35,491 bases of DNA from Candidatus Rokuibacteriota bacterium. Its GTDB lineage: Bacteria; Methylomirabilota; Methylomirabilia; Rokubacteriales; CSP1-6. The notes beneath the pieces are model-generated. The model was not told the DNA's origin. It saw only the letters and a program-made list of their open reading frames with translations, and made no database searches. A program made the translations under genes and the position numbers. Location of the stretch: assembly GCA_016866775.1 (NCBI GenBank), contig VGLJ01000050.1, positions 1 through 35,491 of the forward strand. The letters run 5' to 3'. Numbering within the stretch: position 1 is the stretch's first letter; every line of letters begins with the position of its first letter. This document shows, piece after piece, positions 1-35,491 of this stretch.

Positions 1-2
1 AC

Positions 3-917
3 GCGATCGAGATCGCCGCGATCGAAGCGGGCTGGGCGCAGCGGCGCGAGCGGCGGACCATCGTCTACGAAGCGCCGAAGGCGGCCGCGCCCGCGCCGGT
101 CGCGAGCGCCGAGGCGCCGGCCGAGCGCTGGGCGGTCATCGTGGGCGTGGGCGCCTACGATCATCCGAGCATTCCCCGCCTGCGTTACACGGTCAACGAC
201 GCCGAGGCGCCGCAGCGCGCGCTCGTCGAGACCGGCGGCCTGAAGCCCGCGAACGTGCTCCTCCTCACCGATCGCACGGAGCGCAAGCCCACGCTCCGGA
301 CGCTCAAGTGGGCGCTCGGCACCTTCCTCGCGCGCTCGGCCCGCAAGTCGGACACCGTGTTCATCTTCTTCGCGGGCCACGGGGCGCCCGAGGTCGACGT
401 GAGCGGGCGGGAGCGCGACGGGCTCGCGAAGTACCTCGTGCCGATCGACGCGGACCCCGACGACCTCTACGCGACCGGGCTGCCGATGGAGGAGTTCGAG
501 ACGATCTTCTCGCGCATCGAGGCGGAGCGCGTGGTGGTGTTCCTCGACGCCTGCTACAGCGGCGCGGCGGGCGGCCGGACGTTCTCGTCGCGCAAGACGC
601 GCGCGATGGGCGTCGACGCGACGTTCCTCGACCGCCTCGCGAAGGTGCGCGGCCGCGCGATCGTCACCGCGTCGCGCGCCGCCGAGCTGTCGCTCGAGGT
701 CGGCGAGCTGGGCCAGGGGCTCTTCACGTACTATCTCGTCGAAGGGCTCAAGGGTTCGGCCGATCTCGACGGCGACGCCACCGTCACGCTCCAGGAGCTC
801 TACCAGTACGTCGAGCGTGAGGTGAGCCGCCGCTCGCGCGCGATCGGAGGCACCCAGCATCCCGTGCTGAAAGGTGAGCTCGAAGGCCAGCTCCCGATGG
901 TGAAGGTGCGCCGATGA
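3..917 (+). CDS. Caspase-like (peptidase C14 family) protein, 5' end outside the window
   Basis: The reading frame is open from the window edge, so the N-terminus is missing; the GTG at 141 lies inside the first beta strand (RWAVIVGVGAY) and is not the true start. The visible 304 residues form one caspase/metacaspase p20-like fold. The catalytic His is in FFAGHG (codon 378-380) and the catalytic Cys in FLDACYSG (codon 552-554), the two hallmark motifs of clan CD proteases. The preceding Ala/Pro-rich linker suggests another domain lies upstream. The stop overlaps the next gene's ATG in an ATGA, so the two are translationally coupled. The target is unknown. Family assignment is firm; a role in regulated proteolysis or stress response is inference. 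Confidence 0.85.
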   Translation, partial: AIEIAAIEAGWAQRRERRTIVYEAPKAAAPAPVASAEAPAERWAVIVGVGAYDHPSIPRLRYTVNDAEAPQRALVETGGLKPANVLLLTDRTERKPTLRTLKWALGTFLARSARKSDTVFIFFAGHGAPEVDVSGRERDGLAKYLVPIDADPDDLYATGLPMEEFETIFSRIEAERVVVFLDACYSGAAGGRTFSSRKTRAMGVDATFLDRLAKVRGRAIVTASRAAELSLEVGELGQGLFTYYLVEGLKGSADLDGDATVTLQELYQYVEREVSRRSRAIGGTQHPVLKGELEGQLPMVKVRR

Positions 918-1810
918 CCCGTCCCGACCAGATCTACGGGCTGCGCGACCTGATGCGGATCCTCTCGCTCACGCCGAAGCGCATGGGACAGCTGCGCCGC
1001 CTGGAGCTGCTGCGTCCCGATGGGGTGGGCTACACGTTCCGCGACCTCTTCGCGCTGCGCGCGGCCGCGGCACTGCTCGACGCCGGCGCGTCCGTCCGCC
1101 AGATCAAGCAGGCGCTCGTCGCGTTGCGCCGGCAGGACCCGGAGCTCGAGCAGCCGCTTGCCGAGGTTCGTCTCACCGTGGACGGCGGCCGCCTGATCGC
1201 GCAGTCCGATCGCGTGCGCTTCGATCCGCGGACGGGACAGACGGTGCTCGACCTCGAGCCGAAGGATCTGCAGGCCGCCGCCGAAGCCACGCTGGTGATG
1301 GGTCTCGTGCGGCCGCTCTCGCCGCCCGCGGAGCAGGCCGAGGCGTGGTTCGAGCGCGCGAGCGAGAAGGAGAGCGATCCCGCGCACTGGGACGAGGCCA
1401 TCGACGCCTATCGCCGGGTGGTGGAGATCGATCCGACGTACGCGGCGGCGTGGAACAACCTCGGCCTCTTGTTGCACCGCATGGGGCACTACGACGAGGC
1501 GCAGGAGTCCTACGCGACGGCGCTCACGCAGGACGAGCGGTGCTGCCAGGCCGCGTACAACCTCGGCTCGCTCCACGAGGACCGCGGCGACGTGGAGATG
1601 GCGATCCGCCACTACCGGATGGCGCTCGAGCTCGCGCCGGACTACGCGGACGCGCACTTCAACCTGGCCGCCGCGCTGTCGCGCGCGGGCCGCGCCTCCG
1701 ACGCGCTCCGTCACTGGCAGCGTTACGTCGAGCTCGACGCGGGCAGCCCCTGGGCCCGCATCGCGCGCGCGCATCTCGATCTCGTCGAGCCCGGAGGGCC
1801 CGAGCCATGA
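914..1810 (+). CDS. MerR-like HTH plus TPR repeat protein
   Basis: 298 aa. Residues about 8-75 resemble a MerR winged-helix DNA-binding domain (LRDLMRILSLTPKRMGQLRR, then YTFRDLFALRAAAALLDAG). A linker of about 60 residues (DGGRLIAQSDRVRFDP) follows, then about four TPR units from residue 140 to the end, with typical signatures such as AAAWNNLGLLLHRMG and AAYNLGSLHEDRGD. The start ATG overlaps the caspase gene's TGA, and its own TGA overlaps the purD ATG, so it sits inside one tightly coupled transcript. A TPR region could serve as a protein-binding platform for the protease encoded just upstream; that is inference. It may be a DNA-binding adaptor rather than a classical effector-sensing MerR, because no ligand domain is visible. 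Confidence 0.8.
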   Translation: MTRPDQIYGLRDLMRILSLTPKRMGQLRRLELLRPDGVGYTFRDLFALRAAAALLDAGASVRQIKQALVALRRQDPELEQPLAEVRLTVDGGRLIAQSDRVRFDPRTGQTVLDLEPKDLQAAAEATLVMGLVRPLSPPAEQAEAWFERASEKESDPAHWDEAIDAYRRVVEIDPTYAAAWNNLGLLLHRMGHYDEAQESYATALTQDERCCQAAYNLGSLHEDRGDVEMAIRHYRMALELAPDYADAHFNLAAALSRAGRASDALRHWQRYVELDAGSPWARIARAHLDLVEPGGPEP

Positions 1811-3165
1811 GAGTCCTGCTCGTCGGCGGAGGGGGCAGAGAACACTCGCTCGCGTGGGCGATCGCGAAGAGCCCGCGCGTGACCGCGCTCTACGCCGCGC
1901 CGGGCAACCCCGGGATCGCGCGGCACGCGACGTGCGTGCCCATCGCCGCGGACGCGCTCGACGACCTCGTGCGCTTCGCCGATCGCGAGCGTATCGATCT
2001 CACCGTCGTCGGTCCCGAGGTGCCGCTCGTCGCCGGACTCGCGGACCGGCTGAGGGCGGCCGGTCACGCCGTCTTCGGACCGAGCGCGGCGGCGGCGCGG
2101 ATCGAGGGCTCGAAGGCGTTCGCGAAGGATCTGATGGCGCGCTTCCGGATCCCCACGGCGCGCTTCGAGACGTTCACCGACGCCGCCGCCGCGCGGCGCT
2201 TCAGCCGCGAGCTCGGGGCGTGCGTCGTGAAGACGGACGGGCTCGCCGCGGGCAAGGGCGCCATCGTCTGTCCCACGGCCGCGGCGGCCGACGAGGCGAT
2301 CGCGCAGTGCCTGGAGCGCGGCGAGTTCGGCGCGTCCGGGCGCACGGTCGTCGTCGAGGAGTTCATGGAGGGCGAGGAGGTCTCGTTCTTCGCGCTCGTG
2401 AGCGGCACGCACGTGGTGCCGCTCATCGAGGCGCAGGATCACAAGACGGTGTTCGACGGCGATCGTGGGCCGAACACGGGCGGCATGGGCGCGTTCTCGC
2501 CGGTGGGAAGTTTCGACGAGCGCATGGCGGCGCGCGTGATGGACACGATCATCCATCCCGTCGCGGCGGCACTCGCCGCCGAGGGGGCGCCGTATCACGG
2601 GGTGCTCTACGCGGGGCTGATGCTGACCGCCGAGGGGCCGAAGGTGGTCGAGTTCAACTGCCGCTTCGGCGATCCCGAATGCCAGGTCTTGATGGTGCGG
2701 CTCGCGGAGGACCTCGTGCCCGCCCTCGGCGCCGTCGCTCGGCGCGAGCCCCTGCCGCGCGCGCTCGCGTGGACGAGCGACGCCGCGGTGTGCGTGAATC
2801 TCGCCTCGGGCGGCTATCCCGGGCGCTATCCGACCGGGCTCGCGATCACGATCCCGAGCGATGTCGAGCGCGACGGCCTGCAGGTGTTCCACGCGGGCAC
2901 GGCGTCGAAGGACGGCCGGCTCGTGACCGCGGGCGGCCGCGTGCTGTCGGTCACGGCGACGGCGCCGTCGCTGCCCGACGCCATCGCGCGCGCCTACGCG
3001 GCGATCGACCGCATCCGGTTCGACGGCATGCACTTCCGCCGCGACATCGGCAGACGGTCGACATGGGGGGCCGGCTCCAGCGGCCCCCCAAACCCCCCGG
3101 CGCTCCGGGCGACGGCACAGCCGTCGCCCGGAGCGAGTGCCGCGTGGTCCAGACCCGCGGTATGA
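1807..3165 (+). CDS. purD: Phosphoribosylamine-glycine ligase with repeat-encoded C-terminal tail
   Basis: GARS catalyses ATP-dependent joining of 5-phosphoribosylamine and glycine in de novo purine synthesis. The 452-aa product starts with MRVLLVGGGGREHSLAWA and carries the ATP-grasp fold, including VVKTDGLAAGKG, DRGPNTGGMGAFSP and VVEFNCRFGDPECQ. The ordinary PurD end is MHFRRDIGRR at about residue 417. Here no stop follows, and 35 extra residues rich in Pro, Ser and Ala are translated from an intergenic hairpin repeat (3059-3141). Translation then stops at a TGA overlapping the purE ATG. The start was chosen at the ATG overlapping the upstream gene's stop; the longer upstream frame is a shadow. 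Function is certain; whether the tail is tolerated or useful is unknown. Confidence 0.96.
   Translation: MRVLLVGGGGREHSLAWAIAKSPRVTALYAAPGNPGIARHATCVPIAADALDDLVRFADRERIDLTVVGPEVPLVAGLADRLRAAGHAVFGPSAAAARIEGSKAFAKDLMARFRIPTARFETFTDAAAARRFSRELGACVVKTDGLAAGKGAIVCPTAAAADEAIAQCLERGEFGASGRTVVVEEFMEGEEVSFFALVSGTHVVPLIEAQDHKTVFDGDRGPNTGGMGAFSPVGSFDERMAARVMDTIIHPVAAALAAEGAPYHGVLYAGLMLTAEGPKVVEFNCRFGDPECQVLMVRLAEDLVPALGAVARREPLPRALAWTSDAAVCVNLASGGYPGRYPTGLAITIPSDVERDGLQVFHAGTASKDGRLVTAGGRVLSVTATAPSLPDAIARAYAAIDRIRFDGMHFRRDIGRRSTWGAGSSGPPNPPALRATAQPSPGASAAWSRPAV
3059..3141 (+). repeat. Dispersed intergenic hairpin repeat, family 1, copy A
   Basis: The copy begins CGACATGGGGGG. Hairpin 1 is a perfect 9-bp stem (3065-3073 with 3081-3089, 7-nt loop). 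Hairpin 2 is a perfect 16-bp stem (3101-3116 with 3120-3135) closed on only 3 nt. It ends CGAGTGCC like copies B, C and D. Unlike the others it lies inside a coding frame, forming the PurD tail. Confidence 0.8.
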
Positions 3166-3698
3166 ACCCGAGCGTGGATCGTCCCGTCCGCGTCGGCATC
3201 GTGCTCGGCAGCGACTCCGACCTCGACGTCATGCTCGAGGCGGTGAAGGTGCTGGACGCGCTCGAGATCGGCTGCGAGGTCGTCGTCGCGTCCGCGCATC
3301 GCACCCCGAAGCGCACCGAGGAGTACGCGACGTCCGCCGCGGGGAAGGGGATCGGCGTGCTCATCGGGGCTGCCGGCGGCGCCGCGGCGCTGCCCGGTGT
3401 CCTCGCCGCGTCGACGCCGTTGCCCGTCATCGGCGTGCCGATCGCGTCGACGCCGCTCGGGGGGATGGACGCGCTCTTCTCGATCGTCCAGATGCCGCCG
3501 GGCGTGCCGGTGGCGACAGTGGCGGTCGGGAAGTGGGGCGCGACGAACGCCGCGATCCTCGCGGCGCAGATCCTCGCGGCGACCGACGCCGCGCTGGCCA
3601 AGCGCCTCGCGGACTATCGTGCGCGCCTCGCCGCGCAGGTGGACGACCGCCAGCGCCGCGTCGCCGAGAAGCTCGCGGCGGCGCGCACGTCGACCTGA
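3162..3698 (+). CDS. purE: N5-carboxyaminoimidazole ribonucleotide mutase (class I PurE)
   Basis: PurE converts N5-CAIR to CAIR in purine biosynthesis. The 178-aa protein has the class I signatures GSDSDLDVML (phosphate loop), SAHRTP (with the catalytic His) and GVPIASTPLGGMDALFSIVQMP. The loop that in E. coli reads GAGGAAHLPG is GAAGGAAALPG here, so the loop His is Ala. The start ATG overlaps the TGA of the tailed purD. No purK is visible in the window. The C-terminal 25 residues are charged and helical. Family assignment is secure; the effect of the His-to-Ala change is unknown. Confidence 0.95.
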   Translation: MNPSVDRPVRVGIVLGSDSDLDVMLEAVKVLDALEIGCEVVVASAHRTPKRTEEYATSAAGKGIGVLIGAAGGAAALPGVLAASTPLPVIGVPIASTPLGGMDALFSIVQMPPGVPVATVAVGKWGATNAAILAAQILAATDAALAKRLADYRARLAAQVDDRQRRVAEKLAAARTST

Positions 3699-4309
3699 CC
3701 ACGGCCACGCGCGTGCTCGCCGTCGACGCGTCGGCGCCGGACGGCGCCGCGATCGCCGAGGCCGCCGCGGTGATCACGACCGGCGGCGTCGTCGCGTTTC
3801 CGACGGAGACGTTCTACGGCCTCGCCGTCGCGGCGCTCGATGCCGCCGCGGTCCGCCGTCTCTTCGCGCTGAAGGGCCGCCCCGAGTCGCGGCCGATCCT
3901 CGTCCTCGTCGACGACCCCGCGCGCATCGAGCGCTTCGCGCTCCTCACCGACGCGGCGCGCGCGCTGATCGCGCGTCACTGGCCCGGCGCGCTCACGCTG
4001 GTGCTGCCCGCGCGTCCGATCGTGCCGGTGGAGCTCACCGCGGGGACGGGTACGATCGGCGTGCGGCAACCAGGCCACGCGGTCGCACGTGCGTTGGCCG
4101 CCGCGTGCGGAGCGCCGATCACCGCGCCCAGCGCGAATCTGACGGGCGAAACGCCGCCGACGACCGCGGACGACGTGCGCCGTGTGTTCGACGGCCGCAT
4201 CGACGTGATCCTCGACGCGGGCGCGACGCCGGGCGGCTTACCGTCGACGATCCTCGACGTGACGGTCGATCCGCCGCGCGTGCTCCGTCACGGTGCCCTG
4301 CGGATATGA
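3695..4309 (+). CDS. tsaC: L-threonylcarbamoyladenylate synthase (YrdC/TsaC type)
   Basis: It makes threonylcarbamoyl-AMP from Thr, bicarbonate and ATP for t6A37 of ANN-decoding tRNAs; tsaB, another gene of the pathway, lies at 12482. YrdC-fold signatures are GGVVAFPTETFYGLA, FALKGRPESRPI, WPGALTLVL and PITAPSANLTGE. The length is about 200 aa, so this is the single-domain form without the Sua5 C-terminal domain. There is no ATG near the N-terminus. I place the start at CTG 3695, which overlaps the purE TGA as CTGA and yields the usual strand TRVLAVD. GTG 3713 is the conventional alternative and would trim this strand. The mobA ATG overlaps its stop. Function is firm; the start is uncertain. 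Confidence 0.9.
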   Translation: MTTATRVLAVDASAPDGAAIAEAAAVITTGGVVAFPTETFYGLAVAALDAAAVRRLFALKGRPESRPILVLVDDPARIERFALLTDAARALIARHWPGALTLVLPARPIVPVELTAGTGTIGVRQPGHAVARALAAACGAPITAPSANLTGETPPTTADDVRRVFDGRIDVILDAGATPGGLPSTILDVTVDPPRVLRHGALRI

Positions 4310-4899
4310 GGATCACCGGCGTCGTGCAGGCGGGCGGCAAGTCCACGCGCATGGGCGGCGAGCCGAAGGCGCTGATGGACGTCGGCGGCCGCCGCATCGT
4401 CGAGCGTGTCGTCGCGGCCATCGCGCCGGTGGTGGATGATGTGCTCGTGGTGACCAACACGCCGGAGCGGTACGCGTTCCTCGGGCTGCCCATGGTGGGC
4501 GACGCCTTCCCCGATCACGGCTCGCTCGGCGGGATCTACTCCGGGCTCAAGGCGGCTCCGGGCGACGTCGCGTTCACCGTGGCCTGCGACATGCCGTTCC
4601 TCCGCGCCGACGTGGTCCGGCTGGTGCTCGAGCGCGTGGCGGAGGCGGACGTCGTCATCCCGCGGGTCGGCGACCAGCTCGAGACCCTGCACGCCGCCTA
4701 CGCGAAGGCGTGCCTCGTGCCGATGGAAGAGCGCCTGCGCGCGGGCCGCTTGAGGATCGTGGGCTTCTTCGACCGCGTGCGCGTGCGCGAGATCGCCGAG
4801 TCCGACGTGCGCGCGCTGGCCGATCCGGCGATCGTGTTCATGAACGTCAACACGCCCGACGAGCTCGCGCGCGCGCGGGAGCTGGAGCGGGGCGCGTAA
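4306..4899 (+). CDS. mobA: Molybdenum cofactor guanylyltransferase
   Basis: 197 aa. MobA attaches GMP from GTP to molybdopterin-Mo, giving the guanine dinucleotide cofactor used by DMSO-reductase family enzymes. The N-terminal nucleotide-binding signature VQAGGKSTRMGGEPKAL and the Mg-binding ACDMPF motif are present. The mid-region (HGSLGGIYSGLKAAPG) and the C-terminal FMNVNTPDEL also match MobA. The ATG overlaps the tsaC TGA, and its TAA overlaps the thiI ATG by one base (TAATG), so it is expressed within the purD-thiI operon. A different NTP-transferase specificity (for example MocA-like) is possible but less likely given VNTPDEL. Confidence 0.9.
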   Translation: MRITGVVQAGGKSTRMGGEPKALMDVGGRRIVERVVAAIAPVVDDVLVVTNTPERYAFLGLPMVGDAFPDHGSLGGIYSGLKAAPGDVAFTVACDMPFLRADVVRLVLERVAEADVVIPRVGDQLETLHAAYAKACLVPMEERLRAGRLRIVGFFDRVRVREIAESDVRALADPAIVFMNVNTPDELARARELERGA

Positions 4900-6086
4900 T
4901 GCGTCTGCGGCAGGCGGCGATCGTCCACTACCACGAAGTGAGCCTCAAGCGCGGCAACCGCCCGCTCTTCCTGCGCCACCTCGCCCGGAACATCGAGCGC
5001 GCGACGTCCGACGCCGGGCCCGTGCGCCTGCGCCAGCTCTCGGGACGCATCGAGGTCGACCTCGACCGCAACGGGGCGCCGGAGCTCGTGCGCGACCGCA
5101 TCGCGCGCGTGTGCGGGGTCGCGAGCGTGGCGCTCGCGTTCCGCGTCCCGTCGACGGTCGAGGAGATGAAGGACGTGATCGGCCAGCTGCTCGAGGGCCG
5201 GCGGTTCGCGTCGTTCCGCATCAGCGCGCGCCGCGCCTTCAAGACGTACCCGCTCACGTCCGTGGAGCTCAACCGCGAGCTCGGCAGCTTCGTCGTCGAG
5301 CGCACGGGCGCGCGGGTCGACCTCCACGGCGCCGAGCTGGAGATCCACGTCGAGGTGCTGCCGGCGGAGACGTTCGTCTACGTCAACCGCGTCGCGGGGC
5401 CGGGCGGGCTGCCGGTGGGCGCCAGCGGCACGGTGGCCGCGCTGCTGTCCGGCGGCATCGACTCGCCGGTCGCCGCCTGGCGCATGATCAAGCGCGGCTG
5501 CCGCGTGGTCCTCGTCCACTTCCACAGCGTCCCGTACCTGCCGGACATCTCGCAGGCGAAGGCCAAGGCGCTCGCGGAGCGCCTCACGGAGTGGCAGTAC
5601 CGCTCGCGGCTCTTCCTGGTGCCGTTCGGCGAGATCCAGCGCGAGATCGTGCTGTCGGTGCCCGGCCCCGCGCGCGTCGTCGTCTACCGGCGGATGATGA
5701 TCCGCATCGCGGAGGCGATCGCGCGCTCCGTCGGCGCGCACGCCCTCGTCACGGGGGAGAGCCTCGGCCAGGTCGCGTCGCAGACCCTCGAGAACCTCGC
5801 GCGGATCGACGAAGCGGCGACGATGCCGGTCTTCCGGCCGCTCATCGGGACCGACAAGCTCGAGATCACCGGCGAGGCGCAGCGGCTCGGCACGTTCGAG
5901 ATCTCGATCGAGCCCGACGCCGACTGCTGCACCCTGTTCACGCCCCGTCACCCGGCGACGCGCATGTCTCACGAGGCCGTCCAGAAAGTCGAAGCGAACC
6001 TCGACGTGCCGCGCCTGGTGGCGATGGGGACGTCCGGCGCCACGCTTGCCACGTTCGCCTTCCCCAAAGAGGACGGCACAGACTAG
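4899..6086 (+). CDS. thiI: tRNA 4-thiouridine synthase ThiI, short form without rhodanese domain
   Basis: ThiI adenylates U8 of tRNA and transfers sulfur to make s4U; in some species it also supplies sulfur for the thiamine thiazole. The 395-aa protein has the N-terminal ferredoxin-like/THUMP region (HYHEVSLKRGNRPLF near residue 10; FRISARRAFKTYPLTS near 110) and a PP-loop ATP pyrophosphatase motif (LLSGGIDSPVAAWRM near 185). A C-terminal DADCCTLFTPRHPATR motif follows. It ends where E. coli ThiI (482 aa) would begin its rhodanese domain, so sulfur must come from a separate donor. It is the last gene of the operon; 49 bp separate it from rpiB, which has its own promoter. Confidence 0.93.
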   Translation: MRLRQAAIVHYHEVSLKRGNRPLFLRHLARNIERATSDAGPVRLRQLSGRIEVDLDRNGAPELVRDRIARVCGVASVALAFRVPSTVEEMKDVIGQLLEGRRFASFRISARRAFKTYPLTSVELNRELGSFVVERTGARVDLHGAELEIHVEVLPAETFVYVNRVAGPGGLPVGASGTVAALLSGGIDSPVAAWRMIKRGCRVVLVHFHSVPYLPDISQAKAKALAERLTEWQYRSRLFLVPFGEIQREIVLSVPGPARVVVYRRMMIRIAEAIARSVGAHALVTGESLGQVASQTLENLARIDEAATMPVFRPLIGTDKLEITGEAQRLGTFEISIEPDADCCTLFTPRHPATRMSHEAVQKVEANLDVPRLVAMGTSGATLATFAFPKEDGTD

Positions 6087-6097
6087 ATGTTGTGAGC

Positions 6098-6127
6098 TTG
6101 ACTTAGGCAACACCCTACCGGTATGGT
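6098..6127 (+). promoter_or_regulatory. Sigma70-like promoter of rpiB (leaderless)
   Basis: TTGACT (6098-6103), an 18-nt spacer, and TATGGT (6122-6127). The -10 ends 8 nt before the rpiB ATG, so transcription would begin at or within one or two bases of the start codon. No Shine-Dalgarno is visible. Confidence 0.6.
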
Positions 6128-6135
6128 CCTTCTGT

Positions 6136-6597
6136 ATGACTGTCGTCGCGCTGGGTGCGGATCATGCAGGATTCGCCCTCAAGCAGGAGCTGAAGCAGAG
6201 GCTGGTCGCCGAGGGCCACACGGTGGTCGACGTCGGCACGCACTCGACGGAGTCCGTCGACTATCCGGATTTCGCCGCGGCGGTGGCACGCGCGGTGACC
6301 AGCGGCGAGGTGCAGCGCGGCGTGCTCGTGTGCGGCACGGGCATCGGCATGGCGATCGCGGCCAACAAGGTGCCGGGGATCCGCGCGGCGGTCTGTGGCG
6401 ACGTCGAGACTGCGAAGATCTCGCGGCAGCACAACGACCTGAACGTGCTCGCGCTCGCGGGCCGCGCGACGGCGCCCGAGCAGGCGATCGCGATCGTGCG
6501 CGCGTGGCTCGAGACGTCCTTCGACGGCGGCCGGCACGTGCAGCGTCTGGCGAAGGTCACGGGGCTCGAAGAGGTGGCCGGTGCGCAGCCTCGCTGA
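6136..6597 (+). CDS. rpiB: Ribose-5-phosphate isomerase B
   Basis: 153 aa, the normal RpiB/LacAB length. It interconverts ribose-5-phosphate and ribulose-5-phosphate. Signatures include [11 protein letters not shown], the active-site loop [22 protein letters not shown], and [15 protein letters not shown]. The ATG at 6136 is the only start that gives the family N-terminus and lies just downstream of a promoter. The gene order rpiB-glyA-nrdR is familiar from several GC-rich phyla. Its 3' end overlaps the glyA start by 17 bp. The allose-6-phosphate isomerase activity known for the family is a possible side function. Confidence 0.94.
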
Positions 6598-7825
6598 TGT
6601 CGATCCCGACATCGCGAACGCTCTTCGCCAGGAAGCGCAGCGCCAGCAGCGCAATCTCGAGCTGATCGCGTCGGAGAACTTCGTCTCCGACGCCGTCCTC
6701 GAGGCGGTCGGCTCCGTCCTCACCAACAAGTACGCCGAAGGGTACCCGGGCCGGCGGTACTACGGCGGCTGCGAGGTCGTGGACGTCGTCGAGGATCTCG
6801 CGATCGCGCGCGCCAAGGAGCTCTTCGGCGCGCAGCACGCGAACGTCCAGCCGCACTCCGGCGCCCAGGCGAACATGGCCGTGTACTTCACGGTGCTCAA
6901 GCCCGGCGACGTCGTGCTCGGTCCCAACCTCTCGCACGGCGGCCACCTCACGGCCGGCAGCGCCGTGAACTACTCGGGGAAGTTCTACTCGATCGTCGCG
7001 TACGGGGTCAGGCGCGACACCGAGCTCATCGATCTCGACGAGGTGCGTGACCTCGCGAAGAAGCACCGCCCGAAGCTCGTGATCGCGGGCGGGTCCGCGT
7101 TTCCGCGCTCGATCGACTTCAAGCCGTTCGCCGAGATCGCGCACGAGGTCGAGGCACCGCTCATGGCCGACATCGCGCATCCGGCGGGGCTCGTCGCCGC
7201 GGGCCTGCATCCGTCGCCCGTCGGCGTCGCCGACTGGGTCACGAGCACCACGCACAAGACGCTGCGCGGACCGCGCGGCGGCATGGTGCTGTGCGGGTCG
7301 GAGCACGCGGCCGCGCTCGACAAGACCGTGATGCCGGGCGTGCAGGGCGGGCCGCTCATGCACGTGATCGCGGGCAAGGCCGTCGCCTTCAAGGAAGCGC
7401 TGACGCCGGAGTGGCGCGCCTACCAGCAGCAGATCCTGCGCAACGCGAAGGCGCTCTCGGCCGCGCTGCTCGCGAAGGGCTATCGGCTCGTCACCGGCGG
7501 CACCGACACGCACCTGCTGCTGCTCGACCTGGGCGTGCGCGGTCTCACCGGCAAGGACGCCCAGGAGGCGCTCGACCGGGCGTGGATCACGGTCAACAAG
7601 AACACGATCCCGTTCGAGACGAAGAGCCCGATGGTGACGAGCGGCATCCGGCTCGGCACGCCCGCGGTCACCACGCGCGGGATGAAGGAGCCCGAGATGG
7701 CGCAGATCGCGGCGCTCATCGACCGGGTGCTCTCCAGCATGGGCTCCGAGAGCGTCGAAGCGAAGGTGCGCGGCGACGTCCAGGAGCTCACCAACCGGTT
7801 CCCGCTCTATCCGGAGCGAACGTGA
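6581..7825 (+). CDS. glyA: Serine hydroxymethyltransferase
   Basis: 414 aa, typical length. This PLP enzyme interconverts serine and glycine with tetrahydrofolate, feeding one-carbon units to purine and thymidylate synthesis. Signatures are [48 protein letters not shown], and the PLP lysine in [13 protein letters not shown] (K226). The start is GTG 6581, inside the rpiB end; the nearby ATG at 6597 is in another frame. A GAGGTGG stretch at 6571-6577 may serve as the ribosome binding site. nrdR follows after 13 bp. Confidence 0.96.
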
Positions 7826-7838
7826 GAGGGGTGGTCAG

Positions 7839-8354
7839 ATGAAATGCCCGTTCTGCGGCCATACCGAAGATCGCGTCGTCGACTCGCGCGTCGGCCGGGA
7901 AGGGGAGTTCATCCGCCGGCGCCGTGAGTGCCTGAAGTGCCGCCGGCGCTACACGACCTACGAGTACATCGAGGACGTGCTCCCGCACGTCGTGAAGCGC
8001 GACAGCCGGCGCGAGCCGTTCGACCGCCAGAAGCTGCGCGGCTCGATCCTCAAGTCGTGCGAGAAGCGCTCGGTCGGCGTCCAGGCCGTGGACGACGTGG
8101 TCGCGGACATCGAAGCGCGCCTGCACGAGCGCGCGGAGAAGGAGATCTCGAGCCTCGAACTGGGCGAGCTCGTGATGGAGCACCTGCAGAAGCTCGACCA
8201 GGTCGCGTACGTGCGCTTCGCGTCGGTCTACCGGCAGTTCAAGGACATCAACCAGTTCATGGACGAAGTGCGCGGGCTCCTGAAGGACGACGGGAAGCCG
8301 AAGCCGCTGACGCCCGTCAACAAGCTCCGTCCTCCCGTGAAGGTGACCAAGTAG
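7839..8354 (+). CDS. nrdR: Transcriptional repressor NrdR
   Basis: 171 aa. NrdR represses ribonucleotide reductase genes, sensing ATP/dATP through an ATP-cone. The N-terminal zinc ribbon is MKCPFCGHTEDRVVDSRVG then CLKCRRRYTTYE, giving two CxxC pairs. The ATP-cone begins at about residue 49 (VVKRDSRREPFDRQKL). The C-terminus runs about 15 residues beyond the usual 150-155 with a Lys/Pro-rich tail (KPKPLTPVNKLRPPVK). ATG 7839 follows a purine-rich GAGAGGGGTGG. No NrdR boxes were recognised in the window, so its targets lie elsewhere. Confidence 0.95.
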   Translation: MKCPFCGHTEDRVVDSRVGREGEFIRRRRECLKCRRRYTTYEYIEDVLPHVVKRDSRREPFDRQKLRGSILKSCEKRSVGVQAVDDVVADIEARLHERAEKEISSLELGELVMEHLQKLDQVAYVRFASVYRQFKDINQFMDEVRGLLKDDGKPKPLTPVNKLRPPVKVTK

Positions 8355-8409
8355 GGCCGAGGCCCACAGATGGCTCGGCCCTGCCGGAACGGGAGACCGG
8401 CAGGGCCGA
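8354..8409. terminator. Two overlapping hairpins between nrdR and the convergent Lys-rich ORF
   Basis: Stem 1 pairs 8354-8361 with 8374-8381 (8 bp). Stem 2 pairs 8375-8387 with 8397-8409 (13 bp perfect, 9-nt loop). They share 8375-8381, so they are mutually exclusive. There is no U-tract on the plus side. The position between convergent units suggests a bidirectional terminator or mRNA 3' end structure; attenuation is a speculative alternative. Confidence 0.5.
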
Positions 8410-8425
8410 AGCACTTCAGCGGCGC

Positions 8426-8464
8426 TTACTTCTTCTTCTTCTTGCCGCCCTTTTTCTTGGCCAC
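8426..8464 (-). CDS. Putative 12-residue Lys-rich micropeptide
   Basis: GTG start at 8464, then eleven codons and TAA; the product is M/V-A-K-K-K-G-G-K-K-K-K-K, with 8 Lys of 12 residues. It is preceded by GGGGAGGTGA, a near-perfect Shine-Dalgarno with 7-nt spacing. A sigma70-like promoter (8503-8531, minus) lies about 30 nt upstream of the SD and strong hairpins lie just downstream, so all parts of a small transcription unit are present. The AAG run could alternatively be a slippery or stalling leader, or the transcript could act as an RNA. I recognise no family. Real transcription seems likely; translation is plausible but unproven. Confidence 0.45.
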   Translation of the reverse strand: MAKKKGGKKKKK

Positions 8465-8502
8465 CTGGTCACCTCCCCTCCCGGCACCGCTGTTCTGGCG
8501 GC

Positions 8503-8531
8503 ATGCTAGGAGCCCTGACAACTGCTGTCAA
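8503..8531 (-). promoter_or_regulatory. Sigma70-like promoter for the Lys-rich micropeptide
   Basis: Read on the minus strand: TTGACA (8531-8526), 17-nt spacer, TAGCAT (8508-8503). The -35 is perfect and the spacing optimal. An inverted repeat TGACA-N5-TGTCA (8516-8530) overlaps the -35 and could be an operator. Confidence 0.55.
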
Positions 8532-8631
8532 GCGTAAAATCCCATATACGGGGTTCCATGCGGCCCGATGACCCCAGACGTTGTTGACGCGACCCCTGCG
8601 GTTGAGCCCGAGGGACTCCGTAGACGGAGGT

Positions 8632-8660
8632 TTGACAACGCGAGGGTCGCCACGTATCGT
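8632..8660 (+). promoter_or_regulatory. Sigma70-like promoter of the B12-radical SAM gene
   Basis: TTGACA (8632-8637), 17-nt spacer, TATCGT (8655-8660). It lies 64 nt upstream of ATG 8724 and downstream of the longer possible start at 8568, which supports the later start. Confidence 0.55.
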
Positions 8661-8723
8661 GAGCGCCGTCGCCATCACGCCAGTGCGCACGAGAACGCGT
8701 CGTCACCCCCGGAGACCGACTAC

Positions 8724-10796
8724 ATGAAGATCCTCTTCGTGAACCCACGATTCCCGAAATCGTTGTGGGGCTTCCAGGGGATGTACGACCTCATCGGCGT
8801 CAGATCGGGGCAGGCGCCGCTCGGCCTGATGACCGTGGCGGCGCTCACGCCGCCCGAGATCGCGGTCGAGCTCATCGACGAGAACTGCTATCCGCTCCGC
8901 TACGACACCGATGCCGACGTCGTCGCGATCGGCTGCTGGAACGTCCAGTACCGGCGGGCGCGCGAGATCGCGGCGGAGTTCCGCCGCCGCGGCAAGCTCG
9001 TCGTGGTCGGCGGCCCGTACGCGAGCCTCTGCCCGGAGCGCTTCGAGGACGGCGCGTTCGACATCGTGTTCAACGGGGAAGTCGAGATCACCTGGCCGCA
9101 GTTCTGCCGCGACCTCCTCGCCGGCGCCCCGAAGCCGCTGTACCGGCAGATCGGCAACGTCGACATCCAGCTCTCGCCCGTCCCGCGCTACGATCTCATC
9201 AAGCCCGAGGACTACCTCTACTACTTCGCGCAGACCACGCGCGGCTGTCCGTTCGCGTGCGAGTTCTGCGACATCATCGTGACCGACGGCCGGATCCCGC
9301 GCACGAAGCCGGTCGCCCAGGTCGTCGCCGAGGTCGAGGCGATCGCCCGCCTGGGCGGGAAGTACGTCAGTTTCTCGGACGCGAACTACATCGGCAACGT
9401 GAAGTACGCCGAGGAGCTCACGCGCGCCCTCGCCGACTTCGGCCAGAAGAACGGCTACCCGGTCTCCTTCTCCGCCGAGATGACGATCACGGTCGCCGAG
9501 CGGCCGCACCTGCTCGAGCTCCTCCGCCAGGCCAACTTCACCGGGATCTTCGTCGGCATCGAGTCGCCCAACCTCGAGTCGCTCAAGGAGACGAAGAAGC
9601 GGCAGAACGTCGCCAAGCCCCTCATCGAGAGCATCCGGAAGATCCAGTCGCACAACCTCATGGTGATCGCGGGCATGATCGTCGGCTTCGACAACGACGA
9701 CACGCGGATCTTCCAGGCGCAGTACGACTTCCTCCAGGAGGCGGGGATCACGTTCACGACGTGCGGCGTGCTCACCGCGATCGAGAAGACGCCGCTCCAT
9801 GCGCGGCTCGAGAAGGAAGGGCGCCTGCTGCCGTACGACTCGGCGAACGTCCTCGGCCACGGCGCGGCGGACCTCAACTTCGTCCCGAAGCGCATGACGG
9901 CCAGCGAGGTGCACCGCGGCTACAACTGGCTGATCCGCGCGCTCTACAGCTACGACGGCTACCGCACGCGTCTCACGACCGCGTTGCGCCAGTTCCAGGC
10001 GCGGCCCGAGGTGAGCCGTCGCGGCGCCGTCGGCCTCGACTGGAAGATGGTCGGCATCGCCGTGAAGACCGCGAAATACTTCCTCTTCACGCGGTCGACC
10101 CAGCGGCGGCGGTTCTTCCTGAGCACGCTCCGCGAGGTCATCGCGATGGGGGCGTCGCCCGCGAAGCTGATGGCGGCGGTCTCGTACCTGATCGCCCACA
10201 AGCACTTCCACGAGTACGTGACGAGTGCCCACGGCGATCCCGAAGCGGTGCCCGTGGTGTCGCCGTTCAGCGGGGCCGCGACCACGCGCGAGTGGTGGCA
10301 GGCGGAGTTCGACGGCGAGCGTGTCCGTGCGTTGAAGCGGGAAGTGTCCGGCGGATGGCTCGGCTGGCTCCGCCCGCGCGGGCGGCGGGCGGTGGCCGTC
10401 CCCGAGGCGTTCCTCACGGAGAAGATCGGCGAGTGCCTCCGCCGCTACCTGGCCGAGCTCAACGTCGATGTGGTGCCGGTCGCGACCGCCGCGATCTCGC
10501 GTCTGCGCGACCGGGCCGACCTCCTCGTGCTGCCGATCCTCGGGTCCGTACGCAAGGGCCGCGAGGAGCTGCACCAGATCGCCGCGCAGCTCCACGAGCG
10601 GGTCCAGGCCGATCTGGAGCGGCTCCCGCGCGTCGTCCCGCTCGCCCTCGACGGCGATCACCGGGCGGTCATCGACGCCTTCGCGCGCATCGGATTGACG
10701 TTCACGCGCCGGGTGGAGCGGCTACGCGACGCGTACACGAAGGCGATCCAGACGGTGATGGCGCCGGGAGGCCCCGGCGTCTTGAAGCCCTTCTGA
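8724..10796 (+). CDS. B12-binding domain radical SAM protein with DUF4070-like region and long C-terminal extension
   Basis: 690 aa. Residues 1-140 form a cobalamin-binding-like Rossmann domain (MKILFVNPRFPKSLWGF; VVVGGPYASLCPERF) without the DxHxxG motif. The radical SAM cluster motif CPFACEFCD supplies C175, C179 and C182. The core (FSDANYIGN, GIFVGIESPN, VIAGMIVGFDNDD) and the region to about residue 500 resemble the DUF4070 class that includes the hopanoid C-2 methylase HpnP, but the substrate cannot be read from sequence. The last 170 or so residues (after SAHGDPEAVP) are an extra module I do not recognise. ATG 8724 was chosen because GGAGA lies 8 nt upstream and a promoter lies just before it. 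The gene appears monocistronic and ends in a family 1 repeat. A methyltransferase role is inference. Confidence 0.85.
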   Translation: MKILFVNPRFPKSLWGFQGMYDLIGVRSGQAPLGLMTVAALTPPEIAVELIDENCYPLRYDTDADVVAIGCWNVQYRRAREIAAEFRRRGKLVVVGGPYASLCPERFEDGAFDIVFNGEVEITWPQFCRDLLAGAPKPLYRQIGNVDIQLSPVPRYDLIKPEDYLYYFAQTTRGCPFACEFCDIIVTDGRIPRTKPVAQVVAEVEAIARLGGKYVSFSDANYIGNVKYAEELTRALADFGQKNGYPVSFSAEMTITVAERPHLLELLRQANFTGIFVGIESPNLESLKETKKRQNVAKPLIESIRKIQSHNLMVIAGMIVGFDNDDTRIFQAQYDFLQEAGITFTTCGVLTAIEKTPLHARLEKEGRLLPYDSANVLGHGAADLNFVPKRMTASEVHRGYNWLIRALYSYDGYRTRLTTALRQFQARPEVSRRGAVGLDWKMVGIAVKTAKYFLFTRSTQRRRFFLSTLREVIAMGASPAKLMAAVSYLIAHKHFHEYVTSAHGDPEAVPVVSPFSGAATTREWWQAEFDGERVRALKREVSGGWLGWLRPRGRRAVAVPEAFLTEKIGECLRRYLAELNVDVVPVATAAISRLRDRADLLVLPILGSVRKGREELHQIAAQLHERVQADLERLPRVVPLALDGDHRAVIDAFARIGLTFTRRVERLRDAYTKAIQTVMAPGGPGVLKPF

Positions 10797-10797
10797 A

Positions 10798-10874
10798 CGA
10801 CATGGGGGGCCGCGGCGGCCCCCGAGCCCCCCCGGCGCTCCGGGCCGGGAGTGAATCCCGGCCCTCCGCGAGTG
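10798..10874 (+). repeat. Dispersed intergenic hairpin repeat, family 1, copy B
   Basis: Starts CGACATGGGGGG one base after the stop of the radical SAM gene. Hairpin 1 pairs 10805-10812 with 10816-10823 (8 bp). Hairpin 2 is a perfect 9-bp stem, 10842-10850 with 10856-10864, loop GTGAA. It ends TCCGCGAGTG. It occupies most of the 112-bp gap before the convergent gene; nothing else is recognised there. Confidence 0.75.
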
Positions 10875-10908
10875 ACGATTCGTGGACTAATTCCGGCCGG
10901 TCAGCGAT

Positions 10909-11657
10909 CTAGTTCCAGTCGATACGCCAGACGGGGCCCATGAAGTAGAGCGGGCCCTCGAAGCGGAGGAACGCCGGGGCCTCGCCCGCGGCGATCCACG
11001 CCTTCACGTCCGGCAGCGCCACGACCAGCAGCGACGCGAGGAGCCCGAGCTGGGGCTTGATGTGAAACCGCGTCGCCGGCACGACCGCGGGCCCCATCGT
11101 CACCGGCTCCTGCGCCATCGGCTCAGCAGCATCTTGATCGCGCGGGGCTTCGGCGTGAACGCGACGATGTGGACCGTCTGGGACTGTCCGGCTTCCAGAT
11201 TCTTCAAGACGGTGCACAAGAGGCCGTTGTACGCGTCCGCGGGAATCTCGAAGCTGCCGCTCAGCACTTCCTCGGCGCTCTGCTCGTCGGCCCGATAGCG
11301 CACCCGGTACTCGCCCGTCTCGCGCTCGAAGCTCGCCTCCAGCGTCTCGGGGAACGACGGCCCGCGCTGCACGACCCGGTAACTCAGCAGCGTGAAGACG
11401 CCGCCCTGGTCGTAGGTCACCGTTTCGTCGTAGATCGAGCCGTCGTGAAAGCGGAAGACCAGACGGTTCTCGACGCGATTGGCGCGCGCGACCTGGACGA
11501 GGTCGCCCTGCGCGAGGACCTCCCCGCTGGCGGAGCGCAGCACCGGGAACCCGCGCGCGACGCCTTCGGTGAAGCGGACGGTGACCGGCTCGGCGTGAGC
11601 GGCGGCGGCGAAGAGGACGACCGAGGAGGCAACGATTCCGAAGAGTGCGCGTCGCAT
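10909..11657 (-). pseudogene. Exported conserved protein gene broken by a probable 1-bp frameshift
   Basis: The start ATG (11657) gives a signal peptide (MRRALFGIVASSVVLFAAAA, then HAEPVTVRF). About 165 residues follow of a soluble family with motifs RFTEGVARGFPVLRS and RFHDGSIYDETVTYDQGG. The frame then ends early at 11100 (IKMLLSRWRRSR, stop). The rest of the domain continues in another frame to 10909 (PMAQEPVTMGP onward, ending GPLYFMGPVWRIDWN). The GEAPAF..EGPLY..GP.WRI ending is what I recall for full-length members. Adding one G near 11119-11124 would give LLEPMAQEP and restore a 249-aa protein. It could be a true mutation or an assembly error. Function is unknown; the protein is presumably periplasmic. 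Confidence 0.6.
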
Positions 11658-11701
11658 GGCTACCACGTCGGCAAGAGACGTGCCGTGGCGCCGTGAACGC
11701 G

Positions 11702-12385
11702 CTAGGACCCGCGCCGCTCCTGTGCCGATGCGGGTCGGCGCTGATTGCGCCGCCGCACGAACTCCTCGTTGAGGGGAACGCCACGACGGCAGAGAGGGCA
11801 ATCCTCGGGACTGTAAGTGGGAAAGTCTCTACTCACGAGGCTGAACATCGGCTTGCCGTTGAGCTCGACGGAGGTGCGGCGCCAGAGGCAGCCGACGCCG
11901 ACCACCTGCGCGCCCATCTGCTCCACGAGGTCGATCAGGAGCTCGAGCGTCGACCCGGTGCTGACGAGGTCCTCGACCAGCAGCACCGTGGTGCCCTCGC
12001 GGATCAGCCGCTGGAACTCGACGGGCAGGGTGACGCGCCGCTTGCCGCTCGCCATGCCCTTCATCCCGTAGACGACGACCGGGCGGGAGGGATGGGCGCG
12101 GGCCACGCAGTGGGAGAGAATCAGCGCCGCCGGACCGGTCGACAGCACCACGTCCACCGGCCACGGCGCGAAGTGCTTGGCGATGACCGCGCCCAGGCCC
12201 TCCGTGAACGAGGGCTCGGTGGTGACGAGGGTCTTCTCGATGTACTCGCTCGTGTGGTGGCCCGACGGCAGGAGGACGTGATCGTTCGCGTGATACGCGC
12301 CCGTCCGCTTGAGGATCTCGAGGTGGATCTTCTCGCGAACCTCGGACTCCATGGCGACGGCGTCTTTGCGGGGGGCGGCGCTCAT
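11702..12385 (-). CDS. PyrE-like orotate phosphoribosyltransferase family protein
   Basis: 227 aa. The PRPP-binding motif VLLVEDLVSTGST and the N-terminal LLPSGHHTSEYIEK resemble orotate phosphoribosyltransferase, which makes OMP in pyrimidine synthesis. The C-terminus carries a CPLC motif (PEDCPLCRRGVPLNEEF) followed by an Arg-rich tail, not typical of classic PyrE, so a related salvage specificity is possible. ATG 12385 was chosen because AAGGAGGAG lies just upstream; an earlier in-frame ATG falls inside a repeat and was rejected. It diverges from tsaB. The family is certain; substrate assignment is moderate. Confidence 0.8.
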   Translation of the reverse strand: MSAAPRKDAVAMESEVREKIHLEILKRTGAYHANDHVLLPSGHHTSEYIEKTLVTTEPSFTEGLGAVIAKHFAPWPVDVVLSTGPAALILSHCVARAHPSRPVVVYGMKGMASGKRRVTLPVEFQRLIREGTTVLLVEDLVSTGSTLELLIDLVEQMGAQVVGVGCLWRRTSVELNGKPMFSLVSRDFPTYSPEDCPLCRRGVPLNEEFVRRRNQRRPASAQERRGS

Positions 12386-12400
12386 CAGCTCCTCCTTGAA

Positions 12401-12450
12401 CATGGGGCCCCGCAACTGGAGGACCCCAAACCCCTGCGGGCTCCCCGGCA
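12401..12450 (+). repeat. Degenerate family 1 repeat, copy E
   Basis: CATGGGG, then CCCCAAACCCC, then GCGGGCTCC preserve the order of family 1 elements, but the second hairpin is missing and the first is imperfect. It lies in the divergent gap between the PyrE-like gene and tsaB; no other feature fills this gap besides the tsaB promoter. Confidence 0.45.
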
Positions 12451-12465
12451 TTATCGCATTCCGCC

Positions 12466-12474
12466 TGCTAGACT
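12466..12474 (+). promoter_or_regulatory. Extended -10 element of tsaB
   Basis: TGCTAGACT, ending 7 nt before the tsaB ATG. No Shine-Dalgarno and no clear -35 are visible, consistent with a leaderless transcript. Confidence 0.4.
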
Positions 12475-12481
12475 GGCCGCC

Positions 12482-13156
12482 ATGCGCGTCCTTGCCGTCG
12501 ACACGTCGACGATGGCCGGCGGCGTCGCGTTGCTCGACGGCTCGCGCGTCATCGGAGAATCGCTCGTCGACGTCCGGACCACGCACTCCGAGCGCCTGAT
12601 GGTCGCCGTCGACCGCGCGCTCTCCGACGCGGGCTGGGCCCCCGAGAACCTCGACGGCTTCGCGGTGACCATCGGTCCCGGGTCGTTCACGGGATTGCGG
12701 ATCGGCCTCGCCGCCGTCAAGGGCCTCGCGCTGGCGCTGGGGCGCCCGATCGCCGCGGTGCCGACGCTCGACGCGATGGCGGCGGGATTGCCGTGGGCCA
12801 TGCGCCCGGTGTGTCCCGTGCTCGACGCGCGGAAAGGCGAAGTGTACGCGTGCCTCTATCGCTGGGACGGGCTCATCATGCGCCGTGAATGGGAGTACCT
12901 CGCGCTCGCGCCGGACGCGCTGGCGGCGCGCCTCACCGAGCCCGTCATCGGCGTCGGCGACGGCGCCGCGCTCATCGCGTCGTCGTGGATGACGCCGACC
13001 GAGCCCGTGCGCCGCGGGCCGTCCGCCGCCGTCGTCGGCTGGCTCGGCCACGAGCGCCTGCGCCGCGGCGAGACCGTCGATGCCACCACGCTCGTGCCAC
13101 TCTATCTCCGGCCGTCAGAGGCCGAGCTCAAGCGCCGTGCCGTCGTTCTCCATTAG
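12482..13156 (+). CDS. tsaB: tRNA threonylcarbamoyladenosine biosynthesis protein TsaB
   Basis: 224 aa. TsaB is the non-catalytic partner of TsaD in the bacterial t6A37 complex. It has the ASKHA-fold signatures VLAVDTSTMAGGVAL, THSERLM (replacing the metal-binding motif of TsaD), GPGSFTGLRIGLAAVKGLA and PVLDARKGEVYA. The ATG directly follows a -10 element, so the mRNA may be leaderless. rimI overlaps its 3' end by 20 bp, a common pairing. With tsaC at 3695, two t6A genes are in this window; tsaD and tsaE are not. Confidence 0.94.
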   Translation: MRVLAVDTSTMAGGVALLDGSRVIGESLVDVRTTHSERLMVAVDRALSDAGWAPENLDGFAVTIGPGSFTGLRIGLAAVKGLALALGRPIAAVPTLDAMAAGLPWAMRPVCPVLDARKGEVYACLYRWDGLIMRREWEYLALAPDALAARLTEPVIGVGDGAALIASSWMTPTEPVRRGPSAAVVGWLGHERLRRGETVDATTLVPLYLRPSEAELKRRAVVLH

Positions 13157-13610
13157 CCCGATGCGCGCCGAGGATCTCGACGAGGTCGTCGCCATCGAGC
13201 GTGCCTCGTTCGGGATGCCGTGGTCGCGCGGCGCCTTCCTCTACGAGATCGAGCAGAACCGCGTGGCGCGCTGCTGGGTGCTGCGCGAGGGCGACGCGGT
13301 GGTCGCGTACCTCTGTCTGTGGGAGATCGGCGAGGAACTCCACGTGACCAACATCGCGGTCCACCCGCGCCTGCGGCGTCGGGGCCTGGCCCGGCAGCTC
13401 CTGACCGCGATCCTCGACGACGGGCGCAGCCGCCGGCTGCGCTCCGTCACGCTCGAAGTCCGCCCCACCAACGAGGAGGCCCGGACCCTCTACGAGTCGT
13501 TCGGGTTCAAGGTCGTCGGCCGGCGGAAGGGGTACTACTACGACACCGGCGAAGACGCGCTGATCATGGAGACCGACCTCCAGACGGGGCGCCTCCGGGC
13601 CGGGTCGTGA
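13137..13610 (+). CDS. rimI: Ribosomal protein S18-alanine N-acetyltransferase-like GNAT
   Basis: 157 aa. The GNAT fold has the acetyl-CoA loop RRRGLARQLL preceded by LHVTNIAVHP, then TLEVRPTNEEARTLYESFGF and GYYYDTGEDALIM, the combination typical of RimI. RimI acetylates the N-terminal Ala of S18; some homologues have broader targets. GTG 13137 retains the first beta strand (SFSISPMRAEDLDEV). ATG 13161 would cut into it, so the overlapping GTG is preferred. It is coupled to tsaB. Confidence 0.88.
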   Translation: MPSFSISPMRAEDLDEVVAIERASFGMPWSRGAFLYEIEQNRVARCWVLREGDAVVAYLCLWEIGEELHVTNIAVHPRLRRRGLARQLLTAILDDGRSRRLRSVTLEVRPTNEEARTLYESFGFKVVGRRKGYYYDTGEDALIMETDLQTGRLRAGS

Positions 13611-13657
13611 CTCTCCGCCGGAACCACCGGCGTCCATCGCGTGTTCTGCATTCAGTC

Positions 13658-14572
13658 ATGGCCGACGCCGCCGGTCTGCCTGGAACCCTCCTCTTTCTCG
13701 CCGCCGCCCTCGCCCTCCTCTCGGTCGCTCTCTCGCCGTCAGCCGCGGCCGCCCAGGCCAATCAGGCGGAGATCGCGCGCGGGAAGTACGTGTTCGGCGC
13801 CACCGGCGGGTGCGGGTGTCACACCGAGCCCGGGAAGGGCAGGCCGGTCAATGCCGGCGGGCGGAAGATCGATGCGCCGTTCGGAACCGTGTACGCGACG
13901 AACATCACGCCCGACCGCGAGACGGGCATCGGGGGCTGGACGGACGAGCAGATCATCGGCGCCACGCGCCTGGGCCGGCGGCCGAACGGCGAGCGCATCC
14001 TCCCGGTCCACCCCTTCGGCTCGTTCAACGGGATGGCGGAAGGCGACCTCAAGGCGCTCGTCGCGTTCCTCAGGACGCTGCCGCCCGTGAAGAAGCCGAA
14101 TCAGCCGAAGAAGATCACCGTGCCGCTGTTCGAGAGCGTGTTCCTCCCGGCGTGGCTCGCGGCGTTCGCGGTCTCCGAGAAGCCGCCGGCCGCCGCGCCG
14201 ACGAGCGGAGTCGCGCGCGGGGAATACCTCGTGAAGGCCGTCGGCCATTGCGGCGAGTGCCACACGCCGCGCACGCGCTTCCAGGCGCTCGACAACGGCC
14301 GCTTCCTCGCGGGCAACCCGACCGGCCCCGAGAACTCCGAGGTGCCCAACATCACGCCGGACAAGGAGACGGGCCTGACGTGGTCCGTCGACGAGATCGC
14401 GTATTATCTCGCCTCCGGCAACAAGCCGGACGGCGATGTCGTGGGCGGGATCATGGGGGAAGTGATCTACGGCAACGTCGCCGGGTACAAGGACATGACG
14501 AAGGCCGACCTCACGGCGATCGCGCAGTACCTCAAGTCGATTCCGCCGGTGCGGTACAAGATCGGGAAGTGA
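13658..14572 (+). CDS. Exported di-heme cytochrome c with an atypical first heme motif
   Basis: 304 aa. The N-terminal signal (LLFLAAALALLSVALSPSAA) is followed by two class I cytochrome c domains. The second has canonical CGECH (GHCGECHTPRTRF). The first reads GGCGCHTEP, a CXCH rather than CXXCH. Both domains have the matching NITPD distal segment (YATNITPDRETGIGGW and VPNITPDKETGLTW), so both are structurally complete. Such proteins pass electrons from periplasmic dehydrogenases to oxidases; the partner is not in the window. ATG 13658 has no clear SD. A cytochrome c-prime-like gene follows after 56 bp containing a 7-bp hairpin (TCGCCCG/CGGGCGA). Confidence 0.85.
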   Translation: MADAAGLPGTLLFLAAALALLSVALSPSAAAAQANQAEIARGKYVFGATGGCGCHTEPGKGRPVNAGGRKIDAPFGTVYATNITPDRETGIGGWTDEQIIGATRLGRRPNGERILPVHPFGSFNGMAEGDLKALVAFLRTLPPVKKPNQPKKITVPLFESVFLPAWLAAFAVSEKPPAAAPTSGVARGEYLVKAVGHCGECHTPRTRFQALDNGRFLAGNPTGPENSEVPNITPDKETGLTWSVDEIAYYLASGNKPDGDVVGGIMGEVIYGNVAGYKDMTKADLTAIAQYLKSIPPVRYKIGK

Positions 14573-14628
14573 GCGCAGTGCGTATCACGGCTCGCCCGAC
14601 CGGGCGACCGACTCGCGGAGGACAACGC

Positions 14629-15099
14629 ATGAAGCGTGCATGGATCGGGCTCACCGCCGTGGTCGCCAGCGCGGGTCTCCTCGCCGCGTGCGCGACGACC
14701 GACACCGCGTCGAAGACCCCGGCGCAGTACGTCGAGGATCGCCAGAAGCTCATGAAGGCGCACGGCGAGAACTGGAAGGGGGTGCAGGACGGCGCCAAGG
14801 CGGGCAACTGGCAGCAGGTCGCGACCAACGCCGACGCGATGGCGAACAACGCGAAGCAGATGCCGGGACTCTTCCCGCCGGGCTCGATGACCGAGAAGTC
14901 GAAGGCCAAGCCGGAGATCTGGCAGCGCAAGGCGGAGTTCGACGCCGCCGCGAAGAAGATGGAGACGGAGTCGGTGCGGCTCGCGGGCACCGCGCGCGGC
15001 GGCAACGCGCAGGCGACGGGCGACATCATCAAGGACTTCGGCCGCAACACGTGTGGCAACTGCCACACGCCGTTCCGGGTCCCGCCGCCGCGTTCCTGA
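14629..15099 (+). CDS. Cytochrome c-prime/c556-like lipoprotein
   Basis: 156 aa. The signal peptide ends in the lipobox LLAAC at about residue 20, so the protein is probably anchored to a membrane in the periplasm. The body is a predicted four-helix bundle (KTPAQYVEDRQKLMKAHGEN through ATGDIIKDFG), and the single heme motif CGNCH lies near the C-terminus, as in cytochrome c-prime/c556. GGAGGA is well placed upstream of ATG 14629. It probably forms an operon with the di-heme cytochrome and may be its redox partner (inference). Confidence 0.82.
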   Translation: MKRAWIGLTAVVASAGLLAACATTDTASKTPAQYVEDRQKLMKAHGENWKGVQDGAKAGNWQQVATNADAMANNAKQMPGLFPPGSMTEKSKAKPEIWQRKAEFDAAAKKMETESVRLAGTARGGNAQATGDIIKDFGRNTCGNCHTPFRVPPPRS

Positions 15100-15100
15100 C

Positions 15101-15213
15101 TCGGAGGGGGCTTCGCCCCCCGTCCGACGAGCAAAAAACGGCGAGCCGTTCGGCTCGCCGTCTTTGCTCTGCCTCCCCCAGGAATCGGATTGCGCGCGCG
15201 AAGCCCGCGCTCG
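15101..15213 (-). repeat. Dispersed multi-hairpin repeat, family 2, copy 1
   Basis: Read on the minus strand it matches the element at 18665-18770: TCGAGCGC-GGCTTCGC, GCGCAATCC, CTGGGGGAGGCAG, a variable central hairpin, then GGGGGCGAAGCCCCC. It fills the gap between the cytochrome and meaB genes together with about 85 bp (15214-15298) in which I see no feature. Confidence 0.65.
15133..15165. terminator. Bidirectional intrinsic terminator within repeat family 2 copy 1
   Basis: AAAAAA, then a perfect 11-bp stem ACGGCGAGCCG/CGGCTCGCCGT (15138-15148 with 15151-15161), then CTTT. It would terminate the cytochrome operon on the plus strand and, with the A-run read as U6, transcripts on the minus strand. 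Confidence 0.65.
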
Positions 15214-15298
15214 ATCGCGGACATGCTTCCAGGAGCAGTCATGAAACGCATCCAGTCCGCGCGGTGCCGTCGGGACGGCGGGGACGTCCGTCCCGGCG

Positions 15299-15307
15299 TG
15301 CTAGATT
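15299..15307 (+). promoter_or_regulatory. Extended -10 element of meaB
   Basis: TGCTAGATT, ending 6 nt before the GTG start of meaB. There is no Shine-Dalgarno and no recognisable -35. Confidence 0.4.
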
Positions 15308-15313
15308 CGGCGG

Positions 15314-16288
15314 GTGAGCCGCGATCCGATCGTGCTCGTCGAGAAGATGCTTGGCGGCGATCGGCTCGCCCTGGCGCGGCTCATCACGCACCTCGAGAAC
15401 CGAACGCCGGCCGTGCCCGCCATCATGAAAGCCATTCACGGGAAAGGTGGGGAGGCGTACGCCGTCGGCGTCACCGGGCCGCCCGGGGCCGGAAAGTCGA
15501 CCGTCGTCGATCGGCTCACCGGGCACCTTAGGCGCGAGGAGCGCACCGTCGGCATCGTCGCCGTCGATCCCTCGAGCCCGTTCACCGGCGGCGCCGTGCT
15601 CGGCGACCGCATCCGCATGCAGGCGCACACGCTCGACAGCGGCGTCTTCATCCGCAGCATGGCGACGCGCGGCTCCGTCGGCGGGCTCGCGCGCGCCACG
15701 CGCGACGTGCTGAAGCTCCTCGCCGCCGCCGGCTTCGAGTGGCTGCTCGTCGAGACCGTCGGCGTGGGGCAGACCGAGCTCGACGTCATGCGCCTCGCCG
15801 ACACGACCGTCGTCGTGCTCGTGCCCGAGTCGGGTGACGCCATCCAGACGATGAAGGCCGGCCTCATGGAGGCCGCGGACGTGTTCGTCGTCAACAAGGC
15901 CGATCGCGCCGGCGCGCCCGCGCTCATGGCCGAGCTGAAGTTCGCGGCGCACCTGCACTACGCGAGCCCGACGTCGTCGAAGGACGTGGACTGGGAGATC
16001 CCCGTGCTGGCCGCGCAGGCGCACGCCGACGTCGGCATCGCGGAGATGCTCGCGGAGATCCGGCGTCATCAGGGAGCACTCACCGTCGCCGGCGCGCTCG
16101 CCACGCGGCGCGAGGAGCGCCGGCGCGAGGAGCTGCGCGCGGTGCTCCTCGAGGAGCTCAGCGCGAGCGTGCAGCACCGCCTCGAGCGCGGCGAGCTCGC
16201 GGGACCGTTCGACGAGGTCGCCGCGGGCACGACCGACGTCTATTCCGCGGCGCGCGCGATCCTCGACCGGATCCTCGCGCAGCGCTGA
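15314..16288 (+). CDS. meaB: Methylmalonyl-CoA mutase-associated GTPase MeaB
   Basis: 324 aa. MeaB is a G3E-family GTPase that gates adenosylcobalamin loading and protects methylmalonyl-CoA mutase (or a related acyl-CoA mutase). It has Walker A GPPGAGKST, AVDPSSPFTGGAVLGDRIRM, SMATRGSVGGLA, VETVGVGQTE and the NKAD guanine motif. The mutase itself is not in the window. The start is GTG 15314, which gives the normal N-terminus (MSRDPIVLVEKMLGGDRLAL). The neighbouring etfD-like gene also serves acyl-CoA oxidation, so propionyl-CoA or branched-chain degradation is a reasonable context. Confidence 0.94.
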   Translation: MSRDPIVLVEKMLGGDRLALARLITHLENRTPAVPAIMKAIHGKGGEAYAVGVTGPPGAGKSTVVDRLTGHLRREERTVGIVAVDPSSPFTGGAVLGDRIRMQAHTLDSGVFIRSMATRGSVGGLARATRDVLKLLAAAGFEWLLVETVGVGQTELDVMRLADTTVVVLVPESGDAIQTMKAGLMEAADVFVVNKADRAGAPALMAELKFAAHLHYASPTSSKDVDWEIPVLAAQAHADVGIAEMLAEIRRHQGALTVAGALATRREERRREELRAVLLEELSASVQHRLERGELAGPFDEVAAGTTDVYSAARAILDRILAQR

Positions 16289-16305
16289 GGGCGTGCGCCG
16301 CGCCA

Positions 16306-16314
16306 TGCTATCGT
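16306..16314 (+). promoter_or_regulatory. Extended -10 element of the etfD-like gene
   Basis: TGCTATCGT, ending 10 nt before ATG 16325. There is no Shine-Dalgarno in the intervening bases. Confidence 0.4.
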
Positions 16315-16324
16315 TGACCGGCTC

Positions 16325-18310
16325 ATGACGCCTTCCGTCCCCTTCCGCGACACCTTCTGGAACGTGCCCGTGTGGGCGCAGATCCTCCTCTACGTCGGCG
16401 GCGCCGTCGCGGTGGCGATCTTCGCGTATGGCGTGTGGCAGCGCGTGCGGCTGTGGCGCGCCGGCGGTCCCGAGAACCGCTGCGACCGGATCCCCGAGCG
16501 CGTGAAGCTCGTGGCGAAGCACGCGCTCGGCCAGGCGCGGGTGCTCTCGGAGGCGTATCCCGGGATCATGCACGCGACGATGTTCTGGGGCTTCCTCGCG
16601 CTGTTCATGGGCACCGTGCTCGCCACGATCGACTACGACATCACGCTGCCGCTGTTCGGCGTGAAGCTGCTGAAGGGAACGTTCTACCTCGGCTACGAGA
16701 CCGTGCTCGACCTCTTCGGGCTCTTCTTCGTCATCGGGCTCGGGATGGCGGTGTACCGGCGATTCGTGGTGCGGCCGGCGCGGATCGATCCGACCGCGCG
16801 CTTCGCGAACGTGCTGCTCCTCCTCTTCCTGATCAACGTGACGGGCTTCGTGCTCGAGGCGTGCCGCCTCGCCGTCGTGCGGCCGGAGTGGGCGCGATTT
16901 TCACCCGTCGGCTGGGCGCTGGGACAGGCGATGGCGGGCGCCGGGATGTCGGACGGGGCGCTGCGGACGACGCACTTCGCGGTCTGGCTGTTCCACGCGG
17001 TGATCTCGCTCGGCTTCGTCGCGATCGTGCCCTACTCGTACTTCAGCCATCTCGTGACGACGCCCCTCAACATCTTCTTCTCGAAGCTGGGCCCGCGCGG
17101 CGCGATCCGGCCCATCGAGAACATCGAGGAAGCCGAGAGCCTCGGCATCTCGAAGCTCGAGGAGTTCTCGTGGAAGCGGCGCCTCGACTTCGACGCGTGC
17201 CTCGAATGCGGCCGCTGCCAGGCGGTGTGCCCCGCGTACATGGCGGGCAGCGCGCTGTCGCCGAAGCGCGTGATCGTGAAGCTGAAGGGCCACCTCCACG
17301 GCGTGCTGCCGGGACCGATCCACGGCGCGCTGATCCAGCCGGACGAGCTCTGGGCGTGCACCACGTGCATGGCGTGCGTGGAGGAATGTCCGGCCTTCAT
17401 CGACATCGTCGACACCATCATCGACCTGCGGCGCTACCTGACGCTTTCCGAGGGCGCGCTGCCCTCGACGGCGCCGCAGTCGCTGCAGAACATCCAGCGC
17501 GCGGGCAACCCGTGGGGGTTGCCGCCCGCGGAGCGGCTGGCGTGGGCCGAGGGGCTCGACGTGCCGCTCATGGAACCGGGCAAGGAGGTCGAGTACCTCT
17601 ACTGGGTCGGCTGCTCGGCGTCGTACGACAAGCGCAATCAGTCGATCGCGCGCTCGGTGGTGAAGATCCTCAAGACGGCGGGCGTGAGCTTCGGCGTGAT
17701 GCCGGAAGAGCGGTGTCACGCGGAGGTCGGCCGCCGGCTCGGTGAGGAGTACCTCTACCAGACCGTGCAGCGGGAGAACGTGGAGGCGACGAAGCAGTAC
17801 CGGTTCAAGAAGGTCATCACGCACTGCCCGCACTGCTTCAACACCATCAAGAACGAGTTCCCGCAGTTCGGCGGCACGTACGACGTCGTGCACCACTCGG
17901 TCGTCATCGACGAGCTCATCGCGTCGGGCAAGATCACGCCGACCAGGCGCACGGACGCGACGGTCGTCTTCCACGACTCCTGCTACCTCGGGCGCTACAA
18001 CGGGATCATGGAGGCGCCGCGCGCCGCGGCGAAGAGCGTGCCCGGGCTGCGCGTGATCGATCCGCCGCGGGCGCGCGGGCGCGGGCTCTGCTGCGGCGGC
18101 GGCGGCGGCCACATGTGGATGGAGATTCCCGCCGAGAAACGCGTGAACATCATCCGCACCGAAGAGCTGCTCGCGCAGAAGCCGGACGTCATCGGCACGG
18201 CGTGCCCCTTCTGCCTTGCGATGGTGGACCTCGGCCGCAAGGTGAAGGAGGCCGAGGCGACCGTGCAGGTGAAAGACATCGGCGAGCTCGTGGCCGAGAG
18301 CCTTCCCTGA
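16325..18310 (+). CDS. Membrane FeS oxidoreductase of the EtfD/FadF (HdrD-like) type
   Basis: 661 aa. The N-terminal 250 residues hold about five to six membrane helices resembling the nitrate reductase gamma/HdrE cytochrome b domain (WAQILLYVGGAVAVAIFAYG; FWGFLALFMGTVLA; VLLLLFLINVTGFVL). Two 4Fe-4S clusters follow (C292/295/298/302 in CLECGRCQAVC; C345/348/351/355 in CTTCMACVEEC). Two CCG domains come next (HCPHCFN; HDSCYLGRYN; GLCCGGGGGH at C589-C590; ACPFC). Such proteins move electrons from ETF, reduced by acyl-CoA dehydrogenases, to menaquinone or quinone. The gene overlaps the next one in a CTGA. ETF subunits are not in the window. Class assignment is firm; the exact donor is inference. 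Confidence 0.88.
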   Translation: MTPSVPFRDTFWNVPVWAQILLYVGGAVAVAIFAYGVWQRVRLWRAGGPENRCDRIPERVKLVAKHALGQARVLSEAYPGIMHATMFWGFLALFMGTVLATIDYDITLPLFGVKLLKGTFYLGYETVLDLFGLFFVIGLGMAVYRRFVVRPARIDPTARFANVLLLLFLINVTGFVLEACRLAVVRPEWARFSPVGWALGQAMAGAGMSDGALRTTHFAVWLFHAVISLGFVAIVPYSYFSHLVTTPLNIFFSKLGPRGAIRPIENIEEAESLGISKLEEFSWKRRLDFDACLECGRCQAVCPAYMAGSALSPKRVIVKLKGHLHGVLPGPIHGALIQPDELWACTTCMACVEECPAFIDIVDTIIDLRRYLTLSEGALPSTAPQSLQNIQRAGNPWGLPPAERLAWAEGLDVPLMEPGKEVEYLYWVGCSASYDKRNQSIARSVVKILKTAGVSFGVMPEERCHAEVGRRLGEEYLYQTVQRENVEATKQYRFKKVITHCPHCFNTIKNEFPQFGGTYDVVHHSVVIDELIASGKITPTRRTDATVVFHDSCYLGRYNGIMEAPRAAAKSVPGLRVIDPPRARGRGLCCGGGGGHMWMEIPAEKRVNIIRTEELLAQKPDVIGTACPFCLAMVDLGRKVKEAEATVQVKDIGELVAESLP

Positions 18311-18654
18311 AAGCGCTGCTGCGCGCGCTGCCGGACATTGGCCGGCTCATCGCGCGACTCGTTGCCGATCCGGTGCTGCCGCGCACGGCGAAGATCGCGC
18401 TCGGCGCGGCGGCCCTCTACCTGCTGAGCCCGGTCGATCTCATCCCGGACCTCATCCCGTTCCTCGGCTACGCCGACGACGTCCTGCTGGCGGCCATCGT
18501 GGTGGACGGAATCCTGAACTACGTGGACCGCGCGCTGGTCTTGAAGTACTGGCCCGGCTCCGCCGAATCGCTCGACCGAGTCGCCCGCGCCGCGCGCGTC
18601 CTCGCCGCGTGGGTCCCCCGCCGCTTGAAAGCCCGCGTGTTCGGCCCCCGTTAG
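18307..18654 (+). CDS. DUF1232 (YkvA-like) small membrane protein
   Basis: 115 aa. The DUF1232 core is clear: RTAKIALGAAALYLLSPVDLIPDLIPFLGYADD, a membrane-associated hairpin with the SPVDLIPD signature. There is no ATG or GTG at a sensible position. I place the start at CTG 18307, overlapping the upstream TGA as CTGA and giving LKALLRALPDIGRLIARL. GTG near 18370 would leave almost nothing before the core, and upstream starts lie deep in the etfD-like gene. The biochemical role of the family is unknown. Confidence 0.75.
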   Translation: MKALLRALPDIGRLIARLVADPVLPRTAKIALGAAALYLLSPVDLIPDLIPFLGYADDVLLAAIVVDGILNYVDRALVLKYWPGSAESLDRVARAARVLAAWVPRRLKARVFGPR

Positions 18655-18664
18655 GACAGGCGTG

Positions 18665-18770
18665 TTCGAGCGCCGGCTTCGCCGGCGCAATCCTGACCTG
18701 GGGGGAGGCAGGGAGGAGCACGCCGTGAGGCGTGCGACGACCGCCGGAAGGGGGGCGAGCCCCCCTCCGG
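18665..18770 (+). repeat. Dispersed multi-hairpin repeat, family 2, copy 2
   Basis: Three hairpins: GCGCCGGC/GCCGGCGC (18670-18677 with 18681-18688), GCACGCC/GGCGTGC (18718-18724 with 18729-18735), and the G-run/C-run stem 18744-18770 (CCGGAAGGGGGG/CCCCCCTCCGG). It shares flanking sequence with copy 1 (15101-15213, inverted). It lies between convergent genes, so it probably also terminates both. Confidence 0.65.
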
Positions 18771-18771
18771 G

Positions 18772-20334
18772 TCAATACGACCAGGAGAGCATCAGGGAGA
18801 GGACGCTGCGCGAGTAGTCGGAGACCTGGATGTTCGACTTGTTGTGTGTGAGCTGGTACTCACCCGCGAGCGTGAGACTCGCCGGCAGCGGCAGCTCCAG
18901 CCGGAAGACGTTGTTCAGCTCCTGATCGCGCCGCTTGAGCTGCTCCGGCCGCGTCGTCGGCAGGAACAGGTTGGTGCTCCGATACTGCCGGAAGTGCACG
19001 TCGAAGTCCCACTTCGCGCGGATCGCCCGCCACGGCAGCGTGTACATCGCGCCGGCCTGGAGCCGCCGGCCGTGATAGCCGTGGTTGCGACCGTCCGTGT
19101 ACTCCCAGTCCTGCTGGAAGCCCACCTTGATCAGGTGCTTGTCCTGCTGGAAGCGGAAGAGGTGGAGGAAGCCGATCATGTAGTTCTTCGCGTCGCGGTC
19201 TTCCGGCGCGGGCGTCCCGGCCGTGAAGTCCTTGTCCTGGAACCGGATGAGGAGCTGGGTCAGGTTGATGTCGTCCTCGGCCACCGCGCCGACCACCGAG
19301 ACGGTCTGGCGCTGCACGAAGATGTCGTCGTTCAGGAAGAGCGCGTCGTATGCGTAGCTCACGCCGGCCTGGGCCGGCATCCCGAACAGCGCGGTCTTGT
19401 AGGTGGCGCCGAGGCTGCCGAGGTGGTTGGTGACGTTGAACGACGGCAGGTCGTTGTTGTACGTGGCGAAGAACGAATACCCCGCGGTCAGGTCGATGTT
19501 CTCGTCGCGGTAGTACACGTAGTCCGCGCGCGCACCGAAAAGCTCGCCACTGCTGGAGCTGCCCGTGCGCCGCAGCGAGCGCACGAGGGATTCCTTGCTC
19601 GAGCCCGTCGGGTTCGGAATGACCGCGACGTTGTCGTCGTAGACGAAGCCGAAGCGCACTTCCGCGGAGAGCCGCCGCTCCTGCTGCCGCGTAGCCACGA
19701 GCGTGTCGCGCAGCCGCTCGGCCGGACCGGTGAGCGCGGAGGTCGGCGCGAGCCGCATCGCCTGCTCGACCTCGGCGGAGGCTTGCGCGGGGAGGCCGAG
19801 GACCGCGAGCGCGAGACCCGTGTAGAAGCGCGCGAGCTGCTGGATGTCGGGATCGCTGGAGCGGCCGGCGCGGAACGCGTTCACTGCGCCGCGGTAATCC
19901 TTGTTGCGATAACGCATGAACCCGACGTAGTAGCCGAGGCTGTCCTGCGTCGGATTCGTCCGGAACACTTCTTCGAGGAGCGGCAGCGCCTTGTCGTACT
20001 GCTGCTGCGCGAAGTACGCGAGGCCGAGCTGGTAGGCGACCGACGCGTCCGCCGGCGCCTTCGCGCGCGCCCGCTCGAGGAACTGCACGGCCTGCTCCGG
20101 CCGGCGCTGCGCCATGTGGACGACGCCGATGTAGTAGAGGGCCTCGACGTGGTCCGCCTCGATCTCGAGCGCCTTGCGGAAGTTCGCCATGGCGCCGTCG
20201 TAGCGCTGGTCGTCGAAGTCGAGGACTCCCTGCGCGACGTAGACGTCGGCCTCAGTGGTCTGGGAGGTCGCCGCGGACGAAAGAGACAGAGCGAGAACAG
20301 CGCCGAGGACGAGGTGGATCAGGGCGCGCCTCAC
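18772..20334 (-). CDS. TPR protein with predicted outer-membrane beta-barrel domain
   Basis: 520 aa. A signal peptide (RRALIHLVLGAVLALSLSSA) is followed by about five to six TPR units at residues 30-220 (YDGAMANFRKALEIEADHVE; VAYQLGLAYFAQQQYDKALP). A roughly 290-residue C-terminal region has alternating aromatic/polar strands (RFGFVYDDNVAVI; GARADYVYYRDENIDL; AGAMYTLPW) and ends in LSLMLSWSY with a terminal aromatic, as in barrel proteins of the SLAM/DUF560 or BcsC type. GTG 20334 gives the signal peptide and sits 7 nt after TGCTATAAC, so longer starts were rejected. A role in surface-protein or polysaccharide export is inference. Confidence 0.78.
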   Translation of the reverse strand: MRRALIHLVLGAVLALSLSSAATSQTTEADVYVAQGVLDFDDQRYDGAMANFRKALEIEADHVEALYYIGVVHMAQRRPEQAVQFLERARAKAPADASVAYQLGLAYFAQQQYDKALPLLEEVFRTNPTQDSLGYYVGFMRYRNKDYRGAVNAFRAGRSSDPDIQQLARFYTGLALAVLGLPAQASAEVEQAMRLAPTSALTGPAERLRDTLVATRQQERRLSAEVRFGFVYDDNVAVIPNPTGSSKESLVRSLRRTGSSSSGELFGARADYVYYRDENIDLTAGYSFFATYNNDLPSFNVTNHLGSLGATYKTALFGMPAQAGVSYAYDALFLNDDIFVQRQTVSVVGAVAEDDINLTQLLIRFQDKDFTAGTPAPEDRDAKNYMIGFLHLFRFQQDKHLIKVGFQQDWEYTDGRNHGYHGRRLQAGAMYTLPWRAIRAKWDFDVHFRQYRSTNLFLPTTRPEQLKRRDQELNNVFRLELPLPASLTLAGEYQLTHNKSNIQVSDYSRSVLSLMLSWSY

Positions 20335-20341
20335 GCTTGGG

Positions 20342-20350
20342 GTTATAGCA
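20342..20350 (-). promoter_or_regulatory. Extended -10 element of the TPR/beta-barrel gene
   Basis: On the minus strand TGCTATAAC, ending 7 nt before the GTG start, with TTGAGC as a possible -35 (plus coordinates 20364-20369, 16-nt spacer). No Shine-Dalgarno is seen. Confidence 0.5.
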
Positions 20351-20828
20351 TGGCGAGCGGACCGCTCAAGGGGAATCCCCTTGCTGGGAAAACCTTTCCG
20401 ACTCGTGACCGGCTCGCGATGGGGGCACGCGGATGTGCCCCGCTCAGCACCTGACCACCGTTGCCGTTGTGGCAAGGATCGCGGATCGGCTGGAGCGCGG
20501 CGATGGCGTGACAGATCTCGTGCAGGTCGATCTCGAAGGCCATCTCGGAGGGGAGGGCGTCCGTGTACCGGACGATCTTCACGATCCGCGCGGTCTGCCC
20601 GTCCGGCTGGGTCACCGGCCGCGAGGTCTGGCAGCCGAGGATCGGGGTCGCGGTGATGCGCGGCGGACATTCCTGCGCGACGACCGCCTGCTGCCGACTC
20701 ACGACGAGCGTGACGAGCGCGTCGCGGGTCGCCAGCACGCCCATGGTGCCCGCGCGGGTGCCCGCGCACCCGCCGGTGAGGACACCGAGCATGACGACCA
20801 GGACCGCGAGCCGCCGGGCCACGCCCAT
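20343..20828 (-). CDS. Hypothetical lipoprotein
   Basis: 161 aa. The signal peptide ends in a lipobox (LGVLTGGC, Cys about residue 21). The mature part is not recognised. It has four further Cys residues (QECPP, LGCQTS, EICHA, DPCHN), enough for two disulfides, and a central stretch ARIVKIVRYTDALPSEMAFE. The last 35 residues are basic and low-complexity. ATG 20828 was chosen for the signal peptide. Its 3' end overlaps the -10 element of the next gene. The 115 bp upstream (20829-20943) shows no feature. Confidence 0.6.
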   Translation of the reverse strand: MGVARRLAVLVVMLGVLTGGCAGTRAGTMGVLATRDALVTLVVSRQQAVVAQECPPRITATPILGCQTSRPVTQPDGQTARIVKIVRYTDALPSEMAFEIDLHEICHAIAALQPIRDPCHNGNGGQVLSGAHPRAPIASRSRVGKVFPARGFPLSGPLAML

Positions 20829-20943
20829 GCCCTCGGAAAGGGCAAGGCGCGTACCACGCGCGACCGGGCCCGAAATCGCCGCGCACACGGCCTCGCGCTG
20901 CAGCCGCGGCGGCCTTTTTGGGAAGTTCGCTGCGGCGGGGCGG

Positions 20944-21357
20944 TTACGGTTTGGGCGCCAGTGCCGCGATGACCCGGCAGAGCTCCCAGGGATCGATCGG
21001 CTTCTGCAGGTGGGCGTCGAAGCCGGCGGCGAGCGTGCGCTCCGGGCCGTGCGCTTCACCGTGCGCCGTGATCGCGATCGCGGGCACGCGCTGGCCCTTG
21101 ATCGCGCCGAGCGCGCGGACCTCGCGAATGAGCCAGTAGCCGTTCTCGAGCGGCATCGCGATGTCGCTCACGACGACGTCGGGCGTGACGCGCTGGAGAT
21201 GGCGGAACGCGTCGCGCGCGGCGGCGACGACGGTGACGAACGCGCCCGCGTATTCGAGGACGGTCCGGATGAGGTCGCGCGCTTCGGAATCGTCGTCGAC
21301 CACGAGCACGTGCAGGCCGACGAGCGCATCAACGGGAAAGCGATCACGACGTCCCAT
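20944..21357 (-). CDS. Stand-alone CheY-like response regulator receiver domain
   Basis: 137 aa, one receiver domain only. It has the acidic pocket VVDDD, the phospho-acceptor Asp in VVVSDIAMP, the Thr/Ala switch region AIAITAHGE, and the Lys in HLQKPIDPWEL. There is no output domain and no adjacent histidine kinase. ATG 21357 starts about 15 residues before the fold; an ATG ten codons upstream is possible. Single-domain receivers act by protein binding or in phosphorelays; the partner is unknown. Confidence 0.85.
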   Translation of the reverse strand: MGRRDRFPVDALVGLHVLVVDDDSEARDLIRTVLEYAGAFVTVVAAARDAFRHLQRVTPDVVVSDIAMPLENGYWLIREVRALGAIKGQRVPAIAITAHGEAHGPERTLAAGFDAHLQKPIDPWELCRVIAALAPKP

Positions 21358-21419
21358 GCGCGTGCGTCGGTATCCGGGCCGCGCCACAAAAGATCAAGAC
21401 GAGCGGCGCGATCAGTGTG

Positions 21420-22649
<1,230 letters not shown>

Positions 22650-22726
22650 GGCACTCGCGGAGGGCCCGGATTCATTCCGGGCGCGGAGCGTGGGGGGGTT
22701 GGGGGGTGCGTCTCGCACCCCCCATG
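22650..22726 (-). repeat. Dispersed intergenic hairpin repeat, family 1, copy C
   Basis: Inverted relative to A, B and D, matching the orientation of galE. Hairpin 1 is GGGGGGTGCG/CGCACCCCCC (22701-22710 with 22714-22723, 10 bp, loop TCT). Hairpin 2 pairs 22664-22670 with 22676-22682. It lies between convergent phnA and galE and includes the last codons and stop of galE. Confidence 0.8.
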
Positions 22727-23697
22727 TCTCTCGATCCGCGCATCCAGCGCCAGGCCGACTCGACGATCTCCTCGAGCGCGGGATGGCGCGGCGCCCAGCC
22801 GAGCGCCAGACGGATGCGCTCCGTGCTCGCCACCAGTCGCGCCGGGTCGCCGCGCCGACGCGGCGCCACGCGCACCGCGATCTCGCGCCCCGTGACCCGG
22901 CGCGCGACGTCGATCACTTCCCGCACGCTCGTGCCCGCGCCTCCGAGGCCGAGGTTGTAGACCTCGGCGCCGTCGACGCGCGCGAGCGCGTCGAGCGCCT
23001 GGACGTGGGCGAGCGCGAGATCGCTCACGTGGACGTAGTCCCGCAGGCACGTGCCGTCCGGAGTCGGATAGTCATCGCCGTAGATCGTGATCGCCTCGCG
23101 CGTGCCGGCGGCGGCCTGCAGCACGAGCGGGACCAGGTGCGTCTCGCGCGCGTGACGCTCGCCGCTGCGCCCGGTCGCGCCGGCGGCGTTGAAGTAGCGC
23201 AACGACGTCGACCGCAGCCGGTACGCCGTGTGATACCACCTGAGCGCGCGCTCGAACGCGAGCTTCGTGTCGCCGTAGGGATTCTTGGGGAGCGGCGGAT
23301 CGCCCTCGTCGATCGGCTGGCTCGCAGGCTCGCCGTAGACCGCCGCGCTCGAAGAGAACACGAGGCGGCCGACCTCGGCGGCCCGCACGGCCTCGAGGAG
23401 CGTGAGCCCCGCGGTGACGTTCGCGCGGTAGTAGCCGGCGGGGTCGGCGACCGAGTCGCCGACGAGCGAGCGCGCGGCCATGTGCACGACCGCCTCGATC
23501 CGGTGCGTGCGCAGCGCGGCGGTCACGGCGCGCGCGTCCAGCAGGTCGCCTTCGACCAGGCGCGCCGGCGCGACGACGGCATCGCGATGCCCCGTGCTGA
23601 GGTCGTCGAAGGCGACCACGTCGTGCCCCGCGTCGAGGAGCGCTTCGATGACCACGCTGCCGATGTAGCCGGCGCCACCGGTGACGAGGACCCGCAT
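22672..23697 (-). CDS. galE: UDP-glucose 4-epimerase with repeat-encoded tail
   Basis: 341 aa. It interconverts UDP-glucose and UDP-galactose. It has the NAD-binding GGAGYIGS, FDDLSTGH, FSSSAAVYGEP and the catalytic YxxxK (NPYGDTK), and LRYFNAAGA. The ordinary end is near ESAWRWMRGSRD. The final 18 or so residues (MGGARRTPQPPHAPRPE) are translated from repeat copy C, whose TGA ends the frame. ATG 23697 lies 8 nt after a -10 element. It diverges from the CPBP gene. Confidence 0.92.
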   Translation of the reverse strand: MRVLVTGGAGYIGSVVIEALLDAGHDVVAFDDLSTGHRDAVVAPARLVEGDLLDARAVTAALRTHRIEAVVHMAARSLVGDSVADPAGYYRANVTAGLTLLEAVRAAEVGRLVFSSSAAVYGEPASQPIDEGDPPLPKNPYGDTKLAFERALRWYHTAYRLRSTSLRYFNAAGATGRSGERHARETHLVPLVLQAAAGTREAITIYGDDYPTPDGTCLRDYVHVSDLALAHVQALDALARVDGAEVYNLGLGGAGTSVREVIDVARRVTGREIAVRVAPRRRGDPARLVASTERIRLALGWAPRHPALEEIVESAWRWMRGSRDMGGARRTPQPPHAPRPE

Positions 23698-23705
23698 GCG
23701 CGGTG

Positions 23706-23711
23706 AGCATA
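23706..23711 (-). promoter_or_regulatory. -10 element of galE
   Basis: TATGCT on the minus strand, 8 nt before the galE ATG. No Shine-Dalgarno is seen between them. Confidence 0.35.
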
Positions 23712-23744
23712 CCGCGCCGTCTGCGCGGGGCGTGGCCGTTGGTG

Positions 23745-23750
23745 TATGGT
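23745..23750 (+). promoter_or_regulatory. -10 element of the CPBP protease gene
   Basis: TATGGT, 9 nt before GTG 23760. It decides for this start over the in-frame GTG at 23703, which would lie upstream of the promoter. Confidence 0.35.
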
Positions 23751-23759
23751 CTCTGCGCA

Positions 23760-24554
23760 GTGGCTCCGCGCGTCTGGCCGGTGTTCCTCGCGTACCTCAT
23801 CGCGGTCCTCACGATCATCCTCGCGTCGCTGGCGGCGCTCGGCGCGTTGCGCGCCATGCATCCCGACGTGCCCGACACGGAGCTGCTCGGCGGCGTGCTC
23901 GGCCTCATCGCGGGCGGGTTCGCGTCGTCGACCGCGCTCGTGCTGACCGTGGCGCTGGTGAGCCAGCCGTTCGAGCCCGCGGCGCTGCGCCTCGTTCCCG
24001 GCCGCGAGACCGGCGTCGACCTCGCGGCAGCGGTGCTCGGCATGCTGTCGCTCGGGCAGGTGCTCGACTCCGCGACGATGCTCGCGGGCCTCGGACGCGT
24101 GGGCAGCATGCCGGCGATTCGCCAGGCGCTCACGGGCATCGGCGGCGCCGAGCTCTTCGGCGCCGTCCTCGTCCTCGGCCTGATGGCCGGCGCGGCCGAG
24201 GAAGTGTTCTTCCGCGGGTACATGCAAACGCGCTTGCGTCTCGTGTGGCGCGCCGGGCCCGCGATCGCCGTCTCCAGCGCCGCGTTCGCCTTGCTGCACA
24301 TGGAGTGGATCCATGCGGCGATGGCGTTCGTGCTGGGTCTCTACCTCGGCGTGGTGACCGAGCGGGCGGGCAGCGCGCTGCCGGCGATCGTGTGCCACGT
24401 CGCCAACAACAGCGTGTTCACGGTGGCCACCGCGATCGCGGGAACGGTCGACGATCGCGGGATCAACGTGCTCCTCCTCGCCGCGTCCCTCGTCGTGTTC
24501 CTCGCGTGCGGCGCGTTCCTGCTGCGGCGCCTGCCGCGCGCCGTCACGCCGTGA
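23760..24554 (+). CDS. CPBP-family intramembrane glutamic protease
   Basis: 264 aa with about seven hydrophobic helices. The three CPBP/Abi motifs are present: EEVFFRGYM (EExxxR), FALLHMEW (FxxxH) and HVANNSV (HxxxN). The family includes CAAX prenyl proteases and bacteriocin self-immunity proteins; bacterial substrates are mostly unknown. GTG 23760 places the start immediately before the first helix (VWPVFLAYLIAVLTIILA) and just after a -10 element; GTG 23703 would add 19 residues. Nothing nearby suggests a bacteriocin locus. Confidence 0.82.
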   Translation: MAPRVWPVFLAYLIAVLTIILASLAALGALRAMHPDVPDTELLGGVLGLIAGGFASSTALVLTVALVSQPFEPAALRLVPGRETGVDLAAAVLGMLSLGQVLDSATMLAGLGRVGSMPAIRQALTGIGGAELFGAVLVLGLMAGAAEEVFFRGYMQTRLRLVWRAGPAIAVSSAAFALLHMEWIHAAMAFVLGLYLGVVTERAGSALPAIVCHVANNSVFTVATAIAGTVDDRGINVLLLAASLVVFLACGAFLLRRLPRAVTP

Positions 24555-24559
24555 GCGAC

Positions 24560-24589
24560 TTGCGACGCGCGCTCCCGGCACGTTAGGCT
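24560..24589 (+). promoter_or_regulatory. Promoter of the hydratase-NUDIX-crotonase operon
   Basis: TTGCGA (24560-24565), 18-nt spacer, TAGGCT (24584-24589); ends 8 nt before ATG 24598. No Shine-Dalgarno. Confidence 0.4.
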
Positions 24590-24597
24590 GGGGCGCC

Positions 24598-25368
24598 ATG
24601 GCCGCCGCCGATTCCCTCGTCGAGCACGTCCTGGCCGCGCGCGCCTCCTCGGTGGCGAGCCCGCTGCCCACCGAAGGACGCTCCGTGTCGCTCGAGGAGG
24701 CCTACGACGTGCAGGACCGCGTGCGCCAGGCGCTCGTCGCGCGCGGCGAGCGCGTCATCGGCTGGAAGGCCGGCTTCACGAGCCGCGCCACGCAGCAGGC
24801 GTTCGGCACGGATCGCCCCGTGTGCGGCTTCCTGCTCGGGTCCGGTGTCTACGCGAGCGGCGCCGAGGTGCCGGCGTCGGGATTCCTGTCGCTCGCCGTC
24901 GAGGCCGAGGTCGCGCTCGTGATGGGCCGCGCGCTCGCGGGCCCGGGCGTGACGCCCCCGCAGGCGCTCCTGGCCGTCGAGGGCGCGGTGCCCGCGCTCG
25001 AGCTGGTCGACTTCCGCTACGCGGGCAAGCCGACCGCCATCGACGCCGTCGCGGACGGCGTGCTCGCCAAGGCCATCGTGCTCGGCGCGCCGCTCACCGA
25101 CGTCACGCACATCGACCTCGCGCGCGAGGGACTCGTGTACGAGGTGAACGGCGCGATCGTGGCCACGAACACCGCCGCGGAAGTGCTCGGGAGCCCGATC
25201 AACTCGCTCGCGTGGATCGCCAATCACCTCGGCGCGCGCGGGCTCGGCCTCCGCGCGGGCGACGTCGTCATGACGGGCTCGGTGTCCGCGGTCCTGCGGC
25301 CCAAGGCCGGCGACGCCGTGCGCGCCCGCTTCACGCGCCTCGGCATGGTGGCGGCGCGGTTCGTCTGA
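24598..25368 (+). CDS. 2-keto-4-pentenoate hydratase family protein
   Basis: 256 aa, fumarylacetoacetase (FAH) fold of the MhpD/DmpE/DmpH group, which hydrates 2-hydroxypenta-2,4-dienoate in meta-cleavage of aromatics or acts as an oxalocrotonate decarboxylase. Signatures: GWKAGFTSRATQQAFG, LAVEAEVALVMGRAL (metal-binding Glu residues), PALELVDFRY, and GSPINSLAWIANHL. No ring-cleavage dioxygenase or aldolase is in the window, so the aromatic role is only suggested by family. It is the first gene of a four-gene overlapping operon; its TGA overlaps a CTG that begins the NUDIX gene. Confidence 0.85.
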   Translation: MAAADSLVEHVLAARASSVASPLPTEGRSVSLEEAYDVQDRVRQALVARGERVIGWKAGFTSRATQQAFGTDRPVCGFLLGSGVYASGAEVPASGFLSLAVEAEVALVMGRALAGPGVTPPQALLAVEGAVPALELVDFRYAGKPTAIDAVADGVLAKAIVLGAPLTDVTHIDLAREGLVYEVNGAIVATNTAAEVLGSPINSLAWIANHLGARGLGLRAGDVVMTGSVSAVLRPKAGDAVRARFTRLGMVAARFV

Positions 25369-25946
25369 GCGGAGCCGTCACCACCGAAGCGCTCGTCGCG
25401 CTCGCGCGGGCGCGGCTCTCCGCGTACACGCGGCGCGTCGTGCCGCCGGGCCCGCTCATCGCCGCCGCGGTCCTCGTGCCCATCGTCGATCACGCGGGCG
25501 AGCCCTACATGCTCTTCACCAAGCGCACCGACCGCGTGGGCCATCACAAGGGCCAGATCTCCTTTCCGGGCGGCGTGATCGATCCCGACGACGCCGGGGC
25601 GCTCGACGCGGCGCTGCGGGAGTGCGAGGAGGAGATCGCGCTGCCGCGCGCGGCTGTCGAGCCGCTGGGCGTGCTCGACGACAGCGAGACCGTCGCGACC
25701 AGCTTCGTCATCACGCCGATCGTCGGCGTCGTGTGGCGGCCCGTCGCGTGGCAGCCCGACGGCGAGGAGATCGAGAAAGTGATCGAGGTGCCGTTCGAGC
25801 GCCTCGCGGCGGAGGGGAGCTGCCGTGTCGAGCACTGGGAGCGCGACGGGATCACCCGGCCGGTCTACTTCTTCGACTACGAGGGCGAGACGATCTGGGG
25901 CGCGACGGCGCGCATCCTCGTGCACTTCCTCGACGTCCTCCGATGA
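25365..25946 (+). CDS. NUDIX hydrolase, CoA pyrophosphatase-like
   Basis: 193 aa. The NUDIX box reads GGVIDPDDAGALDAALRECE followed by EEI, with the preceding QISFPGG typical of the NudL/YeaB CoA pyrophosphatases, and GVLDDSETVATSFVITPIVG downstream. These cleave CoA or acyl-CoA to phosphopantetheines and 3',5'-ADP. No ATG or GTG lies at a suitable place: GTG 25440 would begin only 13 residues before the fold. I place the start at CTG 25365 in a CTGA overlap with the hydratase stop, giving the roughly 37-residue N-terminal helix expected. The stop overlaps the crotonase ATG. Confidence 0.82.
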   Translation: MSGAVTTEALVALARARLSAYTRRVVPPGPLIAAAVLVPIVDHAGEPYMLFTKRTDRVGHHKGQISFPGGVIDPDDAGALDAALRECEEEIALPRAAVEPLGVLDDSETVATSFVITPIVGVVWRPVAWQPDGEEIEKVIEVPFERLAAEGSCRVEHWERDGITRPVYFFDYEGETIWGATARILVHFLDVLR

Positions 25947-26725
25947 GCTTCGAGACGCTGCTGACCTCGCGGGCCGACGGCGTCGCGCGGATCGTCCTCG
26001 ATCGGCCCGAGGTCCGCAACGCGCTCTCGCGCGCGCTCATCGAGGAGCTCGGCGTGGCACTCGCTGCGTTCGAGGCCGACGCGGACGCCCGGGTCATCGT
26101 GCTCTCGGGCGCCGGGGACAAGGCGTTCTGTGCCGGCGCCGATCTCAGGGGGGTGACCGATCGCGGGACGACGCTGCAGGCGCGCGAGTCGTACGCTGGA
26201 CTCGCGAAGATCCTCGAGGCGATCCCGGCGATGCGCACGCCGGTGATCGCGCAGGTGCACGGCTACGCGCTGGCGGGCGGCTGCGGGCTCGCCGTCGGCT
26301 GCGATCTCGTGATCGCGTCGGAGGACGCGACGTTCGGGCTACCGGAGATCAAGGTGGGCCTCCTGCCGCTGATCGTCAGCGCGCCGATCCTGCGCGCGGC
26401 CGGGCGCAAGCGCGGCCTCCACATGATCCTGACGGGCGAGCCGGTCAGTGCGCGTGAAGCCTTCGACATGGGGCTCGTCAGCCGCGTCGTGCCGCGTGAC
26501 CGGCTCGACGCCGAGACGAGCGCGCTCGCCGCCACGCTCGCGTCGTTCAGCCCGACGGCGATCGGCCTGATGAAGGAGGCCGCGGCGACGACGCAGGACA
26601 TGGAGTACGGCAAGGCGCTGCGCTACCTGCGCGAGCTCCTGGTCCTCGTGGGGATGTCGGACGACGCGAAGGAAGGCATCGCCGCGTTCTTCGAGAAGCG
26701 TCCCCCGCGGTGGAAGGGCCGCTGA
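25943..26725 (+). CDS. Enoyl-CoA hydratase/isomerase (crotonase) family protein
   Basis: 260 aa. The crotonase fold has oxyanion-hole motifs GAGDKAFCAGADL and GYALAGGCGLAVGCD. The Glu of GLPEIKVG (equivalent to E164 of rat hydratase) is present, but the residue matching E144 is Gly (GGCGLA instead of GGCELA). The GGTQRL helix is replaced by LLPLIVSAPILRAAG. It therefore belongs to a subgroup that may act as an isomerase, methylglutaconyl-CoA-type hydratase or other acyl-CoA lyase. ATGA overlap with the NUDIX gene upstream, CTGA overlap with the small gene downstream. Confidence 0.87.
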   Translation: MSFETLLTSRADGVARIVLDRPEVRNALSRALIEELGVALAAFEADADARVIVLSGAGDKAFCAGADLRGVTDRGTTLQARESYAGLAKILEAIPAMRTPVIAQVHGYALAGGCGLAVGCDLVIASEDATFGLPEIKVGLLPLIVSAPILRAAGRKRGLHMILTGEPVSAREAFDMGLVSRVVPRDRLDAETSALAATLASFSPTAIGLMKEAAATTQDMEYGKALRYLRELLVLVGMSDDAKEGIAAFFEKRPPRWKGR

Positions 26726-26925
26726 CCGATCCCGGCCTGTGCGCGCGCTGCCGCCACGCGCGCCCCGTGACGTCCGCGCGCGGCTCGGCGTTCTGGCGCT
26801 GTGTGCTCTCCGAAACCGACGACGGCTATCCGAAGTACCCGCGTCTCCCCGTCGTCAGCTGCCCCGGCTTCGAAGCCCTCTCTACGGCAGCCACAGATAC
26901 AGGAACTTCGGACCGGGGCCGGTGA
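26722..26925 (+). CDS. Small Cys-motif protein (putative zinc-binding)
   Basis: 67 aa. The motif CARCRHAR at the N-terminus, followed by RGSAFWRCVLSETD, YPKYPRLPV and SCPGFEAL, gives four Cys in a pattern I recall as a small conserved protein in several bacterial groups. Zinc binding by the four Cys is likely; function unknown. CTG 26722 overlaps the crotonase TGA and gives LTDPGLCARCRHA; GTG 26710 is also in frame and cannot be excluded. Its 3' end overlaps the convergent sppA by 44 bp. Confidence 0.6.
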   Translation: MTDPGLCARCRHARPVTSARGSAFWRCVLSETDDGYPKYPRLPVVSCPGFEALSTAATDTGTSDRGR

Positions 26926-27841
26926 GGAGGCCGAGCGCGCCGAGCGATCCCAGACCGCCGTCGAGCGGCTGCGCCTCGGCGTAATAGGTCGCGCGGTACT
27001 GGCGCGGGCGGTGATAGACGACCACGCGCGCCTTGTCGAGCCCGGCCGTCTGGCGCGCGACCTCCAGCGCGTCCGGCATGTAGCCGACGCGGTCGATGAG
27101 GCGGTGCGCGAGCGCCTGCTCGGCGGTGTAGACGCGGCCGTCGCCGAGCGCCTGCGCGGTGGCGTCGGGAAGCTTGCGGCGCGCGACGACCTTCGCGACG
27201 AACTGCCGGTGCAGACCGTCGATGACGGACTGGAAGATCGCGCGCTCGTCAGGGGTCATCGGGCGGAACGGGCTGCCCATGTCCTTGCGCTCGCCGGACT
27301 TGATCGGCTGCGCGGCGACGCCGAGCTTCTGCATGAGCCCCTCGGCGTTGAACGTCAGCACGATCACGCCGATCGAGCCCGTCACCGTCGTCGGGTGCGC
27401 GACGATCGTGTCCGCGGCGAGCGCGACGTAGTACCCGCCCGACGCCGCCACGTCCATCATCACGGCCACGATCGGGATCGGCTTCTCCTTCTTGAAGAGC
27501 TCGAGCTCGCGGAAGATCACGTCGGACGCGGTGACCGTGCCGCCGGGGGTGTTGATCCGGAGCACGAGCGCCTTCACCTTCGGATCGTCGGTCGCTTTCT
27601 TCAGCTCCTCGCGGACGCGCACGAGCAGCGGCACGCGCGGGGGCGGCGCCGTGATGTTGAGCAGGTTCGACGTCGACTCGTCGCTGAGGAAGCCGGAGAG
27701 GTCCATGAGGAGGATCTTCGAGTCGCCGGTGCCCTCGACGGTCTCTTCCTCGAGCGGACGGATGCGCGGTGAGAGATCGATGGAGAGCACCGAGCACCCC
27801 GCGGTCAGCAGGGCGAGGACGAGGAGGACGACCGCGCGCAT
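26882..27841 (-). CDS. sppA: Signal peptide peptidase SppA-like serine protease, lipoprotein form
   Basis: 319 aa, peptidase family S49, degrading leftover signal peptides at the membrane. A lipobox LLTAGC (Cys16) replaces the usual transmembrane anchor. The nucleophile is S134 in DVAASGGYY, and the general-base Lys is in IKSGERKDMGSP (probably K186). RINTPGGTV and GSIGVI also match. This is the short single-domain form (E. coli SppA is about 618 aa). ATG 27841 was chosen for the lipoprotein signal and the -10 element just before it; a longer frame reaching 28111 runs through the divergent dehydratase gene and was rejected. Confidence 0.9.
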   Translation of the reverse strand: MRAVVLLVLALLTAGCSVLSIDLSPRIRPLEEETVEGTGDSKILLMDLSGFLSDESTSNLLNITAPPPRVPLLVRVREELKKATDDPKVKALVLRINTPGGTVTASDVIFRELELFKKEKPIPIVAVMMDVAASGGYYVALAADTIVAHPTTVTGSIGVIVLTFNAEGLMQKLGVAAQPIKSGERKDMGSPFRPMTPDERAIFQSVIDGLHRQFVAKVVARRKLPDATAQALGDGRVYTAEQALAHRLIDRVGYMPDALEVARQTAGLDKARVVVYHRPRQYRATYYAEAQPLDGGLGSLGALGLLTGPGPKFLYLWLP

Positions 27842-27847
27842 GGCGGT

Positions 27848-27857
27848 GAGTATACTC
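27848..27857. promoter_or_regulatory. Palindromic -10 shared by divergent sppA and dehydratase genes
   Basis: GAGTATACTC is a perfect 10-bp palindrome, so TATACT reads on both strands. It ends 7 nt before the sppA ATG on the minus strand and 9 nt before the dehydratase GTG on the plus strand. No Shine-Dalgarno for either gene and no clear -35. Confidence 0.5.
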
Positions 27858-27865
27858 GCCACACC

Positions 27866-28834
27866 GTGGCTCACGATCTGACCCTCGACGACGTCCGCGC
27901 CGCCGCGGAGCGCCTGCGCGGGCGCGTGTGCCGCACGCCGGTGCTCGTGTCCGAGGCGCTCGACGCGGCGAGCGGCTACAGCGTCCACCTCAAGTGCGAG
28001 AACCTCCAGCGCGCCGGCTCCTTCAAGATCCGCGGCGCGCTCAACAAGCTGCTGACGCTGTCGGAGGCCGAGCGTGCGCGCGGGGTCGTCGCGTTCTCGT
28101 CCGGCAACCACGCGCAGGGCGTCGCGCTGGCGGCCCGGATCGTCGGCACGAGCGCCACGATCTGCATGCCGACCGACGCGCCGGCGCTGAAGCTCGAGGC
28201 GACGCGCGGCTACGGCGCCGAGGTCGTGCTCTACGATCGCCAGAAGGACGACCGCGAGGCCATCGCGCGGCGGATCGCCGCTGACAGCGGCCGCGTGCTC
28301 GTCCCGCCGTTCGACGACTACGCGATCATGGCGGGGCAGGGGACCGCGGCCCTGGAGCTCTTCGAGGAGGTCCCGTCGCTCGACGCGCTGCTGGCGCCCG
28401 TGGGCGGCGGCGGGCTCATGGCAGGCTGCAGCACGGTGGCGAAGACGCTGTCACCGGCCACGGCGGTCATCGGCGTCGAAGCCGACACCGCCAACGACAC
28501 CTACCTCTCGTTCCGCAAGGGCGAGCGCGTGAGCATCCCGCCGCCGCCGACGATCGCCGACGGCATCCGGCTCACCACGCCGGGGGCGCTGACGTTTCCG
28601 ATCCTCAAGGAGAACCTGACGGACGTGGCACTCGTCTCGGACGAGGAAATCCTCGCGGCCATGCGGCGTTTGGCGACAGAGGCTCACATCGTGGTGGAGC
28701 CGACCGGCGCCGTCCCTGCGGCCGCGGTGCTGTCGGGCCGCTTGCCGCTTCCGAAGGGCGCGCGGGTCGGCGTCGTGCTGTCGGGCGGCAACGTCGATCC
28801 CGCGCTGCTCGCGTCGGTGCTGACCTCGCGCTAA
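27866..28834 (+). CDS. Threonine/serine dehydratase, fold-type II PLP enzyme
   Basis: 322 aa. It resembles catabolic threonine dehydratase (TdcB) or serine racemase. The PLP lysine is K54 in AGSFKIRGA; phosphate is bound by VGGGGLMAG; SSGNHAQGVALAA and LSGGNVDP are also present. There is no C-terminal ACT domain, so no isoleucine feedback is expected. GTG 27866 gives the usual N-terminus (LTLDDVRAAAERL). Its stop overlaps the convergent luciferase-like gene by four bases. Threonine-to-2-oxobutyrate conversion would feed propionyl-CoA and methylmalonyl-CoA (compare meaB), which is inference. Confidence 0.88.
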   Translation: MAHDLTLDDVRAAAERLRGRVCRTPVLVSEALDAASGYSVHLKCENLQRAGSFKIRGALNKLLTLSEAERARGVVAFSSGNHAQGVALAARIVGTSATICMPTDAPALKLEATRGYGAEVVLYDRQKDDREAIARRIAADSGRVLVPPFDDYAIMAGQGTAALELFEEVPSLDALLAPVGGGGLMAGCSTVAKTLSPATAVIGVEADTANDTYLSFRKGERVSIPPPPTIADGIRLTTPGALTFPILKENLTDVALVSDEEILAAMRRLATEAHIVVEPTGAVPAAAVLSGRLPLPKGARVGVVLSGGNVDPALLASVLTSR

Positions 28835-29769
28835 CGCGCGTGGAAGTCGGGGACCACCTCGCTGCCGAGGTGCCACAGCTGGTCGAGCATCCGGTCGGAC
28901 GGGCACATCGGGCGCAGGATGAACTTCGACGCGCCGCCGGCGACGTATTCCTCGAGGCGCTCGCGGACGAGGGCGGGCGGGCCGAACGCCGTGCACTGCG
29001 CGAGGGTGGCGTCATCGACGCGGTTGCGCGGCACGAAGGGGGCCGCGAGCGCCTGCGCGCGCGCCGGGTCGTCGTCGAGACAGAAGTAGAAGAGCACGCC
29101 GAAGTGATCGACGGGGACCTCGCGGCCCGCGGCCGCGGCGAACTCCTGGGTCTTCTGCACACCGTCCGCGAGGCGCGCGGGCGTGATGAACGACGGGATC
29201 CACCCGTCGCCGAGGCGTCCCGCGCGGCGCATGGCCGCCTCGCTGTTGCCGCCGATCCACAGCGGGAACGGCCGCTGGATCGGCTTCGGCAGCACGGTGA
29301 TGCGGTCGAGCTTCCAGAACTCGCCCGCGAAGGTGACCTCGTCCTCTTCCCAGCAGCGGCGCATGACGACGATCGCCTCGTCGGTGCGCCGCCCGCGCTC
29401 CTTGAACGGCACGCCGGCGGCGAGGAACTCGCGCTCCTGCTCGACGCCGATGCCGAACGCGGGCAGCATGCGTCCGTTCGAGAGGACGTCGATCATCGCC
29501 AGCTCGCGCGCGGCCATCACCGGCGAGCGGAACGGCGTGATGAGCACGCTCGGGCCGAACTTCAGCCGCGTGGTCCGCGCGGCGATGGCGGCCATCGCGG
29601 TGATCGGCTCGGGCACGGGGACGGGTGAGGACAGCCGCTCGGAGAACCAGAGCGAATCGATCGCGCTCTTCTCGCACGTCTCGACGAAGCGCCAGAAGAA
29701 GTCGGCGCCGCCGTCGGCGCCGCTCGGCCACGGCCCGGGCATCACCCCGATCCGGTACTTGATGTCCAC
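28831..29769 (-). CDS. Luciferase-like (LLM) class flavin-dependent oxidoreductase
   Basis: 312 aa, bacterial luciferase TIM-barrel fold, using F420 or FMN. Motifs: GVMPGPWPSG, SLWFSERL, AAIAARTTRLKFGPSVLITPFR, MIDVLSNGRMLPAFGIG and PFPLWIGGNSEAAMRRAGR. This resembles the TIGR03619-type F420-dependent group; the cofactor cannot be fixed from sequence. GTG 29769 lies 6 nt after the extended -10 TGCTAGCAT (minus). It diverges from the FadR-like regulator with only 43 bp between starts, so it may be under the same operator. The substrate is unknown. Confidence 0.87.
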   Translation of the reverse strand: MDIKYRIGVMPGPWPSGADGGADFFWRFVETCEKSAIDSLWFSERLSSPVPVPEPITAMAAIAARTTRLKFGPSVLITPFRSPVMAARELAMIDVLSNGRMLPAFGIGVEQEREFLAAGVPFKERGRRTDEAIVVMRRCWEEDEVTFAGEFWKLDRITVLPKPIQRPFPLWIGGNSEAAMRRAGRLGDGWIPSFITPARLADGVQKTQEFAAAAGREVPVDHFGVLFYFCLDDDPARAQALAAPFVPRNRVDDATLAQCTAFGPPALVRERLEEYVAGGASKFILRPMCPSDRMLDQLWHLGSEVVPDFHAR

Positions 29770-29775
29770 CCGCGG

Positions 29776-29784
29776 ATGCTAGCA
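29776..29784 (-). promoter_or_regulatory. Extended -10 element of the luciferase-like gene
   Basis: TGCTAGCAT on the minus strand, ending 6 nt before GTG 29769; no Shine-Dalgarno. Confidence 0.45.
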
Positions 29785-29790
29785 CGCGTG

Positions 29791-29796
29791 TACAAT
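29791..29796 (+). promoter_or_regulatory. -10 element of the TetR/FadR-like gene
   Basis: TACAAT. The predicted transcription start falls near 29803, inside the palindrome at 29796-29809, leaving a leader of about 10 nt before ATG 29813. Confidence 0.45.
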
Positions 29797-29809
29797 GAAC
29801 CGCGGTTCA
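29796..29809. promoter_or_regulatory. Candidate TetR/FadR operator
   Basis: TGAACCGCGGTTCA is a perfect 14-bp palindrome between the -10 and the start codon of the regulator. The TGAA...TTCA half-sites recall the TGAATGA...TCATTCA operator of the B. subtilis FadR, the closest well-known relative of the regulator. Autorepression is inferred from position. Confidence 0.6.
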
Positions 29810-29812
29810 GTC

Positions 29813-30400
29813 ATGCGCGAGTCCGACAAACACCAGCAGATCATCGAGGCGGCGGTGCGCGTCTTCGCGCGCAACGGCTACTACAACTCGCGCGTGTCGG
29901 ACATCGCGCGCGAGGCGGGCGTGGCCAGCGGGACCATCTACCTCTACTTCAAGACGAAGGACGACATCCTCGTCACGCTCTTCCGCGAGAAGATGGCGGC
30001 CTGGGTGGCGCACGTGCGCGAGCGCATCGCCGTCGAGCCGGATCCCGTCGCGAAGGTGCGCCGGCTCGTCGCCCTCCACTTCGACACGCTCGAGCGCGAT
30101 CCCGCGCTGGCGGAGGTCGTCCAGGTCGAGTTGAGGCAGGGCCACAAGTTCTTCCGCGGCGCCTCCGCGCACGAGGTGTCCGCCTACTTCGAGCTGATCG
30201 GGTCGGTGCTGGAGGCGGGACAGGCCGCGGGCGTGTTCCGCGGCGACGTCCCCGTGAACGTCGCGACCAAGGTCCTGTTCGGCGCGATGGATCAGATGGC
30301 CACGTCGTGGGTGCTGGGCAAGCGCAAGTACCGGCTGACCGACGCGGCCGACGCCGTCGCGACCGTCTTCCTGAGAGGAGTCACCGTCGATGGCGCTTGA
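29813..30400 (+). CDS. TetR-family regulator, FadR (YsiA)-like
   Basis: 195 aa. The N-terminal HTH (HQQIIEAAVRVFARNGYYNS; VSDIAREAGVASGTIYLYFK; TKDDILVTLFREKM) and the C-terminal ligand domain (VVQVELRQGHKFFR; KVLFGAMDQMATSWVLGKRK) closely resemble the B. subtilis FadR, which represses beta-oxidation genes and is released by long-chain acyl-CoA. ATG 29813 is preferred over ATG 29795, which would lie within the -10/operator. The gene is followed with an 11-bp overlap by a crotonase, then an SDR and the PHA genes, consistent with acyl-CoA-responsive control. The ligand is inference. Confidence 0.87.
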   Translation: MRESDKHQQIIEAAVRVFARNGYYNSRVSDIAREAGVASGTIYLYFKTKDDILVTLFREKMAAWVAHVRERIAVEPDPVAKVRRLVALHFDTLERDPALAEVVQVELRQGHKFFRGASAHEVSAYFELIGSVLEAGQAAGVFRGDVPVNVATKVLFGAMDQMATSWVLGKRKYRLTDAADAVATVFLRGVTVDGA

Positions 30401-31163
30401 GACCCTGCTCGTCAGCCGCGAGGAGAGCTTCGCGATCATCACGCTCAACCGGCCGCCCGCCAACGCGATCAGCGAGCCGCTGGTCCGCGAGCTGAACGAC
30501 GCCGTCAGCGGGCTCGCCGACGACGACCGCCTGCGCGCCGTCATCATCACGGGCGCGGGCGACCGCATCTTCTGCGCGGGCGCCGACCTCGGCTCGGCGT
30601 TCTCGGGCGGCAACGTCGACGCGTTCATCCGCTTCGGCAACTCGGTGCTGCGCACGATCGAGCGCTTTCCGAAGCCCGTGATCGCGGCGATGAACGGGCA
30701 CGCGCTCGGCGGCGGCTGCGAGATCGCGATGGCGTGTCACCTCCGCCTGCTCAAGGAGGGTGCCAGGATGGGGCAGACGGAGTCGAACCTCGGCATCATC
30801 CCCGGGTTCGGTGGCACGCAGCGGATGACGCGGCTCATCGGGCGCGCGAAGGCGCTCGAGCACATGATCCTCGGGACGCAGATTCCGGCGGCGGAGTGCC
30901 TCGCGCTGGGCCTCGTCAACCACGTGTCGAAGGAAGGGCAGACGCTCGAGGACGCGAAGACGCTCGCGCGCCAGATCGCGAAGCGCCCGCCGATCGCGAC
31001 GCGCTTGATCATCGAGGCGGTCGACGACGGGCTCGAGGCGCCGATCGACCAGGCGCTGGAGGTCGAGACGCGCGCGTTCCTGAAGGTGCTGCGCACCGAG
31101 GACGCCGCGGAAGGCATCCAGGCATTCCTCGGCAAGCGCGAGCCGCAGTTCAACGGCAGGTAG
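30390..31163 (+). CDS. Enoyl-CoA hydratase
   Basis: 257 aa with a complete crotonase active site: GAGDRIFCAGADLG (oxyanion hole), MNGHALGGGCEIAMAC (first catalytic Glu) and MGQTESNLGIIPGFGGTQRM (second catalytic Glu). It hydrates 2-enoyl-CoA to (S)-3-hydroxyacyl-CoA in beta-oxidation. AGAGGAG (30374-30380) lies inside the fadR-like gene, 9 nt before ATG 30390, so translation is SD-driven and coupled. The SDR follows after 4 bp. Confidence 0.92.
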   Translation: MALETLLVSREESFAIITLNRPPANAISEPLVRELNDAVSGLADDDRLRAVIITGAGDRIFCAGADLGSAFSGGNVDAFIRFGNSVLRTIERFPKPVIAAMNGHALGGGCEIAMACHLRLLKEGARMGQTESNLGIIPGFGGTQRMTRLIGRAKALEHMILGTQIPAAECLALGLVNHVSKEGQTLEDAKTLARQIAKRPPIATRLIIEAVDDGLEAPIDQALEVETRAFLKVLRTEDAAEGIQAFLGKREPQFNGR

Positions 31164-31167
31164 TCGC

Positions 31168-31917
31168 ATGGACCTGGGCATCCGCGATCGGGTCGCCCTC
31201 GTCACGGGTGGCGCGCGCAGCCTCGGGAAGGCCGACGCCGAGCTGCTCGCGGCCGAGGGATGCCGCGTGGCGATCGTCGACCTGAACGAGGAGGGCGCCG
31301 AGCGGACCGCGAAGGAGATCGGCGCCGCGGGCGGCACCGCGCGCGGGTACGTCTGCGACATCCGCGAGGCGAGCGCGGTGGCGGACGCGGTCGCGCGTGT
31401 GGAACGCGACCTCGGGCCGGTGGACATCTGCGTGAACAACGCCGGCTTCATCTACACCGTCGCGCAGCTCAAGGACATGCGCGACGACGACTGGGATCTC
31501 AACCTCGCCGTCAATCTGACCGGCACGTACAATGTCACGAAGGCCGTCTTTCCCGGCATGCGCGAGCGCCGCTGGGGTCGCGTGATCTGCATGGCGTCGA
31601 TCGCGGGGCTCATGGGGGGCTTCGGGCAGACGGCGTACGCGACGACGAAGATGGGCGTGATCGGCTTCACGCGGTCGGTCGCGCTCGAGGGCGCGCGCTA
31701 CGGGGTGACCGCGAACGCGATCGCGCCGGGCATCATCGGCCCGAACGCGAACCTGAGCCCGATGTACGAGCGGATGGTGAAGCGCGTCGCGATGCAGAAG
31801 GAAGGCACGCCCGAGGACGTGGCGAACGCGATCGCGTTCCTCGTCTCCGAGCGCGCGCGGTACATCACCGGCGCCGTGCTCACGGTGACGGGAGGTATGG
31901 ATCTGTTTACCTTCTAA
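31168..31917 (+). CDS. Short-chain dehydrogenase/reductase, 3-hydroxyacyl-type
   Basis: 249 aa classical SDR. It has the cofactor motif TGGARSLGKA, acidic D after beta2 (VAIVDLNEEG, favouring NAD(H)), VNNAG, the catalytic Ser in CMASIAG, and Tyr/Lys in YATTK. The C-terminus (GGMDLFTF) is typical. In context (crotonase upstream, PHA genes downstream) it probably oxidises a 3-hydroxyacyl-CoA, but SDR substrates cannot be read reliably. The stop is followed directly by a family 1 repeat. Confidence 0.88.
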   Translation: MDLGIRDRVALVTGGARSLGKADAELLAAEGCRVAIVDLNEEGAERTAKEIGAAGGTARGYVCDIREASAVADAVARVERDLGPVDICVNNAGFIYTVAQLKDMRDDDWDLNLAVNLTGTYNVTKAVFPGMRERRWGRVICMASIAGLMGGFGQTAYATTKMGVIGFTRSVALEGARYGVTANAIAPGIIGPNANLSPMYERMVKRVAMQKEGTPEDVANAIAFLVSERARYITGAVLTVTGGMDLFTF

Positions 31918-31997
31918 CGACATGAGGGGGTGCGAGAGGCACCCCCCAAACCCCCGCGCTCCGGGCCCGGAGTGAATCCGGGCCCTCCGCGGGTGCC
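31918..31997 (+). repeat. Dispersed intergenic hairpin repeat, family 1, copy D
   Basis: Begins CGACATGAGGGGG right after the SDR stop. Hairpin 1 pairs 31926-31933 with 31939-31946 (8 bp). Hairpin 2 pairs 31963-31971 with 31977-31985 (9 bp, loop GTGAA, identical to copy B). It ends GCGGGTGCC, then the SCP2 Shine-Dalgarno. Confidence 0.8.
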
Positions 31998-32010
31998 AAG
32001 GAGCACAGCG

Positions 32011-32331
32011 ATGCCGACAGTTCAAGAGACCTTCGACGCGATGCCCGGCCGGTTCAAGGCGGACAAGGCCGCCGGCACCAGCGCGACCATCCAGTACGAC
32101 ATCAGCGGCGACGGCGGCGGCACGTGGAACGCCGTGATCAAGGACGGCACGTGCACGGTCAGCCCGGGCGCCGCCGCGAGCCCCAACCTCACGCTGCAGA
32201 TCGGCGCGCAGGACTGGCTCGACATGCTGGGCGGCAAGCAGTCGGGGCAGATGCTCTTCATGTCGGGGAAGCTGAAGGTGAAGGGGGACATGGGCCTGGC
32301 GATGAAGCTCGGCTCCCTGTTCCAGATGTAG
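32011..32331 (+). CDS. SCP2 sterol-binding domain protein
   Basis: 106 aa, a single SCP2 lipid-binding domain: TVQETFDAMPGRFKADKAAG at the N-terminus, TIQYDISGDGGGTW, and the C-terminal MFMSGKLKVKGDMGLAMKLG-type motif. Bacterial members bind fatty acyl chains or acyl-CoA. AAGGAG lies 8 bases before ATG 32011; the in-frame upstream ATG at 31930 falls in the repeat and was rejected. PHA synthase begins 11 bp downstream, so a lipid-carrier or granule-associated role is a reasonable inference. Confidence 0.9.
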   Translation: MPTVQETFDAMPGRFKADKAAGTSATIQYDISGDGGGTWNAVIKDGTCTVSPGAAASPNLTLQIGAQDWLDMLGGKQSGQMLFMSGKLKVKGDMGLAMKLGSLFQM

Positions 32332-32342
32332 GGGGCGCCTGC

Positions 32343-33467
32343 ATGGCTCAGGAGCGCTTCGCCGACGTCGTCGAGCGGTTCGCGAACGGCTACGCCGATC
32401 TCGCGGCCGCGTCCCCGGAGATCCTCAAGAAGTGGCAGGACGAGCTCGAGCGCGGGTTCAAGCGGATGACGAACCTCGCGCAGATGGTGCAGAGCCCGGT
32501 CGAGCCGCGCACCGGGCAGACGCCGCGCGAGGAGATCTACCGGAAGGGCAAGGCGCGGCTCTATCGCTACGCCTCGAAGCGGACGCATCGCACGCCCGTG
32601 CTCTTCGTGCCGAACCTCGGGATCAGCCGGCCGTACATCTTCGATCTCCTGCCGGGCGGCAGCTTCATCGAGCACATGACGAAGGAGGGCTTCGACTTCT
32701 ACCTGCTCGACTGGGGCGTGTTCGGGCCCGAGGACAACGACCTGAGCTTCGAGGACTGCGTGGTCAAGATCCTGCCACGCGTGACGCGCAAGGTGCTCGA
32801 GTCGTCCGGCGCCCCGTCGCTCTCGGTGCTCGGCTACTGCATGGGCGCGCCGCTGTCCTCGTCGTTCGTGGCGTCGCATCCGGAAGTCCCGGTGAAGAAC
32901 TACATCAACATGGCGGGTCCGATCGACTTCTCGAAGGTCGGGATCTTCGGGCTCTGGCTCGACCGCCGCTTCTTCGACGTCGACCGCTTCATCGACACCA
33001 TGGGCTACCTGCCGGCCGACATGGTGAAGGCCGGCTTCAAGCTGCTGCGCCCCACCATGGACCTGTCCACGAACCTGAACCTCTGGTGGAACCTGTGGAA
33101 CGACAAGTACGTGGAGGGCTTCAACGCCCTCAACAAGTGGGCGAACGAGTACGTCGCGTTCCCAGGCGAGTTCTTCCGGCAGTGGGTGCGTGACTTCTAC
33201 CAGGGCAACAAGCTCTACCGCGGCGAGCTCGTCTTCGGCGGGCGCCCCGTGAAGCTCGAGGCCATCGACTGTCCCCTGTTCGTGGTCGGCGCGAAGGAGG
33301 ACTACATCGCCCCGCCGGCGTGCGTGCGGGCGCTGATGAGCGCCGTGCGCAGCCGCGACAAGGAATACATCGAGCTGCCCGGGGGCCACATCAGCCTGAT
33401 CGCCGGGCGGGGGGCGTCCGTGCATTGCTGGCCCCGCGTCTCGAGCTGGCTGGCGAGCCGGTCGTAG
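32343..33467 (+). CDS. phaC: Poly(3-hydroxyalkanoate) synthase, class III-like catalytic subunit
   Basis: 374 aa alpha/beta-hydrolase fold that polymerises 3-hydroxyacyl-CoA into PHA granules. The lipase-like box holds C166 (LGYCMGAPL); D320 (GAKEDYIAPP) and H349 (LPGGHISLIAG) complete the triad, matching C149/D302/H331 of Allochromatium PhaC in order and spacing. Length (about 350-375 aa) fits class III, which needs a PhaE partner; a PhaE-like protein lies at 34116. The N-terminal 60 residues (MAQERFADVVERFANGYADL) form an extra amphipathic helix. Polymer composition cannot be predicted. Confidence 0.93.
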   Translation: MAQERFADVVERFANGYADLAAASPEILKKWQDELERGFKRMTNLAQMVQSPVEPRTGQTPREEIYRKGKARLYRYASKRTHRTPVLFVPNLGISRPYIFDLLPGGSFIEHMTKEGFDFYLLDWGVFGPEDNDLSFEDCVVKILPRVTRKVLESSGAPSLSVLGYCMGAPLSSSFVASHPEVPVKNYINMAGPIDFSKVGIFGLWLDRRFFDVDRFIDTMGYLPADMVKAGFKLLRPTMDLSTNLNLWWNLWNDKYVEGFNALNKWANEYVAFPGEFFRQWVRDFYQGNKLYRGELVFGGRPVKLEAIDCPLFVVGAKEDYIAPPACVRALMSAVRSRDKEYIELPGGHISLIAGRGASVHCWPRVSSWLASRS

Positions 33468-33487
33468 CCTGTCCGCCAATTTTCCGT

Positions 33488-33515
33488 TTGACCCGCGGAG
33501 CCACCGCGGGATAAT
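33488..33515 (+). promoter_or_regulatory. Sigma70-like promoter of yjbQ
   Basis: TTGACC (33488-33493), 16-nt spacer, GATAAT (33510-33515), within the 125-bp gap after phaC. A leader of about 70 nt would follow, in which I recognise no structure. One of the better promoter matches in the window. Confidence 0.6.
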
Positions 33516-33592
33516 CCGTCGACGCTCGCGACGTATTGACGAGCTGCCCACGGACGAACGATCGACGCGTGTGACTGGAGTGGACGTCTGAG

Positions 33593-34021
33593 ATGAAGCC
33601 GTTCAACAGGTCACTGACGATCCGGACAGCGGACACGACCGAGGTGGCCGACCTCACCAAGCAGGTTCGTCAGGTCCTTCAGGAATCGATCGTGACAACG
33701 GGTATGGCGCTGGTCACGACGATGCATACGACATGTGCGGTTTTCGTCAACGAGTTCCAGAGCGCCCTGATGAACGATATCCTTGGCCTCGCGAATCGAT
33801 TGATGCCTGAGCGAGGCGGCTTCCGCCACGATGATCCGCGGTATTCCGATTGCGAGCGCGGAAACGCGCATGCGCATCTCCGCACCGCGCTGTTGGGACA
33901 GAACGTGACAGTGGGTGTGGTCGACGGTGAGCTCGTTCTCGGCCGGTTCCAGTCGATCATCTTCGCGGAGTTCGACGGGCCCAGGGTCCGCGAAGTCCGT
34001 GTCCAGGCCGTCGGTCAATAG
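33593..34021 (+). CDS. yjbQ: YjbQ/UPF0047 family protein (secondary thiamine-phosphate synthase-like)
   Basis: 142 aa. Signatures: VTTMHTTCAVFVNEFQ, FRHDDPRYSDCERGNAHAHL and GELVLGRFQSIIFAEFDGPR. The E. coli YjbQ has weak thiamine-phosphate synthase activity; the physiological role is unsettled. The conserved His, Cys and Asp residues suggest a metal or phosphate site. Codon use is less GC-biased than all its neighbours (frequent GAT, AAT, CGA, ATA, GTT), and it has its own strong promoter, so it looks like an insertion into the PHA cluster. Confidence 0.9.
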   Translation: MKPFNRSLTIRTADTTEVADLTKQVRQVLQESIVTTGMALVTTMHTTCAVFVNEFQSALMNDILGLANRLMPERGGFRHDDPRYSDCERGNAHAHLRTALLGQNVTVGVVDGELVLGRFQSIIFAEFDGPRVREVRVQAVGQ

Positions 34022-34115
34022 CGTGATCTGAAGGCTCATCGGGTTCTACGCCGGGTTGGCCGGGTCAGACGTGTCGGCGCGAAGCGTCATTCCCGGTATA
34101 CAGTAAGCTACCGGT

Positions 34116-34631
34116 ATGACCGACGTCAGCGCCGCCAGCCAGCAGCTCTTCGACATGTGGAAGAAGCAGATGGACGAGGGGGCGCAGGCCTGGACGCGCC
34201 TCCTCGGCCAGAACCCGACGCCGACGCCCGATCCGCTCTCGTTCTGGAAGCCGGCGATGGAGCACGGGCTCCAGACGTGGGCGCGGATCTTCGCGACCAC
34301 GCCGGTCTCGCCCGACCTCATGGCGCAGTGGAAGCAGTTCCTCGATCAGACCATCGAGGCGTGGTCGAAGGCGCTCGGGCAGGTGATGACGACCGACGCC
34401 TACGCGCGGGCCATGGGCAAGTCGCTGGAACAATGGCTCGCCAGCTACGCGCCGGTGAAGAAGCAGGCCGAGCAGTCCATCGACGCCGCGCTGCAGGCGC
34501 TGAACCTGCCCTCGCGCGCGCAGGTCACGTCGCTGGCCAAGCAGCTCGTGGATCTGGAGGAGCGTCTGGACCGCTTCGAGGACGGCATCGCGGCCGTGCT
34601 CCGGCGCCTCGAGGGCGGGAAAGCCGGATGA
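34116..34631 (+). CDS. PhaE/phasin-like PHA granule protein
   Basis: 171 aa, almost entirely helical and Trp/Gln-rich. The N-terminus (LFDMWKKQMDEGAQAWTRLL) and middle (LMAQWKQFLDQTIEAWSKAL) look like phasin repeats. The C-terminal LNLPSRAQVTSLAKQLVDLE plus ERLDRFE forms the coiled coil that ends PhaE and many phasins. It is about half the length of typical PhaE (around 350 aa), so it may be either the class III partner of PhaC or a phasin. TACAGT (34099-34104) may be the -10, with no Shine-Dalgarno before ATG 34116; the 94-bp gap before it shows nothing else. The stop overlaps the maoC ATG (ATGA). Confidence 0.72.
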   Translation: MTDVSAASQQLFDMWKKQMDEGAQAWTRLLGQNPTPTPDPLSFWKPAMEHGLQTWARIFATTPVSPDLMAQWKQFLDQTIEAWSKALGQVMTTDAYARAMGKSLEQWLASYAPVKKQAEQSIDAALQALNLPSRAQVTSLAKQLVDLEERLDRFEDGIAAVLRRLEGGKAG

Positions 34632-35200
34632 TCGGCCAGACGATCGCGGAGCTGCAGGAGGGCGATCACGCCGAGCTCACGCGCGTCGTCGCCGACGAGG
34701 ACATCGCCGGCTTCGTGGACGCCGTGGGCGACTACAACCCCGTGCACAGCGACCCGGCCTACGCGGCCACCACGATGTTCAAGACCCCGATCGCGCCGGG
34801 CATCTTCACCGCGGGTCTCATCTCCGCCGTCATCGGCACGACGCTGCCCGGCCCGGGCGCGATCTACCTCTCGCAGAGCCTGAAGTTCATGAAGCCGGTC
34901 TTCGCCGGCGACACGATCACGGCGCGCGTCGAGATCGCCGAGGTGATCCGCGACCGCAACCGCATCCGCCTGCGCACCCTCTGCGTGAACCAGCGTGGCG
35001 AGGAGGTCCTGTCGGGCGGGGCATGGGTCATGCCGTCGCGCACGCCGGTGGTCTACGAGTCGCGGCGGAACGGCCTGGCCACCCTCGCGACGTGGCCGCT
35101 CACCCCGTGGACGCTGGCGGCACAGACCCTGGCCGCGTGGAGTGCCTTGGGTCTCGCCCTCATGGGCGGGACGAGCGCTACATCAGCAAGCCGCCGTTGA
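34628..35200 (+). CDS. MaoC-like (R)-enoyl-CoA hydratase with C-terminal extension
   Basis: 190 aa. A single hot-dog domain with the hydratase 2 motif (GDYNPVHSDPAYAATTMFKTP) contains the catalytic Asp/His pair, followed by IAPGIFTAGLIS and FMKPVFAGDTITARVE. PhaJ-type enzymes of about 135 aa make (R)-3-hydroxyacyl-CoA for PHA synthesis from beta-oxidation intermediates. Here about 50 extra residues follow residue 140, including the amphipathic LAAQTLAAWSALGLALMGG, which could bind a granule or membrane. The last 23 bp overlap the convergent SDR gene. The PHA context and ATGA coupling to the PhaE-like gene support a PhaJ role. Confidence 0.85.
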   Translation: MIGQTIAELQEGDHAELTRVVADEDIAGFVDAVGDYNPVHSDPAYAATTMFKTPIAPGIFTAGLISAVIGTTLPGPGAIYLSQSLKFMKPVFAGDTITARVEIAEVIRDRNRIRLRTLCVNQRGEEVLSGGAWVMPSRTPVVYESRRNGLATLATWPLTPWTLAAQTLAAWSALGLALMGGTSATSASRR

Positions 35201-35491
35201 TCGAGACCTCGGCGCCGGTGATGTAGTCACCGTCCGCCGACACGAGGAACGCCACCGCGCGGCCCACTTCCTCGGCGCGGCCGAACCGCTTGAGCGGGAT
35301 CTGGCCGAGCAGCTTCTCGCGTACCTTCTCCGGAATGCTGTCGACCATCTCCGTCTCGATGAAGCCCGGCGCGACGGCGTTGACGGTGACGCCCTTGCCG
35401 GCGAGCTCCTTGGCGAGGGACTTGGTGAACGCCGCCACCCCCGCCTTCGAGGCCGCGTAGTTCGCCTGGCCGAAGTTGCCGATCTGCCCGA
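35178..35491 (-). CDS. FabG/PhaB-like 3-oxoacyl reductase, N-terminus outside the window
   Basis: The frame is open to the window edge; about 104 C-terminal residues are visible. The SDR catalytic motif is NYAASKAG (Tyr and Lys), preceded by GQIGNFGQA, and followed by VNAVAPGFIETEMVD, IPLKRFGRAEEVGRAVAFLV and the C-terminal YITGAEVSINGGLLM. The sequence is typical of FabG and of acetoacetyl-CoA reductase PhaB; next to PHA genes, PhaB is the likelier role but cannot be separated by sequence. It converges on and overlaps maoC by 23 bp. Confidence 0.88.
   Translation of the reverse strand, partial: GQIGNFGQANYAASKAGVAAFTKSLAKELAGKGVTVNAVAPGFIETEMVDSIPEKVREKLLGQIPLKRFGRAEEVGRAVAFLVSADGDYITGAEVSINGGLLM

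Follow-up and report, generated by a model that had tools for sequence, protein, structure and literature searches.

A lysine-rich micro-ORF conserved across a bacterial order is a candidate gene for a polycationic micropeptide

Introduction

Can an open reading frame of 12 codons, encoding little besides lysine, be a gene, and if so, what might its product do? The question is raised by a short segment of a 35,491-nucleotide stretch of DNA from the MAG of an uncultured Candidatus Rokubacteria organism, the whole of which stretch we call the window. A first-pass annotation had pointed to a promoter, Shine–Dalgarno sequence, GTG-initiated frame with eight lysines and downstream hairpin as a set of signals unlikely to coincide by chance, and suggested a nucleic-acid- or ribosome-binding micropeptide, a translation-stalling sensor of lysine or polyamines, or the marker of a small RNA. 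Our search of open-licence papers returned no published description of a polylysine micropeptide family. We compared the locus with its counterparts across the order.

Results

The window copy and its signals

The unit occupies positions 8376–8531 of the minus strand, in the order promoter, Shine–Dalgarno sequence, micro-ORF and hairpin. The promoter, TTGACA-17-TAGCAT (8503–8531; −35 hexamer at 8531–8526, 17-nt spacer, −10 hexamer at 8508–8503), is sigma-70-like, with 10 of 12 consensus matches and a predicted transcription start near 8496. A scan of 1.2 kb found two sites of this grade, whereas shuffled sequence would give 0.1. The Shine–Dalgarno sequence GGGGAGGTGA (8469–8478, 10 nt, minus strand) places its GGTGA 4 nt from the start codon, and the micro-ORF (8426–8464, minus strand) runs for 12 codons from a GTG at 8464 to a TAA stop ending at 8426, encoding MAKKKGGKKKKK, in which 8 of the 12 residues are lysine. 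Beyond the stop lies the hairpin CGGCCCTGCCGG-TCTCCCGTT-CCGGCAGGGCCG (8376–8408, minus strand), with a 12-bp GC stem. Every element is thus present as first annotated.

The hairpin occurs once in the source genome, is followed by no U-run and is not flagged by a terminator scan. It sits between the micro-ORF and nrdR (7839–8354, plus strand), both of which converge on it, and so it is probably a terminator common to the two. Just upstream of the −35 hexamer, an AT-rich block, CCCCGTATATGGGATTTT (8536–8553, minus strand), is conserved among relatives compared by eye and may be UP-element-like or an operator. The divergent neighbor encodes a B12-binding radical SAM protein with DUF4070 (8724–10796, plus strand; start placed by eye at MKILFVNPRFP). 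A plus-strand promoter for this gene, TTGACA-17-TATCGT, lies at 8632–8660; as the ATG of the longest radical SAM ORF, at 8568, is upstream of that promoter, a start at 8724 or nearby is likely. Two other reading frames around the window micro-ORF were rejected: an arginine-rich alternative of 18 codons begins at a GTG within the Shine–Dalgarno sequence, lacks a properly spaced Shine–Dalgarno sequence of its own and is not kept across copies, and a tiny ORF farther upstream, which has the TGA of the Shine–Dalgarno sequence as its stop, begins at an ATG inside the −10 hexamer and is not retained among relatives.

Copies in the source genome and across the order

Chance does not reproduce this arrangement. 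A lysine-rich micro-ORF with a Shine–Dalgarno sequence was found once in the window and in none of 100 first-order Markov shuffles of it, and 376,903 bases of relatives' loci, read on both strands, gave 130 matches against none in five shuffles. All 130 map to one of two syntenic loci or, for a few genera, to a micro-ORF unit at another fixed place. The expectation that so complete a set of signals was no accident is thus borne out, with copies throughout the order.

Within the source genome, a DNA search revealed two further copies, MAKKKAAKKKKKK and MAKKKGGKKKKK, in tandem on the same strand of contig C7 and about 100 bp apart, both with strong Shine–Dalgarno sequences; these paralogs start with ATG and were consequently missed by a strict Shine–Dalgarno-plus-GTG pattern, which returned the window copy only. 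A pattern search matched 30 of 60 relatives (reversed control pattern, 0) and 51 of 95 genomes of the whole phylum. Altogether, 59 of the 60 genomes examined from the order carry the micro-ORF, comprising 58 in which copies were read and one (G092) matched in the phylum-wide pattern search; the sole exception, G034, is 64% complete. We read 130 copies in the 58 genomes, one to four per genome and mostly two or three, these counts coming from MAG assemblies of which related ones are not independent.

The two main loci differ in almost everything but the micro-ORF. At locus A, that of the window, the micro-ORF has the divergent radical SAM gene on one side and convergent nrdR, followed by glyA, on the other; at locus B, a gene for a 350-aa protein is followed by two micro-ORFs, micro1 and micro2, and by a convergent rpmB, with the stop-to-start spacing of the tandem pair mostly 45–60 nt. 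A relocated unit, flanked by genes for a phosphoribosyltransferase and an EamA transporter, was found in four genomes (genera g3 and g9) and possibly in one of family f4. Equivalents of the locus A promoter, sought with a regular expression allowing −10 variants, accompany 31 of 32 locus A-type copies, three of which, from one sub-clade, have the promoter about 80 nt upstream; 30 of the 32 also matched a regular expression for the hairpin CGGCCCTGCCGG/CCGGCAGGGCCG. Searching by the 350-aa protein rather than by pattern, in genomes mostly missed by the pattern, uncovered at least one lysine-rich micro-ORF with a strong Shine–Dalgarno sequence behind the gene at all 17 readable loci (16 Rokubacteria genomes), for example MKKKATKKKKKK and MAKKKAKKKSAKRRKATKGRKRH. 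Promoter context, 5′UTR and 3′ hairpin all differ between loci A and B, the 5′UTR varying in both length and sequence; common to the two are the Shine–Dalgarno sequence and the peptide.

Locus A is also lost. In genome G031, comparison with its sister G012 indicates that exactly the ORF is gone, with promoter, Shine–Dalgarno sequence and hairpin kept, and two locus B copies are still present (L173). About nine further genomes among those examined cleanly lack locus A, which marks this copy as dispensable.

Two features of locus B deserve separate mention. A hairpin between micro2 and rpmB, GGTGGGGGGTGGCGGCCTCCCACC (L004 3062–3085, minus strand), has equivalents in 38 genomes and is identical, loop included, in 32 of 39 matches; that of the source genome, present there in one copy, carries a compensatory change (GGCGGG..CCCGCC). 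This exceeds the conservation that an ordinary terminator would require, and the hairpin is possibly a protein site or a G-quadruplex. The 350-aa protein (L004 3278–4330, minus strand), encoded upstream of the tandem pair, accompanies the pair throughout the order and matched no Pfam or NCBIfam family.

Peptide composition and coding conservation

The 130 copies encode peptides of 10–23 residues, mostly 12–13, among them MAKKKA[AT]KKKKK. Lysine supplies 71% and alanine 19% of the residues (K 1080, A 297, T 55, R 44, G 33, S 9, V 6, H 2, P 1), and D, E, N and Q do not occur in any copy, so that there is no acidic residue; arginine is scarce (44 of about 1527 residues). Length and residue order drift and residues other than lysine and alanine are not conserved, while charge is kept: 113 of the 130 copies (87%) have eight or nine basic residues.

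Synonymous and nonsynonymous change, which the first-pass annotation had proposed to compare, can be told apart at locus A of genus g8, where seven of eight copies encode an identical peptide and differ solely at third positions; the eighth begins with ATG and has glycine in place of lysine at one codon, and 28 of 40 sites of the upstream region are variable. With all lengths pooled, third codon positions also vary most, in modest excess, a statistic that is biased outside the loci found via neighbors since the micro-ORFs were recognized partly by lysine content. Purifying selection could also act on the purine-rich mRNA, a view against which the pyrimidine-ending alanine and threonine codons argue. 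As for termination, TAG (78) and TAA (52) are the only stops among the 130 micro-ORFs, with no TGA, and the neighboring glyA and 350-aa genes mostly stop at TGA; interchange of AAG and TAG where the lysine run ends, or avoidance of RF2-only stops, could account for this.

Conservation of frame and Shine–Dalgarno sequence among relatives, on which the original proposal depended, was found, and comparative genomics strongly supports the view that the unit is real and serves to make a lysine micropeptide, with promoter, Shine–Dalgarno sequence, frame, peptide and 3′ hairpin conserved across the order. Judged by these sequence comparisons, the micro-ORF is neither a chance pattern nor a one-off and looks like a real, previously unnoticed micropeptide gene.

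Strength of the Shine–Dalgarno sequence

A Shine–Dalgarno sequence of the form GG[AG]GGTGA precedes 98% of copies. Duplex energies, calculated with the 16S tail GAUCACCUCCUUUCU, which relatives carry as such or in close variants (16S 3′ end, GGATCACCTCCT or close variants), are −21.8 kcal/mol for the window copy and on average −21.1 kcal/mol (sd 1.4) for the micro-ORFs, compared with −11.9 for nrdR, −9.9 for rpmB, −9.3 for glyA and −8.1 kcal/mol for the 350-aa gene. The spacing to the start codon is fixed per locus: each of the 24 locus A copies counted has 4 nt, and most locus B copies have 7–8 nt. The TGA of the motif (within GGTGA, window 8469–8473) is invariant in 129 copies, and the core tolerates A or G. 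Because this TGA is retained also where the 16S tail reads GGACCACC instead of GGATCACC, pairing alone is insufficient to explain it.

Discussion

A proposed polycation acting in trans

We propose, with a probability of roughly 0.6, that this is a genuine micro-gene, translated at a high level into a polycationic micropeptide whose targets in trans would be polyanions such as RNA, the ribosome, DNA or polyphosphate. A housekeeping-type promoter would yield a short mRNA of about 150 nt, onto which the near-perfect Shine–Dalgarno sequence would load ribosomes at a high rate; the product would be a 12-residue, almost pure lysine peptide with eight positive side chains, and the tandem copies of locus B would supply the same peptide from a second site. 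The micropeptide would then bind cellular polyanions, RNA or ribosomes first and otherwise DNA or polyphosphate. We infer expression of the unit, and that the peptide matters rather than the act of translating it.

Two observations suggest that the product acts in trans: loci A and B share only Shine–Dalgarno sequence and peptide, and the ORF of G031 was lost with locus B kept. This loss, together with the roughly nine absences of locus A, is the pattern expected if copies of a diffusible product are redundant; readings based on cis-regulation or a small RNA are weakened, as in both the rest of the transcript should matter. The target is suggested by charge: a peptide without a fold and without a hydrophobic face plausibly has polyanions as partners, its small size and simple sequence favoring ribosomes or RNA, and analogy with the H1-like protein AlgP bringing in DNA or polyphosphate as alternatives. 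The neighboring rpmB is convergent and thus provides no evidence for a ribosomal target. Against the proposal, 12 residues cannot fold alone, and a free cationic peptide may be rapidly degraded.

Alternative explanations

The main rival holds that translation itself, not the peptide, is what matters: a strong Shine–Dalgarno sequence followed by a slow lysine run would park or titrate ribosomes or Lys-tRNA, making the unit a ribosome sink or translation monitor. At termination a 12-residue chain would still be within the exit tunnel, which suits this reading, as do the extreme strength of the Shine–Dalgarno sequence and the known slowing of ribosomes by poly-lysine synthesis (PMC9207662). We nevertheless regard it as unlikely, as lysine is encoded mostly by AAG (986 codons, against 94 scattered AAA), so that slippery A-runs are not favored, and as mid-peptide alanine, threonine or glycine is retained and the peptides of some genera are longer and H1-like, with V, G and S among their residues.

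Rather less plausible is a regulatory small RNA in which the ORF is incidental. Its own promoter and strong, conserved 3′ hairpin would fit such an RNA, the locus B hairpin being even more conserved, but the 5′UTR is variable, the hairpins of the two loci are different, and what both loci have in common is Shine–Dalgarno sequence and coding frame. Rfam returned a single sub-threshold, chance-level match and none at gathering score in the window (8300–8760), and no match in two locus B loci. The suggested role as the marker of a small RNA is accordingly unlikely.

The idea of a stalling sensor fares worse still. A short lysine-rich ORF followed by a strong hairpin resembles an attenuator, and a leader peptide might sense lysine or polyamines; however, nrdR at locus A and rpmB at locus B are convergent, so the unit runs tail to tail into its neighbor with no cis target downstream, and a co-directional downstream gene exists only in the few copies between the phosphoribosyltransferase and EamA genes. 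We hold this function to be very improbable.

Hardly credible, finally, are a RiPP precursor modified by the neighboring B12 radical SAM enzyme, whose divergent gene adjoins many locus A copies but is absent from 16 of 17 six-kb locus B windows and from the relocated units where the peptide persists, and whose supposed substrate conserves no residues other than lysine and alanine; and, to the same degree, an exported antimicrobial or signal peptide, which has strong positive charge in its favor but lacks hydrophobic or amphipathic residues, a signal sequence and, at the main loci, a fixed exporter. The hydrophobic residues are Met, Ala and rare Val, leaving no hydrophobic membrane segment of the type I toxin kind.

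Comparison with known systems

Among known proteins, eL41 (RPL41), a 25-residue, Arg/Lys-rich basic mini-protein of eukaryotic ribosomes, is likewise the tiny, highly basic product of a free-standing gene, and locus B abuts rpmB. It differs from the polycation proposed here in its sequence, its Arg/Lys richness and its eukaryotic setting, and rpmB is here only a convergent neighbor. In the literature eL41 has been called a mini-peptide (PMC12727911). Histone H1-like proteins, such as AlgP of Pseudomonas (PMC9239181), which associates with polyphosphate granules, and Hc2 of Chlamydia (PMC2848022), are lysine- and alanine-dominated polycations, and the variants of 17–23 residues in some genera, such as MKKKAVKKGAKKKAVKKSKRK, resemble a shortened H1 tail. 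In this comparison by sequence, however, the micropeptide has 10–23 residues, with no further domain and without the long repetitive lysine-rich domain of tens to hundreds of residues, and it occurs in several copies, one with its own promoter. Leader peptides of amino-acid operons share with it a very short ORF dominated by a single amino acid, a strong Shine–Dalgarno sequence and a hairpin behind, but the main loci have no downstream gene to regulate, the copies are duplicated, and charge rather than a codon run is conserved. Of the small-ORF catalogs GMSC and sORFdb (PMC11364881, PMC11796252), GMSC lists predicted proteins from 9 residues and may therefore include single instances.

If the proposal is right, few conserved bacterial genes that have no evident role in cis-regulation would be as short as the micro-ORF, pairing as it does a translation signal far above that of its neighbors with almost no sequence content besides charge. 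It would illustrate how a gene kept throughout an order can escape ordinary gene callers by being shorter than their length limits, and would offer a clean test case for the role of a minimal genome-encoded polycation in the cell.

Look-alikes in other phyla

The pattern ATG-GCN-(AAR)3-GCN-RCN-(AAR)4 occurs in 68 stretches of the 84,980-species GTDB collection. Outside Rokubacteria, FCPU426, Patescibacteria, Brocadiales, Eisenbacteria, Armatimonadetes, Planctomycetes and DPANN archaea contribute about 30 micro-ORFs of 11–25 residues, many with a Shine–Dalgarno sequence, and about ten of the stretches belong to longer K/A-repeat proteins of other phyla. Some have recurring neighbors, named by reading their sequences: the micro-ORF precedes ftsK in FCPU426 and secA in several Patescibacteria, and in two archaea it converges with a DHH-type gene. 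Among Patescibacteria the exact form is sporadic, with only 8 of 380 sampled genomes matching at up to one mismatch. The most complete set is that of Rokubacteria. Three matches on viral contigs were set aside as the start of a longer, 149-aa protein.

These look-alikes, whose sequences are too simple for homology to be judged, hint at a class common to distant phyla, and we raise as a tentative possibility, less probable than the proposal for Rokubacteria itself, that free-standing polylysine micropeptides form a recurrent, overlooked class in bacteria and DPANN archaea, minimal polycations either ancient or repeatedly invented that might tune ribosomes or nucleic-acid compaction as polyamines do. 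One Armatimonadetes MAG holds three copies of [V/M]AKKKAAKKKKK (L233 2588 and 4079, minus strand; L234 2330), two of which lie about 1.5 kb apart within identical flanks.
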